Below are positions 1 to 64,000 of a stretch of 64,000 bases of DNA, one piece after another (position 1 is the stretch's first letter; each line of letters opens with the position of its first letter). Source of the stretch: an uncultured Planctomycetota bacterium (lineage in GTDB: Bacteria; Planctomycetota; Planctomycetia; Pirellulales; Thermoguttaceae); NCBI GenBank assembly GCA_900317365.1, contig ONGM01000058.1, positions 1-64,000 on the forward strand. Direction: 5' to 3'. Both the position numbers and the translations under genes were made by a program. The notes beneath the pieces are model-generated. The model had not been told where the DNA came from. It made no database searches and saw nothing but the letters and a program-made list of their open reading frames with translations.

Positions 1-94
1 AAAGCGGGAAGAGGAGATTGAATTGACCCCGGAACAAGAGGAGCTCATTCAATATGCAAACGAACACGGTCTCAATTGGGACATGATTGACTAA
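1..94 (+). CDS. C-terminal fragment of an unidentified protein
   Basis: The window opens inside a reading frame that ends with TAA at 92-94. About 30 residues are visible; they are acidic at first (KREEEIELTPEQEEL) and end in NWDMID. The fragment is too short to assign to a family. It could be the tail of any cytosolic protein; the Glu-rich character is the only visible property. Confidence 0.5.
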   Translation, partial: KREEEIELTPEQEELIQYANEHGLNWDMID

Positions 95-876
95 CGCCCC
101 TATTTTAACGAACGAGTCTACGGCGAGAAGAAGAGGCGGAGGCGTTATGAAGGCGGGCGTAAGAACGTACGAGTCGTGCCCGGAAAGCTACGGCGACGGG
201 CGCGTTTATCGTCGCAACGCAAAGGAGGCGACTCTTTACGACGCCTTGCCCGGTCTGTCGCGGACTCGAAAAAGAACGCGTGAAAACGGAGTTGAAACTC
301 ACTGGAGTCCTGAACGGCGGCGACGGTTGCGAAATCGAGCCAACCCTCGAAATCGCCGACTAGGCGTTCAATTTGAAGCGCCGACTTATCGCCAATTGCA
401 AACGAGTCGACGAGTTTGAACCCTCTTTGAGCGCAATTATCAAATCGGGATCGACCTGCAACGTCGGTTCGTCTTCTGTCAAAAAGAATTGCAGGAATCG
501 CCATTAGAACCGTCGCTGATGGAATTGGGGGCTGCTGATCGTGTTGGTTTGCTTGACAATCTTATCGTTTGGGTTATCCTTATCGTGAAATCGTTAGTTG
601 GGGCGTTACGCTCAGTAAAAGTTTTGCGGCGAAAGCTGCAGAAAACGCTCTTTCGGGACTTCGTACGGTAAAAAGTGGGGCGTACGCATCGGACGAACTC
701 ATGCTCTACCCCTACGTCTCGCTAAAATGCAACCACATTTGCAACCGCGCCGCGTTTTACTCGTAAATTAGCGCGGTTCAAGATTACGGTACATATTAAG
801 CGGTAAGCTCGCGCTGAGCGTTATTCCTTTTTTGCGTTAACCCTCGAATTAGGCGTCGGTCGCCTTTTGCAGAAAG
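95..876. other. gene-poor stretch, possibly a decayed gene
   Basis: No convincing gene was found in these 782 bases. All three forward frames and the reverse frames give only short, arginine-rich or frame-broken translations with no recognisable motif. A good ribosome-binding sequence (GGAGGCGTT just before the ATG at 147) precedes a 90-residue frame, but that product looks non-biological. A second short frame ending at 766 has more ordinary composition. The stretch may be a decayed gene whose frame shifts several times, or plain intergenic DNA. Confidence 0.4.
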
Positions 877-1818
877 ATGGCGTGGATTGTAATCGTTGTC
901 GCTTCGTTAGCTCTCATCAAGCCGGAGACGTGCCTTTGGATTCCTTTATCCTCGGTGAACTATCTCCTCATGATCATCATGTTCGGAATGGGGCTGACGC
1001 TAAACATTAAAGATTTCGTCGCCATATTCAGGCGTCCGAAAGACGTTCTCATCGGTAGCGCGGCGCAGTTCGTCATTATGCCGAGTCTTGCCTATCTTTT
1101 GGGTCGAGGACTCAATCTAAACGAGGAATTGCTCACAGGCGTCGTTTTAGTCGGGGCATGTCCCGGCGGAACGGCGAGCAACGTCATCACGTATTTAAGT
1201 AAAGGCGACGTCGCGCTATCCGTCGGCATGACAAGCGTGAACACGTTTCTTGCGCCGATCGTAACGCCTTTCATCGTGTGGGCGACGCTTCGCGCGTCCG
1301 TTCCCGTCGACGTTACGAGTATGTTTTTATCGATCCTTCAAGTCGTCGTCACGCCGATCGCCACAGGATTGTTAATCAATCGATACTGGAGCCGATACAC
1401 GACCAAAATCACGAAAGCGCTCCCGGTCGTTTCGATAATCGCGATCGCATTGACCGTCGCAACAGTCGTGGCGCACAACGCGAGTCAGATCCTCGCCGCG
1501 TATTGGACGGTCTTTGGCGTCGTAATTCTTCACAACCTTCTCGGTTGTCTCGCAGGGTACCTTTTAGGTCTAATCCTTGGACTCCCGCTTGCCAAGCGCA
1601 AGGCGCTCTCCATCGAGGTCGGCATGCAGAACTCCGGGCTTGCGACGTCTCTCGCGACGACGTCGTTCCCGAATTATGCGATGGCGACCGTTCCAGGCGC
1701 GATCTTCTCGGTATGGCACAACATTTCCGGGGCAATTCTGGCGCATTTTTTTAGCAAATACGAAGAGTCGACGTCGGAATCAGTTGAAACGGAAAACAAA
1801 GAGAGTACGAACGCGTAG
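877..1818 (+). CDS. BASS-family (bile acid:sodium symporter-like) membrane transporter
   Basis: This 313-residue protein is almost entirely hydrophobic helices. The segment MFGMGLTLNIKDF near residue 37 and GACPGGTASNVITYLSKGD near residue 94 are hallmarks of the BASS family, which moves organic anions or vitamin precursors (bile acids, pantothenate, pyruvate) across the inner membrane with sodium. GMQNSGLATSLA near residue 250 is the second conserved motif of the inverted repeat. The N-terminus is slightly shorter than usual and a TAG lies eight codons upstream, so the ATG at 877 is the first possible ATG; its ribosome-binding site is weak (AGAAAG). The tail after the last helix is rich in Glu and Ser. 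The substrate cannot be told from sequence. Confidence 0.88.
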   Translation: MAWIVIVVASLALIKPETCLWIPLSSVNYLLMIIMFGMGLTLNIKDFVAIFRRPKDVLIGSAAQFVIMPSLAYLLGRGLNLNEELLTGVVLVGACPGGTASNVITYLSKGDVALSVGMTSVNTFLAPIVTPFIVWATLRASVPVDVTSMFLSILQVVVTPIATGLLINRYWSRYTTKITKALPVVSIIAIALTVATVVAHNASQILAAYWTVFGVVILHNLLGCLAGYLLGLILGLPLAKRKALSIEVGMQNSGLATSLATTSFPNYAMATVPGAIFSVWHNISGAILAHFFSKYEESTSESVETENKESTNA

Positions 1819-1888
1819 CGCGCTTCCTACGCTAGTCCCGTTTTGCGAAGCTCAGACGTGAAAGCTCAATCAAGTGGCTCAGTCGGAA

Positions 1889-1926
1889 GACGCGGCGATA
1901 AAAATCGGCGATGATCTCGCCGCGTC
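1889..1926 (-). terminator. strong hairpin between convergent genes
   Basis: A 10-bp perfect inverted repeat, GACGCGGCGA (1889-1898) and TCGCCGCGTC (1917-1926), lies between the convergent transporter and UvrA-half genes. No T-run follows on either strand, so a classical intrinsic terminator is not proven; its position right after the minus-strand gene suggests a 3'-end structure. Confidence 0.4.
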
Positions 1927-1934
1927 GCAAAACG

Positions 1935-4523
1935 CTACACGAGAATACGCGAGGCGTCGCGCGCCGTTTTCGCGAGCGCTTTCAACGCTTCGCGATTCAA
2001 CGCGGTTTCGCCGCCGTAAATGAGATTGATCGATTCGACTTCGGGACTCGCCTCGTCTACGCTTGAGTTAAGTCCCGTCGCGGCGATGAGTTCGCTGTAA
2101 TCGCCGCCTTTGGGAACGTCGAGTTGTATGCGAATAAAGGCGGCGTTTTTCGTGTATACCCGCGCCCATGGAACGTTCGTCGGCGTTAGAAAATCGACGA
2201 CGATTTTTTTCTTCCAGAAGACTTTATCGGCGCCGTTGACGTCTTCAAACAAGTCAAGAATATCGCGCAAAACGTCGAGGGACCAATTTGATCCGATCGC
2301 ACCGCCGAACGCGCCGCTCGGCGAAAGATGCCAGTCGCGTCCCTGAGTAATCCACGGCGTTAAATCGACTTCGTCCCGGCGCTCTTCGTCAACGTTTTCG
2401 CTAAACGATTTCATCGCCGTCTCAAAAAAGTTCCAGAACGCCGGCGTGTCGATCTCTTGAAATGAAAATACTTTCAACTCGATCTCTTGCCATCCGCCGA
2501 TAACGTCGACGCGCACGCGCGGCTTGATGCCGTAAAGCGGGACTTCGTTGACTTCGCTCAGGGGCCGGAGCGCGAGCTCTTTCGGCAATTTATCTTTATC
2601 AAACGCGTTCCTGGCGGCGCGAAAGCGCAATTTTAGAAGCCATTCGTCGTTGGTTACCGCGCGCATAAACCAAGCGCCGGTTCGGACGTCGCGCGCTTCC
2701 GCCGTAACGCGATCGTCCCAATTCATTTCGACGTTTTCCATATTCTCGTCAATTTTGTCGGCGAGCGAGCTTAGAATTTCCGGGTCCCATCGACACGCGA
2801 CGCCGACGCGCGGGGTTCTAAGCTCCAAATGCCATCGACGCCCGTCGATCTCCCAAATCGGTTCGGAGGAGTCGCCCAAAGTCGATTCCATTTCTTCCGC
2901 AGCTTGCTCTTCCGTCATGATTTCCGTGACGTACGCGTCGACGTCGAGCGGTTTGCGCTCGTAAAAGACGCCGCGTTTAAACGCGTCGAAGAGCGCTTCG
3001 CCGGTGTAACTTCGCGGCGTCGAGCGACGCAACTCCTCTGAAGACTCACGTTTCGCAACGTACTCTAAAAGACCTTCCGGAACGCCGGCATAAACGATCC
3101 TCCCGCCGTCTTTTCCTGCGTCGGGACCAACGTCGACGATCCAGTCGGCGCACTTGATCACGTCGAGATTGTGTTCCACGACGACGACCGTGTTCCCTAA
3201 ATCGACGAGTTTCTGCAAGACGTCCAATAACTTGCGAACGTCGGAAAAATGCAGTCCGGTCGTCGGTTCGTCTAAAACGTACAACGCGTTTCCGAATTCG
3301 AGTCTCGAAAGCTCCGTCGCCAATTTCACGCGTTGCGCTTCCCCGCCGGAGAGCGTCGTCGACGATTGACCGAGCGGCAAGTAGTCGAGTCCTACGTCGC
3401 ACAACGTCTGAATATAGCGTTTTATTCTAGGAACGTCGGAAAAGAATTCCAACGCGTCGCCGCACGTCGTTTCCAGAACGTCCGCAATCGTCTTGCCGCG
3501 ATAGCGGACCGAGAGCGTCTGAGAATTGTAACGTTTCCCATTGCACTCGTCGCACGTTACCCAGACGTCCGCAAGAAATTGCATCTCGATCTTAATTTGA
3601 CCTGCGCCCTGACATTTCTCGCAACGACCGCCGGGAACGTTGAAACTAAAACGCCGCGCGTGAAAACCGAGCGCGCGCGCTTCTTGAGTCTGCGCAAAAA
3701 GCTCGCGAATCCATTCGAAAACGCCGGTGTACGTCGCGGGATTCGACGTCGGAGTCTGACCGATCGGAGATTGATCGACCTTGGTTATCTTTTTAATCGA
3801 GTCCCAGCCGACGACGCCGTCGCATACGGAAGAAGAGACTCGACTGGAATTCTGTAACTTTTGGAGCGAGTCGTAAAGCGCGTCTTCGACCAACGAACTT
3901 TTACCGCTACCGCTGACTCCCGTTACCACCGTGAACGCGCCGAGCGGAAAAGGTACGTCGATCGATTGCAAATTATTTTTCCGCGCGCCTTTTAAGATCA
4001 TCCAGCCGCGATCCGAATGCGGCAAGGTTCCGGAATACGCTTTTTCCGCCGGAGTCGGCGCGCGTCGAGCCGCTTCTTCGCGCTTCGCTTGACGCTCGCG
4101 CTCTTCCTGTGAAACGGGAACCTTCGCGATCTTGTCAAGAATATCGGCGAGCGCTGTCTCGCGCGCGGAAACCGTATGCTCTTTAGTCTTTTCCGTCCCT
4201 TTTGACTTTTCTAGCTTTTCTGTCTTCTTAGTCTTTTCGACCTTTTTCGCGGTCTTTTTCGGACTCGCGGTCGCACGCTTCGACGTCGGTTTGGCGGTCG
4301 ACGCGCGCGACGGTTCTTTCGTTTCCTCAGAAGAACTCTTTCTCACTCGCGCTTTCTTCGTTTTCGCGACTTCGACGACGGTTTCTTCTTGTCCTTCTTT
4401 TTTCTTGACGGATCGTCGTTTGTGCTCTTTGGGCTGATTTGAAGGCGCAAGTTTCTTCTCGACGTCGGCGACGCCGTCGTGTTCCTCGCTTAGAAGAGAA
4501 GGCTTCTTTTCCGTTTTCTTCAT
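1935..4523 (-). CDS. UvrA-like C-terminal half with Lys-rich tail and novel C-terminal region
   Basis: This protein of about 862 residues carries one complete UvrA C-terminal ATPase half: Walker A GVSGSGKSS near residue 202, a C-x2-C...C-x2-C zinc module (RCEKCQGAG, then CDECNGKRYN) near 301-330, signature LSGGEAQR near 391 and Walker B with LYVLDEPTTGLHF near 414. Residues 1-160 form a Lys/Glu/Ser/Thr-rich, probably disordered tail. After the ATPase half (about residue 480) come some 380 residues not found in standard UvrA; they contain two similar starts, EIDGRRWHLE and ITQGRDWHLS, suggesting an internal duplication. It lies 103 bp downstream of, and reads with, the three-half UvrA gene, and supplies the missing fourth half. 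The ATG at 4523 was preferred to the upstream GTG because TTAGGTG precedes it at good distance. Confidence 0.8.
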   Translation of the reverse strand: MKKTEKKPSLLSEEHDGVADVEKKLAPSNQPKEHKRRSVKKKEGQEETVVEVAKTKKARVRKSSSEETKEPSRASTAKPTSKRATASPKKTAKKVEKTKKTEKLEKSKGTEKTKEHTVSARETALADILDKIAKVPVSQEERERQAKREEAARRAPTPAEKAYSGTLPHSDRGWMILKGARKNNLQSIDVPFPLGAFTVVTGVSGSGKSSLVEDALYDSLQKLQNSSRVSSSVCDGVVGWDSIKKITKVDQSPIGQTPTSNPATYTGVFEWIRELFAQTQEARALGFHARRFSFNVPGGRCEKCQGAGQIKIEMQFLADVWVTCDECNGKRYNSQTLSVRYRGKTIADVLETTCGDALEFFSDVPRIKRYIQTLCDVGLDYLPLGQSSTTLSGGEAQRVKLATELSRLEFGNALYVLDEPTTGLHFSDVRKLLDVLQKLVDLGNTVVVVEHNLDVIKCADWIVDVGPDAGKDGGRIVYAGVPEGLLEYVAKRESSEELRRSTPRSYTGEALFDAFKRGVFYERKPLDVDAYVTEIMTEEQAAEEMESTLGDSSEPIWEIDGRRWHLELRTPRVGVACRWDPEILSSLADKIDENMENVEMNWDDRVTAEARDVRTGAWFMRAVTNDEWLLKLRFRAARNAFDKDKLPKELALRPLSEVNEVPLYGIKPRVRVDVIGGWQEIELKVFSFQEIDTPAFWNFFETAMKSFSENVDEERRDEVDLTPWITQGRDWHLSPSGAFGGAIGSNWSLDVLRDILDLFEDVNGADKVFWKKKIVVDFLTPTNVPWARVYTKNAAFIRIQLDVPKGGDYSELIAATGLNSSVDEASPEVESINLIYGGETALNREALKALAKTARDASRILV

Positions 4524-4626
4524 CAAATGCACCTAACGAGCGGTTCCTAAAACCACAACCAACGCGCCAAAATCCAAAGCGGCGCTATGTTCGAGCGTGT
4601 CATTGTAACGACGCGGCGTTACGTTT

Positions 4627-7600
4627 TCAAGGCTTGATACGCCGATTCACCGGAATCGGAATCGACGCTTTCCCGGAAAGGTATGGCCCGGTAACGGATT
4701 GTTCGTTCTTTTTAATTTCTTCAACGGTACCGGACGCAACGATTAAACCGCCTTGCGACCCGGCTTTCGGTCCGAAGTCGATCACATTGTCGGCGCTTTC
4801 GATGACCTCCTGATCATGCTCCACAACGAGAAGCGTATTGCCAAGATCGCGGAGTTTCTTCATAGCGTCGATAAGTCGACTATTGTCGCGCGGATGCAGT
4901 CCGATCGTCGGCTCGTCGAGAACGTAAAGCGCGCCGACGAGACCGCCGCCGAGCTGCGACGCAAGTCGAATGCGTTGCGCTTCCCCGCCGGAAAGCGTCG
5001 ACGCCGATCGCAAGAGCGTAAGGTACTCCAAACCGACGTCGACGAGAAAATTCAAACGAGTCAGGATCTCGTGAATTAAGTCGCCGGCGACCGTTTTCTC
5101 TAACGGCGTCGGTTGAAGCTCGGCAAAAATGCGAGCAAGCTCGCCGAGCGGCGTGCGCGAGATCTGATCCAAAGTCATGTCGTGGAAGCGCACCGCCGCC
5201 GCGTCGTCTCGTATCCGACTTCCCATGCAGCACGAACATTCGCTCTCTTCCATCTGAAATTCAAATTGCGCGCGATAATATGGGGACGATTTCACCGCTT
5301 CGTCGATCGCCGGAAAGAGTCCTTTATACTGAAAACTATAAAGAACGCGACCGCCGGGTTCGTCGGACGCCAAATACTCCATGGAACCGAGGGCTCGTTC
5401 CGCAGGAGTCTTGGCGGTTCGAGCAACTTCAAAATCGCGTTCGAGAACGTCGAACCAGCGATCCCCGGAGCCGTTGAGTAGCGCGCGTCTAAAGCGTCCG
5501 TCTAATCGTTCGAAAGGCGTGTCGAGTGGAACCTGTAAACCGCGCGAAAGCGCTCTCAACGCGGCGACGGCGTCCGGAGAGTCAAAATCTTGCCATTGCG
5601 ACAACGCGCCTTCCGCAAGGGACAACTTCGGATCGACGACGACGCTCTTGAGACTGGAACCCCACTGCACGCCGCGTCCTTCGCACGCTGGACAGCGGCC
5701 GAGCGGACTATTAAACGAAAAATGAAGCGGCGACAATTTTTGAAACGCGCGACCGCACTTTTCACACGAAAAATGCTGGCTCATGACGATCGTTTCCCAA
5801 TCTTTTTCGGGTCGCTTGTCGTCTCGAATCACGACGCGAATCTCGCCGGCTCCCCATTCGAGCGCCGTCGCAACGCTACTCGAGACGCGACTGCGCTGCT
5901 CGCCGATCTGCTTCGGATCCGCATAACGGCGAACGACGAGTCGATCGACGACGACTTCGGGATTGATCGCTCGAAGAGGGTCCCATTCAGGCGCTTCGTC
6001 GAGCATAAAGGACTCGCCGTTGATTCGCGCGCGAGTAAAACCTTGCATTCGCAGACGTTCCCAGGGATTGTCGTTCGCGTCGTTGCGATCTATGGAAATC
6101 GGCGCCAAAATCATCAAGGAACAGTCCTTCTCGTTTCCGAGCAAGAGAACGCTCCCGACGATCTCGTCGATCGATCGCGCTCCAACCGGTATATTGCACG
6201 TCGGACAGTATTGGACTCCCAAACGCGCAAAAAGAACGCGAAGGAAATCGAGAATTTCCGTCGACGTTCCGACCGTCGAATGGGAAGAGCGATTCGACGT
6301 CTTCTGCGTAATCGCGATCGAAGGCGGAACGCCAACGACTTGATCGACGTCCGGCTTATTCATTTGCCCAAGGAATTGGCGCGCGTAATTCGATAGGCTT
6401 TCAATATACCGACGTCTTCCTTCCGAATACGCGACGTCGATAGCGAAGGAGGATTTACCGCTTCCGCTTGGTCCGCAACATACGGTCAACTGATTGCGCG
6501 GCACGTCGACGGAGACGTTCTGCAAGTTGTGCTCGCGCGCGCCTCGAATCATGATCGGGCTTTCTGCGGCAAGGTCGGCGGGCGTTTCCGAGTCGTCCTC
6601 TACGACTTGATCCGCGAGTTTCTTCACCAGGAGCGCGCGATCGCGAGAAAGGTACTCCTTCAAGGAGCGCCCGGTGTGCGAATTGGGATTCTCGGCGACG
6701 TCTTCCGGTCGACCTTCGGCGACGATTCGACCGCCGTTTTCGCCGCCTTCCGGTCCGACGTCTATGATCCAATCCGCCATCTTAACAACGTCGAGGTTGT
6801 GCTCGACGATGACAACGGTGTTGCCCGCGTCGGCGAAACTCTGTAAGACGTTCAGCAACAACTTCGTATCGGCAAAATGCAGCCCCGTGGTCGGCTCGTC
6901 AAGCACGTACAAGGAGCGACCGTCGCTCTTCTTGACCAGTTCCTTCGCGAGTTTAATGCGCTGCGCTTCCCCGCCGGAAAGGGTTGGGGACGGCTGGCCT
7001 AACTTCATGTAACCGAGCCCGACGTCGTACAACGTCTGTAATTTCTCGCGGATTTTGGGAATGTTTTCAAAGCGTTTAAGCGCCGTTTCAACGTCGAGAT
7101 CAAGCGTTTGGTCGATAGACAGTCCCTTGTATTTGATCGCGGTCGTCTCTTGATTAAAACGTCTGCCGTTGCATACGGGACAAGTCGTCCAGACGTCAGG
7201 CAAGAAGTCCATTTCCACCTTAACCGCGCCGTTTCCCTGGCAATTCTCGCAACGACCGCCGGGAACGTTGAAGCTAAAACGACCCGGCGTGAACCCTTTC
7301 GCGCGCGCGTCCGGCGTCTCGGAATAGAGCTTGCGGATATCGTCAAAGAGTTTAACGTAAGTCGCCGGATTCGAACGCGGCGTGCGACCGATCGGCGATT
7401 GATCGATCGAAATGAGCTTCTTTAAATATTGAACGCCCTCAATGGAGTCGTGCTCGCCGGGAATCCCCGTCGCGCCGTTCAACGCGTTTGCGAGCGCCAC
7501 GCGTAAAATTTCGTCGACTATTGAACTTTTACCGCTTCCGCTGACGCCAGTGAAGCAAACGATCCCGCCGAGCGGAATATGAACGTCGATATTCTTTAAA

Positions 7601-9627
7601 TTATTATGCCGCGCCCCGCGAATAACCAGTTCGCGACCGTCGAAAGCGCGACGTTGCGTCGGAACGGGAATCGTCTCGTCCCCTGCGATATATTGGGCGG
7701 TTAAACTGTCCCGGCGTTGTTTCGTAACGACGTCGGGAACGGAGCCGGAAGCGACGACGCGGCCGCCACGAACGCCGGGCCCGGGGCCAAAATCGACGAG
7801 ATAATCCGACGCAAGCATCGTGTCTTCGTCGTGTTCGACGACCACCACGGTGTTGCCAAGATCACGAAGTCTCTTTAACGTGTCGATGAGCCGATCGTTG
7901 TCGCGCGGATGAAGTCCGATCGACGGCTCGTCGAGAACGTATAAGGCGCCGACAAGACCGCCGCCAAGTTGCCCGGCAAGTCGAATGCGTTGCATTTCGC
8001 CGCCCGACAACGTCGGCGCCGAACGCCCGAGTGATAAATAGTCGAGACCGACGTCGAGAAGAAACTGAAGTCTCGTGCGGATTTCCTTAACGATTTCGCG
8101 CGAAATTAAAGCGCCGGACGGAGAAAGATCCAGCTCGTCGAAAAACGCCAAAACGTGCGGAATCGTTAAATCGCAAAGCTCGGATATGGAATACGACTTC
8201 TTGTCCGCAAAGCGCCTCGCGGTGGAGCGAGTGTCGATTCTGACCGAGCGCGCTTGCGCGTTCAATCGAGAACCGCCGCATTGCGGACACGTCATATCCC
8301 TCATGAACGTTTCCATTTTTTCGAGACGCGGACGGTTCGTCGACGTCTCGTACTCTTTGAGCATACAGGGAATGACGCCGGGGAAATCCCTCTTCCAACG
8401 AAACGGCTCGACGCCTTTCGTCGATTTGGAGTCTCTCTGCAAAACGCACGTGATTTTTTCGTCAATTCCCCAGAGCAAACGCTCTTTAGCGCGCGGATCC
8501 AGCTCCTCCCAAGCCGTCTCCAAAATCGCTTCGGGATCGAGCGAATACGTCTCCGCGATTTTTCGCGCGGCGCCGACGTACACGGCGCGCGCCATCTCGC
8601 CGAGTTCCGACCATTTGCCGATCGGAAGAATGCAACCTTGCTGAAACGATTTCGTCGTGTCCGGTATAAAAAGCGCGGGATCAAAAGTATGCACCCACCC
8701 CATGCCTTGACACGCGCCGCACATGCCCTGGCTATTGTTAAAGCTAAACATACGCGGGGTCGGACGTTCAAAGCTCAGACCGCATTTCGAACAGGCGTAA
8801 TCGGAGCTAAAATAGAGTTCGTCGCAAGACGCGGTTTGCGAATTGCCGTCGACGCCGAACTCGGAAGCGGCAAATTCTTCGGCGAGCGCGCTGAAATCGT
8901 CGTTGCCGCCGTCGTGTTCGACGAGCGCGACGACGCGTCCCTTGCCAATCTGCAACGCCGCGTCAAGCGCCGACGTCAACTTGGAATACGATCCGTCGCA
9001 ACGAACGAAACGATCAACGACGACGTCGATCGAATGGCGCGCGTTTCTATCGAGAGCAAGCTCTTCGTCGACCGACGCCATGCGACCGTCGATCCGTACG
9101 CGACGATAACCCTTTCGACGCAACGACGCAAAGACCTCGACGGAACGCCCGCGCTGATTTCGCGTAATCGGCGCCAAAATCGTCACGACGGATCCGTCTG
9201 GAATGAGAAGCAAACGCTCTAAAATCTGCGAGCGCGACTGCGCCGAAATCTTGTCCCCGCACTTCGGACAGTACCCGGTTCCTACGCGCGCGTAAAGAAG
9301 TCGAAGATAATCCGAAATCTCCGTTACGGTTCCGACCGTAGAACGCGAATTTGACCCCGCCGTCTTTTGTGAAATCGAGATCGACGGACTCAATCCGGTG
9401 ATTTGGTCGACCGACGGCTTCGGCGCTTGATTCAGAAATTGCCGCGCATAACTCGATAACGTCTCGACGTAGCGTCGTTGACCCTCCGCGTACAACGTGT
9501 CGAACGCCAAAGAACTCTTGCCGCTGCCGCTGACCCCGGAAAAGCAAATAAGTCGCGATCCCGGAAGCGTCAAATCAACGTTGTTCAGATTATGTTCGCG
9601 AGCGCCGCGAATTACAATTTGAGACAT
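4627..9627 (-). CDS. uvrA: UvrA with three ATPase halves (UvrA plus an extra N-half)
   Basis: UvrA is the damage-sensing ATPase of nucleotide excision repair and is normally about 950 residues with two ABC halves. This protein has 1666 residues and three halves. Half 1 (about 1-650): Walker A at 31-39, zinc module YACSKCG/CGACQGMG, signature LSGGEMQRIRLAGQ. Half 2 (about 660-1010): Walker A near 694, zinc module RCENCQGNG/CPVCNGRRFN, signature LSGGEAQRIKLA. Half 3 (about 1030-1666): Walker A GPSGSGKSS near 1054, zinc module FSCEKCG/CPACEGRG, signature LSGGEAQRIRLA. It ends naturally after an IPIPVNRRIKP tail, as an N-half would. All Walker, signature and zinc residues look intact. The fourth half is the next gene on the same strand. 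Fused double UvrA proteins are, to my knowledge, known in Planctomycetes; the split between halves 3 and 4 is the odd feature. Confidence 0.92.
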   Translation of the reverse strand: MSQIVIRGAREHNLNNVDLTLPGSRLICFSGVSGSGKSSLAFDTLYAEGQRRYVETLSSYARQFLNQAPKPSVDQITGLSPSISISQKTAGSNSRSTVGTVTEISDYLRLLYARVGTGYCPKCGDKISAQSRSQILERLLLIPDGSVVTILAPITRNQRGRSVEVFASLRRKGYRRVRIDGRMASVDEELALDRNARHSIDVVVDRFVRCDGSYSKLTSALDAALQIGKGRVVALVEHDGGNDDFSALAEEFAASEFGVDGNSQTASCDELYFSSDYACSKCGLSFERPTPRMFSFNNSQGMCGACQGMGWVHTFDPALFIPDTTKSFQQGCILPIGKWSELGEMARAVYVGAARKIAETYSLDPEAILETAWEELDPRAKERLLWGIDEKITCVLQRDSKSTKGVEPFRWKRDFPGVIPCMLKEYETSTNRPRLEKMETFMRDMTCPQCGGSRLNAQARSVRIDTRSTARRFADKKSYSISELCDLTIPHVLAFFDELDLSPSGALISREIVKEIRTRLQFLLDVGLDYLSLGRSAPTLSGGEMQRIRLAGQLGGGLVGALYVLDEPSIGLHPRDNDRLIDTLKRLRDLGNTVVVVEHDEDTMLASDYLVDFGPGPGVRGGRVVASGSVPDVVTKQRRDSLTAQYIAGDETIPVPTQRRAFDGRELVIRGARHNNLKNIDVHIPLGGIVCFTGVSGSGKSSIVDEILRVALANALNGATGIPGEHDSIEGVQYLKKLISIDQSPIGRTPRSNPATYVKLFDDIRKLYSETPDARAKGFTPGRFSFNVPGGRCENCQGNGAVKVEMDFLPDVWTTCPVCNGRRFNQETTAIKYKGLSIDQTLDLDVETALKRFENIPKIREKLQTLYDVGLGYMKLGQPSPTLSGGEAQRIKLAKELVKKSDGRSLYVLDEPTTGLHFADTKLLLNVLQSFADAGNTVVIVEHNLDVVKMADWIIDVGPEGGENGGRIVAEGRPEDVAENPNSHTGRSLKEYLSRDRALLVKKLADQVVEDDSETPADLAAESPIMIRGAREHNLQNVSVDVPRNQLTVCCGPSGSGKSSFAIDVAYSEGRRRYIESLSNYARQFLGQMNKPDVDQVVGVPPSIAITQKTSNRSSHSTVGTSTEILDFLRVLFARLGVQYCPTCNIPVGARSIDEIVGSVLLLGNEKDCSLMILAPISIDRNDANDNPWERLRMQGFTRARINGESFMLDEAPEWDPLRAINPEVVVDRLVVRRYADPKQIGEQRSRVSSSVATALEWGAGEIRVVIRDDKRPEKDWETIVMSQHFSCEKCGRAFQKLSPLHFSFNSPLGRCPACEGRGVQWGSSLKSVVVDPKLSLAEGALSQWQDFDSPDAVAALRALSRGLQVPLDTPFERLDGRFRRALLNGSGDRWFDVLERDFEVARTAKTPAERALGSMEYLASDEPGGRVLYSFQYKGLFPAIDEAVKSSPYYRAQFEFQMEESECSCCMGSRIRDDAAAVRFHDMTLDQISRTPLGELARIFAELQPTPLEKTVAGDLIHEILTRLNFLVDVGLEYLTLLRSASTLSGGEAQRIRLASQLGGGLVGALYVLDEPTIGLHPRDNSRLIDAMKKLRDLGNTLLVVEHDQEVIESADNVIDFGPKAGSQGGLIVASGTVEEIKKNEQSVTGPYLSGKASIPIPVNRRIKP

Positions 9628-9650
9628 TGAGCGCCCTATGAAACCAGTGC

Positions 9651-9679
9651 TCTATAACGAGTCGGAACGTCGACCGCAA
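9651..9679 (-). promoter_or_regulatory. promoter of the uvrA pair
   Basis: On the minus strand a -35 TTGCGG (9674-9679) and a -10 TATAGA (9651-9656) are separated by exactly 17 bp. The predicted transcript starts near 9644, about 17 nt before the uvrA ATG at 9627. Confidence 0.6.
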
Positions 9680-9753
9680 CTCGGTCGACGTCTCCGCGTC
9701 GACGATTGCAAACTTGAAATTCAGGTCGTCGAAACGCCGAACTTCACAGCATA

Positions 9754-9790
9754 ATGAAAACGAGTCCGAACGCGCCGCGCGACGGACTCG
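9754..9790 (-). terminator. intrinsic terminator after dapL
   Basis: An 8-bp stem, CGAGTCCG (9761-9768) and CGGACTCG (9783-9790), is followed on the minus strand by TTTTCATT. It lies about 10 bases after the dapL stop codon. Confidence 0.7.
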
Positions 9791-9802
9791 CTTTCGCGTG
9801 GG

Positions 9803-11038
9803 TTAAAATACAAAGGAAATCTGTTCCAGTCTTTCCGCAAGCTCGTCCATAAGCTCGTCTTCCTTCTTTTCCGAATCCGCCATATACGTTACGGAAAAGC
9901 GCAGAAACGCGCCGGCGGCGTCCCACGGAACCGTACAAATCGACTGTTCTTCGATCAGAAAATGCCCGACTTCCTCGGCGTTCGCAAAGGTTCGTCCGTG
10001 CTTGAGTCCCTTCGGCGCCTTAACGTATAAGAAATACGTTCCGCCGGGAACTCGGCAATCGAATCCAAACCGATTCAACGTCAGAACCAGCTTTTCAAGT
10101 CTTCGCAAGTACTTTGCGCGCGAATGATCGGGAATCGAATCGTCGTCGAGCGCGAACGCGCACGCTTTCTGAATCGCTAAGAATTGTCCGCTGTCGCTAT
10201 TGTCTTTGACGTCCGCAAAAGCGTGAACGATGCGCTCGGCGCCGCAGACCCATCCGAGACGCCAGCCTATCATATTCCAGCCTTTCGACATGGAGTGGAC
10301 TTCGACGCCGACGTCCTTCGCGCCGTCGACTTCCAAGAAGCTCATCGGTCGCGAACGATAGCTGAGCATAACGTGCGTCGCGTCTTGAACGACGACCAGC
10401 TCGTGCTCTTTCGCAAATTCAACGACTTGCTCGTAGAACTCCACCGTTCCAATTTGACCGGTCGGACTATTCGGATAGTTGAGCACGAGCAATTTCGCTC
10501 GTTTGAGAATATCCTCGGGGATCGAGTTCAAATCGGGATAAAAATCTTTCTCGGGGAGAAGCGGAAGATTATAGACTTCGCCGCCGTTGTACTTCGTGTG
10601 CGTTCCGGCGACTGGATAACCAGGCGTCGTCATGATCGTAACGTCGCCGGGATTGACAAAGACGTCCGGCAACATCGCCAACGCCGGCTTCGTGCCGATG
10701 CAGTGGTTGATTTCCGAAACGGGATCGAGTTCCACGTTAAAACGACGCTTCATAAATCGCGCGACGGCTTCTTTGAACTCAATACACCCATTGTCGGCGT
10801 AACCGCGATTTTCTAGCTTACTCAACTCGTCGATCATTTTCAACCGAACGGTCGGAGCCGCCATCTCGTCGTTTTCCCCAATTCCGAAGTCGAGGAGTCG
10901 ACGCTCGGGGTGATCGGCAAGAACTTGACGTTTCGCTCGTTTGATCTTCTCGAACTTATAGATTTCCGTACTCTTGCCGTAATTAACGCCGCCAATTCGG
11001 TCGGCAAACAACTTTTGGTAATATGGATCGCTCATCAT
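9803..11038 (-). CDS. dapL: LL-diaminopimelate aminotransferase (DapL)
   Basis: A PLP-dependent class I/II aminotransferase of about 411 residues. Visible landmarks are the N-terminal LLDFGIGENDE, the substrate loop region INHCIGTKPALA, LVLNYPNSPTGQ, and the PLP lysine in SMSKGWNMIGWRLGW. These resemble DapL, which converts tetrahydrodipicolinate directly to LL-diaminopimelate for lysine and peptidoglycan synthesis and is typical of planctomycetes, chlamydiae and plants. The frame is open further upstream, but the double ATG at 11038/11035 begins the usual N-terminus (SDPYYQKLFADRIGG), preceded by a modest GGGAAA. A terminator follows. Another aspartate-type aminotransferase remains possible, because the exact substrate is hard to read from sequence. 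Confidence 0.8.
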   Translation of the reverse strand: MMSDPYYQKLFADRIGGVNYGKSTEIYKFEKIKRAKRQVLADHPERRLLDFGIGENDEMAAPTVRLKMIDELSKLENRGYADNGCIEFKEAVARFMKRRFNVELDPVSEINHCIGTKPALAMLPDVFVNPGDVTIMTTPGYPVAGTHTKYNGGEVYNLPLLPEKDFYPDLNSIPEDILKRAKLLVLNYPNSPTGQIGTVEFYEQVVEFAKEHELVVVQDATHVMLSYRSRPMSFLEVDGAKDVGVEVHSMSKGWNMIGWRLGWVCGAERIVHAFADVKDNSDSGQFLAIQKACAFALDDDSIPDHSRAKYLRRLEKLVLTLNRFGFDCRVPGGTYFLYVKAPKGLKHGRTFANAEEVGHFLIEEQSICTVPWDAAGAFLRFSVTYMADSEKKEDELMDELAERLEQISFVF

Positions 11039-11215
11039 TTTCCCGGTCGACTTTTCTACGCATAGGATAAGTCGCTCTTGAGTCGAGTGTCTAAATTTGA
11101 TCAAATTGAGCGAGTCGCGTGGGCAGCCCCGCTCAAGCTCTTAATTATAATCTTTCGTCTTCCGCGCGCGACCACCACCGGGCAAAAAACGTTGAAATCG
11201 CGGCAAGTCGACGAT

Positions 11216-12484
11216 TTACAGAACGATCGTTCCGCCGCCTAGGAGTCGATCGTCCCAATAACAAACGAGCGCTTGACCCGGCGCGACCCCGAAACACGGG
11301 GAATCGAGCCGCGCGACAACGGTCCCGTCGGCGCGCGCGCGAACCGTCGCCGACGTCGACGCGTTACGATAACGAATCTTAACTTCGCAACGAAAATCTT
11401 CGTCAAGCGGTACCGGAGCGTGCCAGTTCGCGTCGATCGCGCGAACCTCGGACGTCGAAAGTTCGGCGTAGGTTCCTAGTCGAACGTCGTGAGTCGCAGG
11501 GTCAATCCTCTGAACAAAGACGCGTTCTCCAAAGCCCATGCCAAGTCCTTTGCGCTGACCGATCGTGTACTTTTCGTACCCGGCGTGCTTTCCAATAACG
11601 GCGCCGTCGCTCGAGACAAAGTTACCCGACGTATCGTCGCTCGCGTTTGGAAATAAGTCGGGACGCGAGTCCTTATAGTCTCGTAAGAATTCCACGCGAC
11701 GCTGATCCGGCACGAAACAAACCTCCTGACTGTCGCGCCGCTCGGCGACGCAAAGCCCCTTCTCTTTCGCCAATTGTCGCACGGCGGGCTTCTCCATGTA
11801 ACCGACGGGAAAGATCAGGCTCTTCAAGACGTCTTTATTCACGTTGTAAAGAAAATACGACTGATCTTTAGGAGATTTGGAACGGAGGATAAGGGAGTCG
11901 TTTTCATTCGCGCGAATCCAGTCCGGAGCGGATTCGTAGACGACCGGATCTCGTTCGCTCAGGGACTTCAGCCATTCGGCGACGGTCGTCTTTTGAACGT
12001 AGTGTCCCGTCGCAAGGTAATCGGCGTTCCACGCGCGCGCGACGTTCCAAAGAAGCCCAAATTTGATCTTCTTATTGCAAAGCGCGCAGGGATTGGGCGT
12101 TTGAGCCTGATAATATTGCCAAACGAAATTCTCGACGATTCCCTGGAAAGGCGCGTCAATATCGAGAATATTGAGCTCGAAGCCAAGTTCGGCGCTAAGT
12201 TCGATCGCCGCCGCCGCGTCGAATGGCAACGGAAACGGCGACGCGTCCCTTTTCCGTTCAAGTTCGGTTAGCGTTTCGCTACCGTCCTTGTCGACTCTCC
12301 AGAACCGCACTCGAACTTTCTCGCGGAGCTTTCGCAAGACGTCGGTCGACTCGTCGTCGGAGAGCGTTCTCTGATAACGATGCCGCATAAAAAGCCCCGA
12401 AACGTCATATCCCTGATCGAGAAGCAACGCAGCGGACGTCCCGCTGTCCACTCCGCCCGAAGCCGCGATAACAACTTTCTTCAT
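11216..12484 (-). CDS. mnmA: tRNA-specific 2-thiouridylase MnmA
   Basis: MnmA installs the 2-thio group on U34 of Lys, Glu and Gln tRNAs. The PP-loop ATP-binding motif SGGVDS is at residues 9-14. The two catalytic cysteines are visible: C133 in NPCALCNKKIKFG and C256 in DSQEVCFVPD. The C-terminal beta-barrel includes GLGMGFGERVFVQ. The protein is 422 residues, somewhat longer than usual because a charged segment of roughly 50 residues (about 36-86) lies after the PP-loop domain start. It stands alone between dapL and the sialidase-like gene, all on the same strand. Confidence 0.93.
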   Translation of the reverse strand: MKKVVIAASGGVDSGTSAALLLDQGYDVSGLFMRHRYQRTLSDDESTDVLRKLREKVRVRFWRVDKDGSETLTELERKRDASPFPLPFDAAAAIELSAELGFELNILDIDAPFQGIVENFVWQYYQAQTPNPCALCNKKIKFGLLWNVARAWNADYLATGHYVQKTTVAEWLKSLSERDPVVYESAPDWIRANENDSLILRSKSPKDQSYFLYNVNKDVLKSLIFPVGYMEKPAVRQLAKEKGLCVAERRDSQEVCFVPDQRRVEFLRDYKDSRPDLFPNASDDTSGNFVSSDGAVIGKHAGYEKYTIGQRKGLGMGFGERVFVQRIDPATHDVRLGTYAELSTSEVRAIDANWHAPVPLDEDFRCEVKIRYRNASTSATVRARADGTVVARLDSPCFGVAPGQALVCYWDDRLLGGGTIVL

Positions 12485-12637
12485 ATTAACTTACCATTCT
12501 CATTTCAGATACCGTGAAACGCAACGTCGTCGCGCTTTCGAAACGCAAAAGACGTTGTAAGAATGACGCCGACGAAAGTGTGGGCTTAACGTGCGTCCCA
12601 AATTTCGCGCTCAAAACGCGCCGTCCGAAACGATCGT

Positions 12638-14014
12638 TTAACGTCGAAGCGGCGGCGCGTTCTCGAAAAATTCCTCGCCGATAAAACGCCCAAGGAGGTA
12701 AAACTTTTGGTCAGGATACCATAAAATCGTTTTGCCGTCCGGCGTTTGCGTAACGCTCGTATAGAAAGAGTTACCTGACGGACGATTCGTGAACTGTTGC
12801 GGTTCGCCAAACCAAATCGGTTGTTTCGCGTTCGCCTGGTACGTTCCGGCGATTAGATAGAGGGGTCCGCGATTCTGCCAAGGGTTCGAATCGTTGAAAT
12901 CAAACGCGTTATGAATGAACGCAAAATAGAATCCGCTTCCGGCGGTCTCGCCTTTCCAATCGTAAATTGGACACGGCGAGAGCGGGTGAGCGAACGGCTC
13001 GCCGCCGTCGCGATTCAGCAGAATCTCCGGACGACTCCACGTTTCCCCTTGATCAGAACTAACGCTCCAGCAAACGCGACCAATTCCCGTTCGCAAGAGA
13101 GTAAAGAGTCGACCGTCAGGCAGTTTAACGATCGACGGCTCCTCGCAATAGGCGCCGACGGAAAGGACGTTGTCGTTCGACATGAACCATTTAACGACGA
13201 GATCCTTAGGCTCGACGTCGTCGTCGATATTTTCGAATCTCATGAACTCGACGACCGTTCGGTATTTGTTATGCAGTTGCGGCGGCGCGTACCGCGTCAT
13301 TCCGACCAAGTATTTTCCATTTTCGCCGAGCCGCGTTGGACGTTGCCACACGACCCACTCCGGCGGAATGCTTGCGTCCGGGGAATCGTTTTTCGTGCGC
13401 GGCTGAAAGATCAACTGCGGCTCCGACCAGGTCTCGCCTTGATCGTCGCTGTACGTTCCCATCATCAGACCGGTATGCTGACGGTTCGTCGAAACCTTGC
13501 CGTCTTGATATTGGTTGTAAATGACGTAGATTCGACCCGACTTCGAGACCATCGGGAATCCCCAACTTGCGATCGGGACGTCGTCTTTAAAGTTTTTCGG
13601 ACCGACTAAAACGCGCGGCGAACTCCACGTCTTGCCGCCGTCGACGCTTTTCAAGAATGCGACGTGCTGGTCGAGCGACCCTTCGCAAGTCGCTTGACAG
13701 ACCGTAGCAAAATATGTTCCGTCAATTCCGGTAAAGACTTGGAAATGATCGTTGTAACAATCTCCCAACGCGTCGACGTCCACTTTCGGAACGTACGCGA
13801 TAAAATCTGGATGAGTCGTGAGCGCGTCTTCCGCGAAGGTCGGGCGTTGTTTCAATCGGCGCTCCAGGGTAGCCTGGATTCGCGCTTCATATTCTTGCCG
13901 CCAAACCTGCCGATCGGAACTCTGTTGCGCGCTTGCGGGAACGACGAGCGGCGCGCCGACGCTCGCGCAGACTCCGACAATCGCAATAAACGTTCGATAA
14001 AGTGAGGAAATCAA
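12638..14014 (-). CDS. secreted BNR-repeat / sialidase-like protein
   Basis: The mature protein has at least three Asp-box motifs (SVDGGKTWSSP, SDDQGETWSEP, SSDQGETWSRP), the mark of six-bladed sialidase-fold proteins. Such proteins cleave sialic acids or bind other glycans. An unusual TTG start at 14014 is favoured: it follows AAAGGAG by nine bases, gives a clean signal peptide (ISSLYRTFIAIVGVCASVGA, cleavage near PASA/QQ), and avoids overlap with the upstream gene, whose stop is at 14055. With that start the protein is 458 residues. I see no clear full set of sialidase catalytic residues, so the hydrolase activity is uncertain. Export to the periplasm or surface is likely. Confidence 0.8.
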   Translation of the reverse strand: MISSLYRTFIAIVGVCASVGAPLVVPASAQQSSDRQVWRQEYEARIQATLERRLKQRPTFAEDALTTHPDFIAYVPKVDVDALGDCYNDHFQVFTGIDGTYFATVCQATCEGSLDQHVAFLKSVDGGKTWSSPRVLVGPKNFKDDVPIASWGFPMVSKSGRIYVIYNQYQDGKVSTNRQHTGLMMGTYSDDQGETWSEPQLIFQPRTKNDSPDASIPPEWVVWQRPTRLGENGKYLVGMTRYAPPQLHNKYRTVVEFMRFENIDDDVEPKDLVVKWFMSNDNVLSVGAYCEEPSIVKLPDGRLFTLLRTGIGRVCWSVSSDQGETWSRPEILLNRDGGEPFAHPLSPCPIYDWKGETAGSGFYFAFIHNAFDFNDSNPWQNRGPLYLIAGTYQANAKQPIWFGEPQQFTNRPSGNSFYTSVTQTPDGKTILWYPDQKFYLLGRFIGEEFFENAPPLRR

Positions 14015-14023
14015 CTCGGTTCG

Positions 14024-14030
14024 CTCCTTT
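14024..14030 (-). promoter_or_regulatory. ribosome-binding site that sets the TTG start at 14014
   Basis: The minus strand reads AAAGGAG here, nine bases before the TTG at 14014. No ATG follows at a sensible distance, and the sequence after TTG encodes a signal peptide. Confidence 0.7.
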
Positions 14031-14054
14031 GCGCCAACTCGTCTAACGTACGTC

Positions 14055-17000
14055 TCAAAGTTCAAAGGAATCGGGGACGTCAAGATCGTTGAACTGAGTC
14101 CAAAGCGCTTCCAACGGTATTCGTTCAACGGCAAATGGAATCCGCTCCCAAATTTGCTCTTTCGATTCGCGGAATCGGAAATCCTCTTTACTGTCGACGT
14201 CCATAAGCCACACTTCTTCTTGAAGTTCGTTGAGCCAATCGGGAATCTCGAAGCCCTTGCATTGCGGCTGTTTGGCAAACTTATCGATCATCGCTTCAAG
14301 CTCGTGGAAAACGCTATTGTCTTCCCCTTGTTCGCGAACCGCCGAAATGGCGTCGAAAACAAGTCCGCACATCTGCGCGACTTCCAACGGTCTGATAAAA
14401 CGTTCGTCGAGCCGTCCTTGAATGGACAACATCCAGACGCCGTATTTTTCACATAGATTGTCGTATCGCTTTTTCAAGTCGTCGGCGACGGACTGTGTCA
14501 ATTTGGTAACGCGTTGTATCCATCGACCTGCGGATTCAACGCGACCTGCGCGAGTGAGCGCGTCGTGCGACCAATAAACCGGCTTCAAATTCCACGACGT
14601 TCTCTCGTACTTGATGAGCAGTCGTAAGAAGTCGATGAAAATATACAAATTGGAACCGTTGTCGGAAAGCGCTGTCGTCGAGTTAAAATCGACGTACTCG
14701 GAATAGTTCTCCGCAACGCATTCGAGGACGACCTCAAGTAGCATCGCAGCAGCGTCAAAGCCGCACTTCTTGTTGACAATGTCGTTGACGAGCAATTCGC
14801 CGCTTTCCAACTCTTCGTCGTTCCGCTTCATTTCAATCAAAGTCGTAAGGAAGTTTGCCGTCCCTTGGTGAAGGATCGCGCGCAAACTACGAAACGATAA
14901 GAATTGCTGAGTGAAAAGATCGGCGCCGTAGACCTTAATAAACTCCCTTAATTGATTCCACGCGTTGTTGACCTCGATCGATTCCACCGTCGAAATTCTG
15001 ATCTTGGAACTGTGTTTTCCCCAAGAGAGAAGAACGACCTCGACGGCGGTTCTCATCAGATCGACGAGCGAATTATGGCGTTCGGACGGCTCTTCGTTCC
15101 AGATTTCGGAAGACTCCGCAAGCGAATCCGTAATAGCGCGCAACGTCGTTTCGACAAGCCGATCGTATTCGGTAATCGAGCCGGGCGCCGAGAGCGTGAT
15201 TTGTTCCATAACTCTGGCGCATTCAACGAGTTGAAACGTTTCCTTATAAAGACCGAGTTTGGGAACAAGGTCCAGAAAGCGCGCCACAAGTTGCTGCAAA
15301 CGCCGCGCTTCCACAATCGCGCGCGCGTCGCCGCCTCGCGCCGTCGGAATGTAAAGCAACGTCTCTTTTTTAAGCTCCGCGATCAGACCGGGCCACAAGG
15401 AGCGAACGCGAATCGCGTCTCGACGGAAAATTGCGCTCATCGTCTGAAGCGCGGTCGTCTTCCATTTCTTCTCGTAGGACTCCGCGTTCTCGACTCGCAA
15501 AATCGCCTTTAAAATAAGGATCGTATCGTCAAGATCGACGATCGCGCTCACGGTTGCGTCGAGGAGAATCTCTTTAGCGCCGCGCAATTGATCGTAATCG
15601 ACCAAAGACTCCGACGTGCCCGACGACTTCGGAACGACGTATCTCGACGTTTTGTCAAGGAGTTCAAACATTTCGTTCTGAACTTTAATCGCCTGGTTAA
15701 GCCATCCGCCGACAATTTCGCGAACATCGGAACTCCGCTTCTCGTCCATGCGACTGTTGTAATTGACAAGAGGCGACTTCAGCGCGGCAAATTTCCAGAG
15801 TTTTGCGACGGTCGTCAGAAAGCCCAAACGCCCGGTAATGCGATCCGTTTCCGTCGCGAATTCGCGTTGCTCTCCTTCGAGATCGCGTCTTGCGTCGCGA
15901 CGTCCTTCCCCGCCGGACGCGGTTGAGCCGTCCGTACCGTCGTCCGCGCTGTCGTGATACGACACGCCTTCATACGCGGCGCTGAACGTAGGATCGCCAC
16001 CGGTTATCGTCGATTCCTCGTCCGGCAAATCGTCAAAGTCGTCGTCCTCGGCGGAAGATTCGTCGTCCGAATCGTCGTCGTTGAGTTCGGAACTAAAATT
16101 CGGAATATAAACGCTCGACTCGCTTTTCGGTTCACCGCCGAGTTTGTCGAGCATTTTCCGCACCGTTTCCTGTTGAGGATCGGAGTCGCTCAAGCCAAGC
16201 TCTTTAAGCATGGCGTTCCAAAGTTCCTGAGACTTTTCGTCCGGCGAAGAATTTTCCAACCGACGTCTGATGGCTTTGTCTAAATCGGCGCGCTGACGCG
16301 ACTTCGTCTTTTCGGCGTCGAGTCTGAAATTGTATTCCTGAAGCTTTGCCGAACGAACGTTAACCGCGCCGATGAATATCTCCAAAAAGACTTCAAAGGT
16401 AATAAACCCGGGAAAAGACTTGCGGTTCTCGTTATAGAACGTTTCTAACGCTTTAACGCTCGGAAGATTATCCGCGTCAAAGACGCGCGCGGCGTCGCGC
16501 AACGACGCGTTCACTAAATACCGAACGGAACCGTCGGCGTTCTTTTTCTGTTTCGTGGCGAGAATGAGCCGACGCGAAAATTCAGCAAGCAACGGGTTGT
16601 TCGTGTTAAAAACGATCTTTTTTCGGAACTTCTCCGGGGACAATTCCAAAGTCGGAACTTTCCAATAGTCCCCTGCGTTCGCTTCAATTCCCGCGATAAA
16701 GCGAGTCGTTCGATCCCATCGTTCTTCGTATTCTTCGAAAGTCCAAACCTTTTCAGGGCTGACCAAGACCCTTTTTCGCGACGGGCTTTTCGGCGTTTTT
16801 GAAGCGGGATTCCAAAAATCGCTGAGCCACCAATACGCGAGCGAGTTGAAGGAATACTCGTCTTCCACGAGAGGCGTCTTTACCGAATGATCGGAGAGAT
16901 CGAGCCAGTAGTACAAGAGGGAAGCGCATGAGATAAAGTCCCCGCGATCGAGCAACGCGCTTCCTAAGGACGCGAACGCTTTGGGCGAATGGAAGTTTTC

Positions 17001-18707
17001 GACGTATTGGCTCCAAAACTTGATATTGCCGACGGCGGCGCCGTTGCGATACCACGCCGCGAGCGCGGTCGAGACGCGACTGGACGACTCCCAGGCTTCT
17101 TGTCCGGAGAACCCCTCGACCGAGTCGATTTCGCAACTTCCAAACTGATCCCACCAACTTGCGAGATCGCTCATTTGATCGAGCAAATCAAAGCGCAATT
17201 CGTCGCGCCCAGTCGCGGCGGCTTCTTTTTGCAAACGACTGTACAGATCGAAAAGATCGTTGAGCAGATCGATCATCCCGTCGATTCGGTGATCGTGAGC
17301 GCTGTAATCGGTCGGCGGAAAGAGACTGTACTCGGCGTCAAACGCCAAAATCGACCAGAGGTCCGGAAACGCGCCGCAATCGATTCCGCGTCGCAAGAGT
17401 TTCTCGATCTCCGGCAAGAGCGCCGCCGCTTCGTCGAGCTTACCTTGATCCGTCAAAAGGTGCGCTCTCGTCAGTTCGCAATCGATCTTAGAAAGAAAAC
17501 GAGAAGCGACCGTCTCGATGATTTCCGCCTGACGTCGCGACGCGTCAAAGTATCCCATCCGCGCGTAAACGCGAGCAAGATTGAAGCGTTGCATTTGATC
17601 CGCGCGCGTTAGCGCAAGCTTACGATTCAAAAACTGTCGCGACTTCGCGAACGGCTGGTGCAGACTCTTCTCTTCTTGCTCCAGTTGCGCGCGAAAACTC
17701 GTTGGCGCAATCCGTAGCAAGCGATCGTAAAACGCGTCGCGATACACGGCGATTTTGTCCGCAAGGGAACTAACTTGAGTCGACGCGTCAAACTGCTGAA
17801 AACGCCCGCCGCACGCGCCGGAACCCATCAGCATCGTGCCGGCAAGAACCGCCGCCGCTTCATATACGTATCTCTCCTGAAGCGCCGAATCGTCCCCGGC
17901 TTCTTCGATACGCGATACGATCGCGTCCAAAACCGTGCGATGAATAATAAAACGTCGAAAATATCCGTCGTTGTCGACGCTACGGTCGTCCCAATAGCCA
18001 AAGCTATAGTTTAAACGCCGATTCACCGGATGATCGAAATCGTAAGGACGAGGATCGACGGCAAGCTCGCGCAACTTGCTCATATCAAAGGATGCGTCGA
18101 AGAGTATGTCGTAATCCGTAACGCCAATGATTTCCAACGTTTTTTCAATCACCTTGCGATACGGACCGACGGCGACGCCCGCCCCTTCGTAATAGAGGGA
18201 AAGCGGCGCGATCCACTCGTGAAGGTTAGGCTCGTGTTTTTCCCCGCCTTCCAAGACGGGAATCGGTCGATACCCGAGATAGTCGCTAACGGCTTCGACC
18301 ACTTTCGCGGTCGGGCGCTCGGTCGACTCGTAGAGCAACGCCGCGCGAGAGACGCGCGCGAGAAAATACGCGTTGAAAAGGTAAGCGTCATCGATCTTGA
18401 AGAGCGTGTCTTGATGAAACTCGCGGTACTCTTTCAACGAATCTCTGACGATCGTCAAGACGCGCTTCGCACGCTCGGAATCCTGAAACGCCGGTTCGAC
18501 GGCGGACAATTCCCGGATCCGTTCGTCGACCGCGTCGAGAACGTCGCGCCAGATCTCGACGGATCCGCGCGCTTCGAAAGACTCGTAAAGTTCGTTCCAT
18601 TTACGCATGACGTTTGGATCGAGTTCTTCCGTTCCCGTCGCAAAATTAAAAAAGCCGATCAAATCGCGCGTTAATTGCTTTTCTTTTTCCGAAAGATCGT
18701 ATTTCAT
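14055..18707 (-). CDS. giant 1550-residue orphan protein, likely cytosolic and helical
   Basis: I do not recognise this protein. It has no signal peptide and no membrane helix. Most of it looks alpha-helical and repeat-like, with stretches such as NLARVYARMGYFDASRRQAE and LTRAHLLTDQGKLDEAAALL that resemble TPR helices (about residues 375-430). A strongly acidic low-complexity linker (DDDSDDESSAEDDDFDD) sits near residues 870-945, splitting the protein into two helical lobes. No ATPase, nuclease or kinase motif was seen. A scaffold role is possible but is inference. It is followed after 40 bp by the secreted sialidase-like gene. The ATG at 18707 has no obvious Shine-Dalgarno sequence, but a promoter lies about 80 bases upstream. 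Confidence 0.85.
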   Translation of the reverse strand: MKYDLSEKEKQLTRDLIGFFNFATGTEELDPNVMRKWNELYESFEARGSVEIWRDVLDAVDERIRELSAVEPAFQDSERAKRVLTIVRDSLKEYREFHQDTLFKIDDAYLFNAYFLARVSRAALLYESTERPTAKVVEAVSDYLGYRPIPVLEGGEKHEPNLHEWIAPLSLYYEGAGVAVGPYRKVIEKTLEIIGVTDYDILFDASFDMSKLRELAVDPRPYDFDHPVNRRLNYSFGYWDDRSVDNDGYFRRFIIHRTVLDAIVSRIEEAGDDSALQERYVYEAAAVLAGTMLMGSGACGGRFQQFDASTQVSSLADKIAVYRDAFYDRLLRIAPTSFRAQLEQEEKSLHQPFAKSRQFLNRKLALTRADQMQRFNLARVYARMGYFDASRRQAEIIETVASRFLSKIDCELTRAHLLTDQGKLDEAAALLPEIEKLLRRGIDCGAFPDLWSILAFDAEYSLFPPTDYSAHDHRIDGMIDLLNDLFDLYSRLQKEAAATGRDELRFDLLDQMSDLASWWDQFGSCEIDSVEGFSGQEAWESSSRVSTALAAWYRNGAAVGNIKFWSQYVENFHSPKAFASLGSALLDRGDFISCASLLYYWLDLSDHSVKTPLVEDEYSFNSLAYWWLSDFWNPASKTPKSPSRKRVLVSPEKVWTFEEYEERWDRTTRFIAGIEANAGDYWKVPTLELSPEKFRKKIVFNTNNPLLAEFSRRLILATKQKKNADGSVRYLVNASLRDAARVFDADNLPSVKALETFYNENRKSFPGFITFEVFLEIFIGAVNVRSAKLQEYNFRLDAEKTKSRQRADLDKAIRRRLENSSPDEKSQELWNAMLKELGLSDSDPQQETVRKMLDKLGGEPKSESSVYIPNFSSELNDDDSDDESSAEDDDFDDLPDEESTITGGDPTFSAAYEGVSYHDSADDGTDGSTASGGEGRRDARRDLEGEQREFATETDRITGRLGFLTTVAKLWKFAALKSPLVNYNSRMDEKRSSDVREIVGGWLNQAIKVQNEMFELLDKTSRYVVPKSSGTSESLVDYDQLRGAKEILLDATVSAIVDLDDTILILKAILRVENAESYEKKWKTTALQTMSAIFRRDAIRVRSLWPGLIAELKKETLLYIPTARGGDARAIVEARRLQQLVARFLDLVPKLGLYKETFQLVECARVMEQITLSAPGSITEYDRLVETTLRAITDSLAESSEIWNEEPSERHNSLVDLMRTAVEVVLLSWGKHSSKIRISTVESIEVNNAWNQLREFIKVYGADLFTQQFLSFRSLRAILHQGTANFLTTLIEMKRNDEELESGELLVNDIVNKKCGFDAAAMLLEVVLECVAENYSEYVDFNSTTALSDNGSNLYIFIDFLRLLIKYERTSWNLKPVYWSHDALTRAGRVESAGRWIQRVTKLTQSVADDLKKRYDNLCEKYGVWMLSIQGRLDERFIRPLEVAQMCGLVFDAISAVREQGEDNSVFHELEAMIDKFAKQPQCKGFEIPDWLNELQEEVWLMDVDSKEDFRFRESKEQIWERIPFAVERIPLEALWTQFNDLDVPDSFEL

Positions 18708-18789
18708 TATGCAAACCCGTCAAACTAAATCTACGTCCGCCGATGGAAACGTCAACGCGCAGACCAGGCTGACATACTCCCGCTGCGTT

Positions 18790-18819
18790 ATTATCGTTCG
18801 CTCTCAATTTACGCGTCAA
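18790..18819 (-). promoter_or_regulatory. promoter of the 1550-residue orphan gene
   Basis: On the minus strand TTGACG (18814-18819) and GATAAT (18790-18795) are 18 bp apart, giving a leader of about 77 nt before the ATG at 18707. Confidence 0.55.
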
Positions 18820-18880
18820 CTGAGTTTTAACCAGGGGGGGGCATAAAATCCGTTACAAGCGTTGCGCGTCGTCCATAGAC

Positions 18881-18909
18881 TTGCGAAGCGCTCTCGTTTT
18901 CACTAGAAT
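18881..18909 (+). promoter_or_regulatory. promoter of the Gfo/Idh/MocA gene
   Basis: TTGCGA (18881-18886) and TAGAAT (18904-18909) are separated by exactly 17 bp, about 100 bases upstream of the ATG at 19011. Together with the minus-strand promoter at 18790-18819 it makes this 303-bp gap a divergent control region. A run of eight G lies at 18833-18840; nothing else was seen. Confidence 0.6.
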
Positions 18910-19010
18910 TAAGGTCGTCAACTATGCGCGCGGCGTCCCCGACGCGGCAAAAGATCGAGGTATCGCGCGTCCCACCGCTTAGCGGCTAACTTTAACCCCA
19001 GTCAACTAAG

Positions 19011-20354
19011 ATGCAAACGCAACAAAAAAACAATCGATTGAATCGACGCAACTTTATTAAGACGACGTCGTTGGGTCTTGGAGTCGGAACGCTCGTTCCC
19101 ACTTGGTCGTCTCCTTCGCTCGCCGAAAGTAAGAATCCGTCTTCCAAACTCAACATAGCGCACGTTGGAATCGCGCATCAGGGAGCGTATAGCGTCCAGG
19201 GATGCGCGACGGAAAATCAGATCGCGCTCTGCGACGTCGACGAGAGCTACTTGGAAGCCGCTAAACGCGACCGCCCGTCGGCGAAGCTTTACACAAATTT
19301 CCGAGATATGCTCGACGAACTCGGCGATAAGCTCGACGCGATCGTCGTTGCGACTCCGGATCACACGCACGCCGCGATCGCGATCGCCGGCATGAAGATG
19401 GGATTGCACTGCTATTGCGAAAAACCGCTGGCGCACGATCTCTATCAAATCCGCCAAATGCGCAAGGTTGCGTTAGAAAAGAATCTATGCACGCAGATGG
19501 GAACCCAAATCCACGCGAACGACAATTATCGCCGCGTCGTGGAATTGATCCAATCGGGCGCAATCGGGCGCGTCAACGACGTCAAGATTTGGTGCCAGAA
19601 CCGTTACGTCGGGGTAGCGAAACCCGCAACGGAGAAGGAATGCCCGGCGAATCTCAATTGGGACGCGTGGCTCGGTCCGGCAAAAGAGCGGAAATACGAT
19701 TCGCGTCTCGTTCCGGGTTCCTGGCGTTTCTACTGGGAATTTGGCAACGGCGCGATGGGCGACATGGGTTGCCACTATATGGACTTGCCGTATTGGGCGC
19801 TACAACTTGACAAGACGTCGCCGATCTCGGTAGAGACGACTGCGCCGCGTCCGGCGGATCCGGAAATCTGCGGTTACGACCTCACGTCGCGTTACGTTTT
19901 TCCGTCATTGGACGGAGGAGCGCCGCTCACGCTTTCGTGGCAAGACGGTCATGCGCGTCCGGAAGAACTCGTGAAATACGGCGTGCAGAACTTCGGAGCC
20001 GGCGTTCTGTTCTTCGGTACGGAAGGCGTTCTTTTCGCGAATTACGACGTTCACAAACTTTTCCCGGAAGAGAAATACGCCGATTTCAAAGCGCCGGCGC
20101 AAACGATCCCGGCGTCGTTGGGTCATCACGCGGAATGGATCGACGCCATTAAGCGCGGACTTGGCGCAAGCGAGAACTCGACGACGTGCCGATTCGAGTA
20201 TTCCGGTAAAATCGCGGAAACGGTTCTGCTCGGTTGCTTTGCGTACCGATGCGGTAAAAAGCTCGAATACGACGCCGAGACCATGACCGCAACCAACTGT
20301 CCGGAAGCGTCGCAATACTTCAAACAGTATTCGCGACCGGGTTGGGAAGTTTAA
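19011..20354 (+). CDS. Tat-exported Gfo/Idh/MocA-family oxidoreductase
   Basis: The N-terminus carries a twin-arginine signal (RLNRRNFIKTTSLGLGVG), so the folded protein with its NAD(P) cofactor is probably exported. A Rossmann segment follows (IAHVGIAHQGAYSVQGCATE, then LCDVDESYLEAAKRD), then the family motif CEKPLAHD, whose lysine is catalytic in this superfamily. The C-terminal part has the usual alpha/beta sheet domain (WRFYWEFGNGAMGDMGCHY). Such proteins oxidise or dehydrate sugars and polyols and are greatly expanded in Planctomycetes. The first glycine-rich loop reads GIAHQGAY, not the textbook GxGxxG. The exact substrate cannot be told. Confidence 0.9.
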   Translation: MQTQQKNNRLNRRNFIKTTSLGLGVGTLVPTWSSPSLAESKNPSSKLNIAHVGIAHQGAYSVQGCATENQIALCDVDESYLEAAKRDRPSAKLYTNFRDMLDELGDKLDAIVVATPDHTHAAIAIAGMKMGLHCYCEKPLAHDLYQIRQMRKVALEKNLCTQMGTQIHANDNYRRVVELIQSGAIGRVNDVKIWCQNRYVGVAKPATEKECPANLNWDAWLGPAKERKYDSRLVPGSWRFYWEFGNGAMGDMGCHYMDLPYWALQLDKTSPISVETTAPRPADPEICGYDLTSRYVFPSLDGGAPLTLSWQDGHARPEELVKYGVQNFGAGVLFFGTEGVLFANYDVHKLFPEEKYADFKAPAQTIPASLGHHAEWIDAIKRGLGASENSTTCRFEYSGKIAETVLLGCFAYRCGKKLEYDAETMTATNCPEASQYFKQYSRPGWEV

Positions 20355-20384
20355 AGACTCGTCGTCGAATCGTTCGCGATCCAA

Positions 20385-20426
20385 AAGAAAACAAGTCCGA
20401 CGGAATGGCGCCGGACTTGTTTTCTT
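20385..20426. terminator. bidirectional terminator between convergent genes
   Basis: A 15-bp perfect inverted repeat, AAGAAAACAAGTCCG (20385-20399) and CGGACTTGTTTTCTT (20412-20426), lies between the convergent oxidoreductase and greA genes. A/T runs on both sides let it serve both strands. Confidence 0.85.
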
Positions 20427-20441
20427 AGGCGTCAGGACGCT

Positions 20442-20921
20442 TTATTCGTCGTAGGAAATATCCAGAACTTCGTATTTAACAATACCGGCGGGAACTTTGA
20501 TCTCGCAGAGTTCGCCTTTTTTCTTTCCGAGAAAGCCTCTTCCCAGAGGACTCGTACTGAGGATTTTCCCATTGCGAGCGTCGTCGTCTCCGGCGCCGAC
20601 CAACTGGTATTGAATCGTGCGATTATCGCGGAGTCTTTTGACCGTAATCTTAGCGCCGAACCGAATTTCGTCGTGATTGATCATCGACGTATCGATAATC
20701 TGAGCGCGCGACGCGCGGCTTTTTAATTCGGTGATTTTCGCCATTAGCAGTCCCTGACTTTCTCGAGCGCCGTGATATTCGGCGTTTTCACTCAAGTCGC
20801 CTTCCGCGCGCGCTGCGGCCAGTCGTTCAAGAATTGGCGGCAAATCTTCTTTTTCCAGCTTCTCGATCTCTTTCATCAAACGATTATACGCGTCTTGCGT
20901 CATGGGAATTGAATCGCTCAT
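20442..20921 (-). CDS. greA: transcription elongation factor GreA
   Basis: GreA enters the secondary channel of RNA polymerase and stimulates cleavage of backtracked transcripts. The protein is 159 residues, the usual length. The N-terminal coiled coil holds the acidic tip motif LAAARAEGDLSENAEYH, with the conserved Asp and Glu that position catalytic magnesium. The C-terminal FKBP-like domain ends with STSPLGRGFLGKKKGE. The start was placed at 20921, which gives the usual MTQDAYNRL region within six residues; an AAGGA lies 12 bases upstream. Confidence 0.95.
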   Translation of the reverse strand: MSDSIPMTQDAYNRLMKEIEKLEKEDLPPILERLAAARAEGDLSENAEYHGARESQGLLMAKITELKSRASRAQIIDTSMINHDEIRFGAKITVKRLRDNRTIQYQLVGAGDDDARNGKILSTSPLGRGFLGKKKGELCEIKVPAGIVKYEVLDISYDE

Positions 20922-21013
20922 GGATATCCGCGTTCCTTTCTTAACGCTTCGGAATGAATTAAGGACGCGCGGCATGCGAAATTGCGCGCCGCGCGTTCTC
21001 TCACAACTTGGGT

Positions 21014-21048
21014 AAATATAAAAGGCGCGCGTTAACGAACGCGCGCCT
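21014..21048 (-). terminator. intrinsic terminator of the 305-residue secreted protein gene
   Basis: A perfect 11-bp stem, AGGCGCGCGTT (21023-21033) and AACGCGCGCCT (21038-21048), has a four-base loop and is followed on the minus strand by TTTTATATTT. It lies about 85 bases beyond the stop at 21132. Confidence 0.75.
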
Positions 21049-21131
21049 GTCGATCCGGTACTGATCGCTCAATCGTCGCTGATCTACGGAGCGTTCACAG
21101 CTCCGCCGATCTCGCGTATTATACCGCGTTT

Positions 21132-22049
21132 TCAATGTTTCGCAATAGTTAAATTACTTTTCTGACTCACGGTAATCAATTCGGAAGACTTTTCGTCGGA
21201 ACTTTCTTTATCGCGCAACGTCATTGTAACGGAAGATTTCGCTTCAATGGGGAACGCGGCGGCGACGTCGTATTTCGAATTCGCAGCCATAACGATCTGA
21301 AGTTTCTTCTCCGCGACGTCAAACTCAATCTCGCCGGTTCCGGAAACGTCGGCAACGACTCTCCCGGCCGCTTTCAAGACGCGATCAAGTCGACAATTCC
21401 ATTCCAACGTCTTGTCGCCGACTCCGGGAAGCTCAAGGATCGTGTCCGATTTCCACGTGTCGCCGAGCGCGACTTCGTCGGACGCGTCAAGGTAAGAAAG
21501 GGTCTCGTACGTCTGCTTAATATTGTCGTCCGAGAGAAGCGTTTGAACGATTCCAATCAAACCTTGCTCGCGAGCGTCGCGATCTTTGAGAATCTCTTCC
21601 CACATCTTTTCCGAATAACCGCGCACTTCCGCCGGAGCGCCGTCTTTGACGACAAGAACGATTTCGACGTCGACTATCTTAGCGAACGCGTCCGCCAAAC
21701 ATTCCAGTCCCCTCTCTCTGTCGTTGGAGCTGTCGAACTGAACGAGCGTCTTATTGTTGATAAAAACGCGCGTGACGAGCCTGGTAAGCTTCATTCGGAA
21801 CTCTTGCGTTCCGTCTTTCTCGGCGTCGGCCTTAACGTCCCATTTCAACATATGACGATAAAGCTCTTGATCCGGAATCGGTTTGTCGCCGCTTTTAGTC
21901 GTCGTGATCACGGAGTTGAACTGAAGATCGTACGAACCGGCTTCCCAACAGTTCTGAAGAATGTACTTCTCGCCTTCGCCGCGCGCCATGGAAACGGCGA
22001 AAAGGCAAAGTAAAACGAACGCCATGCACGTCAAATTTTTTAACTTCAT
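21132..22049 (-). CDS. secreted hypothetical protein (DUF6263-like)
   Basis: This 305-residue protein begins with a signal peptide (KLKNLTCMAFVLLCLFAVSM, then ARGE). The rest is beta-rich, with an alternating pattern of conserved turns such as EVALGDTWKSD near residue 190 and the closing VSQKSNLTI. This resembles DUF6263-type secreted planctomycete proteins of unknown function; that match is from memory and not checked. The start at 22049 follows AGAGGAAG by a few bases. It has its own promoter upstream and its own terminator, so it is a single-gene unit. Confidence 0.75.
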   Translation of the reverse strand: MKLKNLTCMAFVLLCLFAVSMARGEGEKYILQNCWEAGSYDLQFNSVITTTKSGDKPIPDQELYRHMLKWDVKADAEKDGTQEFRMKLTRLVTRVFINNKTLVQFDSSNDRERGLECLADAFAKIVDVEIVLVVKDGAPAEVRGYSEKMWEEILKDRDAREQGLIGIVQTLLSDDNIKQTYETLSYLDASDEVALGDTWKSDTILELPGVGDKTLEWNCRLDRVLKAAGRVVADVSGTGEIEFDVAEKKLQIVMAANSKYDVAAAFPIEAKSSVTMTLRDKESSDEKSSELITVSQKSNLTIAKH

Positions 22050-22159
22050 AATCTTCCTCTGTGGCAAAGTTCCGCAAAGTCGCGACCTGCGGATCATCGT
22101 TCGAGTTTCAGCCCAATCGGCGTTCTTTCGACACGACGACTACCTGAATCCTTTTATCT

Positions 22160-22188
22160 ATTTTACTAAGATTTTTTCCGCGCGCCAA
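22160..22188 (-). promoter_or_regulatory. promoter of the 305-residue secreted protein gene
   Basis: On the minus strand TTGGCG (22183-22188) and TAAAAT (22160-22165) are 17 bp apart, about 110 bases before the ATG at 22049. Confidence 0.55.
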
Positions 22189-22250
22189 TAAAAAACGGCG
22201 ACGATCCCCTAAAAGAAAAAATATTTCTGAAAATGCGCGTTTTCAACCGC

Positions 22251-24071
22251 CTAATTACGGTACATCGGAAGATAGCGATACGGCGTCTCCAAAATGAGCA
22301 CGGCGATCGCCGTATTGAGAACTCGCCCGCCGTCGTTCATGTATTGATCGTAAAAAAGCCAGCTGCCCGACTCGCAAGAGCCCAATAGCGACGCGTTGCG
22401 CGACTGCGTCTCGATAAGCAACGTCCGCGTCTTCGCAAAACTATCCTTCCACTTTTCTCCGCCGTAATGATGGAGCGCAAGCGTCCCATAATACGCAAAG
22501 TAAAGATTGAAAATCAGTCGATCGTCCTGGAAATATTTGACCGCTCGCCCTCCGACGCGTCCGCGTTGAGCGCCTTTCTTAACCTGACGCCATATCGCGT
22601 CCACATCGTCGATCCACTTAACGACCTGCTTCGCGCACGCGTCAAGATCAGGCGTTCCAGGCTCCCAGCCTAAATACTCGCGCGAAAGAAATCCGACCGC
22701 CGTCGTGCCCCACTTCTTACTCTCCGCCTCTTTCGTTCGCGGTTGGTATCGGTACGTTTTCCCACCCTTGTCCATGCAGAGATCAAGAAAATTGCCCGAT
22801 CGATACGCTACCGAAGCCGGCAACGTAAAGCCTGCCGATGCGCCGGACTTGAGCGCCATGAGTTGCCAACCAAGAACGGAAACGTCACCAGACTCCGTCG
22901 CGTGGAACGCGTCGTCCCCGATCGAGCGATAACGCCAACCGCCGTCGTTAAGCTGAGAGCGCTCGATGAAAAGAAGCCCGCCTTCCGCCAACGACCGAAG
23001 ATTCGGATCCTTCGTCATTTCATACGCTTCGCAACAGACAAGCGTCGCCAACGCCTGAATGTAAGCGGCGCCGTCCCCTGTAAAGCCCGCGCGGAAGTCT
23101 ACCCCGTCCTCTTTGCGCACCGCGTTGTAAGAAAGGTAACGCAACCCGCTCGCAACGAGCTTTTGGTAACGATTCGTCTCCGTGTGCGTGTATCCCGAAC
23201 CCAAGAAAGGAAGCAACGCTATCGACGTCGCCGCCATGCGGCTCGGAAAAAGCGGTTGACGATACGCCGAGCCTCCGGACGTGCCCGTCGAGTTTGAGCA
23301 GCCTTGACACCCGCACTTCTGACCGGTCGACGTCTCTTCGGTCAAGTCGAAGGACCAGCTTCCGTCGGGATACTGATGCCGAGCGAGCCAGTCGAGCCCT
23401 CGTTCGACGGCGTCTTCGCTCTCTTTGGTAACGTCTCCTTGCCGACCTTGCGCGCCGCGCTTGCGCTCCGCGCGTCCGGACGCGGAGCCGACGGCGCGAC
23501 TAAAGAGCGGAGCGCCGCCTTGACCGCTTTCCGCCGCGATCCCGTCCGGCGCTTCCGTCGCAAGAGGAGCTCCCTCCTCGTCCGAAGTCAACGTCTCAAT
23601 AGCGACGCTTGTTTCGCTCTGATCCGCAATTTCTGCGGCGAGTTCGGTATCGACGATCGACTCGGCGGTTTGGAGGTCGGTCAGAGAGGAGTCTGCGGTA
23701 AAGGACGCGCCGACTTCGTCGGTAAAGTCGAGTTCGCCCATCTCCGGCGTGAACCCTCCGGAAACGAGCAGTCCGTACGTGCCGACTTTGGTCGTCAGAA
23801 TGATTGAGGCGAGAATCAATGCGAGAACGCCGTGGAAAAGGAGGCTTATTACCGCAGCGTTCGTGCGAAGAGAAAAGATCCTTTTGTAGAAACGCGTCGG
23901 CTTGGCGCGCGATTCCGATTCTTCGTCCGAATGAAGATTGGCTAAGAGAGCGCTCGATGAAGACGCCGCGTCGCTATTCGATCGGACAGCTTGCGATTCT
24001 TCATGCGCGACGTTTTCGTCTTCGCCGATAAAGCCGGTGGCGTTCGAGCGCTCATCTTCGCCGTTATTCAT
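22251..24071 (-). CDS. membrane-anchored prenyltransferase/squalene-cyclase-fold protein
   Basis: The 606-residue protein has a charged cytoplasmic N-terminus, one transmembrane helix near residue 80-95 (AAVISLLFHGVLALILASII), an acidic Ser/Thr-rich linker to about residue 215, and a C-terminal alpha-toroid domain. Repeats resembling QW or prenyltransferase motifs are visible (QYPDGSWSFD, QLNDGGWRYRS, ESGSWLFYDQYMNDGGR). A Cys cluster (QKCGCQGCSNS) interrupts the first repeat and might bind metal. Proteins of this kind are common in Planctomycetes and have no assigned reaction; an unrelated scaffolding role is possible. The start at 24071 follows GAGGAAACGA. Confidence 0.8.
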   Translation of the reverse strand: MNNGEDERSNATGFIGEDENVAHEESQAVRSNSDAASSSSALLANLHSDEESESRAKPTRFYKRIFSLRTNAAVISLLFHGVLALILASIILTTKVGTYGLLVSGGFTPEMGELDFTDEVGASFTADSSLTDLQTAESIVDTELAAEIADQSETSVAIETLTSDEEGAPLATEAPDGIAAESGQGGAPLFSRAVGSASGRAERKRGAQGRQGDVTKESEDAVERGLDWLARHQYPDGSWSFDLTEETSTGQKCGCQGCSNSTGTSGGSAYRQPLFPSRMAATSIALLPFLGSGYTHTETNRYQKLVASGLRYLSYNAVRKEDGVDFRAGFTGDGAAYIQALATLVCCEAYEMTKDPNLRSLAEGGLLFIERSQLNDGGWRYRSIGDDAFHATESGDVSVLGWQLMALKSGASAGFTLPASVAYRSGNFLDLCMDKGGKTYRYQPRTKEAESKKWGTTAVGFLSREYLGWEPGTPDLDACAKQVVKWIDDVDAIWRQVKKGAQRGRVGGRAVKYFQDDRLIFNLYFAYYGTLALHHYGGEKWKDSFAKTRTLLIETQSRNASLLGSCESGSWLFYDQYMNDGGRVLNTAIAVLILETPYRYLPMYRN

Positions 24072-24131
24072 TCGTTTCCTCGAAAAAACACGTTTCAACA
24101 GACGGAACCAAGCGCTCGAGCGCAGGCTTCG

Positions 24132-25430
24132 TTATCGTTTCTCCATCTCGAGATAATTCGACTTAGGATTGCCGACGTACAGCTGTCGCGGACGAATAAT
24201 CTTGGCGCCGTCCGCGAAATGTTGCTCTTTCCATTGCGCGATCCAACCAGGCAAGCGTCCCATTGCGAACATAACGGTGAACATATTGGTCGGAATGCCC
24301 ATGGCGCGGAAGAGAATCCCGCTGTAAAAATCGACGTTCGGGTAGAGCTTGCGATCGACGAAATAAGGGTCTTTCAACGCAAGTTCTTCCAATTTTCGAG
24401 CGATATCGAGGAGCGGATCCGCCTTTTTCATCTTGGCGAAGAGTCGATCGCAGGCGGTTTTCAGGATTTTCGCGCGCGGATCGTAGTTCCGATAAACGCG
24501 GTGCCCGAATCCGAAGAGCCGGAAGGGATTATTGTGATCCTTGGCGGCTTCGATGCACTCTTCCGGTTTGTACCCGCCGCGATAGATGCCGTCGAGCATT
24601 TCCATAACTTTGACGTTTGCGCCGCCGTGAAGCGGTCCCCACAGCGCGTTGACGCCGGCGCTACAGGAAGCGAATAGGTTCGCTTGCGCGGAACACACGA
24701 CGCGAACGGCGCTCGCGCTACAGTTCTGCTCGTGATCCGCGTGCAGAATCAAAAGGAGATTCAGCGCGTCTTCCATCTCTTCCGAAACCTCAAATTGGCG
24801 ATACGGAAGCGAGAACATCATGTGCAGAAAGTTCGCGCAATACCGCAACCCCGGATGCGGATAAATAAAAGGCAAACCGGCGGCGCGACGGTACGTGAAC
24901 GCGGCGATCGTTCGCACCTTGCTAATCAAGCGCGCGGCGGCGCCCATAAGGATCTTTTCGTCTTCGAGCAGAAGAAATTCCTTATGATAGCACGCCATCA
25001 TACTGATCATGGCGGAAAGAATCGCCATAGGCGGAGCGTCGACAGGAAGGGTCATGAATTGATTTTTCAGACCTTCGTGGAGAAGCTCGTTTTCGGTGAG
25101 CATTTCGCGAAACTGCTCGAGTTCTTCTTCGTCGGGAAGACGTCCGAAAATGAGAGCCCAAGCGACTTCGATAAAGTTCGGGCACGGACGATCGAACTGC
25201 TCGATCGGAATTCCGCGATAACGTAGGACTCCGCGCTCGCCGTCAATATACGTAATCGAACTTCGGCAGATCGCCGTGTTGCCGAGGGACGGATCGTATG
25301 TCGTCAGACCGTGGTCTTTGTACAACGACGTTATGTCGATCGAGCGCTCTCCTTCCACGCCGGTATACACGTCGAGGTTGATTTCTTTATCGTCGATAAG
25401 CAGTTTTGCTGAGTCTGAAAGATCGGTCAT
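24132..25430 (-). CDS. gltA: citrate synthase
   Basis: Citrate synthase condenses oxaloacetate and acetyl-CoA at the entry of the TCA cycle. The three catalytic regions are visible: His in WGPLHGGANVKVME, His in FGHRVYRNYDPRAKIL and Asp in PNVDFYSGILFRAMG. The protein is 432 residues, like the hexameric Gram-negative type with an N-terminal beta-domain (TYDPSLGNTAICRSSITYID). The start at 25430 is set by AGGAGCTTTT just upstream. It stands alone, divergent from the following hypothetical gene. Confidence 0.95.
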   Translation of the reverse strand: MTDLSDSAKLLIDDKEINLDVYTGVEGERSIDITSLYKDHGLTTYDPSLGNTAICRSSITYIDGERGVLRYRGIPIEQFDRPCPNFIEVAWALIFGRLPDEEELEQFREMLTENELLHEGLKNQFMTLPVDAPPMAILSAMISMMACYHKEFLLLEDEKILMGAAARLISKVRTIAAFTYRRAAGLPFIYPHPGLRYCANFLHMMFSLPYRQFEVSEEMEDALNLLLILHADHEQNCSASAVRVVCSAQANLFASCSAGVNALWGPLHGGANVKVMEMLDGIYRGGYKPEECIEAAKDHNNPFRLFGFGHRVYRNYDPRAKILKTACDRLFAKMKKADPLLDIARKLEELALKDPYFVDRKLYPNVDFYSGILFRAMGIPTNMFTVMFAMGRLPGWIAQWKEQHFADGAKIIRPRQLYVGNPKSNYLEMEKR

Positions 25431-25961
25431 AAAAGCTCCTCCGTCCGTTCGCGCCGGAAATGTTAAAAAGGAACAAAGGCGGACGATTTCCGCTCCGCTC
25501 TCGCAACGTGCGAAAACGGCGCGCAAACGAACCTGTTGTTAAAACATGAACGCGTCGAAACGCCGCCGAAAGGCTTCGCCGCGCCGCGCGTTCGTATCGC
25601 AACAATCATTACGCAACTTTTAGTCGCCTAAACACACGCCCCTAATTATAGGCTCAAACCCCGCGTTGAAAAGTATCAAAAGCCGTCTCGCGAAAAAATC
25701 TTTAACAATGGCGTTCAGGTTATAAGTTTTAATTATACATTATCAAAGTTATCCGGCGCTCAATTCCCATCGCCGAAACAAATGACGGGAAGGTTTAAAG
25801 CGTTCAAGACGCCGAAGACGGCAAGCATAAAAAATCCATATAGACAGGAAAAAGAAAAAGGATTACCTTTGACGAGAGAATCGCTGTAGCACGGCGCTTC
25901 GTCGCGACCGGCAGTTACGCCGCGAGCCATTTTGTTTGCTTTGTATTCGATGGAAAAGATA
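25431..25961. other. 531-bp divergent intergenic region
   Basis: This gap separates citrate synthase from the next plus-strand gene. The part next to gltA is GC-rich; 25640-25760 is AT-rich and contains TATAAT-like boxes on both strands (for example minus-strand TATAAT near 25645), so both genes probably start here. A 56-codon minus-strand frame at 25760-25930 with one hydrophobic stretch exists, but it has no ribosome-binding site. I do not call it a gene. Confidence 0.5.
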
Positions 25962-26615
25962 ATGAAACATTCAATCGTCTTCGGATTAGGAACGGCGGTT
26001 CTTTCCCTTGGACTGGCGTTATGCGGATACCTCGCCGGAATGCGCGTCAACGAAGAAAGCGCGACGTCGCAACAAGCGCCGACTCCGATTTTCGCAACGG
26101 CTTCGAGCGAAAGCGACGGCGCCGTTATTGCGACCGGATCCTTCACGTCGGGAGCGGAAGCCCTGTATTACCTCGACTCGCAAAGCTGTCGTCTTTCCGC
26201 CGCTGTGATTTCACGATCGGAACCGCTCGTTCAAAAGTCTTATACGCGCAACCTGAAAAACGACCTCGCGGAAGCCGCTCAACAACTGCAAATCCCGACT
26301 CCGGTCTCCCCGAAATTCATTATGACGACCGGAGAAGTCGACGTGCGCAACGTCGGTTCTCTTGGGAACCTTTCGAAATCGTTTCTTTACGTTGCCGAAA
26401 TTAATTCCGGCGTCGTTTTCGTGTACGCGTTGCCAGGCGCAAATGATCGCGACCTTCTCGTCTCCAACGGCGAGATCACGTTGTGGACGTTCGCAAGATT
26501 GAACGAAGGTCTGCAAGGAAGCGCCGTCGCTATCCCGCAGCCTGCCGTCGAGAAACAACCGGACGGCAACCCGCAACTCATCGACTCCGGATTCTATCGC
26601 ACGCGCAACAGGTAA
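25962..26615 (+). CDS. exported or membrane-anchored hypothetical protein
   Basis: A 217-residue protein with an N-terminal signal or anchor helix (KHSIVFGLGTAVLSLGLALC, then GYLAGM). The rest is a single small domain with GEVDVRNVGSL and EINSGVVFVYALPG but no motif I recognise. The start at 25962 was chosen over two upstream ATGs because GGAAAAG precedes it and it gives the compact signal. The gene is followed after 60 bp by the large secreted repeat protein on the same strand, so they may be co-transcribed. Confidence 0.7.
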   Translation: MKHSIVFGLGTAVLSLGLALCGYLAGMRVNEESATSQQAPTPIFATASSESDGAVIATGSFTSGAEALYYLDSQSCRLSAAVISRSEPLVQKSYTRNLKNDLAEAAQQLQIPTPVSPKFIMTTGEVDVRNVGSLGNLSKSFLYVAEINSGVVFVYALPGANDRDLLVSNGEITLWTFARLNEGLQGSAVAIPQPAVEKQPDGNPQLIDSGFYRTRNR

Positions 26616-26675
26616 TCATCGAGATTTCGTTTCCAAACTCACGCGTAGGACGCGCAACTAGCGAAAGGATTCGCA

Positions 26676-28709
26676 ATGTACAAGAACGTAACGCGCAGAA
26701 ATTTGCAAGGCTCTTTACGACGTCGAATGACTTCGTTCAGTTGCGTCGCCCTTCTAGCAACCGTCGTATGCGCGCAGTCGGCGGTCGGTCAATCGATAAC
26801 GCAAGGCGCAGGCTACCCGGCGTCGAATAACGGCGGGTACCCTGCCCAATCGATCGCCGGATTCATGAACGCTCAGCAGGGAGGCGGCGCGAATTACGTC
26901 GGCGCCGGAAACGCCTTTCAGAGCGTCGAGCAATTCGGCGGGCAAAACTATCTTCCGTACGGCGATCAATACGGCGCCCAATTCGTGGAAGGCGGTTCGT
27001 ACGGTTTCGACGGCGGGTCGTCGTTCAATGGAAATTACGCCGCAGGCTACGGAGGGAGTTACGGCAATCTCATAACGACGTCGAATCCGGACGTTCCGCC
27101 GCAGTACGCGCTCGACGAAAACGGCGCGATTATTCCGTTTCCGACCGAAGGGTACGCCGTGCGTCAAGGCGACGAGTCGGAGAATTCCGATTCTGAGACC
27201 GAGTCGCGAACCGCGCCGAATCGGCTAGGCTCAGGCTTCGGCGCGCGGCGCACCGCGTTGGATATTTGGTCCGAATTCTTATTCGGGAAGAAATCGCCGA
27301 CTCGTTCCAATTCCCTCTTCGCCCAACCGCGAAGAACGCAGCCGACCGACAAACTCGAGCCGAATCCGCTGTTCAGGCTTCTCACGTTCGGACTCTTCGC
27401 CGCCAGAGACGATCAGAACGACGGCGCGGAAGAATATCAAGGCTACGAGACCGCCGAATACGATCCTTATAGCTACCAGGAAGGCGTCGGCGGCGATTAT
27501 TTCGAGGGGGCGAACGGATTTGAGACGACAAACGGGTTCAACCCCGGTTTCGGAGGATACGAAGACCCGTCAAATTCCGAGTATCTTCAAAACGCGTTTC
27601 TTCCGTCCGATGACAATTACGGCAATTATTACGACAATTCTCTCGGGCGCAACGACACGCGTCGGAACGTTCCCAATCGAGCGAAGGCGCCGCAAACGCG
27701 CCTTCTCGCCAACGACGCCTTAATCGCAAAGAACACGCTGAAACCGCAAACCAGACCGGTTCGAACGCCGCGACCGACTTCGGGTCAAATCGCGCGTTCG
27801 AACGTTCCAAAGGTTCAAAATCAGGGAACCGACGTTTCGCGTAACGACAGAGCGCTGGCGGCGAATAGCGCTCGCAATCTCGACAGAAACGTCGCGTCGA
27901 ACCAGGCTCGCGTCGCGTCCCAACGTCAAGTTCCGTCGCGGCTCGCAGGCAACGAGCGCCAGCAACCGCGTCGCGAGGTTTCGAAAGTCGCGCAGCGTCA
28001 GAAACCCGAACAACGTCAGCAGAACAACGGCGCGTTAGCGCAAAACGCTCGTCAGGGAATCGCGCCCCAAACGGCGCCTCGCGTCGACGAACTCACCGAC
28101 GAAGAATTGTCCGCCGCGCACAAACGCCGAATCGAGGAACTCAACGCTATTTTGGCGTCGAAACGCCCCCTGGAAAACGCCTCGCACATTCAGCAGACAA
28201 GCGCTATGGAACGCGCCGCGCAACAGCGTCGGATCGCCGAACGCAATCGAGAGATCAAGAACGCAAACTTACAGTTCCAAGAGAAAGAACTCGCTCGATA
28301 TCGCAATAGCGGAATTCGCCAGGTCGCGCACGCGGAAAGACAGCCTCTGCCTCCTCAACAAGTTCAACGCTCCGCGCAAGTCAACGCCCGAACGAATCAG
28401 GCTCAACCGCAGCCGACGGCGCAACCTAGGGCGGCGACTCCTCTTCGATCAACAAAGCCTGCCGCCGCGCCAAATCGCGCGAAGACAAGCCAGCCTAAGA
28501 AAATCGTCCCCCAGCCTGTCCCGACCTACGACTCCGGTTTATCGACCGAAAGTCAGGAAGACGTCGATCAAGAGGCTCTCGAGGAAGGCGAAGATTACGA
28601 CGAAACAGAAGAGAACTCGCTCGCCGAACCTGCGCCGACCGCCGCAAATCAAAAGCCTGTCGTTAAACGTCCCAAGGCGAGTTTTATCGATCCCAAAGAA
28701 GCCTGGTAA
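26676..28709 (+). CDS. large secreted low-complexity protein
   Basis: The 677-residue protein starts with a signal peptide (RRRMTSFSCVALLATVVCAQ, then SAVGQS). The first 150 mature residues are Gly/Tyr/Asn/Gln-rich (for example GGNAFQSVEQFGGQNY-like units). The middle is acidic and Tyr/Asn-rich. Residues about 350-600 are Arg/Gln/Ala/Asn-rich and look disordered, and the end is acidic. No enzymatic domain was found. A structural or surface-associated role is possible but unproven. A good ribosome-binding site (AAAGGA) precedes the ATG and a strong bidirectional terminator follows. Confidence 0.8.
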   Translation: MYKNVTRRNLQGSLRRRMTSFSCVALLATVVCAQSAVGQSITQGAGYPASNNGGYPAQSIAGFMNAQQGGGANYVGAGNAFQSVEQFGGQNYLPYGDQYGAQFVEGGSYGFDGGSSFNGNYAAGYGGSYGNLITTSNPDVPPQYALDENGAIIPFPTEGYAVRQGDESENSDSETESRTAPNRLGSGFGARRTALDIWSEFLFGKKSPTRSNSLFAQPRRTQPTDKLEPNPLFRLLTFGLFAARDDQNDGAEEYQGYETAEYDPYSYQEGVGGDYFEGANGFETTNGFNPGFGGYEDPSNSEYLQNAFLPSDDNYGNYYDNSLGRNDTRRNVPNRAKAPQTRLLANDALIAKNTLKPQTRPVRTPRPTSGQIARSNVPKVQNQGTDVSRNDRALAANSARNLDRNVASNQARVASQRQVPSRLAGNERQQPRREVSKVAQRQKPEQRQQNNGALAQNARQGIAPQTAPRVDELTDEELSAAHKRRIEELNAILASKRPLENASHIQQTSAMERAAQQRRIAERNREIKNANLQFQEKELARYRNSGIRQVAHAERQPLPPQQVQRSAQVNARTNQAQPQPTAQPRAATPLRSTKPAAAPNRAKTSQPKKIVPQPVPTYDSGLSTESQEDVDQEALEEGEDYDETEENSLAEPAPTAANQKPVVKRPKASFIDPKEAW

Positions 28710-28762
28710 CCCGCCGACGTCGTAAGGCAAAACCTAGCGACGTAAGGTAAAAGGAAGACAAA

Positions 28763-28805
28763 AAGAAAAGGCTAAGAAGCGATCTGAGCTCCTTAGCCTT
28801 TTCTT
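28763..28805. terminator. bidirectional terminator between convergent genes
   Basis: A perfect 14-bp inverted repeat, AAGAAAAGGCTAAG (28763-28776) and CTTAGCCTTTTCTT (28792-28805), lies between the secreted repeat protein gene and the convergent feo operon, with A/T runs on both sides. Confidence 0.85.
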
Positions 28806-28819
28806 TATTAATACGTTGT

Positions 28820-29011
28820 TTATCCGTTCTCGTTTTCCTCACTGTCGACCGGCGGCGTATTTTCCGAACGCATGTGGCAACAATTCCCAGAACAGCAAGA
28901 CCGTCCACAAGATTCGGAACAGCTCTCGCCGCGCAAAGTCTTCCTCAGCTTTCGCGCCAGGAACAGGCAAGCGCAGAGCACAACGGCTCCGACAATGACG
29001 CGCTCGTACAT
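28820..29011 (-). CDS. FeoB-associated Cys-rich small membrane protein
   Basis: This 63-residue protein has one N-terminal membrane helix (VIVGAVVLCACLFLARKL) followed by a cysteine-rich stretch, CSESCGRSCCSGNCCHM. That architecture, and its place 49 bp after feoB on the same strand, match the FeoB-associated Cys-rich family, thought to help ferrous-iron uptake. The ribosome-binding site is strong (AAGGGAGGTGACTTG before the ATG). Seven cysteines in 17 residues suggest iron binding; that is inference. Confidence 0.85.
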   Translation of the reverse strand: MYERVIVGAVVLCACLFLARKLRKTLRGESCSESCGRSCCSGNCCHMRSENTPPVDSEENENG

Positions 29012-29060
29012 TCAAGTCACCTCCCTTGCACAGTCAATAGCGTCTAATCGGAAAATCCTG

Positions 29061-31487
29061 CTAGCCGCCGATAAAATGTCTTCCAATCTGATAAGCGAGG
29101 CAGGCGAGAATAAACCCGAGTCCCGTTAGAGTCGTCCATTGCGCAAACGCCCACTTCCACGAGGACTCCTTCGCCACGACGACAAGAGTCGCCATGCACG
29201 GCGCGCCGATTAGGCAAAAGATGATAATCGAAATCGCGACCAAAGGCGAATATTTCTGCGCGAGAATGTCCTTGAGAGGTTTCGACGTCTCGTCAACCTC
29301 GCCCACCTTATAGACGATCCCCATTTGCGCGACGAAAACCTCCTTCGCGGCAAACGCGCCGACTAACGCCGAACCAATGCGCCAATCGAACCCGGCGTAT
29401 TTGATAACCGGCTCCATCCCCTTGCCTAGCCTTCCGACGACGCTGTATTCCAGTTGCGCTTCCGCATACGCGTTTTCGATCGCCTCGCGACGTTCGAGAA
29501 GCGCCAGCGCGCTTGGATTCGGCGCGACAGCCTTCGACGCCGCATCGTCGCTCGCCTCGCCCGATTCGTCCGCCGCTTCGTCGGCGCTTTCCGCGCCGTC
29601 TTCTTCTTCCGCCGCCAAAGTCGCGCTCAATTCGTCGAGATCGACTCCTAAGGCGCCTGCCTCTTGATTGATCGCGGCGATCTGATTTTCAAACTCTTCC
29701 GCCTGCTTCTGCGGCAACTGTGGGAACGTCGAGAGCGCCCAGAGTACGATCGAAACGCCAAGGATCGTCGTTCCCGCCTTGCGAATATACATCCAGCCTC
29801 GCTCGAACGCCTTCGCGCCCACCGTTCGGAACGTCGGCGCGTGATAGACCGGCAACTCGATCAAAAGCGGTTCGCTCTCGCCATGGAACGTCTTCGAAGT
29901 AATGACCGTCGATAAGACCGCCGCGACAATAATACCAACGACGTAGATTATCCATAAGATCGGCGCCTGCCATTCCAACGGGAAAAAGGCGGGAATTATC
30001 AGCATATAAATCGGATAACGCGCCCCGCAACTCATGAGCGGAATAATAAACATCGTCGCCAAGCGCGACTTCTTGTCCTCAATAATCCGCGTCGACATGA
30101 CCGCCGGGATAGAACACCCGAATCCGACGAGCATTGGAATAAAGCTTTTACCGGTCAGTCCAATTTTGCTCAGAAATCGATCCGTTAGGAACGCGCCGCG
30201 CGCCATATAACCGGATTCCTCGAGCATTGCGATCGCGGCGAAGAGGATGAAAATATTCGGGAAGAAGACAAGAACGCCGCCGACGCCGGCGATAATTCCG
30301 TCGATTACGAGGGAACGAATTAGACTGTCCGGATTGTCCGCCCAAAACCGTTCGCAGTACTCGCTGAGCGCGTTTTGCCCGCTTTCAAGCCATTCGACGG
30401 GGTAATTGCCGATCGTGAAGGTCAGCCAGAACACGACGTACATCGCAAAGAGAAAGACGAGGAGTCCCCAGAACGGATGGGTCAAGAATTGATCGAGCCT
30501 ATCGGAAAAGAGGATGTCGGAGCGGTTCTCGCTCTTAACGGCTTGCGCGGCGATCTTTCGAACGTTTTCGTAACGATGGGCGGCGAAGAGCGCGGCGATC
30601 GGGGTCGACGCGTCTTTGCTTGCGAGCCTTTCGACGGAACTTGAAACAATCTCGGAAATTTCGGCCGCTTTCCAAGCCTCCACGACTTCGGAGTCGTCTT
30701 CGAGGAGCTTTACGGCGAGCCACCTTCGACGTCGCAAGACGTCGGCTTGGGTTCTTTTCGAAGCGTAATCTCCTCGCTCAGCGGTATTCGGAGCGGAGTT
30801 AGCGGCGCCGTTCGCCAACCAATCGACGCCGAGTTCCGAGGCAGGCAAGGCGTCGCTTTCATCGTCAGATTGCGAGGACTTTGCAACGTTATCAACGGCG
30901 GCTTCGACGAGGGAAATTTCCTTTTCGATTTCCTGGGAATTGCGCAAGGACTCGGGAATTTGCGGCGCGACCCGCCAAGTATCGGCTACGGAGAGCGCCG
31001 TTTCTAAGAGCGTTTCGAGACCTTGTCCCGTTACGCCGACGACGTCGACGATAGGAACGCCTAACAGATTTGAAAGTTTTTTTGCGTCGAAGTAGATCCC
31101 GCGTTTCGCCGCAAGATCGCACATATTGAGAGCGACGACAACGGGCAGACCGAGCTCGAGAATTTGTAAAGTGAGAAAGAGGTTGCGTTCGAGGTTTGAG
31201 GCGTCGACCACGTTGACGACGACGTCGACGCGTTCTTTCAGGAGATAATCTCGAGCGACGACTTCGTCTTTGGAGTACGTCGTTAGGCTATAGACGCCGG
31301 GCAGGTCGACGAATTCAACTTCGGAATCCTCGGTTTGTCGAACGGCCTTAACGACGTCGACGGTAACGCCCGAGTAGTTGCCGACCGCCTCGCTCTGCCC
31401 TGTCAAGGCGTTATAGATCGTGGTTTTTCCGCAATTCGGATTCCCTGCTAACGCAACGCTAATCTTTTTCGGCGCAACTTTCGTCAT
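29061..31487 (-). CDS. feoB: ferrous iron transporter FeoB
   Basis: FeoB is the inner-membrane GTP-dependent ferrous iron transporter. The N-terminal G domain shows G1 AGNPNCGKTTIYNALTG near residue 14, G3 DLPGVYSL and G4-like NMCDLA. The membrane part has the two gate-type repeats (LVGFGCSIPAVMSTR and FAAKEVFVAQMGIVY). The protein is 808 residues. An Ala/Glu/Asp/Ser-rich insertion (EEEDGAESADEAADESGEAS) near residues 620-660 sits in a loop of the second membrane half. It is the middle gene of feoA-feoB-Cys-rich protein, all on the minus strand. Confidence 0.95.
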   Translation of the reverse strand: MTKVAPKKISVALAGNPNCGKTTIYNALTGQSEAVGNYSGVTVDVVKAVRQTEDSEVEFVDLPGVYSLTTYSKDEVVARDYLLKERVDVVVNVVDASNLERNLFLTLQILELGLPVVVALNMCDLAAKRGIYFDAKKLSNLLGVPIVDVVGVTGQGLETLLETALSVADTWRVAPQIPESLRNSQEIEKEISLVEAAVDNVAKSSQSDDESDALPASELGVDWLANGAANSAPNTAERGDYASKRTQADVLRRRRWLAVKLLEDDSEVVEAWKAAEISEIVSSSVERLASKDASTPIAALFAAHRYENVRKIAAQAVKSENRSDILFSDRLDQFLTHPFWGLLVFLFAMYVVFWLTFTIGNYPVEWLESGQNALSEYCERFWADNPDSLIRSLVIDGIIAGVGGVLVFFPNIFILFAAIAMLEESGYMARGAFLTDRFLSKIGLTGKSFIPMLVGFGCSIPAVMSTRIIEDKKSRLATMFIIPLMSCGARYPIYMLIIPAFFPLEWQAPILWIIYVVGIIVAAVLSTVITSKTFHGESEPLLIELPVYHAPTFRTVGAKAFERGWMYIRKAGTTILGVSIVLWALSTFPQLPQKQAEEFENQIAAINQEAGALGVDLDELSATLAAEEEDGAESADEAADESGEASDDAASKAVAPNPSALALLERREAIENAYAEAQLEYSVVGRLGKGMEPVIKYAGFDWRIGSALVGAFAAKEVFVAQMGIVYKVGEVDETSKPLKDILAQKYSPLVAISIIIFCLIGAPCMATLVVVAKESSWKWAFAQWTTLTGLGFILACLAYQIGRHFIGG

Positions 31488-31591
31488 ATTGAAGGAGCCT
31501 CATAGTAGATCGCGCCGTCGAACAAACACGTCAAAAACCCGGCGACGCATTAGGGAGATCTCGAAAAACGAACGCAAAAGGAGACGAACGC

Positions 31592-31807
31592 TTAGGAGAC
31601 TTCGATCTGTTTCGTGAGCGCGCGTCCGAGAGCGAAGCGTCCGTCGAGACATCCGAGAATCATTTCGCCGGATCGGGACGCGCGAACGACCTTTAAACTA
31701 GCGCCGGGAATCAAGCCCATCGCATAAAGACGCTCCGTGAGATGACGAGACGTGTTCAACGCGACGATCACGACCGTCTCTCCTCCTTTGGCATTTGCAA
31801 GCACCAT
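31592..31807 (-). CDS. feoA: FeoA domain protein
   Basis: A 71-residue SH3-like FeoA protein, the usual partner of FeoB. The fold markers RLYAMGLIPGASLKVV and GRFALGRALTKQIEV are visible. The frame is open upstream, but the ATG at 31807 gives the standard length and is preceded by GGGG at ten bases; a promoter sits immediately upstream and leaves a leader of only about 13 nt. FeoB starts 104 bp downstream. Confidence 0.88.
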   Translation of the reverse strand: MVLANAKGGETVVIVALNTSRHLTERLYAMGLIPGASLKVVRASRSGEMILGCLDGRFALGRALTKQIEVS

Positions 31808-31828
31808 GGCGTCATGTCCCCAATATAT

Positions 31829-31858
31829 TATATATGTAACGGATTTCCGACTCGTCAA
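31829..31858 (-). promoter_or_regulatory. promoter of the feo operon
   Basis: On the minus strand TTGACG (31853-31858) and TATATA (31829-31834) are 18 bp apart; an overlapping TATAAT lies at 31827-31832. The transcript would begin very close to the feoA start. Confidence 0.55.
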
Positions 31859-32198
31859 ATCGCCTGCGGCTACGATCGAGCGCGCGAGTACGACGAGCTT
31901 TTGGCGAAAAATCTCTCGCCAAGCCCCCTAACAGTCTAACAAACAAAAAAGTTTTGTCAACCTAACTTTTATATTGTATTATTCAAAAAAGAGACTTTTG
32001 CAATACGCATGGACAGGGGCGTCGCCTAGAAAGCCTGCGCCTAGAAATCTGTGACCGCCGTCACACCGGCGAGGTTTCGGTTACAGGCGGGGCTAAGGTC
32101 GGGGAGTCGCCTGCCTATGCTTTCCTGCCTTTTGCCCGCCGCCTATCGTCCGCCAGCCTTCGCGCGAGCGCCTATCGCCTGCCTTTCGGGGGGGCGGA
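31859..32198. repeat. feo upstream region: CTAAC repeats and a CGCCT-rich tract
   Basis: No gene lies here. Near the feo promoter, 31905-31929 contains an inverted repeat TTGGCGA/TCGCCAA. Then CTAAC occurs three times between 31927 and 31976 (CCTAACAGTCTAAC, then AACCTAAC), resembling half-sites of DtxR-type metal regulators. From 32011 to 32186 the pentamer CGCCT occurs about six times, often as CGCCTGCC or CGCCTATC, in GC-rich DNA that abruptly follows an AT-rich patch. Confidence 0.4.
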
Positions 32199-32570
32199 TT
32201 ATTGCGGATCGTCGAAGCGTTCGATGATTTTCTTAGCCGCCTCGACCGCCAGCCTTTTCGATTTTGGGGAGAGTTCGTCGACGAGTCTCACGACGACGCG
32301 CACGAACGCCTCCGCGTCGAGTTCGTCGGCGCTTTTGGGTTCGTTAAAGACTCGCCCGTCGCCTGTCGTGAGCCACGCCTCGTTCACGTTGAATTCATGA
32401 CAGATTTGATACACTCGATAGTCGGGTATCGCCTGCCTGTTCGTCTCCCAGCATGAAACGACGGAACTCTTCACGCCTAGCCTCGCCCCAAATTTCTCCA
32501 GGGTTAAGCCGAGCTCCTGTTTTCGAAGCGTCTTCAATCGATCGGGCATTGAGTCGTGCGGCGTAGGCAT
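32199..32570 (-). CDS. XRE-family helix-turn-helix regulator
   Basis: The 123-residue protein has an N-terminal HTH (LTLEKFGARLGVKSSVVSCW, then ETNRQAIPD) of the phage-repressor XRE class. It is followed by a typical WLTTGDGRVF segment and a C-terminal helix pair. The strong ribosome-binding site AGGAGGACCTCAA precedes the ATG. Its closest look-alikes are repressors of mobile elements, and it marks the left edge of the accessory island with the transposase remnant and DUF262 gene. The operator is not identified. Confidence 0.85.
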   Translation of the reverse strand: MPTPHDSMPDRLKTLRKQELGLTLEKFGARLGVKSSVVSCWETNRQAIPDYRVYQICHEFNVNEAWLTTGDGRVFNEPKSADELDAEAFVRVVVRLVDELSPKSKRLAVEAAKKIIERFDDPQ

Positions 32571-32931
32571 TTGAGGTCCTCCTGTGGTTTGGGGTTGGTT
32601 CGACGGCGTTCCAGCGTATCACAGTTTCGTCATAAAAATTTTTAGCGGGAAAATACAGGAAATCAAGGGTGAGAGTGAATGCCTCGAAAAAATTTCTAAA
32701 ACGGAGTGTTTTTGCGTGGACAAAAAACGTTATTGCTCAAATGGCAACCTTTATATCATAATAATTGTAAACAAATGTCATGACGTCCGCAATAAATATT
32801 TTCAAACAATGTTTTGACTTTTATCATAAATTTCTTTCTATTTAAAGCGTTAATTCTCTTATTCTCAATTAATTTATTAACAGCGTCTTTGATCATTCGT
32901 TCCAGGAACAATAACTTTGAACTGTATAAGC
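32571..32931. other. AT-rich spacer beside the XRE gene
   Basis: About 360 bases with no convincing gene. The base composition is much more AT-rich than the flanking chromosome. A 62-codon plus-strand frame at 32814-33002 is hydrophobic but overlaps the transposase remnant antisense and has no ribosome-binding site. Nothing else was recognised. Confidence 0.5.
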
Positions 32932-33967
32932 CTACGCGACAAGTGGTTCCACTTGTTTTTTATCTTCTTTTTCATCAGACGATGTGTTGGACTGACGCCT
33001 AAGTAAACAGTGGGCGCACATGACGAGATTAAGGCGCTTTTCAACAGCTCGATACTTTAATGGTTGGTAATCGCCAAACCCAAAAGTTGTTTTGCGGCTT
33101 CAAACAAAACCTCTATGTTCCATCGATTTCGATAGGCTGAAAATATCCCCTGCGCGTTGAGACTCATATCGTCAGTCGCCAGGGTTAGAATCCTTTTTTC
33201 TCCGCTTCTTCGACTACACGCGAGCGTTACCATACCAACACGTGAGAGCCGACCATACGCTCGAGATAGTCGGTGATGTTTCTTCGATCAATGCTTCCAG
33301 GGATAGTTCTTCCCCTGTCTCATTACAATCGTACGAGAATATGTGCCGACTCGTTTTTCATTCTTCTTCAACGGCGTAAAACGACGATTGCTTTTTGCGC
33401 CGCCGATAAAGGAAAAACCGCGTAATTTACAAGCGAAAACGACCTTTTGTGAGAGGTAGAATTTATCAAAAAGCACGGTGATTTTCGCTTCAGACGGAAA
33501 TTCGAGATTGCGAATCATGCTTGCCGCAACGTCTATCAACGTCTCGCGCTTCTCCTTTGGTAAATCTTCGAAGTGGCTTCATATTGATTTTGGGAACAGA
33601 AAGACGAATTGCATACGGTATGGTCGCCCGGTATGGTCACTCCATTGTAAACGAGAGCGCAACAAACGACCGTGTGAGCCGTCGCGTACAGCTTTTCAGA
33701 ATGAATGAACGTATTTGAAACGCCTTCTCATCTTTTGACCGCGTTTTTCAATCTGCGTGTCGTCAATAACCCAATAAAGACGTTCGCTTGGTTCTCACCC
33801 TAGACCCTTTAACGTGATTTTTGCAACCTCGACTAGCGCTTTCTCGCAATCCCATTCGTGTGAATTGAGGAATTTTCGTAAGATTGCCGCGAAATGTTAT
33901 TACCGTATGCAGTCGCGATATTGACATTGCTCTTCGTATTGAACATTGAAGCGATCGCTACGATCAT
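32932..33967 (-). pseudogene. decayed IS4/IS701-like DDE transposase
   Basis: Reading the minus strand across frames recovers transposase pieces in order: HFAAILRKFLNSHEWDC, then YWVIDDTQIEKRGQKM (first Asp region), HTVVCCALVYNGVTIP, ITVLFDKFYLSQKVVF (second Asp region) and KSNRRFTPL. The end is RWNIEVLFEAAKQLLGL (the Glu region) and DYQPLKYRAVEKRLNLV. At least three frameshifts and several stops separate them, so the gene is dead. A short direct duplication (GGTATGGTC twice within 33618-33640) explains one disruption. Terminal inverted repeats were not found with confidence. Confidence 0.8.
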
Positions 33968-34033
33968 TTTCCTGACATACGAACTGGCTCTTCTTGTCTG
34001 ATTTGGTAATTACACTGTTTTTTTAAAAAGGGC

Positions 34034-34062
34034 TTGCAAAAGGTCGGGGCGGAGGTTATCAT
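34034..34062 (+). promoter_or_regulatory. promoter in front of a small RNA and the DUF262 gene
   Basis: TTGCAA (34034-34039) and TATCAT (34057-34062) are exactly 17 bp apart. The expected start, about seven bases on, coincides with the first G of a long inverted repeat at 34069. Confidence 0.6.
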
Positions 34063-34068
34063 CGTATC

Positions 34069-34143
34069 GGCTTGTTTGTTGGGGCGTGGGAATTTTTCGT
34101 GGCGGAAAAGCTACCCGCTTACCTTAGCAAACAAGCCTTTTTT
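34069..34143 (+). ncRNA. candidate small RNA or attenuator (about 75 nt)
   Basis: The arms GGCTTGTTTG (34069-34078) and CAAACAAGCC (34128-34137) pair perfectly over 10 bp and are followed by TTTTTT (34138-34143). Inside is a hairpin GTGGC-GGAAAA-GCTAC and a weaker GGGCG/CGCTT pairing around it. A promoter places +1 at the first arm. The unit therefore looks like an independent small RNA whose own fold ends in a terminator. Alternatively it is a leader that attenuates the DUF262 gene 68 bp downstream. I do not recognise the RNA family. Confidence 0.5.
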
Positions 34144-34210
34144 ACGCCACCTCGATTTTATACAAGATCACGAGGTTGCAATTTGAGTAACAATACGAAA
34201 GTCAAACAAA

Positions 34211-35992
34211 ATGGGCAATGAACTATATCAAATTATGCATCATAAGGTTAGCGAAATAATCTCCGATGTAAAAAACGGAAGAATTGGTCTTCCCGACCTC
34301 CAGCGACCATTTGTCTGGCAAGACAACAAGGTTCGCGATCTTCTGGATTCAATGTTTCGGGGATTTCCTATCGGCTATATTATGCTTTGGGAATCTCCTG
34401 AGGACTACGACCATACAAGCCATATTGGAAAAATCGACAAAACCTTTAACACTCCGAGAGATTTGGTTATCGACGGCCAACAGAGACTCACGGCTCTTTT
34501 GGCTGCGTTTGAAGGGATCGAAGTTAAGGACAAAAACTTCAAACTCCACAATATCAAGATTTCCTTCAATCCCCTTAGCGGGGATTTCAAAGTGTGGTCT
34601 CAAGCCTATGAAAAAAGTGTTGAATACGTCAGCGCTATCAGCGACGTCTTTGCCGCTGACAGGGAACACGAAGTCGCCAAATTCCGTAAGCGTTACATAA
34701 AAACGTTAAATGAAAGTCGCGAGAAGAACAGACAGCCTCTATTGACGGACGACGAAGAGAATACCATCGAGGAAAACATTAAAAAGCTACTGGATTTGAA
34801 AGACTATTTACTTCCCACGCTGCGAATCAAAGCAAATGCTGGTGAAGAAGACGTCGCGGAAATATTCGTGCGCGTCAATTCCGGTGGTCAGGATCTCGGG
34901 GAAAAGGATTTCATAGAGACGCTTCTCGCCGTGTTTGATAACGACGTGCACGAAAAGATCGACATGTTTTGCGAGGCGTCTCGTAGCCCTAATGATAAAA
35001 CTGCTTATAATCATATCATTCAAGTTGAGCCAGCGCACCTCATTCGAGTTACCGTCGGTTTGCGTTTTCATCGCGGCAGGCTTAAGTACGCTTATCAGCT
35101 TTTGCGCGGGAAAGACCTGAAAACCGGAATGATAGCGGACGACACAAGGGATAGCAATTTAAAAGCTTTTAAACAAAGTCTTGATGTTGCCACTAACCTT
35201 AACAACTGGCACGCTTATCTGAATCTTTTCTCTCAAGCAGGTTATATCACCGGCGATTTTGTGACCGCCAAAAACGGAGTGGTTTACTGTTATGTAATGT
35301 ACCTTATCGGCAAATACGAGTATAAGGTCAAAACTACGGAACTGAATCGAATCATCACAAAGTGGATTTACATGACAACCGTCACGTCTTTCTATTCGGG
35401 TTCCACTGAGTCCGAAGTAGAAAAGATGTTCGCTGATCTGCGAGATGTAAAAACGGCCGACGAATATGTGAAGTATCTGGACGACTTCATTAAAGGACGC
35501 TTTACAGACGACTACTTCAACGTAACGCTTCCTAATCAACTGATTACTTCTAGGACGTCCAGTCCAGCGTGGTACGGATACATCGCAGCCATTAACGTCC
35601 TTGGCTTTCCCATGTTATTCAGCGCCTCGATTCTGTCTAAATACCTTGTCCCCGGCGCAAGCGGCGCTAAGAGCGCTATTGATAAACATCACATCTTTCC
35701 GAAAAACTATCTACGGGAAAATGGATATAGCGACAATCGAGATCAGAACCAAGTGGCAAATTACACCTATATTGATTATGCCACAAACATCGCCATTTCT
35801 GACAAACCGCCGATGGAATATGTTGGCGAATATAGGGAAAAAATGGGAGAAGAAGAATATAAGCGAACCTGCGAAGAAAATGCGTTGCCATATGATTTTG
35901 AAAACATGGATTACCAACAGTTCCTTGAAGCTAGAAGAAAGCTAATGGCGGCGATTATCCGTAGAGGATACGAACGACTGTGCGTGTTATGA
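34211..35992 (+). CDS. DUF262 / HNH-type protein (GmrSD-like defence nuclease candidate)
   Basis: The 593-residue protein has an N-terminal DUF262 (ParB/Srx-like NTPase-nuclease) domain: LPDLQRPFVWQDNKVRDLLD (residues 28-47) and LVIDGQQRLTALLA (85-98). The C-terminus carries a DUF1524/HNH-like motif, DKHHIFPKNYLRENGYSDN, near residue 490. This is the layout of GmrSD-like type IV restriction proteins and other DUF262 phage-defence proteins, which cut modified DNA. Its codon choice is more AT-rich than the neighbours and it lies in an island with a dead transposase and a phage-type regulator, so recent transfer is likely. No Shine-Dalgarno sequence is seen before the ATG, and a stop lies in frame just upstream. 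Confidence 0.85.
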   Translation: MGNELYQIMHHKVSEIISDVKNGRIGLPDLQRPFVWQDNKVRDLLDSMFRGFPIGYIMLWESPEDYDHTSHIGKIDKTFNTPRDLVIDGQQRLTALLAAFEGIEVKDKNFKLHNIKISFNPLSGDFKVWSQAYEKSVEYVSAISDVFAADREHEVAKFRKRYIKTLNESREKNRQPLLTDDEENTIEENIKKLLDLKDYLLPTLRIKANAGEEDVAEIFVRVNSGGQDLGEKDFIETLLAVFDNDVHEKIDMFCEASRSPNDKTAYNHIIQVEPAHLIRVTVGLRFHRGRLKYAYQLLRGKDLKTGMIADDTRDSNLKAFKQSLDVATNLNNWHAYLNLFSQAGYITGDFVTAKNGVVYCYVMYLIGKYEYKVKTTELNRIITKWIYMTTVTSFYSGSTESEVEKMFADLRDVKTADEYVKYLDDFIKGRFTDDYFNVTLPNQLITSRTSSPAWYGYIAAINVLGFPMLFSASILSKYLVPGASGAKSAIDKHHIFPKNYLRENGYSDNRDQNQVANYTYIDYATNIAISDKPPMEYVGEYREKMGEEEYKRTCEENALPYDFENMDYQQFLEARRKLMAAIIRRGYERLCVL

Positions 35993-36152
35993 GAATTGAT
36001 AATACCCACGAATTCGAAGTGATCAATTAATCAAAAAGAATACCGCTAGACCAATAAAGGAGCCGCCCAATGCCTTCCCCCATGAGAGACTAGAAGCTGT
36101 TTCATAACCCTCTCCTCGCGTCCTGAACCGAACTTTCAAGATTCCGTTTTTG

Positions 36153-36180
36153 TTTACTATCGCTTGATCGTCGGTATAAT
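36153..36180 (+). promoter_or_regulatory. promoter of the Sel1/FGE operon
   Basis: TTTACT (36153-36158) and a perfect TATAAT (36175-36180) are 16 bp apart, giving a leader of about 100 nt before the ATG at 36286. Confidence 0.6.
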
Positions 36181-36285
36181 AGTCTAGAAGTCTGTTTCCT
36201 CGAAGGCAAAAATGCGGACGATCAGGCGACGTTTGACAATCATAGGAACATGCGCCGCATATCGGACGCAAGAGGGATCCCCAAA

Positions 36286-37839
36286 ATGGAATCACAAACA
36301 AACTCAGAGAATATAGACTACGAAACAAACTACTACGTCGACCGCGACTGGTTCGTTATCGACCATGGCGACGAAATTCTCCGAGGACGCTACGTTGACG
36401 CGTCTCAATTCGTTTGGGAAATCAACGGAAAAGAAGTCGACGCCAAAGAATGGGTCGCGTTATATAAAAAGTGGGCGTCCGATTTCGAAATAGACAGGTG
36501 TTTCGCTATAGGCTTTATATGTGAACATGAATATAAAGTCGGCAATCTTCGGGGCGCGGCGGCTGGATGGCGAATCGGCGCCGAACTCGGAAATCCGAGG
36601 GCATTGTATGAGTTGGGAATTTATCTTCGAGACGGCGAGCTAGGCGCGAAAGATCCAGAAGGCGCGTTCCGACTTTTTCAGCAAGGAGCCGACAAAGGAC
36701 ACGCTCATTGCATTCGTGAACTCGCTAGTTGTTATGCGAACGGCATAGGCGTTGTCCGCGACGAAAAGAAGGCTGTAGAAACGCTGAATCGAGCGGCGGA
36801 TTTAGACGATATCCTTGCGATTTTCGGGCAGGCGACGACGATTTTCTCCGAGAACAATTCCGATCCGAGATGGATTCCGCTCGCAAAGCGCGTCGTAGAA
36901 ATCGGGTTGAAAAAGAATCTCAATACGCTCAAATACTACGTTGCGGATTTCGACGAAACGACGTCGCAAGAGAAGAGAGAGGCCTACTCTCTGCGGCGTT
37001 GCGCGTATATGCTTGGAGTTGGTTACATTAACGGCTACGGAGCGGAACACAACGAAGCGGAGGCGTTCAAGTATTTTCAAATCGCGGCGGAATGCGGCGA
37101 TCCCGAAGGCGTCCACGAGGCTGGATTGTGCGTTCTCAAAGGAGAAGGACGTCTCGCCGACGAGGAAGAAGCGCGTCTATATTTTCTGCGCGCTGCAAGA
37201 CTCGGTTATCCCCCTTCCATGCTTGTCTACGCTCAACTTGCCTGGCATAAGGCAACGTCGGTCTTTGAAAGAGTAGAAGCTGTTCGATGGTTGCGCTTAG
37301 CGGCTAGACTTGGAGACGAGGATACAAAATGCTACGCGTTAGAGTATTTGTCTGAACTTCAAGCGCTTTTTGAAAGGAACGGTCTTGATATTTCAGCGAT
37401 TCAGGGCGAACCGCAAGGCTGGGGAGAGAATGATAGCGCAGAGCCCGCGAATAACGCGCCGCAAGGTCTCAAGGGAGATAGTAGCGCGGACAATTCGTTG
37501 AAATCAGACGTTAAGGCGTCCATTGACGATTTTTTACTTGCTCTTTTCGGGCTTAATGCTGCGGCGTTCTTTATCCACAGAGCCCTAGTTCCAGACAGCC
37601 TGCCGCGCACGTTTGGCTGGTGCGGAATCGTTACGTTCATTTGCGTTCTCGCCTACGTAGGCTGGCTTCTCGAGAAGCTGAATAAACGCTCCCCAAATCC
37701 GGAGGATAAGATCCGTCCAGTCAACATAACGGAGATCGAACCTGCCCTTCGCCAATTCGCTGACGCCGGAAATAAGAACGCCGCCGCGATTGTGAATATG
37801 CTCGACGAAATTCGCAATAAGACCCCGAACCAAGAGTAA
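36286..37839 (+). CDS. Sel1-repeat protein with C-terminal membrane helices
   Basis: About 517 residues. Several Sel1-like TPR repeats are visible, e.g. LYELGIYLRDGELGAKDPEG, CIRELASCYANGIGVVRDEK and GVGYINGYGAEHNEAEAFKY. Such alpha-solenoids bind partner proteins. Two C-terminal hydrophobic segments (LLALFGLNAAAFFIHRAL and WCGIVTFICVLAYVGWLLEK) anchor it to the membrane, leaving the repeats probably in the cytoplasm. The ATG at 36286 was preferred to one at 36250 because GAGGGATC precedes it. The FGE-like gene starts 8 bp after its stop, so the two form an operon. Confidence 0.85.
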   Translation: MESQTNSENIDYETNYYVDRDWFVIDHGDEILRGRYVDASQFVWEINGKEVDAKEWVALYKKWASDFEIDRCFAIGFICEHEYKVGNLRGAAAGWRIGAELGNPRALYELGIYLRDGELGAKDPEGAFRLFQQGADKGHAHCIRELASCYANGIGVVRDEKKAVETLNRAADLDDILAIFGQATTIFSENNSDPRWIPLAKRVVEIGLKKNLNTLKYYVADFDETTSQEKREAYSLRRCAYMLGVGYINGYGAEHNEAEAFKYFQIAAECGDPEGVHEAGLCVLKGEGRLADEEEARLYFLRAARLGYPPSMLVYAQLAWHKATSVFERVEAVRWLRLAARLGDEDTKCYALEYLSELQALFERNGLDISAIQGEPQGWGENDSAEPANNAPQGLKGDSSADNSLKSDVKASIDDFLLALFGLNAAAFFIHRALVPDSLPRTFGWCGIVTFICVLAYVGWLLEKLNKRSPNPEDKIRPVNITEIEPALRQFADAGNKNAAAIVNMLDEIRNKTPNQE

Positions 37840-37847
37840 ATGCGCTA

Positions 37848-38711
37848 ATGAACACTAATCAGACAAACGAAAACGCCAAGGCAGGCGACCCGCTCGAACT
37901 TGAAATCAACGGCGAAAAGGTAATCTTCCGCTACTGCCCGCCGGGGACGTTTCTCATGGGAAGTCCTAAAGACGAACAAGATCGATACGATCGAGAACTC
38001 CACCCTGAAAAGATAGAGATAATAATGTGTAACGGGGTCCTTTACGACGATGAAGCCCTACACGAAGTAACGTTGTCTCGCGGATTCTGGCTTTTGGAGA
38101 CGCCTGTAACGGAGGAACTATGGATTGCGGTAAAACATAGTCTTGTGGACTCCTATTCCGATGGTCATCAGCCCGACTGTCCCGTCACATGCGTGAGGTG
38201 GGTTGATTGCGCCGCGTTTATTGACGAATTAAACGCTTCTGGAATAGCTCCCTCGGGTATGAAGTTTGATTTTCCAACCGAAGCGGAATGGGAATACGCG
38301 TGCCGCGCGGGGACGTTGACGGCGTTCAACGCGGGAGAAGAATTGACCGAAGAAGACGCGAACTTTCAGAATTCTTGCGGTCCACGCCCTGTGCGCAGTT
38401 ATCCGCCAAACGCATGGGGGCTGTACGATATGCACGGCAACGTTGCGGAGTGGTGTAAAGATGGTCCCGACGAGTATTGGGATTATTTCGTATACCCAGA
38501 AGGTCCGCCTTCAGCTATTATCGATCCCGAAGGTCAGACAAGCGACCAGTTCCGCGTTCTGCGCGGCGGCAGTTGGAATTATGAAGCCGTCGGCAACGGG
38601 CATTGCCGCTCAGCTAGTCGAGCCTTCCTAGAATCGAACGCCCCTCTGCGCGGCGCTTCCTATCACGTTGGATTCCGACTCGTACTCAGGTCGACGGAGC
38701 GAGCTGGATGA
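37848..38711 (+). CDS. FGE/SUMF1-domain protein (copy A, full length)
   Basis: A 287-residue protein with the formylglycine-generating-enzyme fold: PGTFLMGSPKDEQDRYDREL near residue 33, FDFPTEAEWEYACRAG near 142, AWGLYDMHGNVAEWCKDG near 188 and FRVLRGGSWNYEA near 238. In true FGE this fold oxidises a sulfatase cysteine; many homologues, including variable binding proteins with a C-type-lectin fold, do not. No signal peptide is present, so the protein is probably cytosolic, in an operon with the Sel1 protein. Its 3' part from 38331 is repeated at 40233. Codons 260-269 (38625-38654) differ completely from the second copy. Confidence 0.85.
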   Translation: MNTNQTNENAKAGDPLELEINGEKVIFRYCPPGTFLMGSPKDEQDRYDRELHPEKIEIIMCNGVLYDDEALHEVTLSRGFWLLETPVTEELWIAVKHSLVDSYSDGHQPDCPVTCVRWVDCAAFIDELNASGIAPSGMKFDFPTEAEWEYACRAGTLTAFNAGEELTEEDANFQNSCGPRPVRSYPPNAWGLYDMHGNVAEWCKDGPDEYWDYFVYPEGPPSAIIDPEGQTSDQFRVLRGGSWNYEAVGNGHCRSASRAFLESNAPLRGASYHVGFRLVLRSTERAG

Positions 38712-38903
38712 ATAATTTTGACGGGGAAACGTAAAGCGGCGATTACCGCTTGCGCTTTGATCGAGCGGGCGGCGCGGCTTCCCCCTATCGTGGCGAGCTT
38801 CGCGCGATAAAAATTCGGCGACCTTTGATTCGGAGAGTGTTTTGACCGCTCGATAAAGGATCAAGTGGGACGCTTTGATCGACGTTGTCCGCAGGTTAAA
38901 GCC
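38331..38903 (+). repeat. large direct repeat, copy A (FGE 3' half plus flank)
   Basis: This segment covers codons from about 162 of the FGE-like gene, its stop and some 190 bases of non-coding flank. It matches 40233-40802 closely on the same strand, in both coding and non-coding parts, apart from scattered substitutions and one fully divergent block (38625-38654). The non-coding part contains a nested palindrome (AAAGCGG...CCGCTTGCGCTTT) and the short dispersed motif at 38798-38820. The match ends at AAAGCC. Confidence 0.85.
38798..38820 (+). repeat. short dispersed repeat next to FGE-like genes
   Basis: The core CTTCGCGCGATAAAA then ATTCGGCG recurs at 40697-40719, with variants at 38915-38936 and 44110-44131. 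All four lie just beyond the 3' ends of FGE-like genes. The variants at 38915 and 44110 also share about 70 further bases of weak similarity (GGCGnTTCGGnTATT and a GATTnCAC block). Confidence 0.6.
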
Positions 38904-39028
38904 CTTCGAGTGCGCTTCGCGCGATAAACTACGGCGATTCGGTTATTTGCAGCCACTCGGCGAACAACCAACAGGAGTGACGATTACACGCGCGATGAGA
39001 CCTTAGTTTGTTTGAATGAGGATTTGTC
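38904..39028. other. spacer carrying a second member of the dispersed repeat
   Basis: Together with the 3' flank of copy A (38712-38903) this makes a 317-bp gap without a gene. It holds the variant repeat CTTCGCGCGATAAAC at 38915. No clear promoter was found for the following gene. Confidence 0.5.
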
Positions 39029-40222
39029 ATGGAAACATTATTCACTGTCATCGCCGTAATATTCTGGCTCGGCGGTTTTGCCCTTCTATTTTCACGATGG
39101 ATTTTGATCTTTTGGCGAGGACTTGCGCTCCTATTCGGTATGTTCTCAAAATGGAGGGACTTTGAAATTGAAAAGGCGCCCGACCGCAGAGTTATCGTCA
39201 AGAAATACGTCGGTTCAAGCAAAAAGGTCGTCGTTCCTAAAGGCGCGACCGTAATAGGGGAGGGAGCTTTTGCCGGAAAAGCGTCGATCGAAAGTATTTT
39301 CTTCGCGGCTGGACTGAAAACAATTGAGACGGGCGCTTTTTTCCAATGCGTCAATTTGACGCAGGTTCGTTTTTCCGAAGGACTTGAAACGATCGAAGCC
39401 TACGCATTTAGCCATAGTCCGATTCGAGAAGTCGTTTTGCCTTCCAGTTTGAAGAAGGTTGAATCCGGAGCTTTTTCTATTTGTTTCGCTTTCGCCGTTT
39501 CGGAAGGAAACGCGAATTACGTCGCGCAGGACGGCGTTTTATTCACTCGCGATATGTCGACTCTCGTACGTTATCCCGGAGGGAGCGACTCGAAACAATA
39601 TAGCGTTCCCGAATGCGTTAAACGAATAGCAGAGGAGTCGTTTTCGAATTCCCTCTTCTTGAGGAGGTTGGAATTGCCAGATAACCTCGAAGAAATCGAC
39701 GACCACGCATTTTTAGCTTGTCGTCTTGATGAAATAACGATTCCTGCAAGCGTTACGAAAATCGGAGTCGGCGCGTTTACGCGAACGGGGAAAATTGTCG
39801 TCTCGGAAGGAAACCAGAAATACTTCTCAACGGACGACGGCGTTCTTTTCAATTTCGATTTGACGCTCGTTAGTTATCCTGGCGGTCGCGGCGCGCGAGA
39901 TTATCGCGTTCCCGACGATACTGAGCATATCGAGGAAAAAGCTTTTTATTACGCTATGACGCTGGAAAACGTTATCTTGCCCGAATCGCTCAAATCGATC
40001 GGCAACCAAGCCTTCTGCGGTTGCAAAGAACTAACGAGCGTCTATGTGCCGAATAACGTTAAAGACGCGGTTATCAGTAATCCTACGGCGTTTGAGAATT
40101 GTCCAAAATTAACAAACGTCAAAACGTTTAATCCTATTGAAGGCAGACCGTTTCGCGCCAGAATCTTTATAAACGACAACGGAGAGTTGAAGGAAAAGGG
40201 TGATCTCGGTTTTTTTCCATAA
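39029..40222 (+). CDS. BspA-type leucine-rich-repeat protein
   Basis: The 397-residue protein has an N-terminal membrane helix pair (LFTVIAVIFWLGGFALLFSR, then WILIFWRGLALLFG). About eight LRR_5 (BspA/Treponema pallidum type) repeats follow, with the pattern LKTIETGAFFQC, LETIEAYAFSHS, LEEIDDHAFLAC and LKSIGNQAFCGC. These right-handed solenoids usually bind proteins and are often surface exposed. The gene is inserted precisely between the two copies of the large FGE repeat. Its stop TAA shares its last base with the ATG of the truncated FGE fragment (TAATG), so the two may be translationally coupled. Confidence 0.85.
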   Translation: METLFTVIAVIFWLGGFALLFSRWILIFWRGLALLFGMFSKWRDFEIEKAPDRRVIVKKYVGSSKKVVVPKGATVIGEGAFAGKASIESIFFAAGLKTIETGAFFQCVNLTQVRFSEGLETIEAYAFSHSPIREVVLPSSLKKVESGAFSICFAFAVSEGNANYVAQDGVLFTRDMSTLVRYPGGSDSKQYSVPECVKRIAEESFSNSLFLRRLELPDNLEEIDDHAFLACRLDEITIPASVTKIGVGAFTRTGKIVVSEGNQKYFSTDDGVLFNFDLTLVSYPGGRGARDYRVPDDTEHIEEKAFYYAMTLENVILPESLKSIGNQAFCGCKELTSVYVPNNVKDAVISNPTAFENCPKLTNVKTFNPIEGRPFRARIFINDNGELKEKGDLGFFP

Positions 40223-40611
40223 TGTCTGAACACGTGGGAGAAGAATTGACCAAAGAAGACGCGAACTTTCAAACTCTTTGCGGTCCACACCCAGTACGCA
40301 GTTATCCGCCAAACGCCTGGGGGCTGTACGATATGCACGGCAACTTTGCGGAGTGGTGTAAAGATGGACCCGACGAGTATTGGGATTATTTCGTGTACCC
40401 AGAAGGTCCGCCTTCTGCTATTATCGATCCCGTAGGTCAGACAAGCAACCAGTTCCGCGTTCTGCGCGGCGGCAGTTGGAACTATGAAGCCGTCGGTTCA
40501 GGGCATTGCCGCTCAGCTAGTCGAGCCTACGACGACTCCCTGCACTCCGCTTCCGCTTCCTATCACGTTGGATTCCAACTCGCACTCAGATCGGCGGAGC
40601 GAGCTGGCTGA
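40222..40611 (+). pseudogene. FGE/SUMF1 C-terminal fragment (copy B)
   Basis: The 129-residue frame holds only the C-terminal half of an FGE-like protein (AWGLYDMHGNFAEWCKDG, FRVLRGGSWNYEA, CRSASRAY), nearly identical to copy A from about residue 163 on. The N-terminal half of the fold is missing. It could be a dead remnant, a silent cassette, or a short product coupled to the LRR gene. Codons 103-111 (40528-40554) are TAC GAC GAC TCC CTG CAC TCC GCT TCC and share nothing with the ten codons in copy A. Confidence 0.75.
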
Positions 40612-40802
40612 ATGATTTTAACGGGGAAACGTAAAGCGGCGATTACCGCTTGCGCTTTTATCGGGCGGGCGGCGCGGCTTCCCCTATCGAGGCGAGCTTC
40701 GCGCGATAAAAATTCGGCGACCTTTGATTCGGAGTGTGTTTTGACCGCTCGATAAAGGCGCTAGTGGGACGCTTTGATCGACGACGTCCACAGGCTAAAG
40801 CC
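40233..40802 (+). repeat. large direct repeat, copy B
   Basis: Second copy of the segment at 38331-38903, covering the FGE fragment and about 190 bases downstream. The flank keeps the same nested palindrome and dispersed motif (40697-40719). Similarity stops at AAAGCC (40797-40802), the same point as in copy A. The remaining bases to 40907 hold no gene. Confidence 0.85.
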
Positions 40803-40907
40803 AGCGACTCCCCCCGACCTCCGCGCGGTCGGGGGCGGCTCTTTGCGCCGGGAAAATCGCGTTACGCTAGACGGCGCTTCGCGGAAGGGATAGCGAAACC
40901 GCGTCTC

Positions 40908-41456
40908 TCAATGCTGATTTAAATTGCGCCCGAAGTTATACGCCTCGGTCAGTTTTCCAGCATATTTCTCAACCTCTTTCGCGTCGTTAACTCCTCCGCA
41001 AAAGAGCGTTCCGGCAAGCGTCGCCTTTTCAAAGCAATCGATCCAACCTTGAAGCCCGGCGATCGCCTTCTCGGGAGCGCGGTCGTCGTCCTCCGCCGCA
41101 GTCGTTACCAGATAGACCTTGCGGAATTTGTAGTCCGACGTATAAAGCGGGTTGCATCGATCGAGCAACGTCTTCATTTGCCCGCTCATTTCGTAATAGT
41201 AAATAGGCGTGAAGAAGACCAGCGCGTCGGCGTTCCCGATTTGCGCCGCAATCTCAACCGCGTCGTCCTTAATAACGCAACGTTGCGTTTTCTGGCAAGC
41301 CAAACACCCTTTGCAGAATTTGATTTCCTTACCTTTCAGACTAACGCGGACAACGTCGCAACCGGCGTCCTTCGCTCCCCTTTCAACTTCGTCCGCGAGT
41401 CTGTCCGAGTTGCTGCCTGCGCGGAGACTCGTCGTTATTAAAATTACGCTACTCAT
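40908..41456 (-). CDS. NAD(P)H-dependent FMN reductase / flavodoxin-fold protein
   Basis: A 182-residue flavodoxin-fold protein. The FMN phosphate loop TTSLRAGSNSDRLADEV follows the first strand, and the Cys segment KFCKGCLACQKTQRCVIKDD (about residues 46-65) marks the iron-sulfur-flavoprotein-like branch; ALVFFTPIYYYEMSGQMK is the second FMN loop. It likely reduces quinones or other electrophiles. The ATG at 41456 follows AAAGGA. It is the last gene of the tetR-AKR-flavoprotein cluster. Confidence 0.88.
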   Translation of the reverse strand: MSSVILITTSLRAGSNSDRLADEVERGAKDAGCDVVRVSLKGKEIKFCKGCLACQKTQRCVIKDDAVEIAAQIGNADALVFFTPIYYYEMSGQMKTLLDRCNPLYTSDYKFRKVYLVTTAAEDDDRAPEKAIAGLQGWIDCFEKATLAGTLFCGGVNDAKEVEKYAGKLTEAYNFGRNLNQH

Positions 41457-41667
41457 GAATCCGTCCTTTCTTGCGCTTGTGAACCGTCTTGCGTCAAGCG
41501 AAATTTTGCCTACGTCTTCTGCCGATTGTAGGTTCGTCCCCACCGTCGTCTAACGCTTGGCGCGCTTTTTGACGCTTGCCTTTTGCCCGACGACTAATTC
41601 CGACGGCGTTCCCCCTTCGGAACGTCTCGGTCTTTGCGGGAGACTTCCCCTACCTCAGCGTCAATCT

Positions 41668-42306
41668 TTACCGAACAAAATTCGTCATAACGTTTTCCTC
41701 CGCGACAGGCGGGTTGATTCCCGCGTTGCGACCGGCTTGGAGGCATTTCATAACGAACGTCAGATTTCGGGCGAGGTTGCGCAGAACCTGGAGACCTTCT
41801 TCGTCGCTAGAAACGTCGGCGGGCGTGAGGGCGTGGAAGGAGTTCCAGTACGTGCTTCCGACCATGATCATTTGCGAAAGCCCGTAGTACTTATTCAAAA
41901 CGTCGTACGAGGCGCTCGTTCCGGAACGTCGGGCGACGACGATCGAAGCGCACGGCTTGTGATGGAAAGGCGCGTAGCCGTTCGCGAGGCGACTCGAGAA
42001 GAACACTCGATCGAGAAAACTCAAGACGCGTCCCGACGGATGGGCGTAATAGACCGGCGTTCCAAAGACAAACCCGTCCGATTCAGCCGCCTTGGCGACG
42101 AAATTATTCACCTCGTCGTTATTGAAGACGCAACGCTTCAATTCGGCGCATTTTCCGCACCCGATGCAGTCGACGACCGCCTTGGCGCCGAGCGTAACGA
42201 TCTCCGTCTCGACTCCTTCCGAAGCGAAAACCTCCGACATGACGTCGAGCCCCGCCCTCGTCGAACCGTTGACGTTACAACTTCCGTTAAGCATTAAAAC
42301 TTTCAT
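41668..42306 (-). CDS. flavodoxin-family NAD(P)H oxidoreductase
   Basis: A 212-residue paralogue of the following gene. It has the FMN loop NGSCNVNGSTRAGLDVM, the Cys motif DCIGCGKCAELKRCVFNNDE and the FVFGTPVYYAHPSGRVLSF loop. The ribosome-binding site is strong (AAAAAGGAGCGCAAG before the ATG). It sits between the aldo/keto reductase and its paralogue, 211 bp before the latter. Quinone or nitro-compound reduction is the likely chemistry; the electron acceptor is unknown. Confidence 0.9.
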   Translation of the reverse strand: MKVLMLNGSCNVNGSTRAGLDVMSEVFASEGVETEIVTLGAKAVVDCIGCGKCAELKRCVFNNDEVNNFVAKAAESDGFVFGTPVYYAHPSGRVLSFLDRVFFSSRLANGYAPFHHKPCASIVVARRSGTSASYDVLNKYYGLSQMIMVGSTYWNSFHALTPADVSSDEEGLQVLRNLARNLTFVMKCLQAGRNAGINPPVAEENVMTNFVR

Positions 42307-42341
42307 TCTTGCGCTCCTTTTTAAAGGATATTTAGGTCGAA

Positions 42342-43334
42342 TTAGAAGGCGCCTGTCTTAATGTGAGGCTTATAAGGCGCCTCCAAAGCGGCGATTTCTT
42401 CCGGCGTCAATTTGACGTCGAGCGCCGCGACCGCCTCCTCGACGTGTTGAACCGAGGTGAACCCGACGATAGGCGCGGTGATCTCCGGCTTCGCAAAATG
42501 CCAGGCGAGAGCCGTCTGCGCCATGGAAATACCCCGAGCCGACGCGACCTTTTCCAACGCGTCGACGACCGGCTTGTCAATCTCATTCGTCGCGTCCCAG
42601 ACCATCGGCGAAACTTTGTCAACCGCCGTTCGCGCCGTCTGCGTTCCCCACGGACGCGCGCAACGACCGCCGGCGAGCGGACTCCACGGAACAACCGCCA
42701 TCTTACGATCGCGGCAAAGAGGCAGAATCTCCCGCTCCTCCTCTCGATATATCAAATTATACTGCGGTTGCAAAGACACAAACTTCGTCCACCCGTTGCG
42801 CTCCGCCAACTGCTGCATTCTTTCGAGCTGCCACGCGAAAATCGTTGACGCGCCGATATATCGCGCCTTCCCACTCTTAACGACGTCGTGCAACGCTTCC
42901 AGAATCTCCTCCATCGGCGTGTTCGCGTCCAAACGATGGATCTGATAGAGATCGACGTAATCGAGCCCGAGGCGCTCAAGGCTATGATCGATTTCCGCAA
43001 GGATATTTTTGCGCGAAGACCCGCCGCCGTTCGGTCGACCCGGACGCATATCGAAATGCACCTTCGTCGCCACGACGATCTCGTCTCGATTCAATCCGAA
43101 GTCGCGAATGAGTCGTCCTGTAATCTCCTCGCTGGATCCCATCTGGTAGACGTTCGCCGTGTCGAAATAGTTGATTCCCAACTCGATCGCTCGTTTGAAG
43201 ATCGGCTTGGCGTCGTCGTAGTCGCGCGCCCAGGGAAAGACGCCGTTTTCCGGACCAGGTTTCCCAAAACTCATGCAGCCGAGGCAGATTCGCGACACGT
43301 CCATGCCGGTCGCGCCAAATTTCACGTATTGCAT
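42342..43334 (-). CDS. aldo/keto reductase
   Basis: A 330-residue NADPH-dependent TIM-barrel reductase. The catalytic tetrad is visible: Asp and Tyr in NYFDTANVYQMG, Lys in IVVATKVHFDM and His in DLYQIHRLD. The C-terminal NADPH loop reads PIVGFTSVQHVEEAV. The start at 43334 follows AAGGAG. The gene lies 23 bp after tetR and before two flavoprotein genes, so it is probably part of a repressor-controlled detoxification operon for reactive carbonyls or quinones. Confidence 0.92.
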   Translation of the reverse strand: MQYVKFGATGMDVSRICLGCMSFGKPGPENGVFPWARDYDDAKPIFKRAIELGINYFDTANVYQMGSSEEITGRLIRDFGLNRDEIVVATKVHFDMRPGRPNGGGSSRKNILAEIDHSLERLGLDYVDLYQIHRLDANTPMEEILEALHDVVKSGKARYIGASTIFAWQLERMQQLAERNGWTKFVSLQPQYNLIYREEEREILPLCRDRKMAVVPWSPLAGGRCARPWGTQTARTAVDKVSPMVWDATNEIDKPVVDALEKVASARGISMAQTALAWHFAKPEITAPIVGFTSVQHVEEAVAALDVKLTPEEIAALEAPYKPHIKTGAF

Positions 43335-43357
43335 ACCGATTCTCCTTATTAAGCCAA

Positions 43358-43960
43358 TCATTTAAGCCAAGGTTGTAAAATCGTCCCAAGTTGCGATTGA
43401 CAAAACTCGCGCGTTCTTTCGACAAAACCGCGCTCGCCGTTGGAAGTTACCCAGCAGAGCATTTGCCCGTAGAGCAAATCGACGACGAGGTCGGCGAGAG
43501 ATTCGATCGGCGCGTCGCTTCGGAGTTCGCCGCGCGAGACGCCGTCCGAAAAGAGTTCAAGCGTCTGCGCGCGATCAAGTCGCAATTTATCGATCCCCGC
43601 AGAATTAAGCGCAAACTCAGGGGTCGCCGTGTTCCGCACCCATTCTTGACAGAGCTTCAAGCCGCTCTCCTCGATCAGCGAGGCAAATCCGCACATATAG
43701 AAGGTCAAACGCTCCTGAAACGACTTTCGCTGTTCCTTAGCGTCTTGTAAAAGAGTCTGAAACGCTTCATGACAGTTCAACTCGCTCAGCACGTCCTCCT
43801 TTTTGCGGAAATACGTGTAGAACGTTCCCTTGGCGACGCCGCAGGAAGAGCAAATCTCTTCGATCGTCGTCTCCGCGAGTCCCTTGGCGCGAACGATCTC
43901 TTTTGTCGCCTCGATCAGTTTTCGCCGCGTTGCCTGCGCCGACTCCTGCCGTTTCGTCAT
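43358..43960 (-). CDS. TetR-family repressor
   Basis: A 200-residue regulator with an N-terminal HTH (TTIEEICSSCGVAKGTFYTY, then FRKKEDVLSEL) of the TetR/AcrR class and a helical ligand-binding domain. The ATG at 43960 follows GAGGAG. It is the first gene of an operon with an aldo/keto reductase and two flavoproteins and has a strong promoter overlapped by two inverted repeats, so it is probably autoregulated and induced by the operon's substrate. Confidence 0.92.
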   Translation of the reverse strand: MTKRQESAQATRRKLIEATKEIVRAKGLAETTIEEICSSCGVAKGTFYTYFRKKEDVLSELNCHEAFQTLLQDAKEQRKSFQERLTFYMCGFASLIEESGLKLCQEWVRNTATPEFALNSAGIDKLRLDRAQTLELFSDGVSRGELRSDAPIESLADLVVDLLYGQMLCWVTSNGERGFVERTREFCQSQLGTILQPWLK

Positions 43961-44001
43961 CTCAGCTCCTCTCTGCTCCTCTCCGCGAGCTCTTCGAGAG
44001 T

Positions 44002-44030
44002 ATTGTAACATTTCACTGACCACCAGTCAA
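44002..44030 (-). promoter_or_regulatory. promoter of the tetR operon
   Basis: On the minus strand TTGACT (44025-44030) and TACAAT (44002-44007) are exactly 17 bp apart, close to the sigma-70 consensus. The leader before the tetR ATG is about 35 nt. Confidence 0.8.
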
Positions 44031-44043
44031 TGACTTCAAGTCA
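44017..44043. promoter_or_regulatory. two TetR operators overlapping the promoter
   Basis: TGACTTCAAGTCA (44031-44043) is a perfect 13-base palindrome around a central C. TGACCACCAGTCA (44017-44029) is a related imperfect one covering the -35 box. Their centres are 14 bp apart, so a repressor here would block RNA polymerase. Confidence 0.65.
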
Positions 44044-44061
44044 AAATTATTTCAAAAAAGA

Positions 44062-44090
44062 GGCGTCGCCGGGTTTTCCTCAGCGACGCC
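44062..44090 (-). terminator. intrinsic terminator after the third FGE-like gene
   Basis: An 8-bp stem, GGCGTCGC (44062-44069) and GCGACGCC (44083-44090), is followed on the minus strand by CTTTTTT-type sequence. Confidence 0.7.
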
Positions 44091-44109
44091 ATTGCGTTTA
44101 CAGAGCGCT

Positions 44110-44190
44110 CTTCGCGAGATAAAAATTGGCGTTTCGGCTATTCGCCATAATCATGTAGGCGGCCAATGGGCGCGATGATTTCACATGCGC
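44110..44190 (+). repeat. diverged member of the FGE-associated repeat
   Basis: CTTCGCGAGATAAAA then ATTGGCG matches the motif at 38798, and the following 60 bases resemble 38930-38990. The repeat is between the terminator and the 3' end of the third FGE-like gene. Confidence 0.55.
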
Positions 44191-44232
44191 GCGGTAGGGC
44201 GAATCGGGCTCCCACGCTTGAGGGTTGGCGCG

Positions 44233-45156
44233 TTATCTCGTTTCCTGCGACGAATCGACGATCGCCAGTCGGAACCCGTGATTGTATCCGCGATAGGTCG
44301 GAAGGTTGCGCTCGCGATACGCAGATCGACAACTTCGGGCGTCGTAGAGCCACGATCCGCCTCGGAAAATACGATTCCCGCCTGACGTCGATCCCAGCGG
44401 ATCAATCTTGGCGTCGTCGCTTTGATAGTAATCGTACCCGAATCGGTCGGCGGTCCATTCCCAGACGTTACCGTGCATATCGTAGAGTCCCCAGGCGTTC
44501 GGCAAGTAACTTCTCACAGGCGCCGAATGATCGAGACGCTTTCCTTTGACGTCGGTTCCGTATGGCGATTCCCCGTCGCAGTTCGCTTTATCGCCGTTCA
44601 AAGATTCGCCGAAATTATAAGGCGTCGTCGTTCCGGCGCGGCATGCGTACTCCCACTGCGCCTCGGTCGGCAAGGCAAATTTGTAGCCGTTCGGCAAATC
44701 CTTGGCGTATTCGCGATTCAACGTTTCAATGAACGCGCAACAGTCATCCCAACTGACCTGCTCGACGGGCAACTGATTCGAACCGGTATGACGACTCGGA
44801 TTCTCGCCGGTAATCGCAGTCCACAATTCTTGCGTCGTCTCCGTTTCCGCGATCCAGAACCCGCGCGTGAAAGTAACCTCGTGCTGAACCTCGTCGGAAT
44901 ATCGATCCGCTTCCGTCTCCGGGCTACCCATAATGAACTTTCCCGCCGGCGCCCAATGGAACGGGGTCGGAACGCCAGCGAGATCCAGTTGAAGAGTTTC
45001 GCCAGCCTGACGCTCGACGTCTTGCGCGTTTGCACGAACGCCACCTAAAGCGACGCTTAACAAAATACATAAAAGAAAGGTCCAAAACGCCGTCGTTTCG
45101 CTCATTATCGAATTAACGTCGTAGGAACGCGCCTTTGCTATGTTCAACATTTTCAT
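44233..45156 (-). CDS. secreted FGE/SUMF1-domain protein
   Basis: A 307-residue protein with an N-terminal export signal (AFWTFLLCILLSVALGGVRA, then NAQ) preceded by a 20-residue polar stretch, so an internal ATG at 45105 is an alternative start. The FGE domain shows APAGKFIMGSPETEADRYSD, YKFALPTEAQWEYACRAG, WGLYDMHGNVWEWTADRFG and FRGGSWLYDARSCRSAYRE. It is a distant paralogue of the copies at 37848 and 40222, on the opposite strand and exported. Whether it is a true formylglycine generator is not clear; no sulfatase is in the window. Confidence 0.88.
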   Translation of the reverse strand: MKMLNIAKARSYDVNSIMSETTAFWTFLLCILLSVALGGVRANAQDVERQAGETLQLDLAGVPTPFHWAPAGKFIMGSPETEADRYSDEVQHEVTFTRGFWIAETETTQELWTAITGENPSRHTGSNQLPVEQVSWDDCCAFIETLNREYAKDLPNGYKFALPTEAQWEYACRAGTTTPYNFGESLNGDKANCDGESPYGTDVKGKRLDHSAPVRSYLPNAWGLYDMHGNVWEWTADRFGYDYYQSDDAKIDPLGSTSGGNRIFRGGSWLYDARSCRSAYRERNLPTYRGYNHGFRLAIVDSSQETR

Positions 45157-45302
45157 GGTCTTCTTCTGCTATGCAGTCGGCGTTGATTATACGCCAAGTG
45201 GGAAAAGGAACGTCGACAGATCGTTATCTCCGTATTATTCATAGAATAACGTCGTCATTTTGCGATTGAGTCGAACTTGTTGGCGCGAATTGTTCAATGA
45301 GA

Positions 45303-45348
45303 AAGGCCGGTTCAACGAAAGATTACGACTTATCGCCAAACCAGCCTT
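45303..45348 (-). terminator. terminator of the coaX-recR-recA operon
   Basis: AAGGCCGGTT (45303-45312) pairs with AACCAGCCTT (45339-45348) over 10 bp with one G-U wobble; the minus strand ends in TTTCTC. It lies about 50 bases after recA. Confidence 0.5.
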
Positions 45349-45396
45349 ATTCAAAAGTTACGTCAAATGTTCTCGCAAACGCAAAGAGACCTCGAT

Positions 45397-46539
45397 CTAT
45401 TCTTGATCCAATTCTTGCTCTTCGCCTTCTTCTTCCATTTCGTCCTCGTCGTAGGGTTCGTCAGGCTCCGGAACGAAGGGTTCGGCGCCGGCGGACTCCG
45501 CCTCGATGATCTTCATGATCTCTTCTTTCAAATGATCGGTGAACTCGTAGTTCTGCTCGAGGAACGCGCGGGTCTTTTCGCGCCCTTGTCCGAGTTGCTG
45601 ATCGCCGTAACGGAACCAAGCGCCGGTCTTCGTAATGAGTCGGTGCGCGACCGCGAGATCGAGAAGATCGCCTTCGAAGCTAATTCCGTTGGCGTGCATC
45701 ATATCGAACTCCGCCGAACGGAAAGGCGGCGCCACCTTGTTCTTAACGACCTTCGCCTTAACGCGTTGACCAACGACCTCTTCGCCGTCTTTGATCTGTC
45801 CGATTCGACGAACGTCAATTCGGCAAGAGCAGTAGAACTTCAACGCCTTGCCGCCAGGCGTCGTTTCCGGGGAACCGAACATGACGCCGATCTTTTCGCG
45901 AATCTGGTTGATGAAGATGACCGCCGTCTTGCTCTTCGAAATGGCGCCGGTCAGTTTGCGCAACGATTGACTCATCAATCGCGCTTGAAGTCCGACGAAT
46001 TGATCGCCAATTTCGCCTTGAAGTTCCTTCTCCGGCACCAACGCGGCGACGGAGTCGACGATAATCAGGTCGACGGCGTTCGACTTAACGAGCATTTCGC
46101 AAATGCGCATCGCCTCTTCGCCGCAGGACGGCTGGCTTACGAGCAATTCTTCGAGATTGACGCCAAGTCGTTTCGCCCAACTCGGATCGAACGCGTGCTC
46201 CGCGTCGATAAACGCCGCAAGTCCGCCGGTCTTCTGAGCCTGCGCGACGATGTGGAGCGTTAGCGTCGTCTTACCGCTCGATTCAGGTCCGAAGATTTCG
46301 ATAATGCGTCCCTTCGGAATACCGCGTCCGCCGAGCGCTATGTCGAGGGAAAGACACCCTGTCGAAATGCCTTCCAAACTCGGAGCTTGATCTAACCCGA
46401 GGGGCATGATCGCGCCTTGTCCGAACAGCTTTTCAATTTGTCCGATCGTGTCTTTCAGTTCTGGGCGCGAATTGAAAAGCTCGTCCAGTTTTGAAACTTT
46501 CTTACCTTGTCCTTCGCCTTTTGCGACTTTCTTCGCCAT
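45397..46539 (-). CDS. recA: recombinase RecA
   Basis: RecA forms the strand-exchange filament and triggers the SOS response. Walker A is [10 protein letters not shown] near residue 83; the L1/L2 region includes [15 protein letters not shown] and [20 protein letters not shown]. The protein is 380 residues with an acidic Glu/Asp tail, as usual. The ATG at 46539 follows GAAGGTC. It is the last gene after coaX and recR on the same strand. No obvious SOS box was recognised upstream. Confidence 0.97.
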
Positions 46540-46595
46540 AATAATTGACCTTCGAGTTGATGAAGACTAAACGGCCGTCTGAAATCAGAACGCAG

Positions 46596-47213
46596 TTAGA
46601 CGTCTTCGGGGTTATTAAAGCTTTGCCGCATTGAAATCGCGTCGGCAAGCATTTCGTTATTAGCAAATTCCAGCGTGCTGCCCGTCGTAACGCCGCGAGC
46701 AAGGCGCGTAATTTTTATATCCATATCGCCGAGACGATTGGTGATCGCGAGCGCCGTTCCGTCGCCTTCCACGGTCGGATTCGTCGCCATAATGAGTTCC
46801 GTAATACCTTCCGTTTTAACGCGTTTGACGAGAGCGTCGATCGTCAACTGATTGGCGCTAACGCCGTCGAGAGGCGAAACGCGTCCGAGGAGCACGTGAT
46901 ACAGACCGCGATATCTTCCGGTTTTTTCCAACGCGATGAGATCGCGCGGCTGTTCGACGACGCAAAGTTTGGTTTGATCGCGTTGCGGATCGCGACAGAC
47001 TTCGCAAAGTTCGTCTTCGGCAAGATTAAAACAGCGTTTACAATAGCGCACGTTCTCTTTCATGGCGCGAATAGCGTCGGCAAGCGCCAGGGCTTCGTCG
47101 TTCGAAACGCGAAGCAAATGATAGACGATGCGTTCGGCGGACTTCTTACCAATTCCGGGAAGTCGCTCAAACTCCTTCATCGTATTCAGTACGGATTCTG
47201 TTAATTCGCTCAT
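46596..47213 (-). CDS. recR: recombination protein RecR
   Basis: RecR works with RecF and RecO to load RecA at gaps. The 205-residue protein has the N-terminal HhH (RLPGIGKKSAERIVYHLL), the zinc finger CKRCFNLAEDELCEVC and a Toprim domain starting LCVVEQPRDLIALEK. The ATG at 47213 was chosen over a TTG two codons upstream. It starts nine bases after coaX and ends 56 bp before recA, so the three are probably co-transcribed. Confidence 0.95.
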   Translation of the reverse strand: MSELTESVLNTMKEFERLPGIGKKSAERIVYHLLRVSNDEALALADAIRAMKENVRYCKRCFNLAEDELCEVCRDPQRDQTKLCVVEQPRDLIALEKTGRYRGLYHVLLGRVSPLDGVSANQLTIDALVKRVKTEGITELIMATNPTVEGDGTALAITNRLGDMDIKITRLARGVTTGSTLEFANNEMLADAISMRQSFNNPEDV

Positions 47214-47222
47214 TTTCAACCG

Positions 47223-48116
47223 TTATTTAAGATTCGCCGAAATCTTTTCGACCGCCAAGTCCGCCGCGCCTTGTAAAACGAGCCCCGGCGCCGCGACAAT
47301 ATCGGGAGTAGGAATCGCCGCGCCTAAGCACGCGTTGAGATCATCAAAATATCGTCGCAAAAGTCGTTCGGTAGCGTTGGAATCTCCCCCGGCGATAAGC
47401 ATGGCGAGACGCTTAGGATCGCCGCCTTCGGACTCCACAATGCGTCGCGTTTGCCAGTAGAAGACGGTGATGGCGCCGATTATCGAATGAAAGACGCCAA
47501 TCCGAATCGCCGCGCTCGTCTCCGTCGCAGGAAAAGTCAACGCGGAATCCGAGTCGTCGTTAAATTTATCAGGTTCGTCGAGCATTGGCAACGCCGCAGT
47601 GTAATCGTGCAACGTTTTCGCCGCAAGTCGAGAACCTGATAGAATGGCGCCGCCGCGAAACACGCCATGCTCGTCGATAAAATCGATCGTAGCGGCCGTG
47701 CCGACGTCGATCACGAGAAAAGGCGCTCCCTTTCCGACGACTTTCACGCCTGCGTACGCCGCGATAATGCGATCAATTCCCAATTTTTCCGGGTACTTAT
47801 AGAGCGTCGAAATCGGGACGTCGTCGTGCGTCAACGTGCAAAACGTGTCTTTTGGACGCTTCCGACGAACCATGTCCTCGAGCGCGCCGACGCGTTTCGG
47901 CGCCACGCTCGACGCGTACCATGCGCACGGCGCGTCGAACTCCGGGCGCAGCCTGTCTAGCCAACCTTCCGTTTCCTCAAAGGACTCGGAAACGTCGGAA
48001 CAGACGTCGCCGATTCGTTCGTTCGACGTTATTCCGGAACGCGTCGTTATGCGCCACGCCGCAACTTTTATCCGGGTATTGCCAACGTCGGCCGTAAAAA
48101 AAAACTCTGATTTCAT
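47223..48116 (-). CDS. coaX: type III pantothenate kinase
   Basis: CoaX phosphorylates pantothenate in the first step of coenzyme A synthesis, using the ASKHA fold. The N-terminal phosphate loop is ADVGNTRIKVAAWR, the central motif GVDRIIAA-like LGIDRIIAAYAG, and the second phosphate loop VIDVGTAATIDFID. The 297-residue length is within the family range. Start ATG at 48116; promoter about 150 bases upstream. Confidence 0.92.
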   Translation of the reverse strand: MKSEFFFTADVGNTRIKVAAWRITTRSGITSNERIGDVCSDVSESFEETEGWLDRLRPEFDAPCAWYASSVAPKRVGALEDMVRRKRPKDTFCTLTHDDVPISTLYKYPEKLGIDRIIAAYAGVKVVGKGAPFLVIDVGTAATIDFIDEHGVFRGGAILSGSRLAAKTLHDYTAALPMLDEPDKFNDDSDSALTFPATETSAAIRIGVFHSIIGAITVFYWQTRRIVESEGGDPKRLAMLIAGGDSNATERLLRRYFDDLNACLGAAIPTPDIVAAPGLVLQGAADLAVEKISANLK

Positions 48117-48269
48117 CCGATTATCAAAGGGACGACTCCCGAAATCGCTTTACGTTGTTTCGACGCGTAAGCGTCGTGAAAATCGCGAAAGAAGCGTCTC
48201 GCCTTAATCGAGCGCGCTCCGCCTTCGCAAGGAAGGCAAACCAACGTCGCCTCGTCGCGTCCGCGCGCT

Positions 48270-48298
48270 ATTATACATTAACGCGCAGCGCAATGAAA
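48270..48298 (-). promoter_or_regulatory. promoter of the coaX-recR-recA operon
   Basis: On the minus strand TTTCAT (48293-48298) and a perfect TATAAT (48270-48275) are 17 bp apart, just beyond the stop of the upstream O-antigen-ligase-like gene. Confidence 0.6.
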
Positions 48299-48305
48299 GT
48301 CTAAG

Positions 48306-51300
48306 TCATAGCCCCTGGTCGTCCAGATACTCGAGCGCGTTCTGGATGACGCCGCTTTCGGAGTCGTCCGTCTCAGGCGCCGCGCCGTCGTTCGGGGCAG
48401 TTTCCGGCGTCAGGTCGGCGCTCGGAGCGCCTTCGCCTGGCTGTTCGACGCCTGGCCGTTCGGAGTTTGACTGTTCAGAGTCGTTCAAATCGCCGACGTT
48501 AGGCGTCGCTTCGGCGCTCGACGCCGCGCCGTTTGCGGACGAGCGCAAACTCTCGTCCATTTCCCTTTCGCGTCGGATTTTTTCACGAGCGTTCGCTCGC
48601 GCCTCTTTGCGCTTGAGAAGTTCGCGCGCCTTCTCCAACTCTTCTTCCGCGCGCCATTTCTTCCATCCGGAATGGTTCGAGCAATACTCCTCGAGCGCCT
48701 GAACGCAATCCTCTTCGCGCTGGAGCGTTTTGTGGTAATCGCACAAAACGCGCGCCCAGAAGAAGAACGCTTCGTCGCGAGACTCATCCATCGCCGTCGC
48801 CTTCTCCCACGCGTCGACCGCGCTCGCCGGGTCGGAAATCATCTTGAACGCCAACCCGGAAAGAAGGTAAAAGTCGTAATCGCGCTTCTCTTCAGGAGTC
48901 GTCTCGTAAAACGTCTTGAATCGCTCGACGACGATCGGATAAACAAGAAGATTTTTATTGTCTCGCAGATCGTAAAAAACACGGTAGTACGCGTAAGCAA
49001 CGTCGGGAAGCGACTCCTTAACGGTCTCTTCCAAAAGTGGGCGCGGGGTCTTTGCGTTGAGAACGAGCGCGGCGGGGGTCGCGTATTCCGGTCGATAGTC
49101 GATCGCTCGATTATAGAACTGACGTTGGAATCGATTGAATTTGAAAAGGGTTAAGTTGCAACCAATTCGGAATAATTCCATGGCGTCGTAAGGCGATGCG
49201 CTCGCTTCGCGTAGCGCATAGAGGAGCGTCAGTTGTCGTTCGTCTTCCCAGGTCATCTCCGACGCAATCGGGAGGAACTCGGCAAGGATTGAGAGAGATC
49301 GAGAGTAAATCGGACAGATTCGACGCGCCGCATAAAGGTTGGAGACAACTTCGGCGATCGCTTCGCGCGTCGCTTCCGTTTGACGTAAGCGTCGCGCGGC
49401 GACGTCCATACCGATCGACTGGTATCCCAGAAAAGTCTCGACGAAGTCGTCCGGGGAGGTTTGCGTCCACAACGTTTCTTCTTTTTCATTCGGACGCGCT
49501 TCCTTGAGGGTCTGAAGGTATCCGAGTCGATATTTTGTAAGAATCAACTTTGCAAGTTGAAGTCGCGCTTCAAAGGAGTCGTCGCGTTTCGCAATGAAAC
49601 GTTTAAGATCGGCAATAGCGCCGTCGAGACCGGTGGGCGACATGGCCATGAGTTCTTCGTCATGACTCAAATCGACGGCGCGAACGCACGCTTCGCGCCG
49701 AACCGCGTCGGCGTTCTCGGGAAGAATCCATTTTCCGCCGACAAGAGCAAGGGCCAGGACGACGGTGAAGACAATTAAGCCGGTTCTTTCGCGACGTTCT
49801 TCTCGTTTCGCGTCTTCATTCGCTTCATGGAAACTCTTACTTCGACTCTTCCCCATACGAATACTATCCCACAAGCGCAAATTTTGCCGACCGACGAGCG
49901 CGCCGAAAGTCAGAGCAAAAACGCAAAGATTGCCGGGAAGATAGATACCGTAATCAACGGAAGAAGCAACGGTCAATCCAATGAGCAGAGTTAGCGCGCA
50001 AGTTCCCATTGCGGTCGTTTCTATACTGTGAACGCCGCGCAAGTACCGACAGATAATCCAAATCATCAGACTAAATTCGGCAATGAGAATCAGGAATCCT
50101 AGAACGCCGGTTTCGACGAGCGTTTGGACGAAAATATTTTCGGCATAATAAAACTGCTTGTTATATTTTAACGCTTCGTCGTAAGGCTGAAGAGCGAACG
50201 GATAAGTTCCGGAGCCGGTTCCGAAAATCGGGAAGTCTCGAATCACGTTAATCGAGGCGAGCCAGTTTCCAGGTCGCAGATCTCGGTCGACGATCGACTC
50301 CCCCATTTCGCCGGTTTCGACGATGGTTTTCATACGTTCGTCGACGCTTTTAACCAAACTCACCGAGGAAAGGGCGAGGATGGCGACGAGGAAAATCGTC
50401 GTCGGAACGAACCAAAAGCGCCGCGTTTCCTTTCGGCAGATGAGGAAAGCGACCGCCGTCGTAACGGCGACGGTCGCGGCGACAGCGCCGCCGCGCGACA
50501 TCGACGCAAGGATCGCCGCGTAGACCAAGCTCGTCGCAATAAGCCACATAACCAGTCGACGATCAAAGAGATCGAAAAAGTCGCCTAAATATTTCAAAAT
50601 AGGGGAATCGCCCTTAACTTTGAAGACTTTCGATTTCTTATCGAGTTCTTCCACTTGCTTCCGATTTTCGAGTTCCTTCGTCTTGCGTTTTACAATAACG
50701 AGAAATTCGCGGGTCAAGAAGAAGACGCAAGTCGCTAAGGAAATAATCAAGTATCCGGCGGCGCAATTCTTATTGGCAAAGGAACCGTAACTCATCTTGA
50801 AATCGTCGTCGAGCCACCACAGATCGAAAGATTCTCTCAGTTGAACGAGAATCTCCGAATTTGCGCGACCGGCAAGAGCCAAAAGAGCAAACGCCATGCC
50901 GACAAGAGAGACGACGATCAACAACGCGCGACGCGCTTCCGCAGTATTAAAAAGAACGGAAGCGGATAAAAAGAGAATCATCGCGATTAGGAACTGAGGG
51001 AAACGTTCTTTGGACGCCAATGGATAAATGCTGATCGATCGTCCCCACTCTTTCGTCACGTACCGTTGCGCTTCCGGAAAGAACTGTTGCTCCGCCGCCG
51101 CGTCGAGAACCAAGGCGCGAGACACGTCGAACTTCACGTCCGAATCGTCGTACTGAAACGCGCGGTTGATAAATTCGCCGACCGGTTCAACCGTAGGTTC
51201 GATAAGCTCTCGAGCGAATCGTTTGGCTTCTTTTCCGTCTTCGCTGTAAAGATCGTCGAGCGTAACGTTATCGGCGTCGGCAGGCAGAAGCGTCGCGCGC

Positions 51301-51617
51301 ATTTTGGCAACGCTCGGCGCCAAGGTCTCAACTTGTTGCGGCGACAATGGCAACGTCTGAAAGACAAAGAGCGCAAGAGCGAGAATCATCGGAATCGAGA
51401 GCAATAATTGCGGTCGATATTCGTTGACGCGGCGATCTCTCACCGGGGTCGTCCACAAGGAGACGAGCGCGCAAATTCCGCCTACGATCGTCATGTAGAT
51501 CATATATCGAAGCGTCTGCGCCTCGCTTGCGGAATTACGCCACGGAGCTACCACAACAACTCCCAAAACGGCAAGCCGTCCAATCCAAGTACTCAACTGA
51601 CGCAAATATTTTCTCAT
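48306..51617 (-). CDS. O-antigen ligase / Wzy-like membrane protein with TPR-like tail
   Basis: The 1103-residue protein has about ten membrane helices in its first 560 residues, with the Wzy_C/O-antigen-ligase signature region FGTGSGTYPFALQPYDEA, then NIFVQTLVETGVLGFL. The C-terminal half (about 600-1010) is soluble and helical, with TPR-like units such as FEARLQLAKLILTKYRLGYL. The last 90 residues are Glu/Ala/Ser/Pro-rich and probably disordered. The family joins polysaccharide to lipid A core or other acceptors. The real acceptor in this organism is unknown. Confidence 0.85.
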   Translation of the reverse strand: MRKYLRQLSTWIGRLAVLGVVVVAPWRNSASEAQTLRYMIYMTIVGGICALVSLWTTPVRDRRVNEYRPQLLLSIPMILALALFVFQTLPLSPQQVETLAPSVAKMRATLLPADADNVTLDDLYSEDGKEAKRFARELIEPTVEPVGEFINRAFQYDDSDVKFDVSRALVLDAAAEQQFFPEAQRYVTKEWGRSISIYPLASKERFPQFLIAMILFLSASVLFNTAEARRALLIVVSLVGMAFALLALAGRANSEILVQLRESFDLWWLDDDFKMSYGSFANKNCAAGYLIISLATCVFFLTREFLVIVKRKTKELENRKQVEELDKKSKVFKVKGDSPILKYLGDFFDLFDRRLVMWLIATSLVYAAILASMSRGGAVAATVAVTTAVAFLICRKETRRFWFVPTTIFLVAILALSSVSLVKSVDERMKTIVETGEMGESIVDRDLRPGNWLASINVIRDFPIFGTGSGTYPFALQPYDEALKYNKQFYYAENIFVQTLVETGVLGFLILIAEFSLMIWIICRYLRGVHSIETTAMGTCALTLLIGLTVASSVDYGIYLPGNLCVFALTFGALVGRQNLRLWDSIRMGKSRSKSFHEANEDAKREERRERTGLIVFTVVLALALVGGKWILPENADAVRREACVRAVDLSHDEELMAMSPTGLDGAIADLKRFIAKRDDSFEARLQLAKLILTKYRLGYLQTLKEARPNEKEETLWTQTSPDDFVETFLGYQSIGMDVAARRLRQTEATREAIAEVVSNLYAARRICPIYSRSLSILAEFLPIASEMTWEDERQLTLLYALREASASPYDAMELFRIGCNLTLFKFNRFQRQFYNRAIDYRPEYATPAALVLNAKTPRPLLEETVKESLPDVAYAYYRVFYDLRDNKNLLVYPIVVERFKTFYETTPEEKRDYDFYLLSGLAFKMISDPASAVDAWEKATAMDESRDEAFFFWARVLCDYHKTLQREEDCVQALEEYCSNHSGWKKWRAEEELEKARELLKRKEARANAREKIRREREMDESLRSSANGAASSAEATPNVGDLNDSEQSNSERPGVEQPGEGAPSADLTPETAPNDGAAPETDDSESGVIQNALEYLDDQGL

Positions 51618-51694
51618 TTCAGGCGCTTTCTAACGCTCGTCCTGGAATCGCGAGCGCTATTGATTTTTCGGACAAAAAGCGGAAACGACCCGGG

Positions 51695-53812
51695 CTAACG
51701 GGATAAAGCCTTCGCCAACCGATTTCGGCGGTATTTCATAAATTCGTCGAGCGACATGGAGTTGAGCACGTCGGCAGGCGTCAAGCCGACGCGACGCGCT
51801 TGCTCGACGCCAAAGCGTAAATAGCTCAACTGATCCGGGGCGTGCGAATCTGTTGAAACAACAATGCGAACGCCGAGGCGTTTGGCAAGGGACAGTCCTT
51901 CGTAGCCAAGGTCTAAGCGTCGAGGTTGGGAGTTGACTTCGAGCGCTTTGTCGTATCGCTTCGCATTCTCGCATAGAAATTTGTAAGAGACCTGCATACG
52001 CGCTTCGCGTCCGATAACGCGTTCCGTAGGATGCCCGATAACGTCGACGTAGGGATTGCGAAACGCGCCCATATACCGTCGTTCGATCGAATCGCGCGGC
52101 TGTCCGCGATCGTTATGTAGACTTGCGACAATCCAATCCGCTTGCGCGAGCGTCTCGTCGGTCAGATCAAGGACTCCGTCGTCCAAGATATCGACTTCTG
52201 CGCCTTTGAGAACCCTAAAATTCGTTCCCATTCCGGCGAGCGTTTCGTTCAAGCGATCGATCTCTTGCCAATATCTCAAGACTTCGACGTCGTTGAGACC
52301 GGGCGCGCCTTCGTTGCTTTTCGTGTGATCGGTAAACGCGACGTATCGGCGCCCCAAAGCGATCGATTCGTCGACCATAACGTCAAAATCGGCGAGTCCG
52401 TCGGAATAGGTCGTGTGCATATGCAAGTCGGCGACGACGTCTTCGTAGGAAACGCGATCCTGAACGAGCGCTTTCGTTAAGAGTTCCGGCGCGGGACAAC
52501 GGCGCATCTCAACGGGTACGTCGGGGAAGCCCAGCTTTTCGTAAATGCGACTCGACAGTTTGGAGGTTACGCGTTTCGGTCCGTCGTATACGCCGAAGAC
52601 GGTCAGTCGCCAGCCTTTCTCGCGCGCGCGACGTTCAAGCGCTTCCCAATGCTCGCGCGTAGCGGTGAGCGCCAACTCTTTGGCTCCGCGCGAAAATTCG
52701 GTCGCCGTAAAGAAATTCAAATGCAACGGCGGCGTCGGACGCTTATTATAAGGCATATCGAAAAAAGTCGGTTTCAAAACCACTTCAAGCCGATCGTGCG
52801 ACCGGAAGACGACTTCTTTCACAAACTCCGCTTTTTCCACGCGATCAAACGCGGAAGACGGCTCGGAGGTATAAATCAGATAATCAAGTTGCGAGAGCGC
52901 TTCTTCGCGTCTTCCGAGCGCGCCGACCGGGACGACTTCAAGCGGCTGATTCTGAATCGTCTCGCGCCGATTGCGAACCTCTTCTTCTGCGCGGCGCTTT
53001 TCCTCTTCCATTCTCAAATCAGAAAATTTCTGACTATTGGGAACGCTAAAAAATCGTTTTGCCTTCATCCAGACGCCGCGAGCCTGCTCTCGCGCGACGT
53101 TGAACGCTTCCGATTTAACGATCTCCGCCGTCGCGCCAAGAAAAGAGGAACTCTTGAGCGGTTGCGAAAGATTGGCGACGATCGCCTCAGACAACGCATC
53201 GGCGTTCGCGAGAAAAACGGCGTCGGGATCGTCGTCGCGCGGCGGTTCAACCCACGCCGTCGCCGTAAATTCGTCCCGTTGAACTTCCCCGTCGGCGTCT
53301 CGCGCGTTCGCGTCGTCTTCGTTTTCTAATCGAACGACGTCTTCGAGGATAGCAAGCTCTTCGTCTGGGGAAAAGCGCATACTTTTCGACAACTCGCTCG
53401 CGGCGCACGCCCTTTTGAGTTGCTCGAACGTCTTGATATGCAACGCGCCGCGAATGAAATTCACTTTAGAAACAGGCAAACTCTTAACGCGAAGAAGTAA
53501 GAGAATAGTCGGCGAAACGTCCCCTAGAATCTGATCGAGAATCGGGTTGGTATGGGTGAGAATCGTTTCGCGCAGAACCCAGACGCCGTCGCGGGAAAAA
53601 TCGCCAAACCAAAATCGAAGCATACCGTCGAGTTCGTTTTTTTCCGCTTCGTCCCCTAAGTCAACGTCGGAAAAGAACTCCAACGGGACTTCCGTTCGAA
53701 GGACGCGCAACGCGATCTCATTAAGTTCGTCCGTTTTAAAAGATTTTCCTTCGCAATATTCCAAGAGACGCGCCGTTCGACTAATAACGTCAGAGATAAC
53801 TTGATTACTCAT
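51695..53812 (-). CDS. PolX-family protein with degenerate polymerase site and intact PHP domain
   Basis: The 705-residue protein is laid out like bacterial DNA polymerase X: an N-terminal helical region, HhH (LRVKSLPVSKVNFIRGALHI), palm and C-terminal PHP phosphoesterase. In the palm (about residues 293-311) the usual GSxRRxxxxxxDxD is replaced by GALGRREEALSQLDYL: the first Asp is Gln. The third Asp region reads PLHLNFFTATEF, with His in place of Asp. The PHP domain (about 460-705) keeps its metal ligands: DLHMHTTYSDG, FTDHTKS, GAEVDIL, SLHND, IGHPTERV and VSTDSHAPDQL. An insertion of about 100 residues, partly a charged coiled coil, precedes the palm. It probably acts as a 3'-exonuclease or phosphoesterase, not a polymerase. 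ATG at 53812. Confidence 0.8.
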   Translation of the reverse strand: MSNQVISDVISRTARLLEYCEGKSFKTDELNEIALRVLRTEVPLEFFSDVDLGDEAEKNELDGMLRFWFGDFSRDGVWVLRETILTHTNPILDQILGDVSPTILLLLRVKSLPVSKVNFIRGALHIKTFEQLKRACAASELSKSMRFSPDEELAILEDVVRLENEDDANARDADGEVQRDEFTATAWVEPPRDDDPDAVFLANADALSEAIVANLSQPLKSSSFLGATAEIVKSEAFNVAREQARGVWMKAKRFFSVPNSQKFSDLRMEEEKRRAEEEVRNRRETIQNQPLEVVPVGALGRREEALSQLDYLIYTSEPSSAFDRVEKAEFVKEVVFRSHDRLEVVLKPTFFDMPYNKRPTPPLHLNFFTATEFSRGAKELALTATREHWEALERRAREKGWRLTVFGVYDGPKRVTSKLSSRIYEKLGFPDVPVEMRRCPAPELLTKALVQDRVSYEDVVADLHMHTTYSDGLADFDVMVDESIALGRRYVAFTDHTKSNEGAPGLNDVEVLRYWQEIDRLNETLAGMGTNFRVLKGAEVDILDDGVLDLTDETLAQADWIVASLHNDRGQPRDSIERRYMGAFRNPYVDVIGHPTERVIGREARMQVSYKFLCENAKRYDKALEVNSQPRRLDLGYEGLSLAKRLGVRIVVSTDSHAPDQLSYLRFGVEQARRVGLTPADVLNSMSLDEFMKYRRNRLAKALSR

Positions 53813-53851
53813 ATCGCCGTTTACTCTCAAGGATATCGGTTGAAATGACGT

Positions 53852-53893
53852 CGAAAACGTCGCGTCTCAAATCGGAAGAGTCGAGACGCGACG
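53852..53893 (-). terminator. intrinsic terminator after purH
   Basis: An 11-bp stem, CGTCGCGTCTC (53858-53868) and GAGACGCGACG (53883-53893), is followed on the minus strand by TTTTCG. It separates purH from the PolX-like gene. Confidence 0.7.
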
Positions 53894-53936
53894 ATAAACG
53901 GACTTCTTTAAAGCGAATTAACGCTTGAAGCGACGA

Positions 53937-55502
53937 CTAGTGTTTGAAGTGCCGACGTCCGGTAAAGATCATTGCGATACCGAGTTCGTTGCACGCGTCG
54001 ATCACTTCTTGATCGCGTTTCGAGCCGCCGGGCTGAATCACGGCGACAACGCCTTTCGCAGCCTGGATACCGTCCGGGAACGGGAAGAAGGCGTCGGAAG
54101 CCAAGACGGCGCCTTGAGCGCGATCGCCCGCTTTCTTAACGGAGATTTCGACAGAGTCGACGCGGCTCATTTGCCCGGCGCCAACGCCGACGAGCGCTTC
54201 GTCCTTGCAGAGAACGATCGCGTTCGATTTGACGTGTCGCACCATTTCCCAAGCGAATCTCAGGTCGCGCAATTGTTCTTCGGTAGGCGACTTTTCGGTA
54301 ACGACCTTCCATTCGTCTTCCGGATCGATTCCGACGTCGGAATCTTGGAGAAGCGCGCCGCCGGTGAGAGGACGAACGACCCAGCTGACGTCGGCGCGTT
54401 CCAACTTCTCGCCGCCGCATTCGAGGAGCCGCACGTTGGCGTGCCATTTCGGAACGGTCGTGAGGATTTCCAACGCCTTAGGCGAGAATCCGGGAGCGAT
54501 AATCGCTTCGACGAACAAACCGGGTTGCGCGAGATAGTTTGCGGACTCTTCGTCGACGACGCGATTGACGCCGAGAATAGATCCGAACGCGCTCAACGGA
54601 TCGCCTTCCATTCCTTTGCGAACGGCTTCGGCGATCGTGTCGGCGACGGCGGCGCCGCAGGGATTATTGTGCTTGAGAACGGCGACGGCGGGTCGATCGA
54701 ACGCGCGCGCCATACCGAGCGCGGCGTCGAGATCGAGCAAATTATTGTACGAGAGCTCTTTACCGTTGAGCTGACGCGCGGACGCGGCGGACGCGCCGAC
54801 ATATTTCGGATCAATGTATAGAGCCGCGCGTTGATGCGGGTTTTCGCCGTATCGCAATTCGGCGGAGAGTTTGAGCTGGCTGGAATACGTTTGCGGGAAA
54901 GCGGCCGCGCCGTCGTGTTCCGCAAAGTACCGTGCGATCGCGGCGTCGTAACCGGCGGTGTGCGCAAAAGCGTCGCGAGCAAGAGATCGTCGAAGTTGGA
55001 GCGAAAGCGCGCCGGTCGCTTGAATTTCTTCGAGCACGCGCGCGTACTGGCTGGCGCTCGTTACGACGCCGACGAACTTGTGGTTTTTCGCAGCGGCGCG
55101 AACCATGGTCGGTCCGCCAATATCGATGTTCTCGATCGCTTCGGCGTCGGTTACGCCTTTCTTGGCGATCGTCGCTTCAAAGGGATAAAGATTGACGACG
55201 ACGAGTTCGAACGGCTCAATACCGTGCTCAGAGGCGGATTTCATATCGGCTTCATCGTCGCGACGGCAGAGAATACCGCCGTGAACCTTCGGATGCAAGG
55301 TCTTCAGACGCCCGCCCATCATTTCGGGGAACCCGGTGTATTCGGACACGTCGGTAACGGGAATGCCGCACGCTTCCAAGTGTTTTTTCGTACCGCCGGT
55401 GCTAAAAATCTGCACGCCGGCCGCGACAAGACCCGTCGCAAAATCAGTTAGCCCAACTTTGTCGCTGACGCTAATGAGCGCTCGTTTAACCTTGGGATCC
55501 AT
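53937..55502 (-). CDS. purH: bifunctional AICAR formyltransferase / IMP cyclohydrolase PurH
   Basis: PurH carries out the last two steps of IMP synthesis. The N-terminal IMP cyclohydrolase domain (about 1-195) has SVSDKVGLTDFA-type start and GGRLKTLHPKVHGGIL. The C-terminal transformylase shows LRYGENPHQRAALY, KHNNPCGAAVAD and the closing DAFFPFPDGIQAAKG and QPGGSKRDQEVI. Length 521, as expected. It follows a GAGAGAG ribosome-binding site and has its own terminator. Confidence 0.96.
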   Translation of the reverse strand: MDPKVKRALISVSDKVGLTDFATGLVAAGVQIFSTGGTKKHLEACGIPVTDVSEYTGFPEMMGGRLKTLHPKVHGGILCRRDDEADMKSASEHGIEPFELVVVNLYPFEATIAKKGVTDAEAIENIDIGGPTMVRAAAKNHKFVGVVTSASQYARVLEEIQATGALSLQLRRSLARDAFAHTAGYDAAIARYFAEHDGAAAFPQTYSSQLKLSAELRYGENPHQRAALYIDPKYVGASAASARQLNGKELSYNNLLDLDAALGMARAFDRPAVAVLKHNNPCGAAVADTIAEAVRKGMEGDPLSAFGSILGVNRVVDEESANYLAQPGLFVEAIIAPGFSPKALEILTTVPKWHANVRLLECGGEKLERADVSWVVRPLTGGALLQDSDVGIDPEDEWKVVTEKSPTEEQLRDLRFAWEMVRHVKSNAIVLCKDEALVGVGAGQMSRVDSVEISVKKAGDRAQGAVLASDAFFPFPDGIQAAKGVVAVIQPGGSKRDQEVIDACNELGIAMIFTGRRHFKH

Positions 55503-55642
55503 TGTTCTCTCTCTCGCAAATTGTGAAACGAATCAAGCGCCGCGCAAGCGCGAATCCCGCGCGAATCGCTTATGTCGACAACTAAAAAACGTATACGCTT
55601 ACATAGTCTACGCTATGTCTTGGAGTCGCCGTGCGACTTGGC

Positions 55643-56077
55643 TTATCGCGGTTGCAGAACGTATCCGCGCCCGCGCGCTAAGCACAAAATGCGACCTTGT
55701 TCGTCTTTCACGACAACTTCGCCGACAGTCGTCGAACGCGTTCGCACGGTTTCCGTAGCTTCGGCCGTTATTTTCATACCGACTTTAGCGGATTTACAAT
55801 ATGAAATGGACACGTCCATCGAGACGACGGACTCTTCCGTATAGTTAAACGCGGCGGCAAGCGCGTAGTCGGCGATTGAGAAGAGAACTCCGCCTTGACA
55901 GATTCCGACGCCGTTCATGTGAACGTCGGAAAGAGTCAAAGACGCGACGGCTCGACCTTCGCCAACTTCCGTCAACTTTATGCCAATCAGATCGCAGATG
56001 AATCTATCGGCGCGCATTCGTTCCAGCTGGCGTCTTTGCGCCTCGGACAAATCCGCCAGGTTTAATTCTTCGCTCAT
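55643..56077 (-). CDS. PaaI-type hotdog-fold thioesterase
   Basis: A 144-residue hotdog-fold protein. The catalytic loop region reads GVGICQGGVLFSIADYALAA, close to the PaaI consensus in which an Asp polarises the thioester; the conserved HGG-type His is Gln here. Such enzymes hydrolyse acyl-CoA or aryl-CoA thioesters. ATG at 56077 with GAGG six bases before. The substrate cannot be told. Confidence 0.85.
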   Translation of the reverse strand: MSEELNLADLSEAQRRQLERMRADRFICDLIGIKLTEVGEGRAVASLTLSDVHMNGVGICQGGVLFSIADYALAAAFNYTEESVVSMDVSISYCKSAKVGMKITAEATETVRTRSTTVGEVVVKDEQGRILCLARGRGYVLQPR

Positions 56078-56147
56078 CGTCAACCTCTACGAGCTTTCTA
56101 GCGCGACGATTGTTATTCCGCAGTTGCTAATCCGGTAACGATCCAAT

Positions 56148-56708
56148 CTAACGATCCAATCGAATTTGGTTCGTCGCCACAAAAACGTTGTTGTGCTGAA
56201 TGCGCACGGTAAAGCCGACCTGTTCGCCGAGAGCTTCGAGATCCAACTGGATATTTTTCAGATCAAGTTCCGGTTTCACTTCGACCTGGCAAATGAGGAC
56301 AAACTCGCCGTCGTTCGTTATGTACGCGTACAAGTCGATAATATTGATCTCTTTGCCGCCGAGATATTTCGTGAATTGAGAAACGATGCCGTGACAGTCT
56401 CGTCCGAACGCCGTGATCACAAAAGAATTCGACTCGGCGCTTCGATAACGCCTATCGTTCTCGCGCGTCGGAAAAACGATCGCCTGGCAATCTTCAAGAC
56501 CTTTTTCCGAAAGAATTTTCTGTTTCAGTTCATCAACGCCGATTAACTCGTCCATGGAAACCGTCATAATCAACGTGAAGTACCCGTCCAAAACGGTCTG
56601 GCTACACGAATCAATATTACCGCTTAGTTTGTAAATCGCGGAGCTAACGCCTGCGACAATACCCGGTCGGTCGACCGCTGTTATATTTATAACGTAACCA
56701 TACTTCAT
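56148..56708 (-). CDS. two-ACT-domain protein (GcvR-like)
   Basis: The 186-residue protein has two ACT domains: NITAVDRPGIVAGVSSAIYK at the N-terminus and FVITAFGRDCHGIVSQFTKY near residue 96. This layout matches GcvR-type regulators and related ACT proteins that sense amino acids such as glycine. No gcv genes are in the window. The ATG at 56708 follows GAGGAAAAG, which rules out the GTG five codons upstream. Confidence 0.88.
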   Translation of the reverse strand: MKYGYVINITAVDRPGIVAGVSSAIYKLSGNIDSCSQTVLDGYFTLIMTVSMDELIGVDELKQKILSEKGLEDCQAIVFPTRENDRRYRSAESNSFVITAFGRDCHGIVSQFTKYLGGKEINIIDLYAYITNDGEFVLICQVEVKPELDLKNIQLDLEALGEQVGFTVRIQHNNVFVATNQIRLDR

Positions 56709-56846
56709 AACGCTTTTCCTCACAGACGTCGGCGTCGTCGCGTAGACGTCAACGCGACCGAACGCCGATATTTCTATTATACATTTGAATCCGGATTATG
56801 TAACGGGTTCGAGGCTAAAAGTTGGGAGTTTATACCGCTATCCAAC

Positions 56847-58835
56847 CTATTCTCCGCGAGCGTTAAACTCCAACTTCCACTTGCGATTTCCGTCGACCTC
56901 TTCGCACCAGATTTCCAGTGCGCCTAGCTCCGTCATCTTGGTATGGAATCGAACCAAAACATACTCCGGTTCTCGACTGTCGTCGCGCTCGTCGGAATAG
57001 GAATCCAACGTCGTCTCGACGGAATCCGTTTCGTCAAGTTCGCCGCCGTTCGACGATAACTCTCCGGACTCGTACCGTTCGAGAATCGTTCCCGGCTGGT
57101 CTTCGACGCGCTCAGAAGAACAAAAGCACCGGAAGAGCGCCGACTCGCCGACGACAAGTTCAAAGGCGTCGGAAGGCACGTCGAGGGAAGAGCCTTCCTC
57201 CATTCCGATCGGCGCGACGCAGAGCGCTTTGAGCGGACGCGGCGCCCCGGGAACCGCCATTCCCGACGACTCGATTCCGATATAATACGCGCGCGGAGAC
57301 GCCGCGCGGATTCGCGCGCCGCCGCGTTCTTTCAGCGCGCCGTAATACGCCGCGCCTAACGCGACGGAACAATCGAGATCGGCTGAGAGCGACATATTTT
57401 TCGGCGGAGCGTCCGGAAACCACGCCTTCAACTGATCGTCGAGACGATCTGCGAGCGCGCGCGACTTAAAAACGCCGCCGTTAAGCAAATAATGCGTTGG
57501 AACGATCGGCGTTCCGTCGTCGTTCCGGCGCGAACTGAGAAATCGCGCGACGTGCTTCGTTATCGCCGGATCCGCCTCGTACGGCAATCCCGTCTCGCGC
57601 AGTCCGACCCCTGACCTACGCTTCGGTCGCTCGGTCAAATCGACAAGCGGAAAGAACCCGTCGAGCGCAATCTCTTCAACGTCCTTCTTCGTCAACTCTA
57701 CGGCGCTTGATCCGCCGACAAGTTGACTTGCTCGTCCTTGGGAAACGACAGAGTGCGCGGCGTCCGCGGCGACTTCGGCGCTTAACAACCGCTCCTTCGC
57801 TTCGCGACATTGACGACAGAGAGCGCCGACCTGACGCGAATCCAAAGCGACGCCATTCTCCGAGAACAACGCGGCCGCTTTCAACGCCAGGGCAAGGTCG
57901 ATATTGTCGCCGCCGAGAAGAAGACGCTCTCCGACGGCTAAACGATTCAACGCGAGTTCGCCGTTCTCGTCTTCAACGCGAATAAGCGTTAGGTCGGTGG
58001 TGCCGCCGCCGACGTCGCAGACCAGCGCGACGTCGCCGACTTTGAGTTCCTTCCGCCACGCTTCGCCCCGCTGAGCAAGCCACGCGTAAGTCGCCGCTTG
58101 CGGTTCCTCGATAAACAGAAACGTTTCCGGATTCAGTCCGGCGTTTCTTGCGGCTTCTCGCGTCAATTCGCGCGCGCTTTCGTCAAAAGACGCAGGAGTC
58201 GCGACGACGACGATTTGATCGTAAATCAAGGCGTCGGGATGAGCGTCGTTCCATGCGTCCACGACGTGCTTCAGATAGCGACGCGTCGCTTCGACCGGAG
58301 AAACTTTCGGCATGGAATCGCTCGCCGCGCTCGGTAAAATAGGGGCGCGACGATCGACGCGAGGATACGACAACCAGGATTTCGCCGACGTTACGACCTT
58401 TTCCGGAAACGCGGTCGCCTGACGATTGGCAAATTCGCCGACAATGTAGAGCGAGTTCGGGTCGGACTCTTCCGCAGGCGCGTCGGCGCTAAGACCGAAC
58501 ATTTTGCGGAAAAATCCCTTTTTAGACTTTTCGCGCGACTTCGATTTTTCCTTGTCATGCTCGGCGTTTCCCGACGCGTCGCTCTCGTCGCTTTGCCAAG
58601 GAAGTCGATGAAGAATCTTCGACTTTTCGTCCGACCGCCCGATGTACAACGCCGACGGAAGCGTTCTTCGCGTTTCAATAACGTTCCAATCGACGAACTG
58701 AGGAATCTCAAAAATCTCGGGCGCGATCGAAACGACGTCGGAAGAAATTTTGACGCTCGCCGTTTCGGTGTTCGTCGTTCCCAGATCGATCCCAATCACA
58801 TAAGTAGGCGCGACTTGCGTTTTATTCTGAGTCAT
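56847..58835 (-). CDS. Hsp70-family (DnaK/HscA-like) protein
   Basis: The 662-residue protein has the Hsp70 ATPase fold: phosphate 1 YVIGIDLGTTNTE at residues 13-25, phosphate 2 LVCDVGGGTTDLTLI near 268, and an adenosine motif HYLLNGGVFKSRALADRL. A Lys/Glu/Ser-rich insert (KEKSKSREKSKKGFFRKMFG) sits in the ATPase domain near 95-120. The classical substrate-binding beta-sandwich and lid are not obvious; the C-terminal 180 residues look different and acidic. It may be a specialised chaperone or regulatory ASKHA protein. The ATG at 58835 follows TTTGGAG. Confidence 0.85.
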   Translation of the reverse strand: MTQNKTQVAPTYVIGIDLGTTNTETASVKISSDVVSIAPEIFEIPQFVDWNVIETRRTLPSALYIGRSDEKSKILHRLPWQSDESDASGNAEHDKEKSKSREKSKKGFFRKMFGLSADAPAEESDPNSLYIVGEFANRQATAFPEKVVTSAKSWLSYPRVDRRAPILPSAASDSMPKVSPVEATRRYLKHVVDAWNDAHPDALIYDQIVVVATPASFDESARELTREAARNAGLNPETFLFIEEPQAATYAWLAQRGEAWRKELKVGDVALVCDVGGGTTDLTLIRVEDENGELALNRLAVGERLLLGGDNIDLALALKAAALFSENGVALDSRQVGALCRQCREAKERLLSAEVAADAAHSVVSQGRASQLVGGSSAVELTKKDVEEIALDGFFPLVDLTERPKRRSGVGLRETGLPYEADPAITKHVARFLSSRRNDDGTPIVPTHYLLNGGVFKSRALADRLDDQLKAWFPDAPPKNMSLSADLDCSVALGAAYYGALKERGGARIRAASPRAYYIGIESSGMAVPGAPRPLKALCVAPIGMEEGSSLDVPSDAFELVVGESALFRCFCSSERVEDQPGTILERYESGELSSNGGELDETDSVETTLDSYSDERDDSREPEYVLVRFHTKMTELGALEIWCEEVDGNRKWKLEFNARGE

Positions 58836-58882
58836 ATTAAACTCCAAAGGTTCGTCCAATCGACCTGACGTCGCCGTCGGAA

Positions 58883-59551
58883 TTAAATTTTCAAAGAAAC
58901 GGTTCCTTGATCGTCGATACGCAACGCTTCTTCGAGTTCGTCAAAATTTTTCACCACCAAATCAGCGCGCTCGTATTCCTCTGATCGATGACCTTCGCTA
59001 AAGAACCCGACGGCGATCATTCCGGCGTTCTTACCAGCGTTAACGCCGCTACGCGAATCGTCGATTACAATGCAATTCTGCGGCGGAAGATTGAGCTTCT
59101 CTGCGGCGGCGAGAAAGATATCGGGGGCAGGCTTGCCGCGTTCAACCTCGTCTCCGGCGACGACGGCGTCGCCAAAAACGTCTTTGAGTCCGAGCCAATT
59201 AACGACGTATTCCACGTTAATTCGCGGCGCGGAGCTGCCGAGCGCGACTTTAACGCCTTTTTGCGACGTCTTGACGACAAATTCAACGGCGCCGGGTATC
59301 GCGGTTACGCTGTTGAGAATGCTCTCGCGAAACGCCGTCTCTTTGCGCTCGACGACGCGCGCTATTTCGCTCTGCGTCATCGGTCGACCCCAGTAGCGCT
59401 CCACAATGTATTCGGACGTCATGCCGAACGTTTGCCAAAAAAGTTCCTTAGAAAACTCAACGCCGTCTTCTTTAGAAATTACCTGCCAGCTTGCAAGATG
59501 CGCCGCGTTGCTGTTAATTAGGACGCCGTCCATGTCGAAGAGCAAGCCCAT
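58883..59551 (-). CDS. HAD-superfamily hydrolase (beta-phosphoglucomutase-like)
   Basis: A 222-residue HAD protein with the nucleophile motif LLFDMDGVLINSN (Asp6 and Asp8), motif II VALGSSAPRINVEYV, Lys in RGKPAPDIFLAAAEKL and motif IV IVIDDSRSGVNAGKNAG. The helical cap is of the C1 type found in beta-phosphoglucomutase and small sugar-phosphate phosphatases. The start follows AAGGAGACG. It lies 47 bp upstream of the Hsp70-like gene on the same strand. Confidence 0.9.
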   Translation of the reverse strand: MGLLFDMDGVLINSNAAHLASWQVISKEDGVEFSKELFWQTFGMTSEYIVERYWGRPMTQSEIARVVERKETAFRESILNSVTAIPGAVEFVVKTSQKGVKVALGSSAPRINVEYVVNWLGLKDVFGDAVVAGDEVERGKPAPDIFLAAAEKLNLPPQNCIVIDDSRSGVNAGKNAGMIAVGFFSEGHRSEEYERADLVVKNFDELEEALRIDDQGTVSLKI

Positions 59552-59824
59552 TGATCTACGTCTCCTTGGAAGCTGCGCGATTTTAAATCGCGATACGTTT
59601 GCGCGAACAACTGCGTGAACAACAAGGATAATTGTATACGACTTAGCGGCGTCGCCAAGGCGCCATTTCGCGTTCTCGGCGGAGAAGAAAAGACGGTTCG
59701 GAGCGCTTGTATTAAACGGACGGCGGCGCTAGAATACGTCGACTTGATTCGAGCGTCGTTTCATCCTATTAACCGAGTCGCGCGCGATTTTGCGCTCGCT
59801 TTAAAGAAGTCAAAAGTCAAAAGT

Positions 59825-60283
59825 ATGTCCAACGAAAACGCAACCCCCAATCGTCCGCTCGTTTGCCGCGGCGTTCGCGGAGCGACGACTATCGACGAAA
59901 ACACCCCGGAAGCTATTTTAAAAGGAACTCGCGAACTCCTCGCGTTGATTATTCGATTCAACGATATGTCGCCGGACGACGTGGCAAGCGCGTACTTCAC
60001 CACGACGACGGATCTCGACGCAGCCTTTCCCGCCGTCGCGGCGCGACAATTTAATTGGTTTGACGTCGCGCTCATGTGCGGGCACGAACTCGACGTGCCC
60101 GGATCGCTCCGAAAGTGCATTCGCGTCCTCATTCATTGGAACACCACGAAAACGGCAAAGGAAATTCGACACGTCTATATTAAAGGCGCCGCGAAACTCC
60201 GGCCGGAACGTAGCGAACTCCCGCCTGTCGATTGGGACGAGTTGGAATCTTGGATCCAATCGCAAATCAATTTGAACGTCTAA
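59825..60283 (+). CDS. monofunctional chorismate mutase (AroH type)
   Basis: A 152-residue AroH-class chorismate mutase, which turns chorismate into prephenate for Phe and Tyr. The landmarks are [17 protein letters not shown] at the N-terminus, [30 protein letters not shown] and the closing [14 protein letters not shown]. The frame is open 70 codons further upstream, but the ATG at 59825 gives the family length. The ribosome-binding site is weak. A terminator follows at once. The 273 bases before it hold no other gene. Confidence 0.92.
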
Positions 60284-60291
60284 CAAAACTC

Positions 60292-60330
60292 AAGCGAGGT
60301 CGGCTCACAAAGCGGACCTCGCTTCTTTTT
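60292..60330 (+). terminator. intrinsic terminator after chorismate mutase
   Basis: AAGCGAGGTC (60292-60301) and GACCTCGCTT (60315-60324) form a 10-bp stem followed by CTTTTT. It starts nine bases after the stop codon. Confidence 0.9.
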
Positions 60331-60539
60331 GCGCGCGCGTCTTTAAAGTTCGACGGGAGCTAATACGATAGTTATTCTCATATTGCCTTTACTGTCTTTT
60401 CTATATTACCCACCTTATCTTGCTAATTAGAGAAGATAGGCAAGCGTTTTAATCTAGAGTAGAAAGAAAATATTGGTAAAACCATATATAGTTACAGTTT
60501 CAACAATTTTAACAAATAAGAAAAACTGCAAAAAAAGAC

Positions 60540-60567
60540 TTGAAATGGCTCGCTTCTCTGCTAGAAT
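60540..60567 (+). promoter_or_regulatory. promoter of a leader or small RNA
   Basis: TTGAAA (60540-60545) and TAGAAT (60562-60567) are 16 bp apart in an AT-rich patch. The nearest protein start is 500 bases away, so the transcript must begin with a long leader or be non-coding. Confidence 0.5.
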
Positions 60568-60573
60568 AACACC

Positions 60574-60697
60574 CGTACTTGCATTCCGAACTTTCAAATT
60601 TCGATTTGAAAGCCCTTCAGCGGTCGGCAATCGGACGCTTCGCCAGGTCTCGCATTTAGCGCATCGCGAGATCGAGCGCAACCCCAAGGCGTTTTGA
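60574..60697 (+). ncRNA. candidate structured RNA
   Basis: The segment after the promoter contains a perfect 9-bp hairpin with a UUCG loop (CTTTCAAAT-TTCG-ATTTGAAAG, 60591-60612) and a second hairpin with arms GGTCTCGC and GCGAGATC. It ends with CGC...GCG followed by TTTTG near 60697, a weak possible terminator. No good protein frame fits; an 84-codon minus-strand frame here overlaps the hairpins and is probably spurious. The RNA family is not recognised. Confidence 0.35.
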
Positions 60698-61074
60698 ACC
60701 GACCACAACGTCGCTATTCGCGCGCGTTCCTCCGCGTGCGAGAGAGCGCCGAAAACGCGGCGAATTACGTCGTCAATTCGCCGCCTTCGTTTTTTAACGT
60801 CGCGTTGTTGCGTCGCGTCCCCCCAGAGCTAATGCGTTTGAGTCAGTCGTCACGATTCGAACGCGTTTTTCGACGCGCGACGTTTTACGGCAAAAACCCC
60901 TTCGACCTGCGAGACGCGACTCTCGCGCGCCGTTTGCCGTTTGCTTTCGACTACACTCGCATAGTGCTCAGATCGGTTCCAAACGGGATCGCTCTTGAGT
61001 TTTTTGCGTTGATTTCGTCAAAAAGGAAAAAGCGATTTCGGTTGGACTCGCGTAGCGTCGTTTCCGGAGTCCCT
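60698..61074. other. untranslated stretch before the amidotransferase-like gene
   Basis: A reading frame remains open here in phase with the next gene, but the translation is Arg/Phe-rich without motifs and the first good start with a ribosome-binding site is at 61075. I read it as a long leader or unrelated intergenic DNA. Confidence 0.5.
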
Positions 61075-61950
61075 ATGAAAAGTTCTGCTTCAAAACTGCG
61101 AATTGGCATCAACGTCGAAAATAAGCCCTCGTACAACGGCGTTCCTGAATTTCACTATATCGAAGCCGGATATGTCGACGCGATCGTTCGCGCCGGCGCC
61201 GTTCCAGTCATTCTCGCTCCAGTCGACGACGTCGAACTCATTCCGAGTATGCTCGACTCGGTCGACGCCGTTATGCTCGTCGGCGGACCCGATCTCGATC
61301 CGCGCAACGACGGTTATATGCTTCATCCGAGCGTTCGCGCTATGTCTCCGCGACGCGAAAAATTTGACCGCGCACTCATTGCCGAAGCCGAACGTCGTCG
61401 AATGCCTGTCATGGGAATCGGCGTCGGCATGCAACTAATTAACGTATCCCAAGGCGGCGCGCTCTTTCTCCACATCCCGGAAGACAATCCGGACGCTCTC
61501 CCGCACCGCGACGCGAATTTGAACCCGTCTCTTCCGCCGCTCCGCCACGAACTCGTCGTCGAGAAAGGCTCGCTTCTTTCGGAAGTCTACGGCGAAAACG
61601 ACGTCCGCGTCAACAGTCGACACCATATGGCGGTCGACGAAGTCGCGCCGGGATTCGCGGTTACGGCGCGCTGTCAAGGCGACGGCACGATCGAAGCGAT
61701 CGAATCGACCCGCGAAGATTGGTTTGCGTTCGGCGTGCAATTTCACCCGGAAGCGCGATCCGCGACCTTTTTGGATCGCCGAATTTTCGACGTTTTTGTC
61801 GACGGCGTGCAATCTTTCGTCGAGACAGGCGTCAATCGTTACGCCATGAAACCGCGCGCGCACGAAATCGAACGTAAAGGAACCGGCTCCCACACCGACC
61901 TGATTCGGAAATTTTTAGCGACCCCGAAAGAAGAACGTCAGAACTCCTGA
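61075..61950 (+). CDS. class I glutamine amidotransferase-like protein lacking the catalytic Cys
   Basis: A 291-residue protein of the peptidase C26 / gamma-glutamyl hydrolase (PuuD) family. The oxyanion strand LVGGPDLDPRNDGY is near residue 70. The nucleophile elbow normally reads GICRGMQ; here it is GIGVGMQ, with Gly116 in place of the catalytic Cys. The His and Glu partners remain in VQFHPEA (His224, Glu226). Ordinary amidase activity by the Cys mechanism is therefore unlikely; a binding or regulatory role is possible. The start follows GGAG at a normal distance. Confidence 0.85.
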   Translation: MKSSASKLRIGINVENKPSYNGVPEFHYIEAGYVDAIVRAGAVPVILAPVDDVELIPSMLDSVDAVMLVGGPDLDPRNDGYMLHPSVRAMSPRREKFDRALIAEAERRRMPVMGIGVGMQLINVSQGGALFLHIPEDNPDALPHRDANLNPSLPPLRHELVVEKGSLLSEVYGENDVRVNSRHHMAVDEVAPGFAVTARCQGDGTIEAIESTREDWFAFGVQFHPEARSATFLDRRIFDVFVDGVQSFVETGVNRYAMKPRAHEIERKGTGSHTDLIRKFLATPKEERQNS

Positions 61951-62047
61951 TTTTTTCTTGAAACTCAACGGACGCGCCGCGCGGCAAAAGTCGCGCGGCG
62001 CGATCTTCTGTATAAAGACGCCTAACCCACGTAGATTTGGAGCGCCA

Positions 62048-63406
62048 ATGTTCTTCTTTCGTAACAAGCCAAGCGCTGACGCTTCCCCCTTTTGGTTCGT
62101 CGGCTTACATATCTCCTCGCGCGCGCGTAAGTTGGAAGCGGCGTTAATCGGAGTCGCGAACTCTCGACCAGGCGCGGAAGTCACGCTACCGAAAAGCGTG
62201 TCCTTCGATCTTCCGGACGAGCTCTCGCAACTGTACGCCGGTCTCCGCGAAGAAGCCTTTTACGACGAAGCGACGATCTTTCGGAACGCGTCGCGCGGTT
62301 CTGAGAGCGCAACGAACGGCGTGAAACGTTCGCGCGGTCAAGGGAGAACGGACGAAATCTCCGCGTTCGCTCGCTTTCTCGAACTGCGCGCCATGATCGC
62401 CTTAATTGAAGAAGAGGCGGTCGAAGAACTTTTGCGCGACACAAAAGTCGCGATCGGCGATCTCGTTCTTGTCGCCGTCAACGAGCCGACGCTCGCCGCG
62501 CGCGCTCCGGAACGCTCGACGCGATCAACGCGCGCTTCCATAGGCTCCGCCGCCGCGCTCGCAGAACGCCTCGGGGTTCCCGTGCTCGATTCTTTACGAC
62601 TCAACGCCGGAGACGAGCTCCCTGGCGGCGACCCCAATCTTCTTCTCGCTTACTGGACCCTTCTCTCTTCCGGGGAGCGCGACAAGTTGCTCGTTGATTT
62701 CGGTGAACGCGCGCGTTGGTGTTATATTCCTTCCGCAGCGAACGATCCGACGTCGTGGAAGCGCGCTCGTTTCGAAGAGGTCGCGCCGTGCGGAGCCCTA
62801 CTTGACCCGCTCGCATTGGAAGTCTCGAAAGGCGAGACGCCGATCGACGTCGGCGGCAAATTGTCGGTGCAAGGACAGCGAATCGCGGAACTTCTGGACT
62901 TCTGGCGCGCTCAGAGCGCTCTTGTGGCGCCGAGCGCCGTCAATCGACGTCTTTCTGCGACGGGTTCGGCGCTCAACGAGCGCTTTTACCTCGAGACGCT
63001 TCAACGTTTCGGTCAAAAGATTTCTTCGCTCGACGCGTTGTGCACGGCGGCGAATCTGATCGCGGAAAGTACAGTGGACTCTATTAAAGCGCGCGAGACG
63101 GAGTTCGCCAGTTCCTACGACCTCATCGTCGCAGGCGCGGCGAAGCGCAACGGGCTAATTATGAGTCGAGTCGGCGCGCTCATGTCGCCGAAAGCGCCGC
63201 ATCGGTTGGAAGAATACGGATTATTAGAAGATTCTTTCGACGGAGTCGCCGTAGCGCTCATGGGCGCGTTTTACGCGTCGGGAGTTTGCGCGGCCGTTCC
63301 CGAATATTTCGGCGGAGAAAAGCCTGCGCTCTTAGGTCGACTCAATTGCGGCGGGGACGTTTGGAAAAACCTTTCGACGTTTCGCAATCGTTCGACGAAG
63401 TCGTAA
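62048..63406 (+). CDS. AnmK-like pseudokinase
   Basis: The 452-residue protein aligns from end to end with anhydro-N-acetylmuramic acid kinase, which recycles peptidoglycan sugars. Shared landmarks are ALLDPLALEVSKGETPIDVG, SATGSALNERFYLETL, YDLIVAGAAKRNGLIMSRV and the closing PALLGRLN. But the ATP loop that should read GLMSGTSLDGxD is GLHISSRARKLEA (19-31), the catalytic Asp of FRxxD is Asn186 (DSLRLNAGDE), and GGGA is GAAK. Kinase activity is therefore unlikely. The start at 62048 follows GGAG. It lies 97 bp after another catalytically impaired homologue. Confidence 0.75.
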   Translation: MFFFRNKPSADASPFWFVGLHISSRARKLEAALIGVANSRPGAEVTLPKSVSFDLPDELSQLYAGLREEAFYDEATIFRNASRGSESATNGVKRSRGQGRTDEISAFARFLELRAMIALIEEEAVEELLRDTKVAIGDLVLVAVNEPTLAARAPERSTRSTRASIGSAAALAERLGVPVLDSLRLNAGDELPGGDPNLLLAYWTLLSSGERDKLLVDFGERARWCYIPSAANDPTSWKRARFEEVAPCGALLDPLALEVSKGETPIDVGGKLSVQGQRIAELLDFWRAQSALVAPSAVNRRLSATGSALNERFYLETLQRFGQKISSLDALCTAANLIAESTVDSIKARETEFASSYDLIVAGAAKRNGLIMSRVGALMSPKAPHRLEEYGLLEDSFDGVAVALMGAFYASGVCAAVPEYFGGEKPALLGRLNCGGDVWKNLSTFRNRSTKS

Positions 63407-63465
63407 TCGACGCCGTAATAGCCGTAATAATCGGCGTTCGATTTCAAGAAAAATTTCCCAACGTC

Positions 63466-63494
63466 TTGCGAAAAGAACGCGTTTCCAATATAGT
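63466..63494 (+). promoter_or_regulatory. promoter of the HIT gene
   Basis: TTGCGA (63466-63471) and TATAGT (63489-63494) are exactly 17 bp apart, giving a leader of about 75 nt before the ATG at 63574. Confidence 0.65.
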
Positions 63495-63573
63495 ACATTC
63501 CAATAAGGTATGCCGCGCGTCGGACTCGGACGCGAACGACGGCGCCGGCGTCCAACCCTAGAAGGAAACTATA

Positions 63574-63924
63574 ATGTCGGAAAAGACAATCTTTAAGAAA
63601 ATCATAGATAAGGAAATCCCGGCGAAGATCGTCTACGAAGACGATCTATGCTTGGCGTTTCAAGACGTTTCTCCACAAGCGCCGACGCACGTCTTGGTTA
63701 TTCCGAAGACAACGAGTTTGAAATCGCTCGACGACGTCGACGAATCGAACCAGGCGTTAATCGGTCATATTTTCCTAGTGATTCAACGACTCGCGCGTGA
63801 ATTAGGAATAGCCGAGGAAGGATACAGAGTCGTGTCGAACTGCGGCAAAAATGCGTGTCAAACGGTTCCGCACTTGCATTTCCACTTGCTCGGCGGGCGC
63901 GGTTTTGCGTGGCCGCCAGGGTAA
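63574..63924 (+). CDS. HIT-family (HinT-like) nucleotide hydrolase
   Basis: A 116-residue histidine-triad protein. The triad HLHFHL is in TVPHLHFHLLGGRGFAWPPG at the C-terminus, and the N-terminal IPAKIVYEDDLCLAFQDVSP and HVLVIPKT fit the HinT branch. These dimeric enzymes hydrolyse AMP-lysine and related phosphoramidates. It is a single-gene unit with its own promoter and terminator. Confidence 0.95.
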   Translation: MSEKTIFKKIIDKEIPAKIVYEDDLCLAFQDVSPQAPTHVLVIPKTTSLKSLDDVDESNQALIGHIFLVIQRLARELGIAEEGYRVVSNCGKNACQTVPHLHFHLLGGRGFAWPPG

Positions 63925-63961
63925 CGCGCCGTATCCGTCGCTTCCTTTGCAAATTCCCAAG

Positions 63962-63991
63962 GCGACGCGCAACTGCGTCGCGCTTGTTTTT
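63962..63991 (+). terminator. intrinsic terminator after the HIT gene
   Basis: A 7-bp stem, GCGACGC (63962-63968) and GCGTCGC (63975-63981), is followed by TTGTTTTT. Confidence 0.75.
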
Positions 63992-64000
63992 CATTCCTCG

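Follow-up and report, generated by a model that had tools for sequence, protein, structure and literature searches.

A duplicated FGE-domain gene with a divergent C-terminal block in a planctomycete genome, and its relation to diversity-generating retroelements of the same genus

The closest described system to the locus analysed here is the diversity-generating retroelement (DGR) of Treponema denticola with its variable protein TvpA, in which, by the account of Le Coq and Ghosh (2011) relayed in PMC4891356, an HRDC accessory gene lies beside the reverse transcriptase (RT) and several targets lie far from the RT. Isolates of this species that lack the DGR core (RT and template repeat, TR) retain target genes, some of them truncated or over-mutated (PMC4891356). 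Conflict systems diversified by DGRs have also been described in multicellular bacteria such as Thiohalocapsa PB-PSB1, where FGE-type targets, remote ones that match a template in trans among them, are associated with conflict domains (PMC10907252; see also PMC7159879).

The DNA considered in this study, hereafter the window, is a stretch of 64,000 nucleotides on contig C258 of a 4.23-Mb assembly (89% complete, 299 contigs) from a member of the Thermoguttaceae (Planctomycetota) whose genus relatives are ruminant-gut MAGs. It contains a full-length gene of the FGE family (copy A) and, beyond a leucine-rich-repeat (LRR) gene, a second copy of its 3' half (copy B). The features on which the analysis draws are as follows.

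37848–38711, plus strand: copy A, a full-length FGE-sulfatase-domain protein of 287 aa, TvpA-like (PF03781, E=4e-34)
38562–38681, plus strand: variable-repeat equivalent of copy A (RGGSW...GFRL), 40 codons (TRs of loci L102, L103 and L104 as reference)
38625–38654, plus strand: divergent block of copy A, FLESNAPLRG, residues 260–269, in a low-confidence loop preceding the last two strands
38712–38903, plus strand: 3' non-coding flank of copy A, common to copy B (178/192 nt identical)
38775–38816 and 38882–38903: pieces of a dispersed extragenic palindromic repeat, within the 3' flank of copy A
39029–40222, plus strand: BspA-type leucine-rich-repeat protein of 397 aa, between copies A and B (PF13306, E=2e-49)
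40222–40611, plus strand: copy B, the C-terminal half of an FGE domain in a 129-aa ORF (PF03781 positions 152–254)
40465–40581, plus strand: variable-repeat equivalent of copy B, 39 codons (genus TRs as reference)
40528–40554, plus strand: divergent block of copy B, YDDSLHSAS, forming a tandem GCTTCC together with the next codons
40612–40802, plus strand: 3' non-coding flank of copy B, from repeat finding and alignment
44233–45156, minus strand: a further FGE paralogue of 307 aa with a canonical 33-residue C-terminal region (RGGSWLYDARSCRSAYRERNLPTYRGYNHGFRL), from sequence comparison

The likeness to T. denticola extends to both the protein and the elements found in the genus, since the window protein has the FGE-type C-type-lectin fold with TvpA as its best solved match, and the genus DGRs have an HRDC gene next to the RT and remote targets. 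Whereas the T. denticola targets are mostly spirochaete lipoproteins, however, the genome studied here belongs to a planctomycete and encodes about 40 FGE domains, of which some are fused to caspases, and the window copies, unlike the T. denticola DGR targets, are longer than the template. In common with the Thiohalocapsa PB-PSB1 conflict systems, Peptidase_C14-FGE fusions are encoded in the window's genome and a caspase-TIR-FGE fusion lies near a related DGR RT, although the window gene encodes a lone FGE domain and neighbours Sel1 and LRR genes. The window protein also shares its domain family and fold with the formylglycine-generating enzyme/SUMF1 (PF03781), but its aligned segment NYEAVGNGHCRSAS lacks the two cysteines found in the catalytic segment of the human enzyme, which we take to be the catalytic cysteines of true FGEs; the single Cys in NYEAVGNGHCRSAS is that of the conserved CRSA motif. 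As this pair of cysteines is missing, the window protein is unlikely to be an active FGE enzyme.

Fold of the protein and extent of the duplication

The best solved relative of the copy A protein is T. denticola variable protein 1 (TvpA, 2y3c), which was retrieved by phmmer with E=1.9e-14 and was also the best Foldseek match to an AlphaFold2 model of the protein (E=8.5e-14, TM 0.64–0.66). The model, built on 16 sequences, has a mean pLDDT of 71 and a pTM of 0.79 and is weak precisely in the loops of interest, with the block residues 260–269 falling within a stretch of pLDDT <50 ahead of the final two strands. The PF03781 match, the TvpA match and the position of the block together identify a C-type-lectin/FGE fold with a C-terminal variable part, so that the FGE/C-type-lectin-like fold proposed from the letters of the window now has a DGR variable protein as its nearest solved relative.

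Repeat finding delimits the duplication to 38329–38903 and 40232–40802, with 93% identity across coding and non-coding DNA; it resolves into three segment pairs of 93% each (38329–38625/40232–40528, 38654–38784/40554–40684 and 38782–38903/40681–40802), and about 190 nt of 3' non-coding DNA belong to it. An initial sequence-only reading of the window had described the copies as nearly identical in their coding and non-coding parts, and both this description and its coordinates were right. With the block set aside, the two copies differ by 39 mismatches in 544 aligned positions (7% substitution) and by one single-base indel in ~545 sites, and the coding part outside the block gives a dN of 0.055 and a dS of 0.161 for copy B against copy A (dN/dS 0.34). 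The longest identical run, of 44 nt, does not exceed expectation (P=0.75 under shuffling), and the comparison therefore gives no sign of recent gene conversion and no visible tract. The same reading had proposed a search of the genome for further copies of the repeat, and no other full-length copy was found in the whole 89%-complete assembly.

The LRR stop codon and the copy B start codon overlap (TAATG), which makes translational coupling possible, and copy B may be produced in this way together with the LRR protein. Only the C-terminal half of the domain is present in copy B, which is more likely to be a translated remnant than a donor cassette. At its 3' edge (CCGCAGGTTAAAGCC) the A/B repeat falls in the dispersed extragenic palindromic repeat (TTGTCCGCAGGCTAAAGCCAGACGGCTTCCCCC...GCGCGCTTCGCGCGATAAA), which recurs at many intergenic sites and at several contig termini (also at L011, L021, L022, L023, L026 and L028–L030) and may have helped the duplication to occur. 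No Rfam match was obtained within the window. Directly 5' of the Sel1-FGE-LRR-FGE stretch, at 34211–35992, lies a GmrSD_N (DUF262-type) restriction-like gene.

Retroelements of the genus and their traces in the window's genome

A search for RTs in 60 relatives identified three same-genus RTs adjoining FGE sequence, in the genomes RGIG9010 (G015, water deer rectum), RGIG3054 (G010, goat rectum) and S32M_St_metabat_111 (G005). The G015 locus (L102) comprises an FGE target, an HRDC gene, an RT and a TR, and the G010 locus (L103) an FGE target, an RT and a TR; the G005 locus (L104) is a short contig carrying an HRDC gene, an RT and a template, with its targets on other contigs. Pfam support for the HRDC accessory gene was obtained in G015 and G005 only. 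The templates are rich in AAC and AAT codons and encode RGGSWNNNAKNCRSANRNNNxPxNRNNNYGFRL or near it, with the consensus RGG(S/G)WNNNAKNCRSANRN(N/A)N(T/N/D)P(E/A)NRNNN(Y/N)GFRL. For the two target variable repeats (VRs) of G010, one of which lies on a separate contig, comparison with the TR gave differences at 18 of 34 adenines and at none of the 92 remaining sites; the G015 and G005 targets differ from theirs at 16–22 of 32–33 adenines and at 1–12 of 91–97 other sites. An RT, a TR and VRs that differ from the TR mainly at adenines were thus found in all three genomes, and by every criterion that can be tested in sequence these same-genus elements are DGRs.

Our literature search found no paper linking Thermoguttaceae with retroelements, and these elements extend the host range of TvpA-type DGRs to a genus of planctomycetes from the gut; similar FGE templates accompany related RTs in other phyla as well. 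In two of the loci the TR overlaps the 3' end of the RT ORF in a different frame (L102:8183-8311, and L103:4973-5098 on the minus strand), such that the tail of the RT is encoded by the template. Two further RTs were rejected as DGR RTs by inspection: that of G004 resembles a group II intron RT, and that of G013 (contig C278, L105:515-8000) immediately follows a series of CRISPR type III-like (RAMP/Cmr-like) genes.

Four FGE genes of the window's own genome, two on contig C105 (C105a and C105b), one on C269 and one on C291, were compared at 25 adenine sites and 66 never-adenine sites as defined by the three sister templates. The differences number 12/25 adenine sites against 1/66 others for C105a and C269, 22/25 against 3/66 for C105a and C105b, and 17/25 against 4/66 for C269 and C105b; pairs with C291 give a weaker contrast (14–23 of 25 against 8–10 of 66). 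Adenine-specific variation between VRs was accordingly found for the C105 and C269 targets and, more weakly, for C291. The upstream coding DNA of the C105 and C269 genes is just 84–92% identical, from which it follows that the non-adenine sites of the VRs have been homogenised while the adenine sites are hypervariable, a pattern that, on sequence grounds, marks mutagenic retrohoming from a single template. Across the remaining FGE paralogues of this genome, codons equivalent to AAY end in a pyrimidine at a frequency of 0.687 (0.538 expected) and encode K, E, Q, M or W at a frequency of 0.097 (0.198 expected), a weak remaining trace of AAY-derived codons.

No RT was detected in the 89%-complete assembly, either with the RVT_1 Pfam model or with a same-genus DGR RT as the query, and the absence of an RT from the window, as observed in the sequence-only reading, thus holds for the assembly as a whole. 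A 99-nt template query, deduced by hand from three or four targets, retrieved from this assembly only VRs (74–82%) and short chance matches. The search for a DGR RT and template that had been recommended therefore came out negative for the window's own assembly and positive for three genomes of its genus. Because the assembly breaks at FGE genes (C105, C269 and C291), the DGR core is perhaps merely unassembled; alternatively, it may have been lost. A genome in which adenine-rewritten targets are present while RT and template lie outside the assembly allows the study of targets after, or away from, their machinery.

The divergent block and its possible origins

Within the duplication, copy A reads TTC CTA GAA TCG AAC GCC CCT CTG CGC GGC (30 nt) where copy B reads TAC GAC GAC TCC CTG CAC TCC GCT TCC (27 nt), both in frame. 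The two blocks share at most 9/27 matches whatever the ungapped register (P ~6e-15 if the flank rate applied), and allowing gaps, to test for a succession of small indels, does not raise the score above that of shuffled sequences (P=0.23), confirming the earlier description of a fully divergent block with a length difference of one codon. A smaller difference of four bases (38594–38597, GGC AAC in copy A and GGT TCA in copy B) lies 28 nt 5' of the block. It had also been pointed out that eight of the nine block codons of copy B end in a pyrimidine; the count is correct but uninformative, with 6.75 such codons expected given the amino acids (copy A, 6/10 with 5.4 expected), and it was rejected as evidence of AAY-derived codons. 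The block of copy A has as its counterpart in the templates the second AAY cluster (R NNN x P x N R NNN) and falls within the variable-repeat zone of the genus DGR targets, so that its placement at a site where DGRs vary binding proteins, first made from the window by itself, finds support in the genus, and the position is, as judged by alignment, DGR-zone-like. In the first AAY cluster, copies A and B differ only at AAT/AAC and at GGC AAC/GGT TCA.

Adenine-confined differences at constant length were not found in the window pair. Its repeat equivalents span 40 and 39 codons against 33 in the genus templates (7 or 6 longer), and its synonymous non-adenine sites (CGC TCA GCT AGT CGA) differ from all templates, the corresponding codons of templates and marked targets being CGG or CGA; TCG, TCA or TCC; GCC or GCG; AAY; and CGG. 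Given the extra length and the lack of a template match, it is homology and position, and no signature, that speak for the pair having once been a DGR target. By these two measures the pair belongs to a gene family that includes DGR targets, but it lacks the DGR signature, and the sequences leave a DGR as the cause of this block unsupported.

The account that we favour, with modest confidence, is that of a duplicated, degenerate DGR-type target in which the block has been replaced in at least one copy. The pair would descend from a TvpA-like target family, and an old segmental duplication of the 3' half and 3' flank (dS about 0.16), possibly aided by the dispersed repeats, would have been followed by a period in which the copies lay outside the reach of the DGR, with no surviving template feeding either. 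The block would then have been replaced or rewritten in one copy or both, and further altered by minor indels and ordinary substitution, at a position where nearly any sequence is tolerated. The T. denticola targets that persist without RT and template, truncated or over-mutated, provide a direct precedent for such a pair. Counting against this account is the replacement of the whole block while the first variable cluster is nearly unchanged, a pattern that ordinary drift would not predict. The lack of an RT and a TR in the assembly, the extra length and template mismatch of the pair, and the unresolved place of the window gene within its clade of FGE domains also weigh against it. None of the same-genus matches that were read has the long C-terminus of the window pair, and the change in the block therefore cannot be polarised.

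An unlikely but serious competitor is ordinary surface-loop evolution through small indels and relaxed or diversifying selection, no mutation system having ever acted in this gene. The loop differs among FGE paralogues even where there is no clear trace of a DGR, the tandem GCTTCC in copy B exemplifies a small indel, and the dN/dS outside the block is compatible with such a history; however, in a repeat that otherwise shows 7% substitution and one single-base indel, a complete turnover limited to 30 nt calls for a strong local cause, and the gene belongs to a family that includes DGR targets. Replacement of the block through exchange with another FGE paralogue, by gene conversion or cassette recombination and with copy B as a potential donor, appears to us improbable. 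About 40 FGE domains could have served as partners, and a short conversion tract would produce just such an abrupt and full replacement between intact flanks, but neither block occurs elsewhere in the window's own assembly within 3 mismatches (though a donor might lie in the part that the assembly lacks), the same-genus C-terminus matches that were read have other lengths, and no tract of raised identity connects copies A and B. Silent donor copies carrying blocks found in an expressed gene were not seen in this genome, and the earlier suggestion that the truncated copy might serve as donor cassette fails on the uniqueness of both blocks, the absence of a conversion tract and the lack of further full-length copies.

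Active DGR variation, in which both copies are being rewritten now by an RT and template missing from the assembly, we consider very improbable, even though the block is in the right position, other FGE genes of this genome have been rewritten by a retroelement, and a small RT contig could well be absent from an 89%-complete, 299-contig assembly that is broken at FGE genes. Rewriting by a DGR preserves length and non-adenine bases and the block preserves neither; moreover, the flanking VR positions mismatch the template deduced from other targets, and 5' of the block copies A and B hardly differ at positions where DGR rewriting would be expected as well. The directed variation that had been suggested for the block is unsupported: its length changes, its non-adenine sites differ and no template matches it, and the assembly has neither RT nor template. 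Highly doubtful, too, is a second process in this lineage that swaps whole in-frame blocks of variable length in the variable regions of FGE proteins, which if true would allow DGR targets to escape a fixed template length. Under the favoured account of a degenerate duplicated target, the pair itself is a modest result.

The FGE family in the window's genome

The window's genome yields 42 FGE-sulfatase matches (about 40 FGE-fold domains), and each of its genus relatives has between 10 and 60 matches to the window protein. A tree computed with the variable region left out groups the window gene with other FGE domains of its own genome in a clade of 15 (support 91/93), which includes the marked targets C105a, C105b and C291a, but does not resolve its place inside this clade. 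The number of paralogues, together with several caspase fusions, suggests a large sensor repertoire. We infer that the role of the family is ligand binding and that in some paralogues the domain forms the sensor part of caspase-FGE conflict proteins.

Among the fusions, a 2258-aa ORF on contig C83 (L108:152-6925, minus strand) combines one N-terminal caspase (Peptidase_C14) with five FGE-sulfatase domains, and a 738-aa caspase-FGE protein is encoded on contig C105 (L109:1571-3784, minus strand). The FGE C-termini vary strongly, and from their domain composition the two proteins look like multi-sensor conflict proteins. In Thermoguttaceae RGIG3287, a caspase-TIR-FGE fusion target (L163:3088-5364) adjoins a related DGR RT, an arrangement that hints at a role as an immune sensor.
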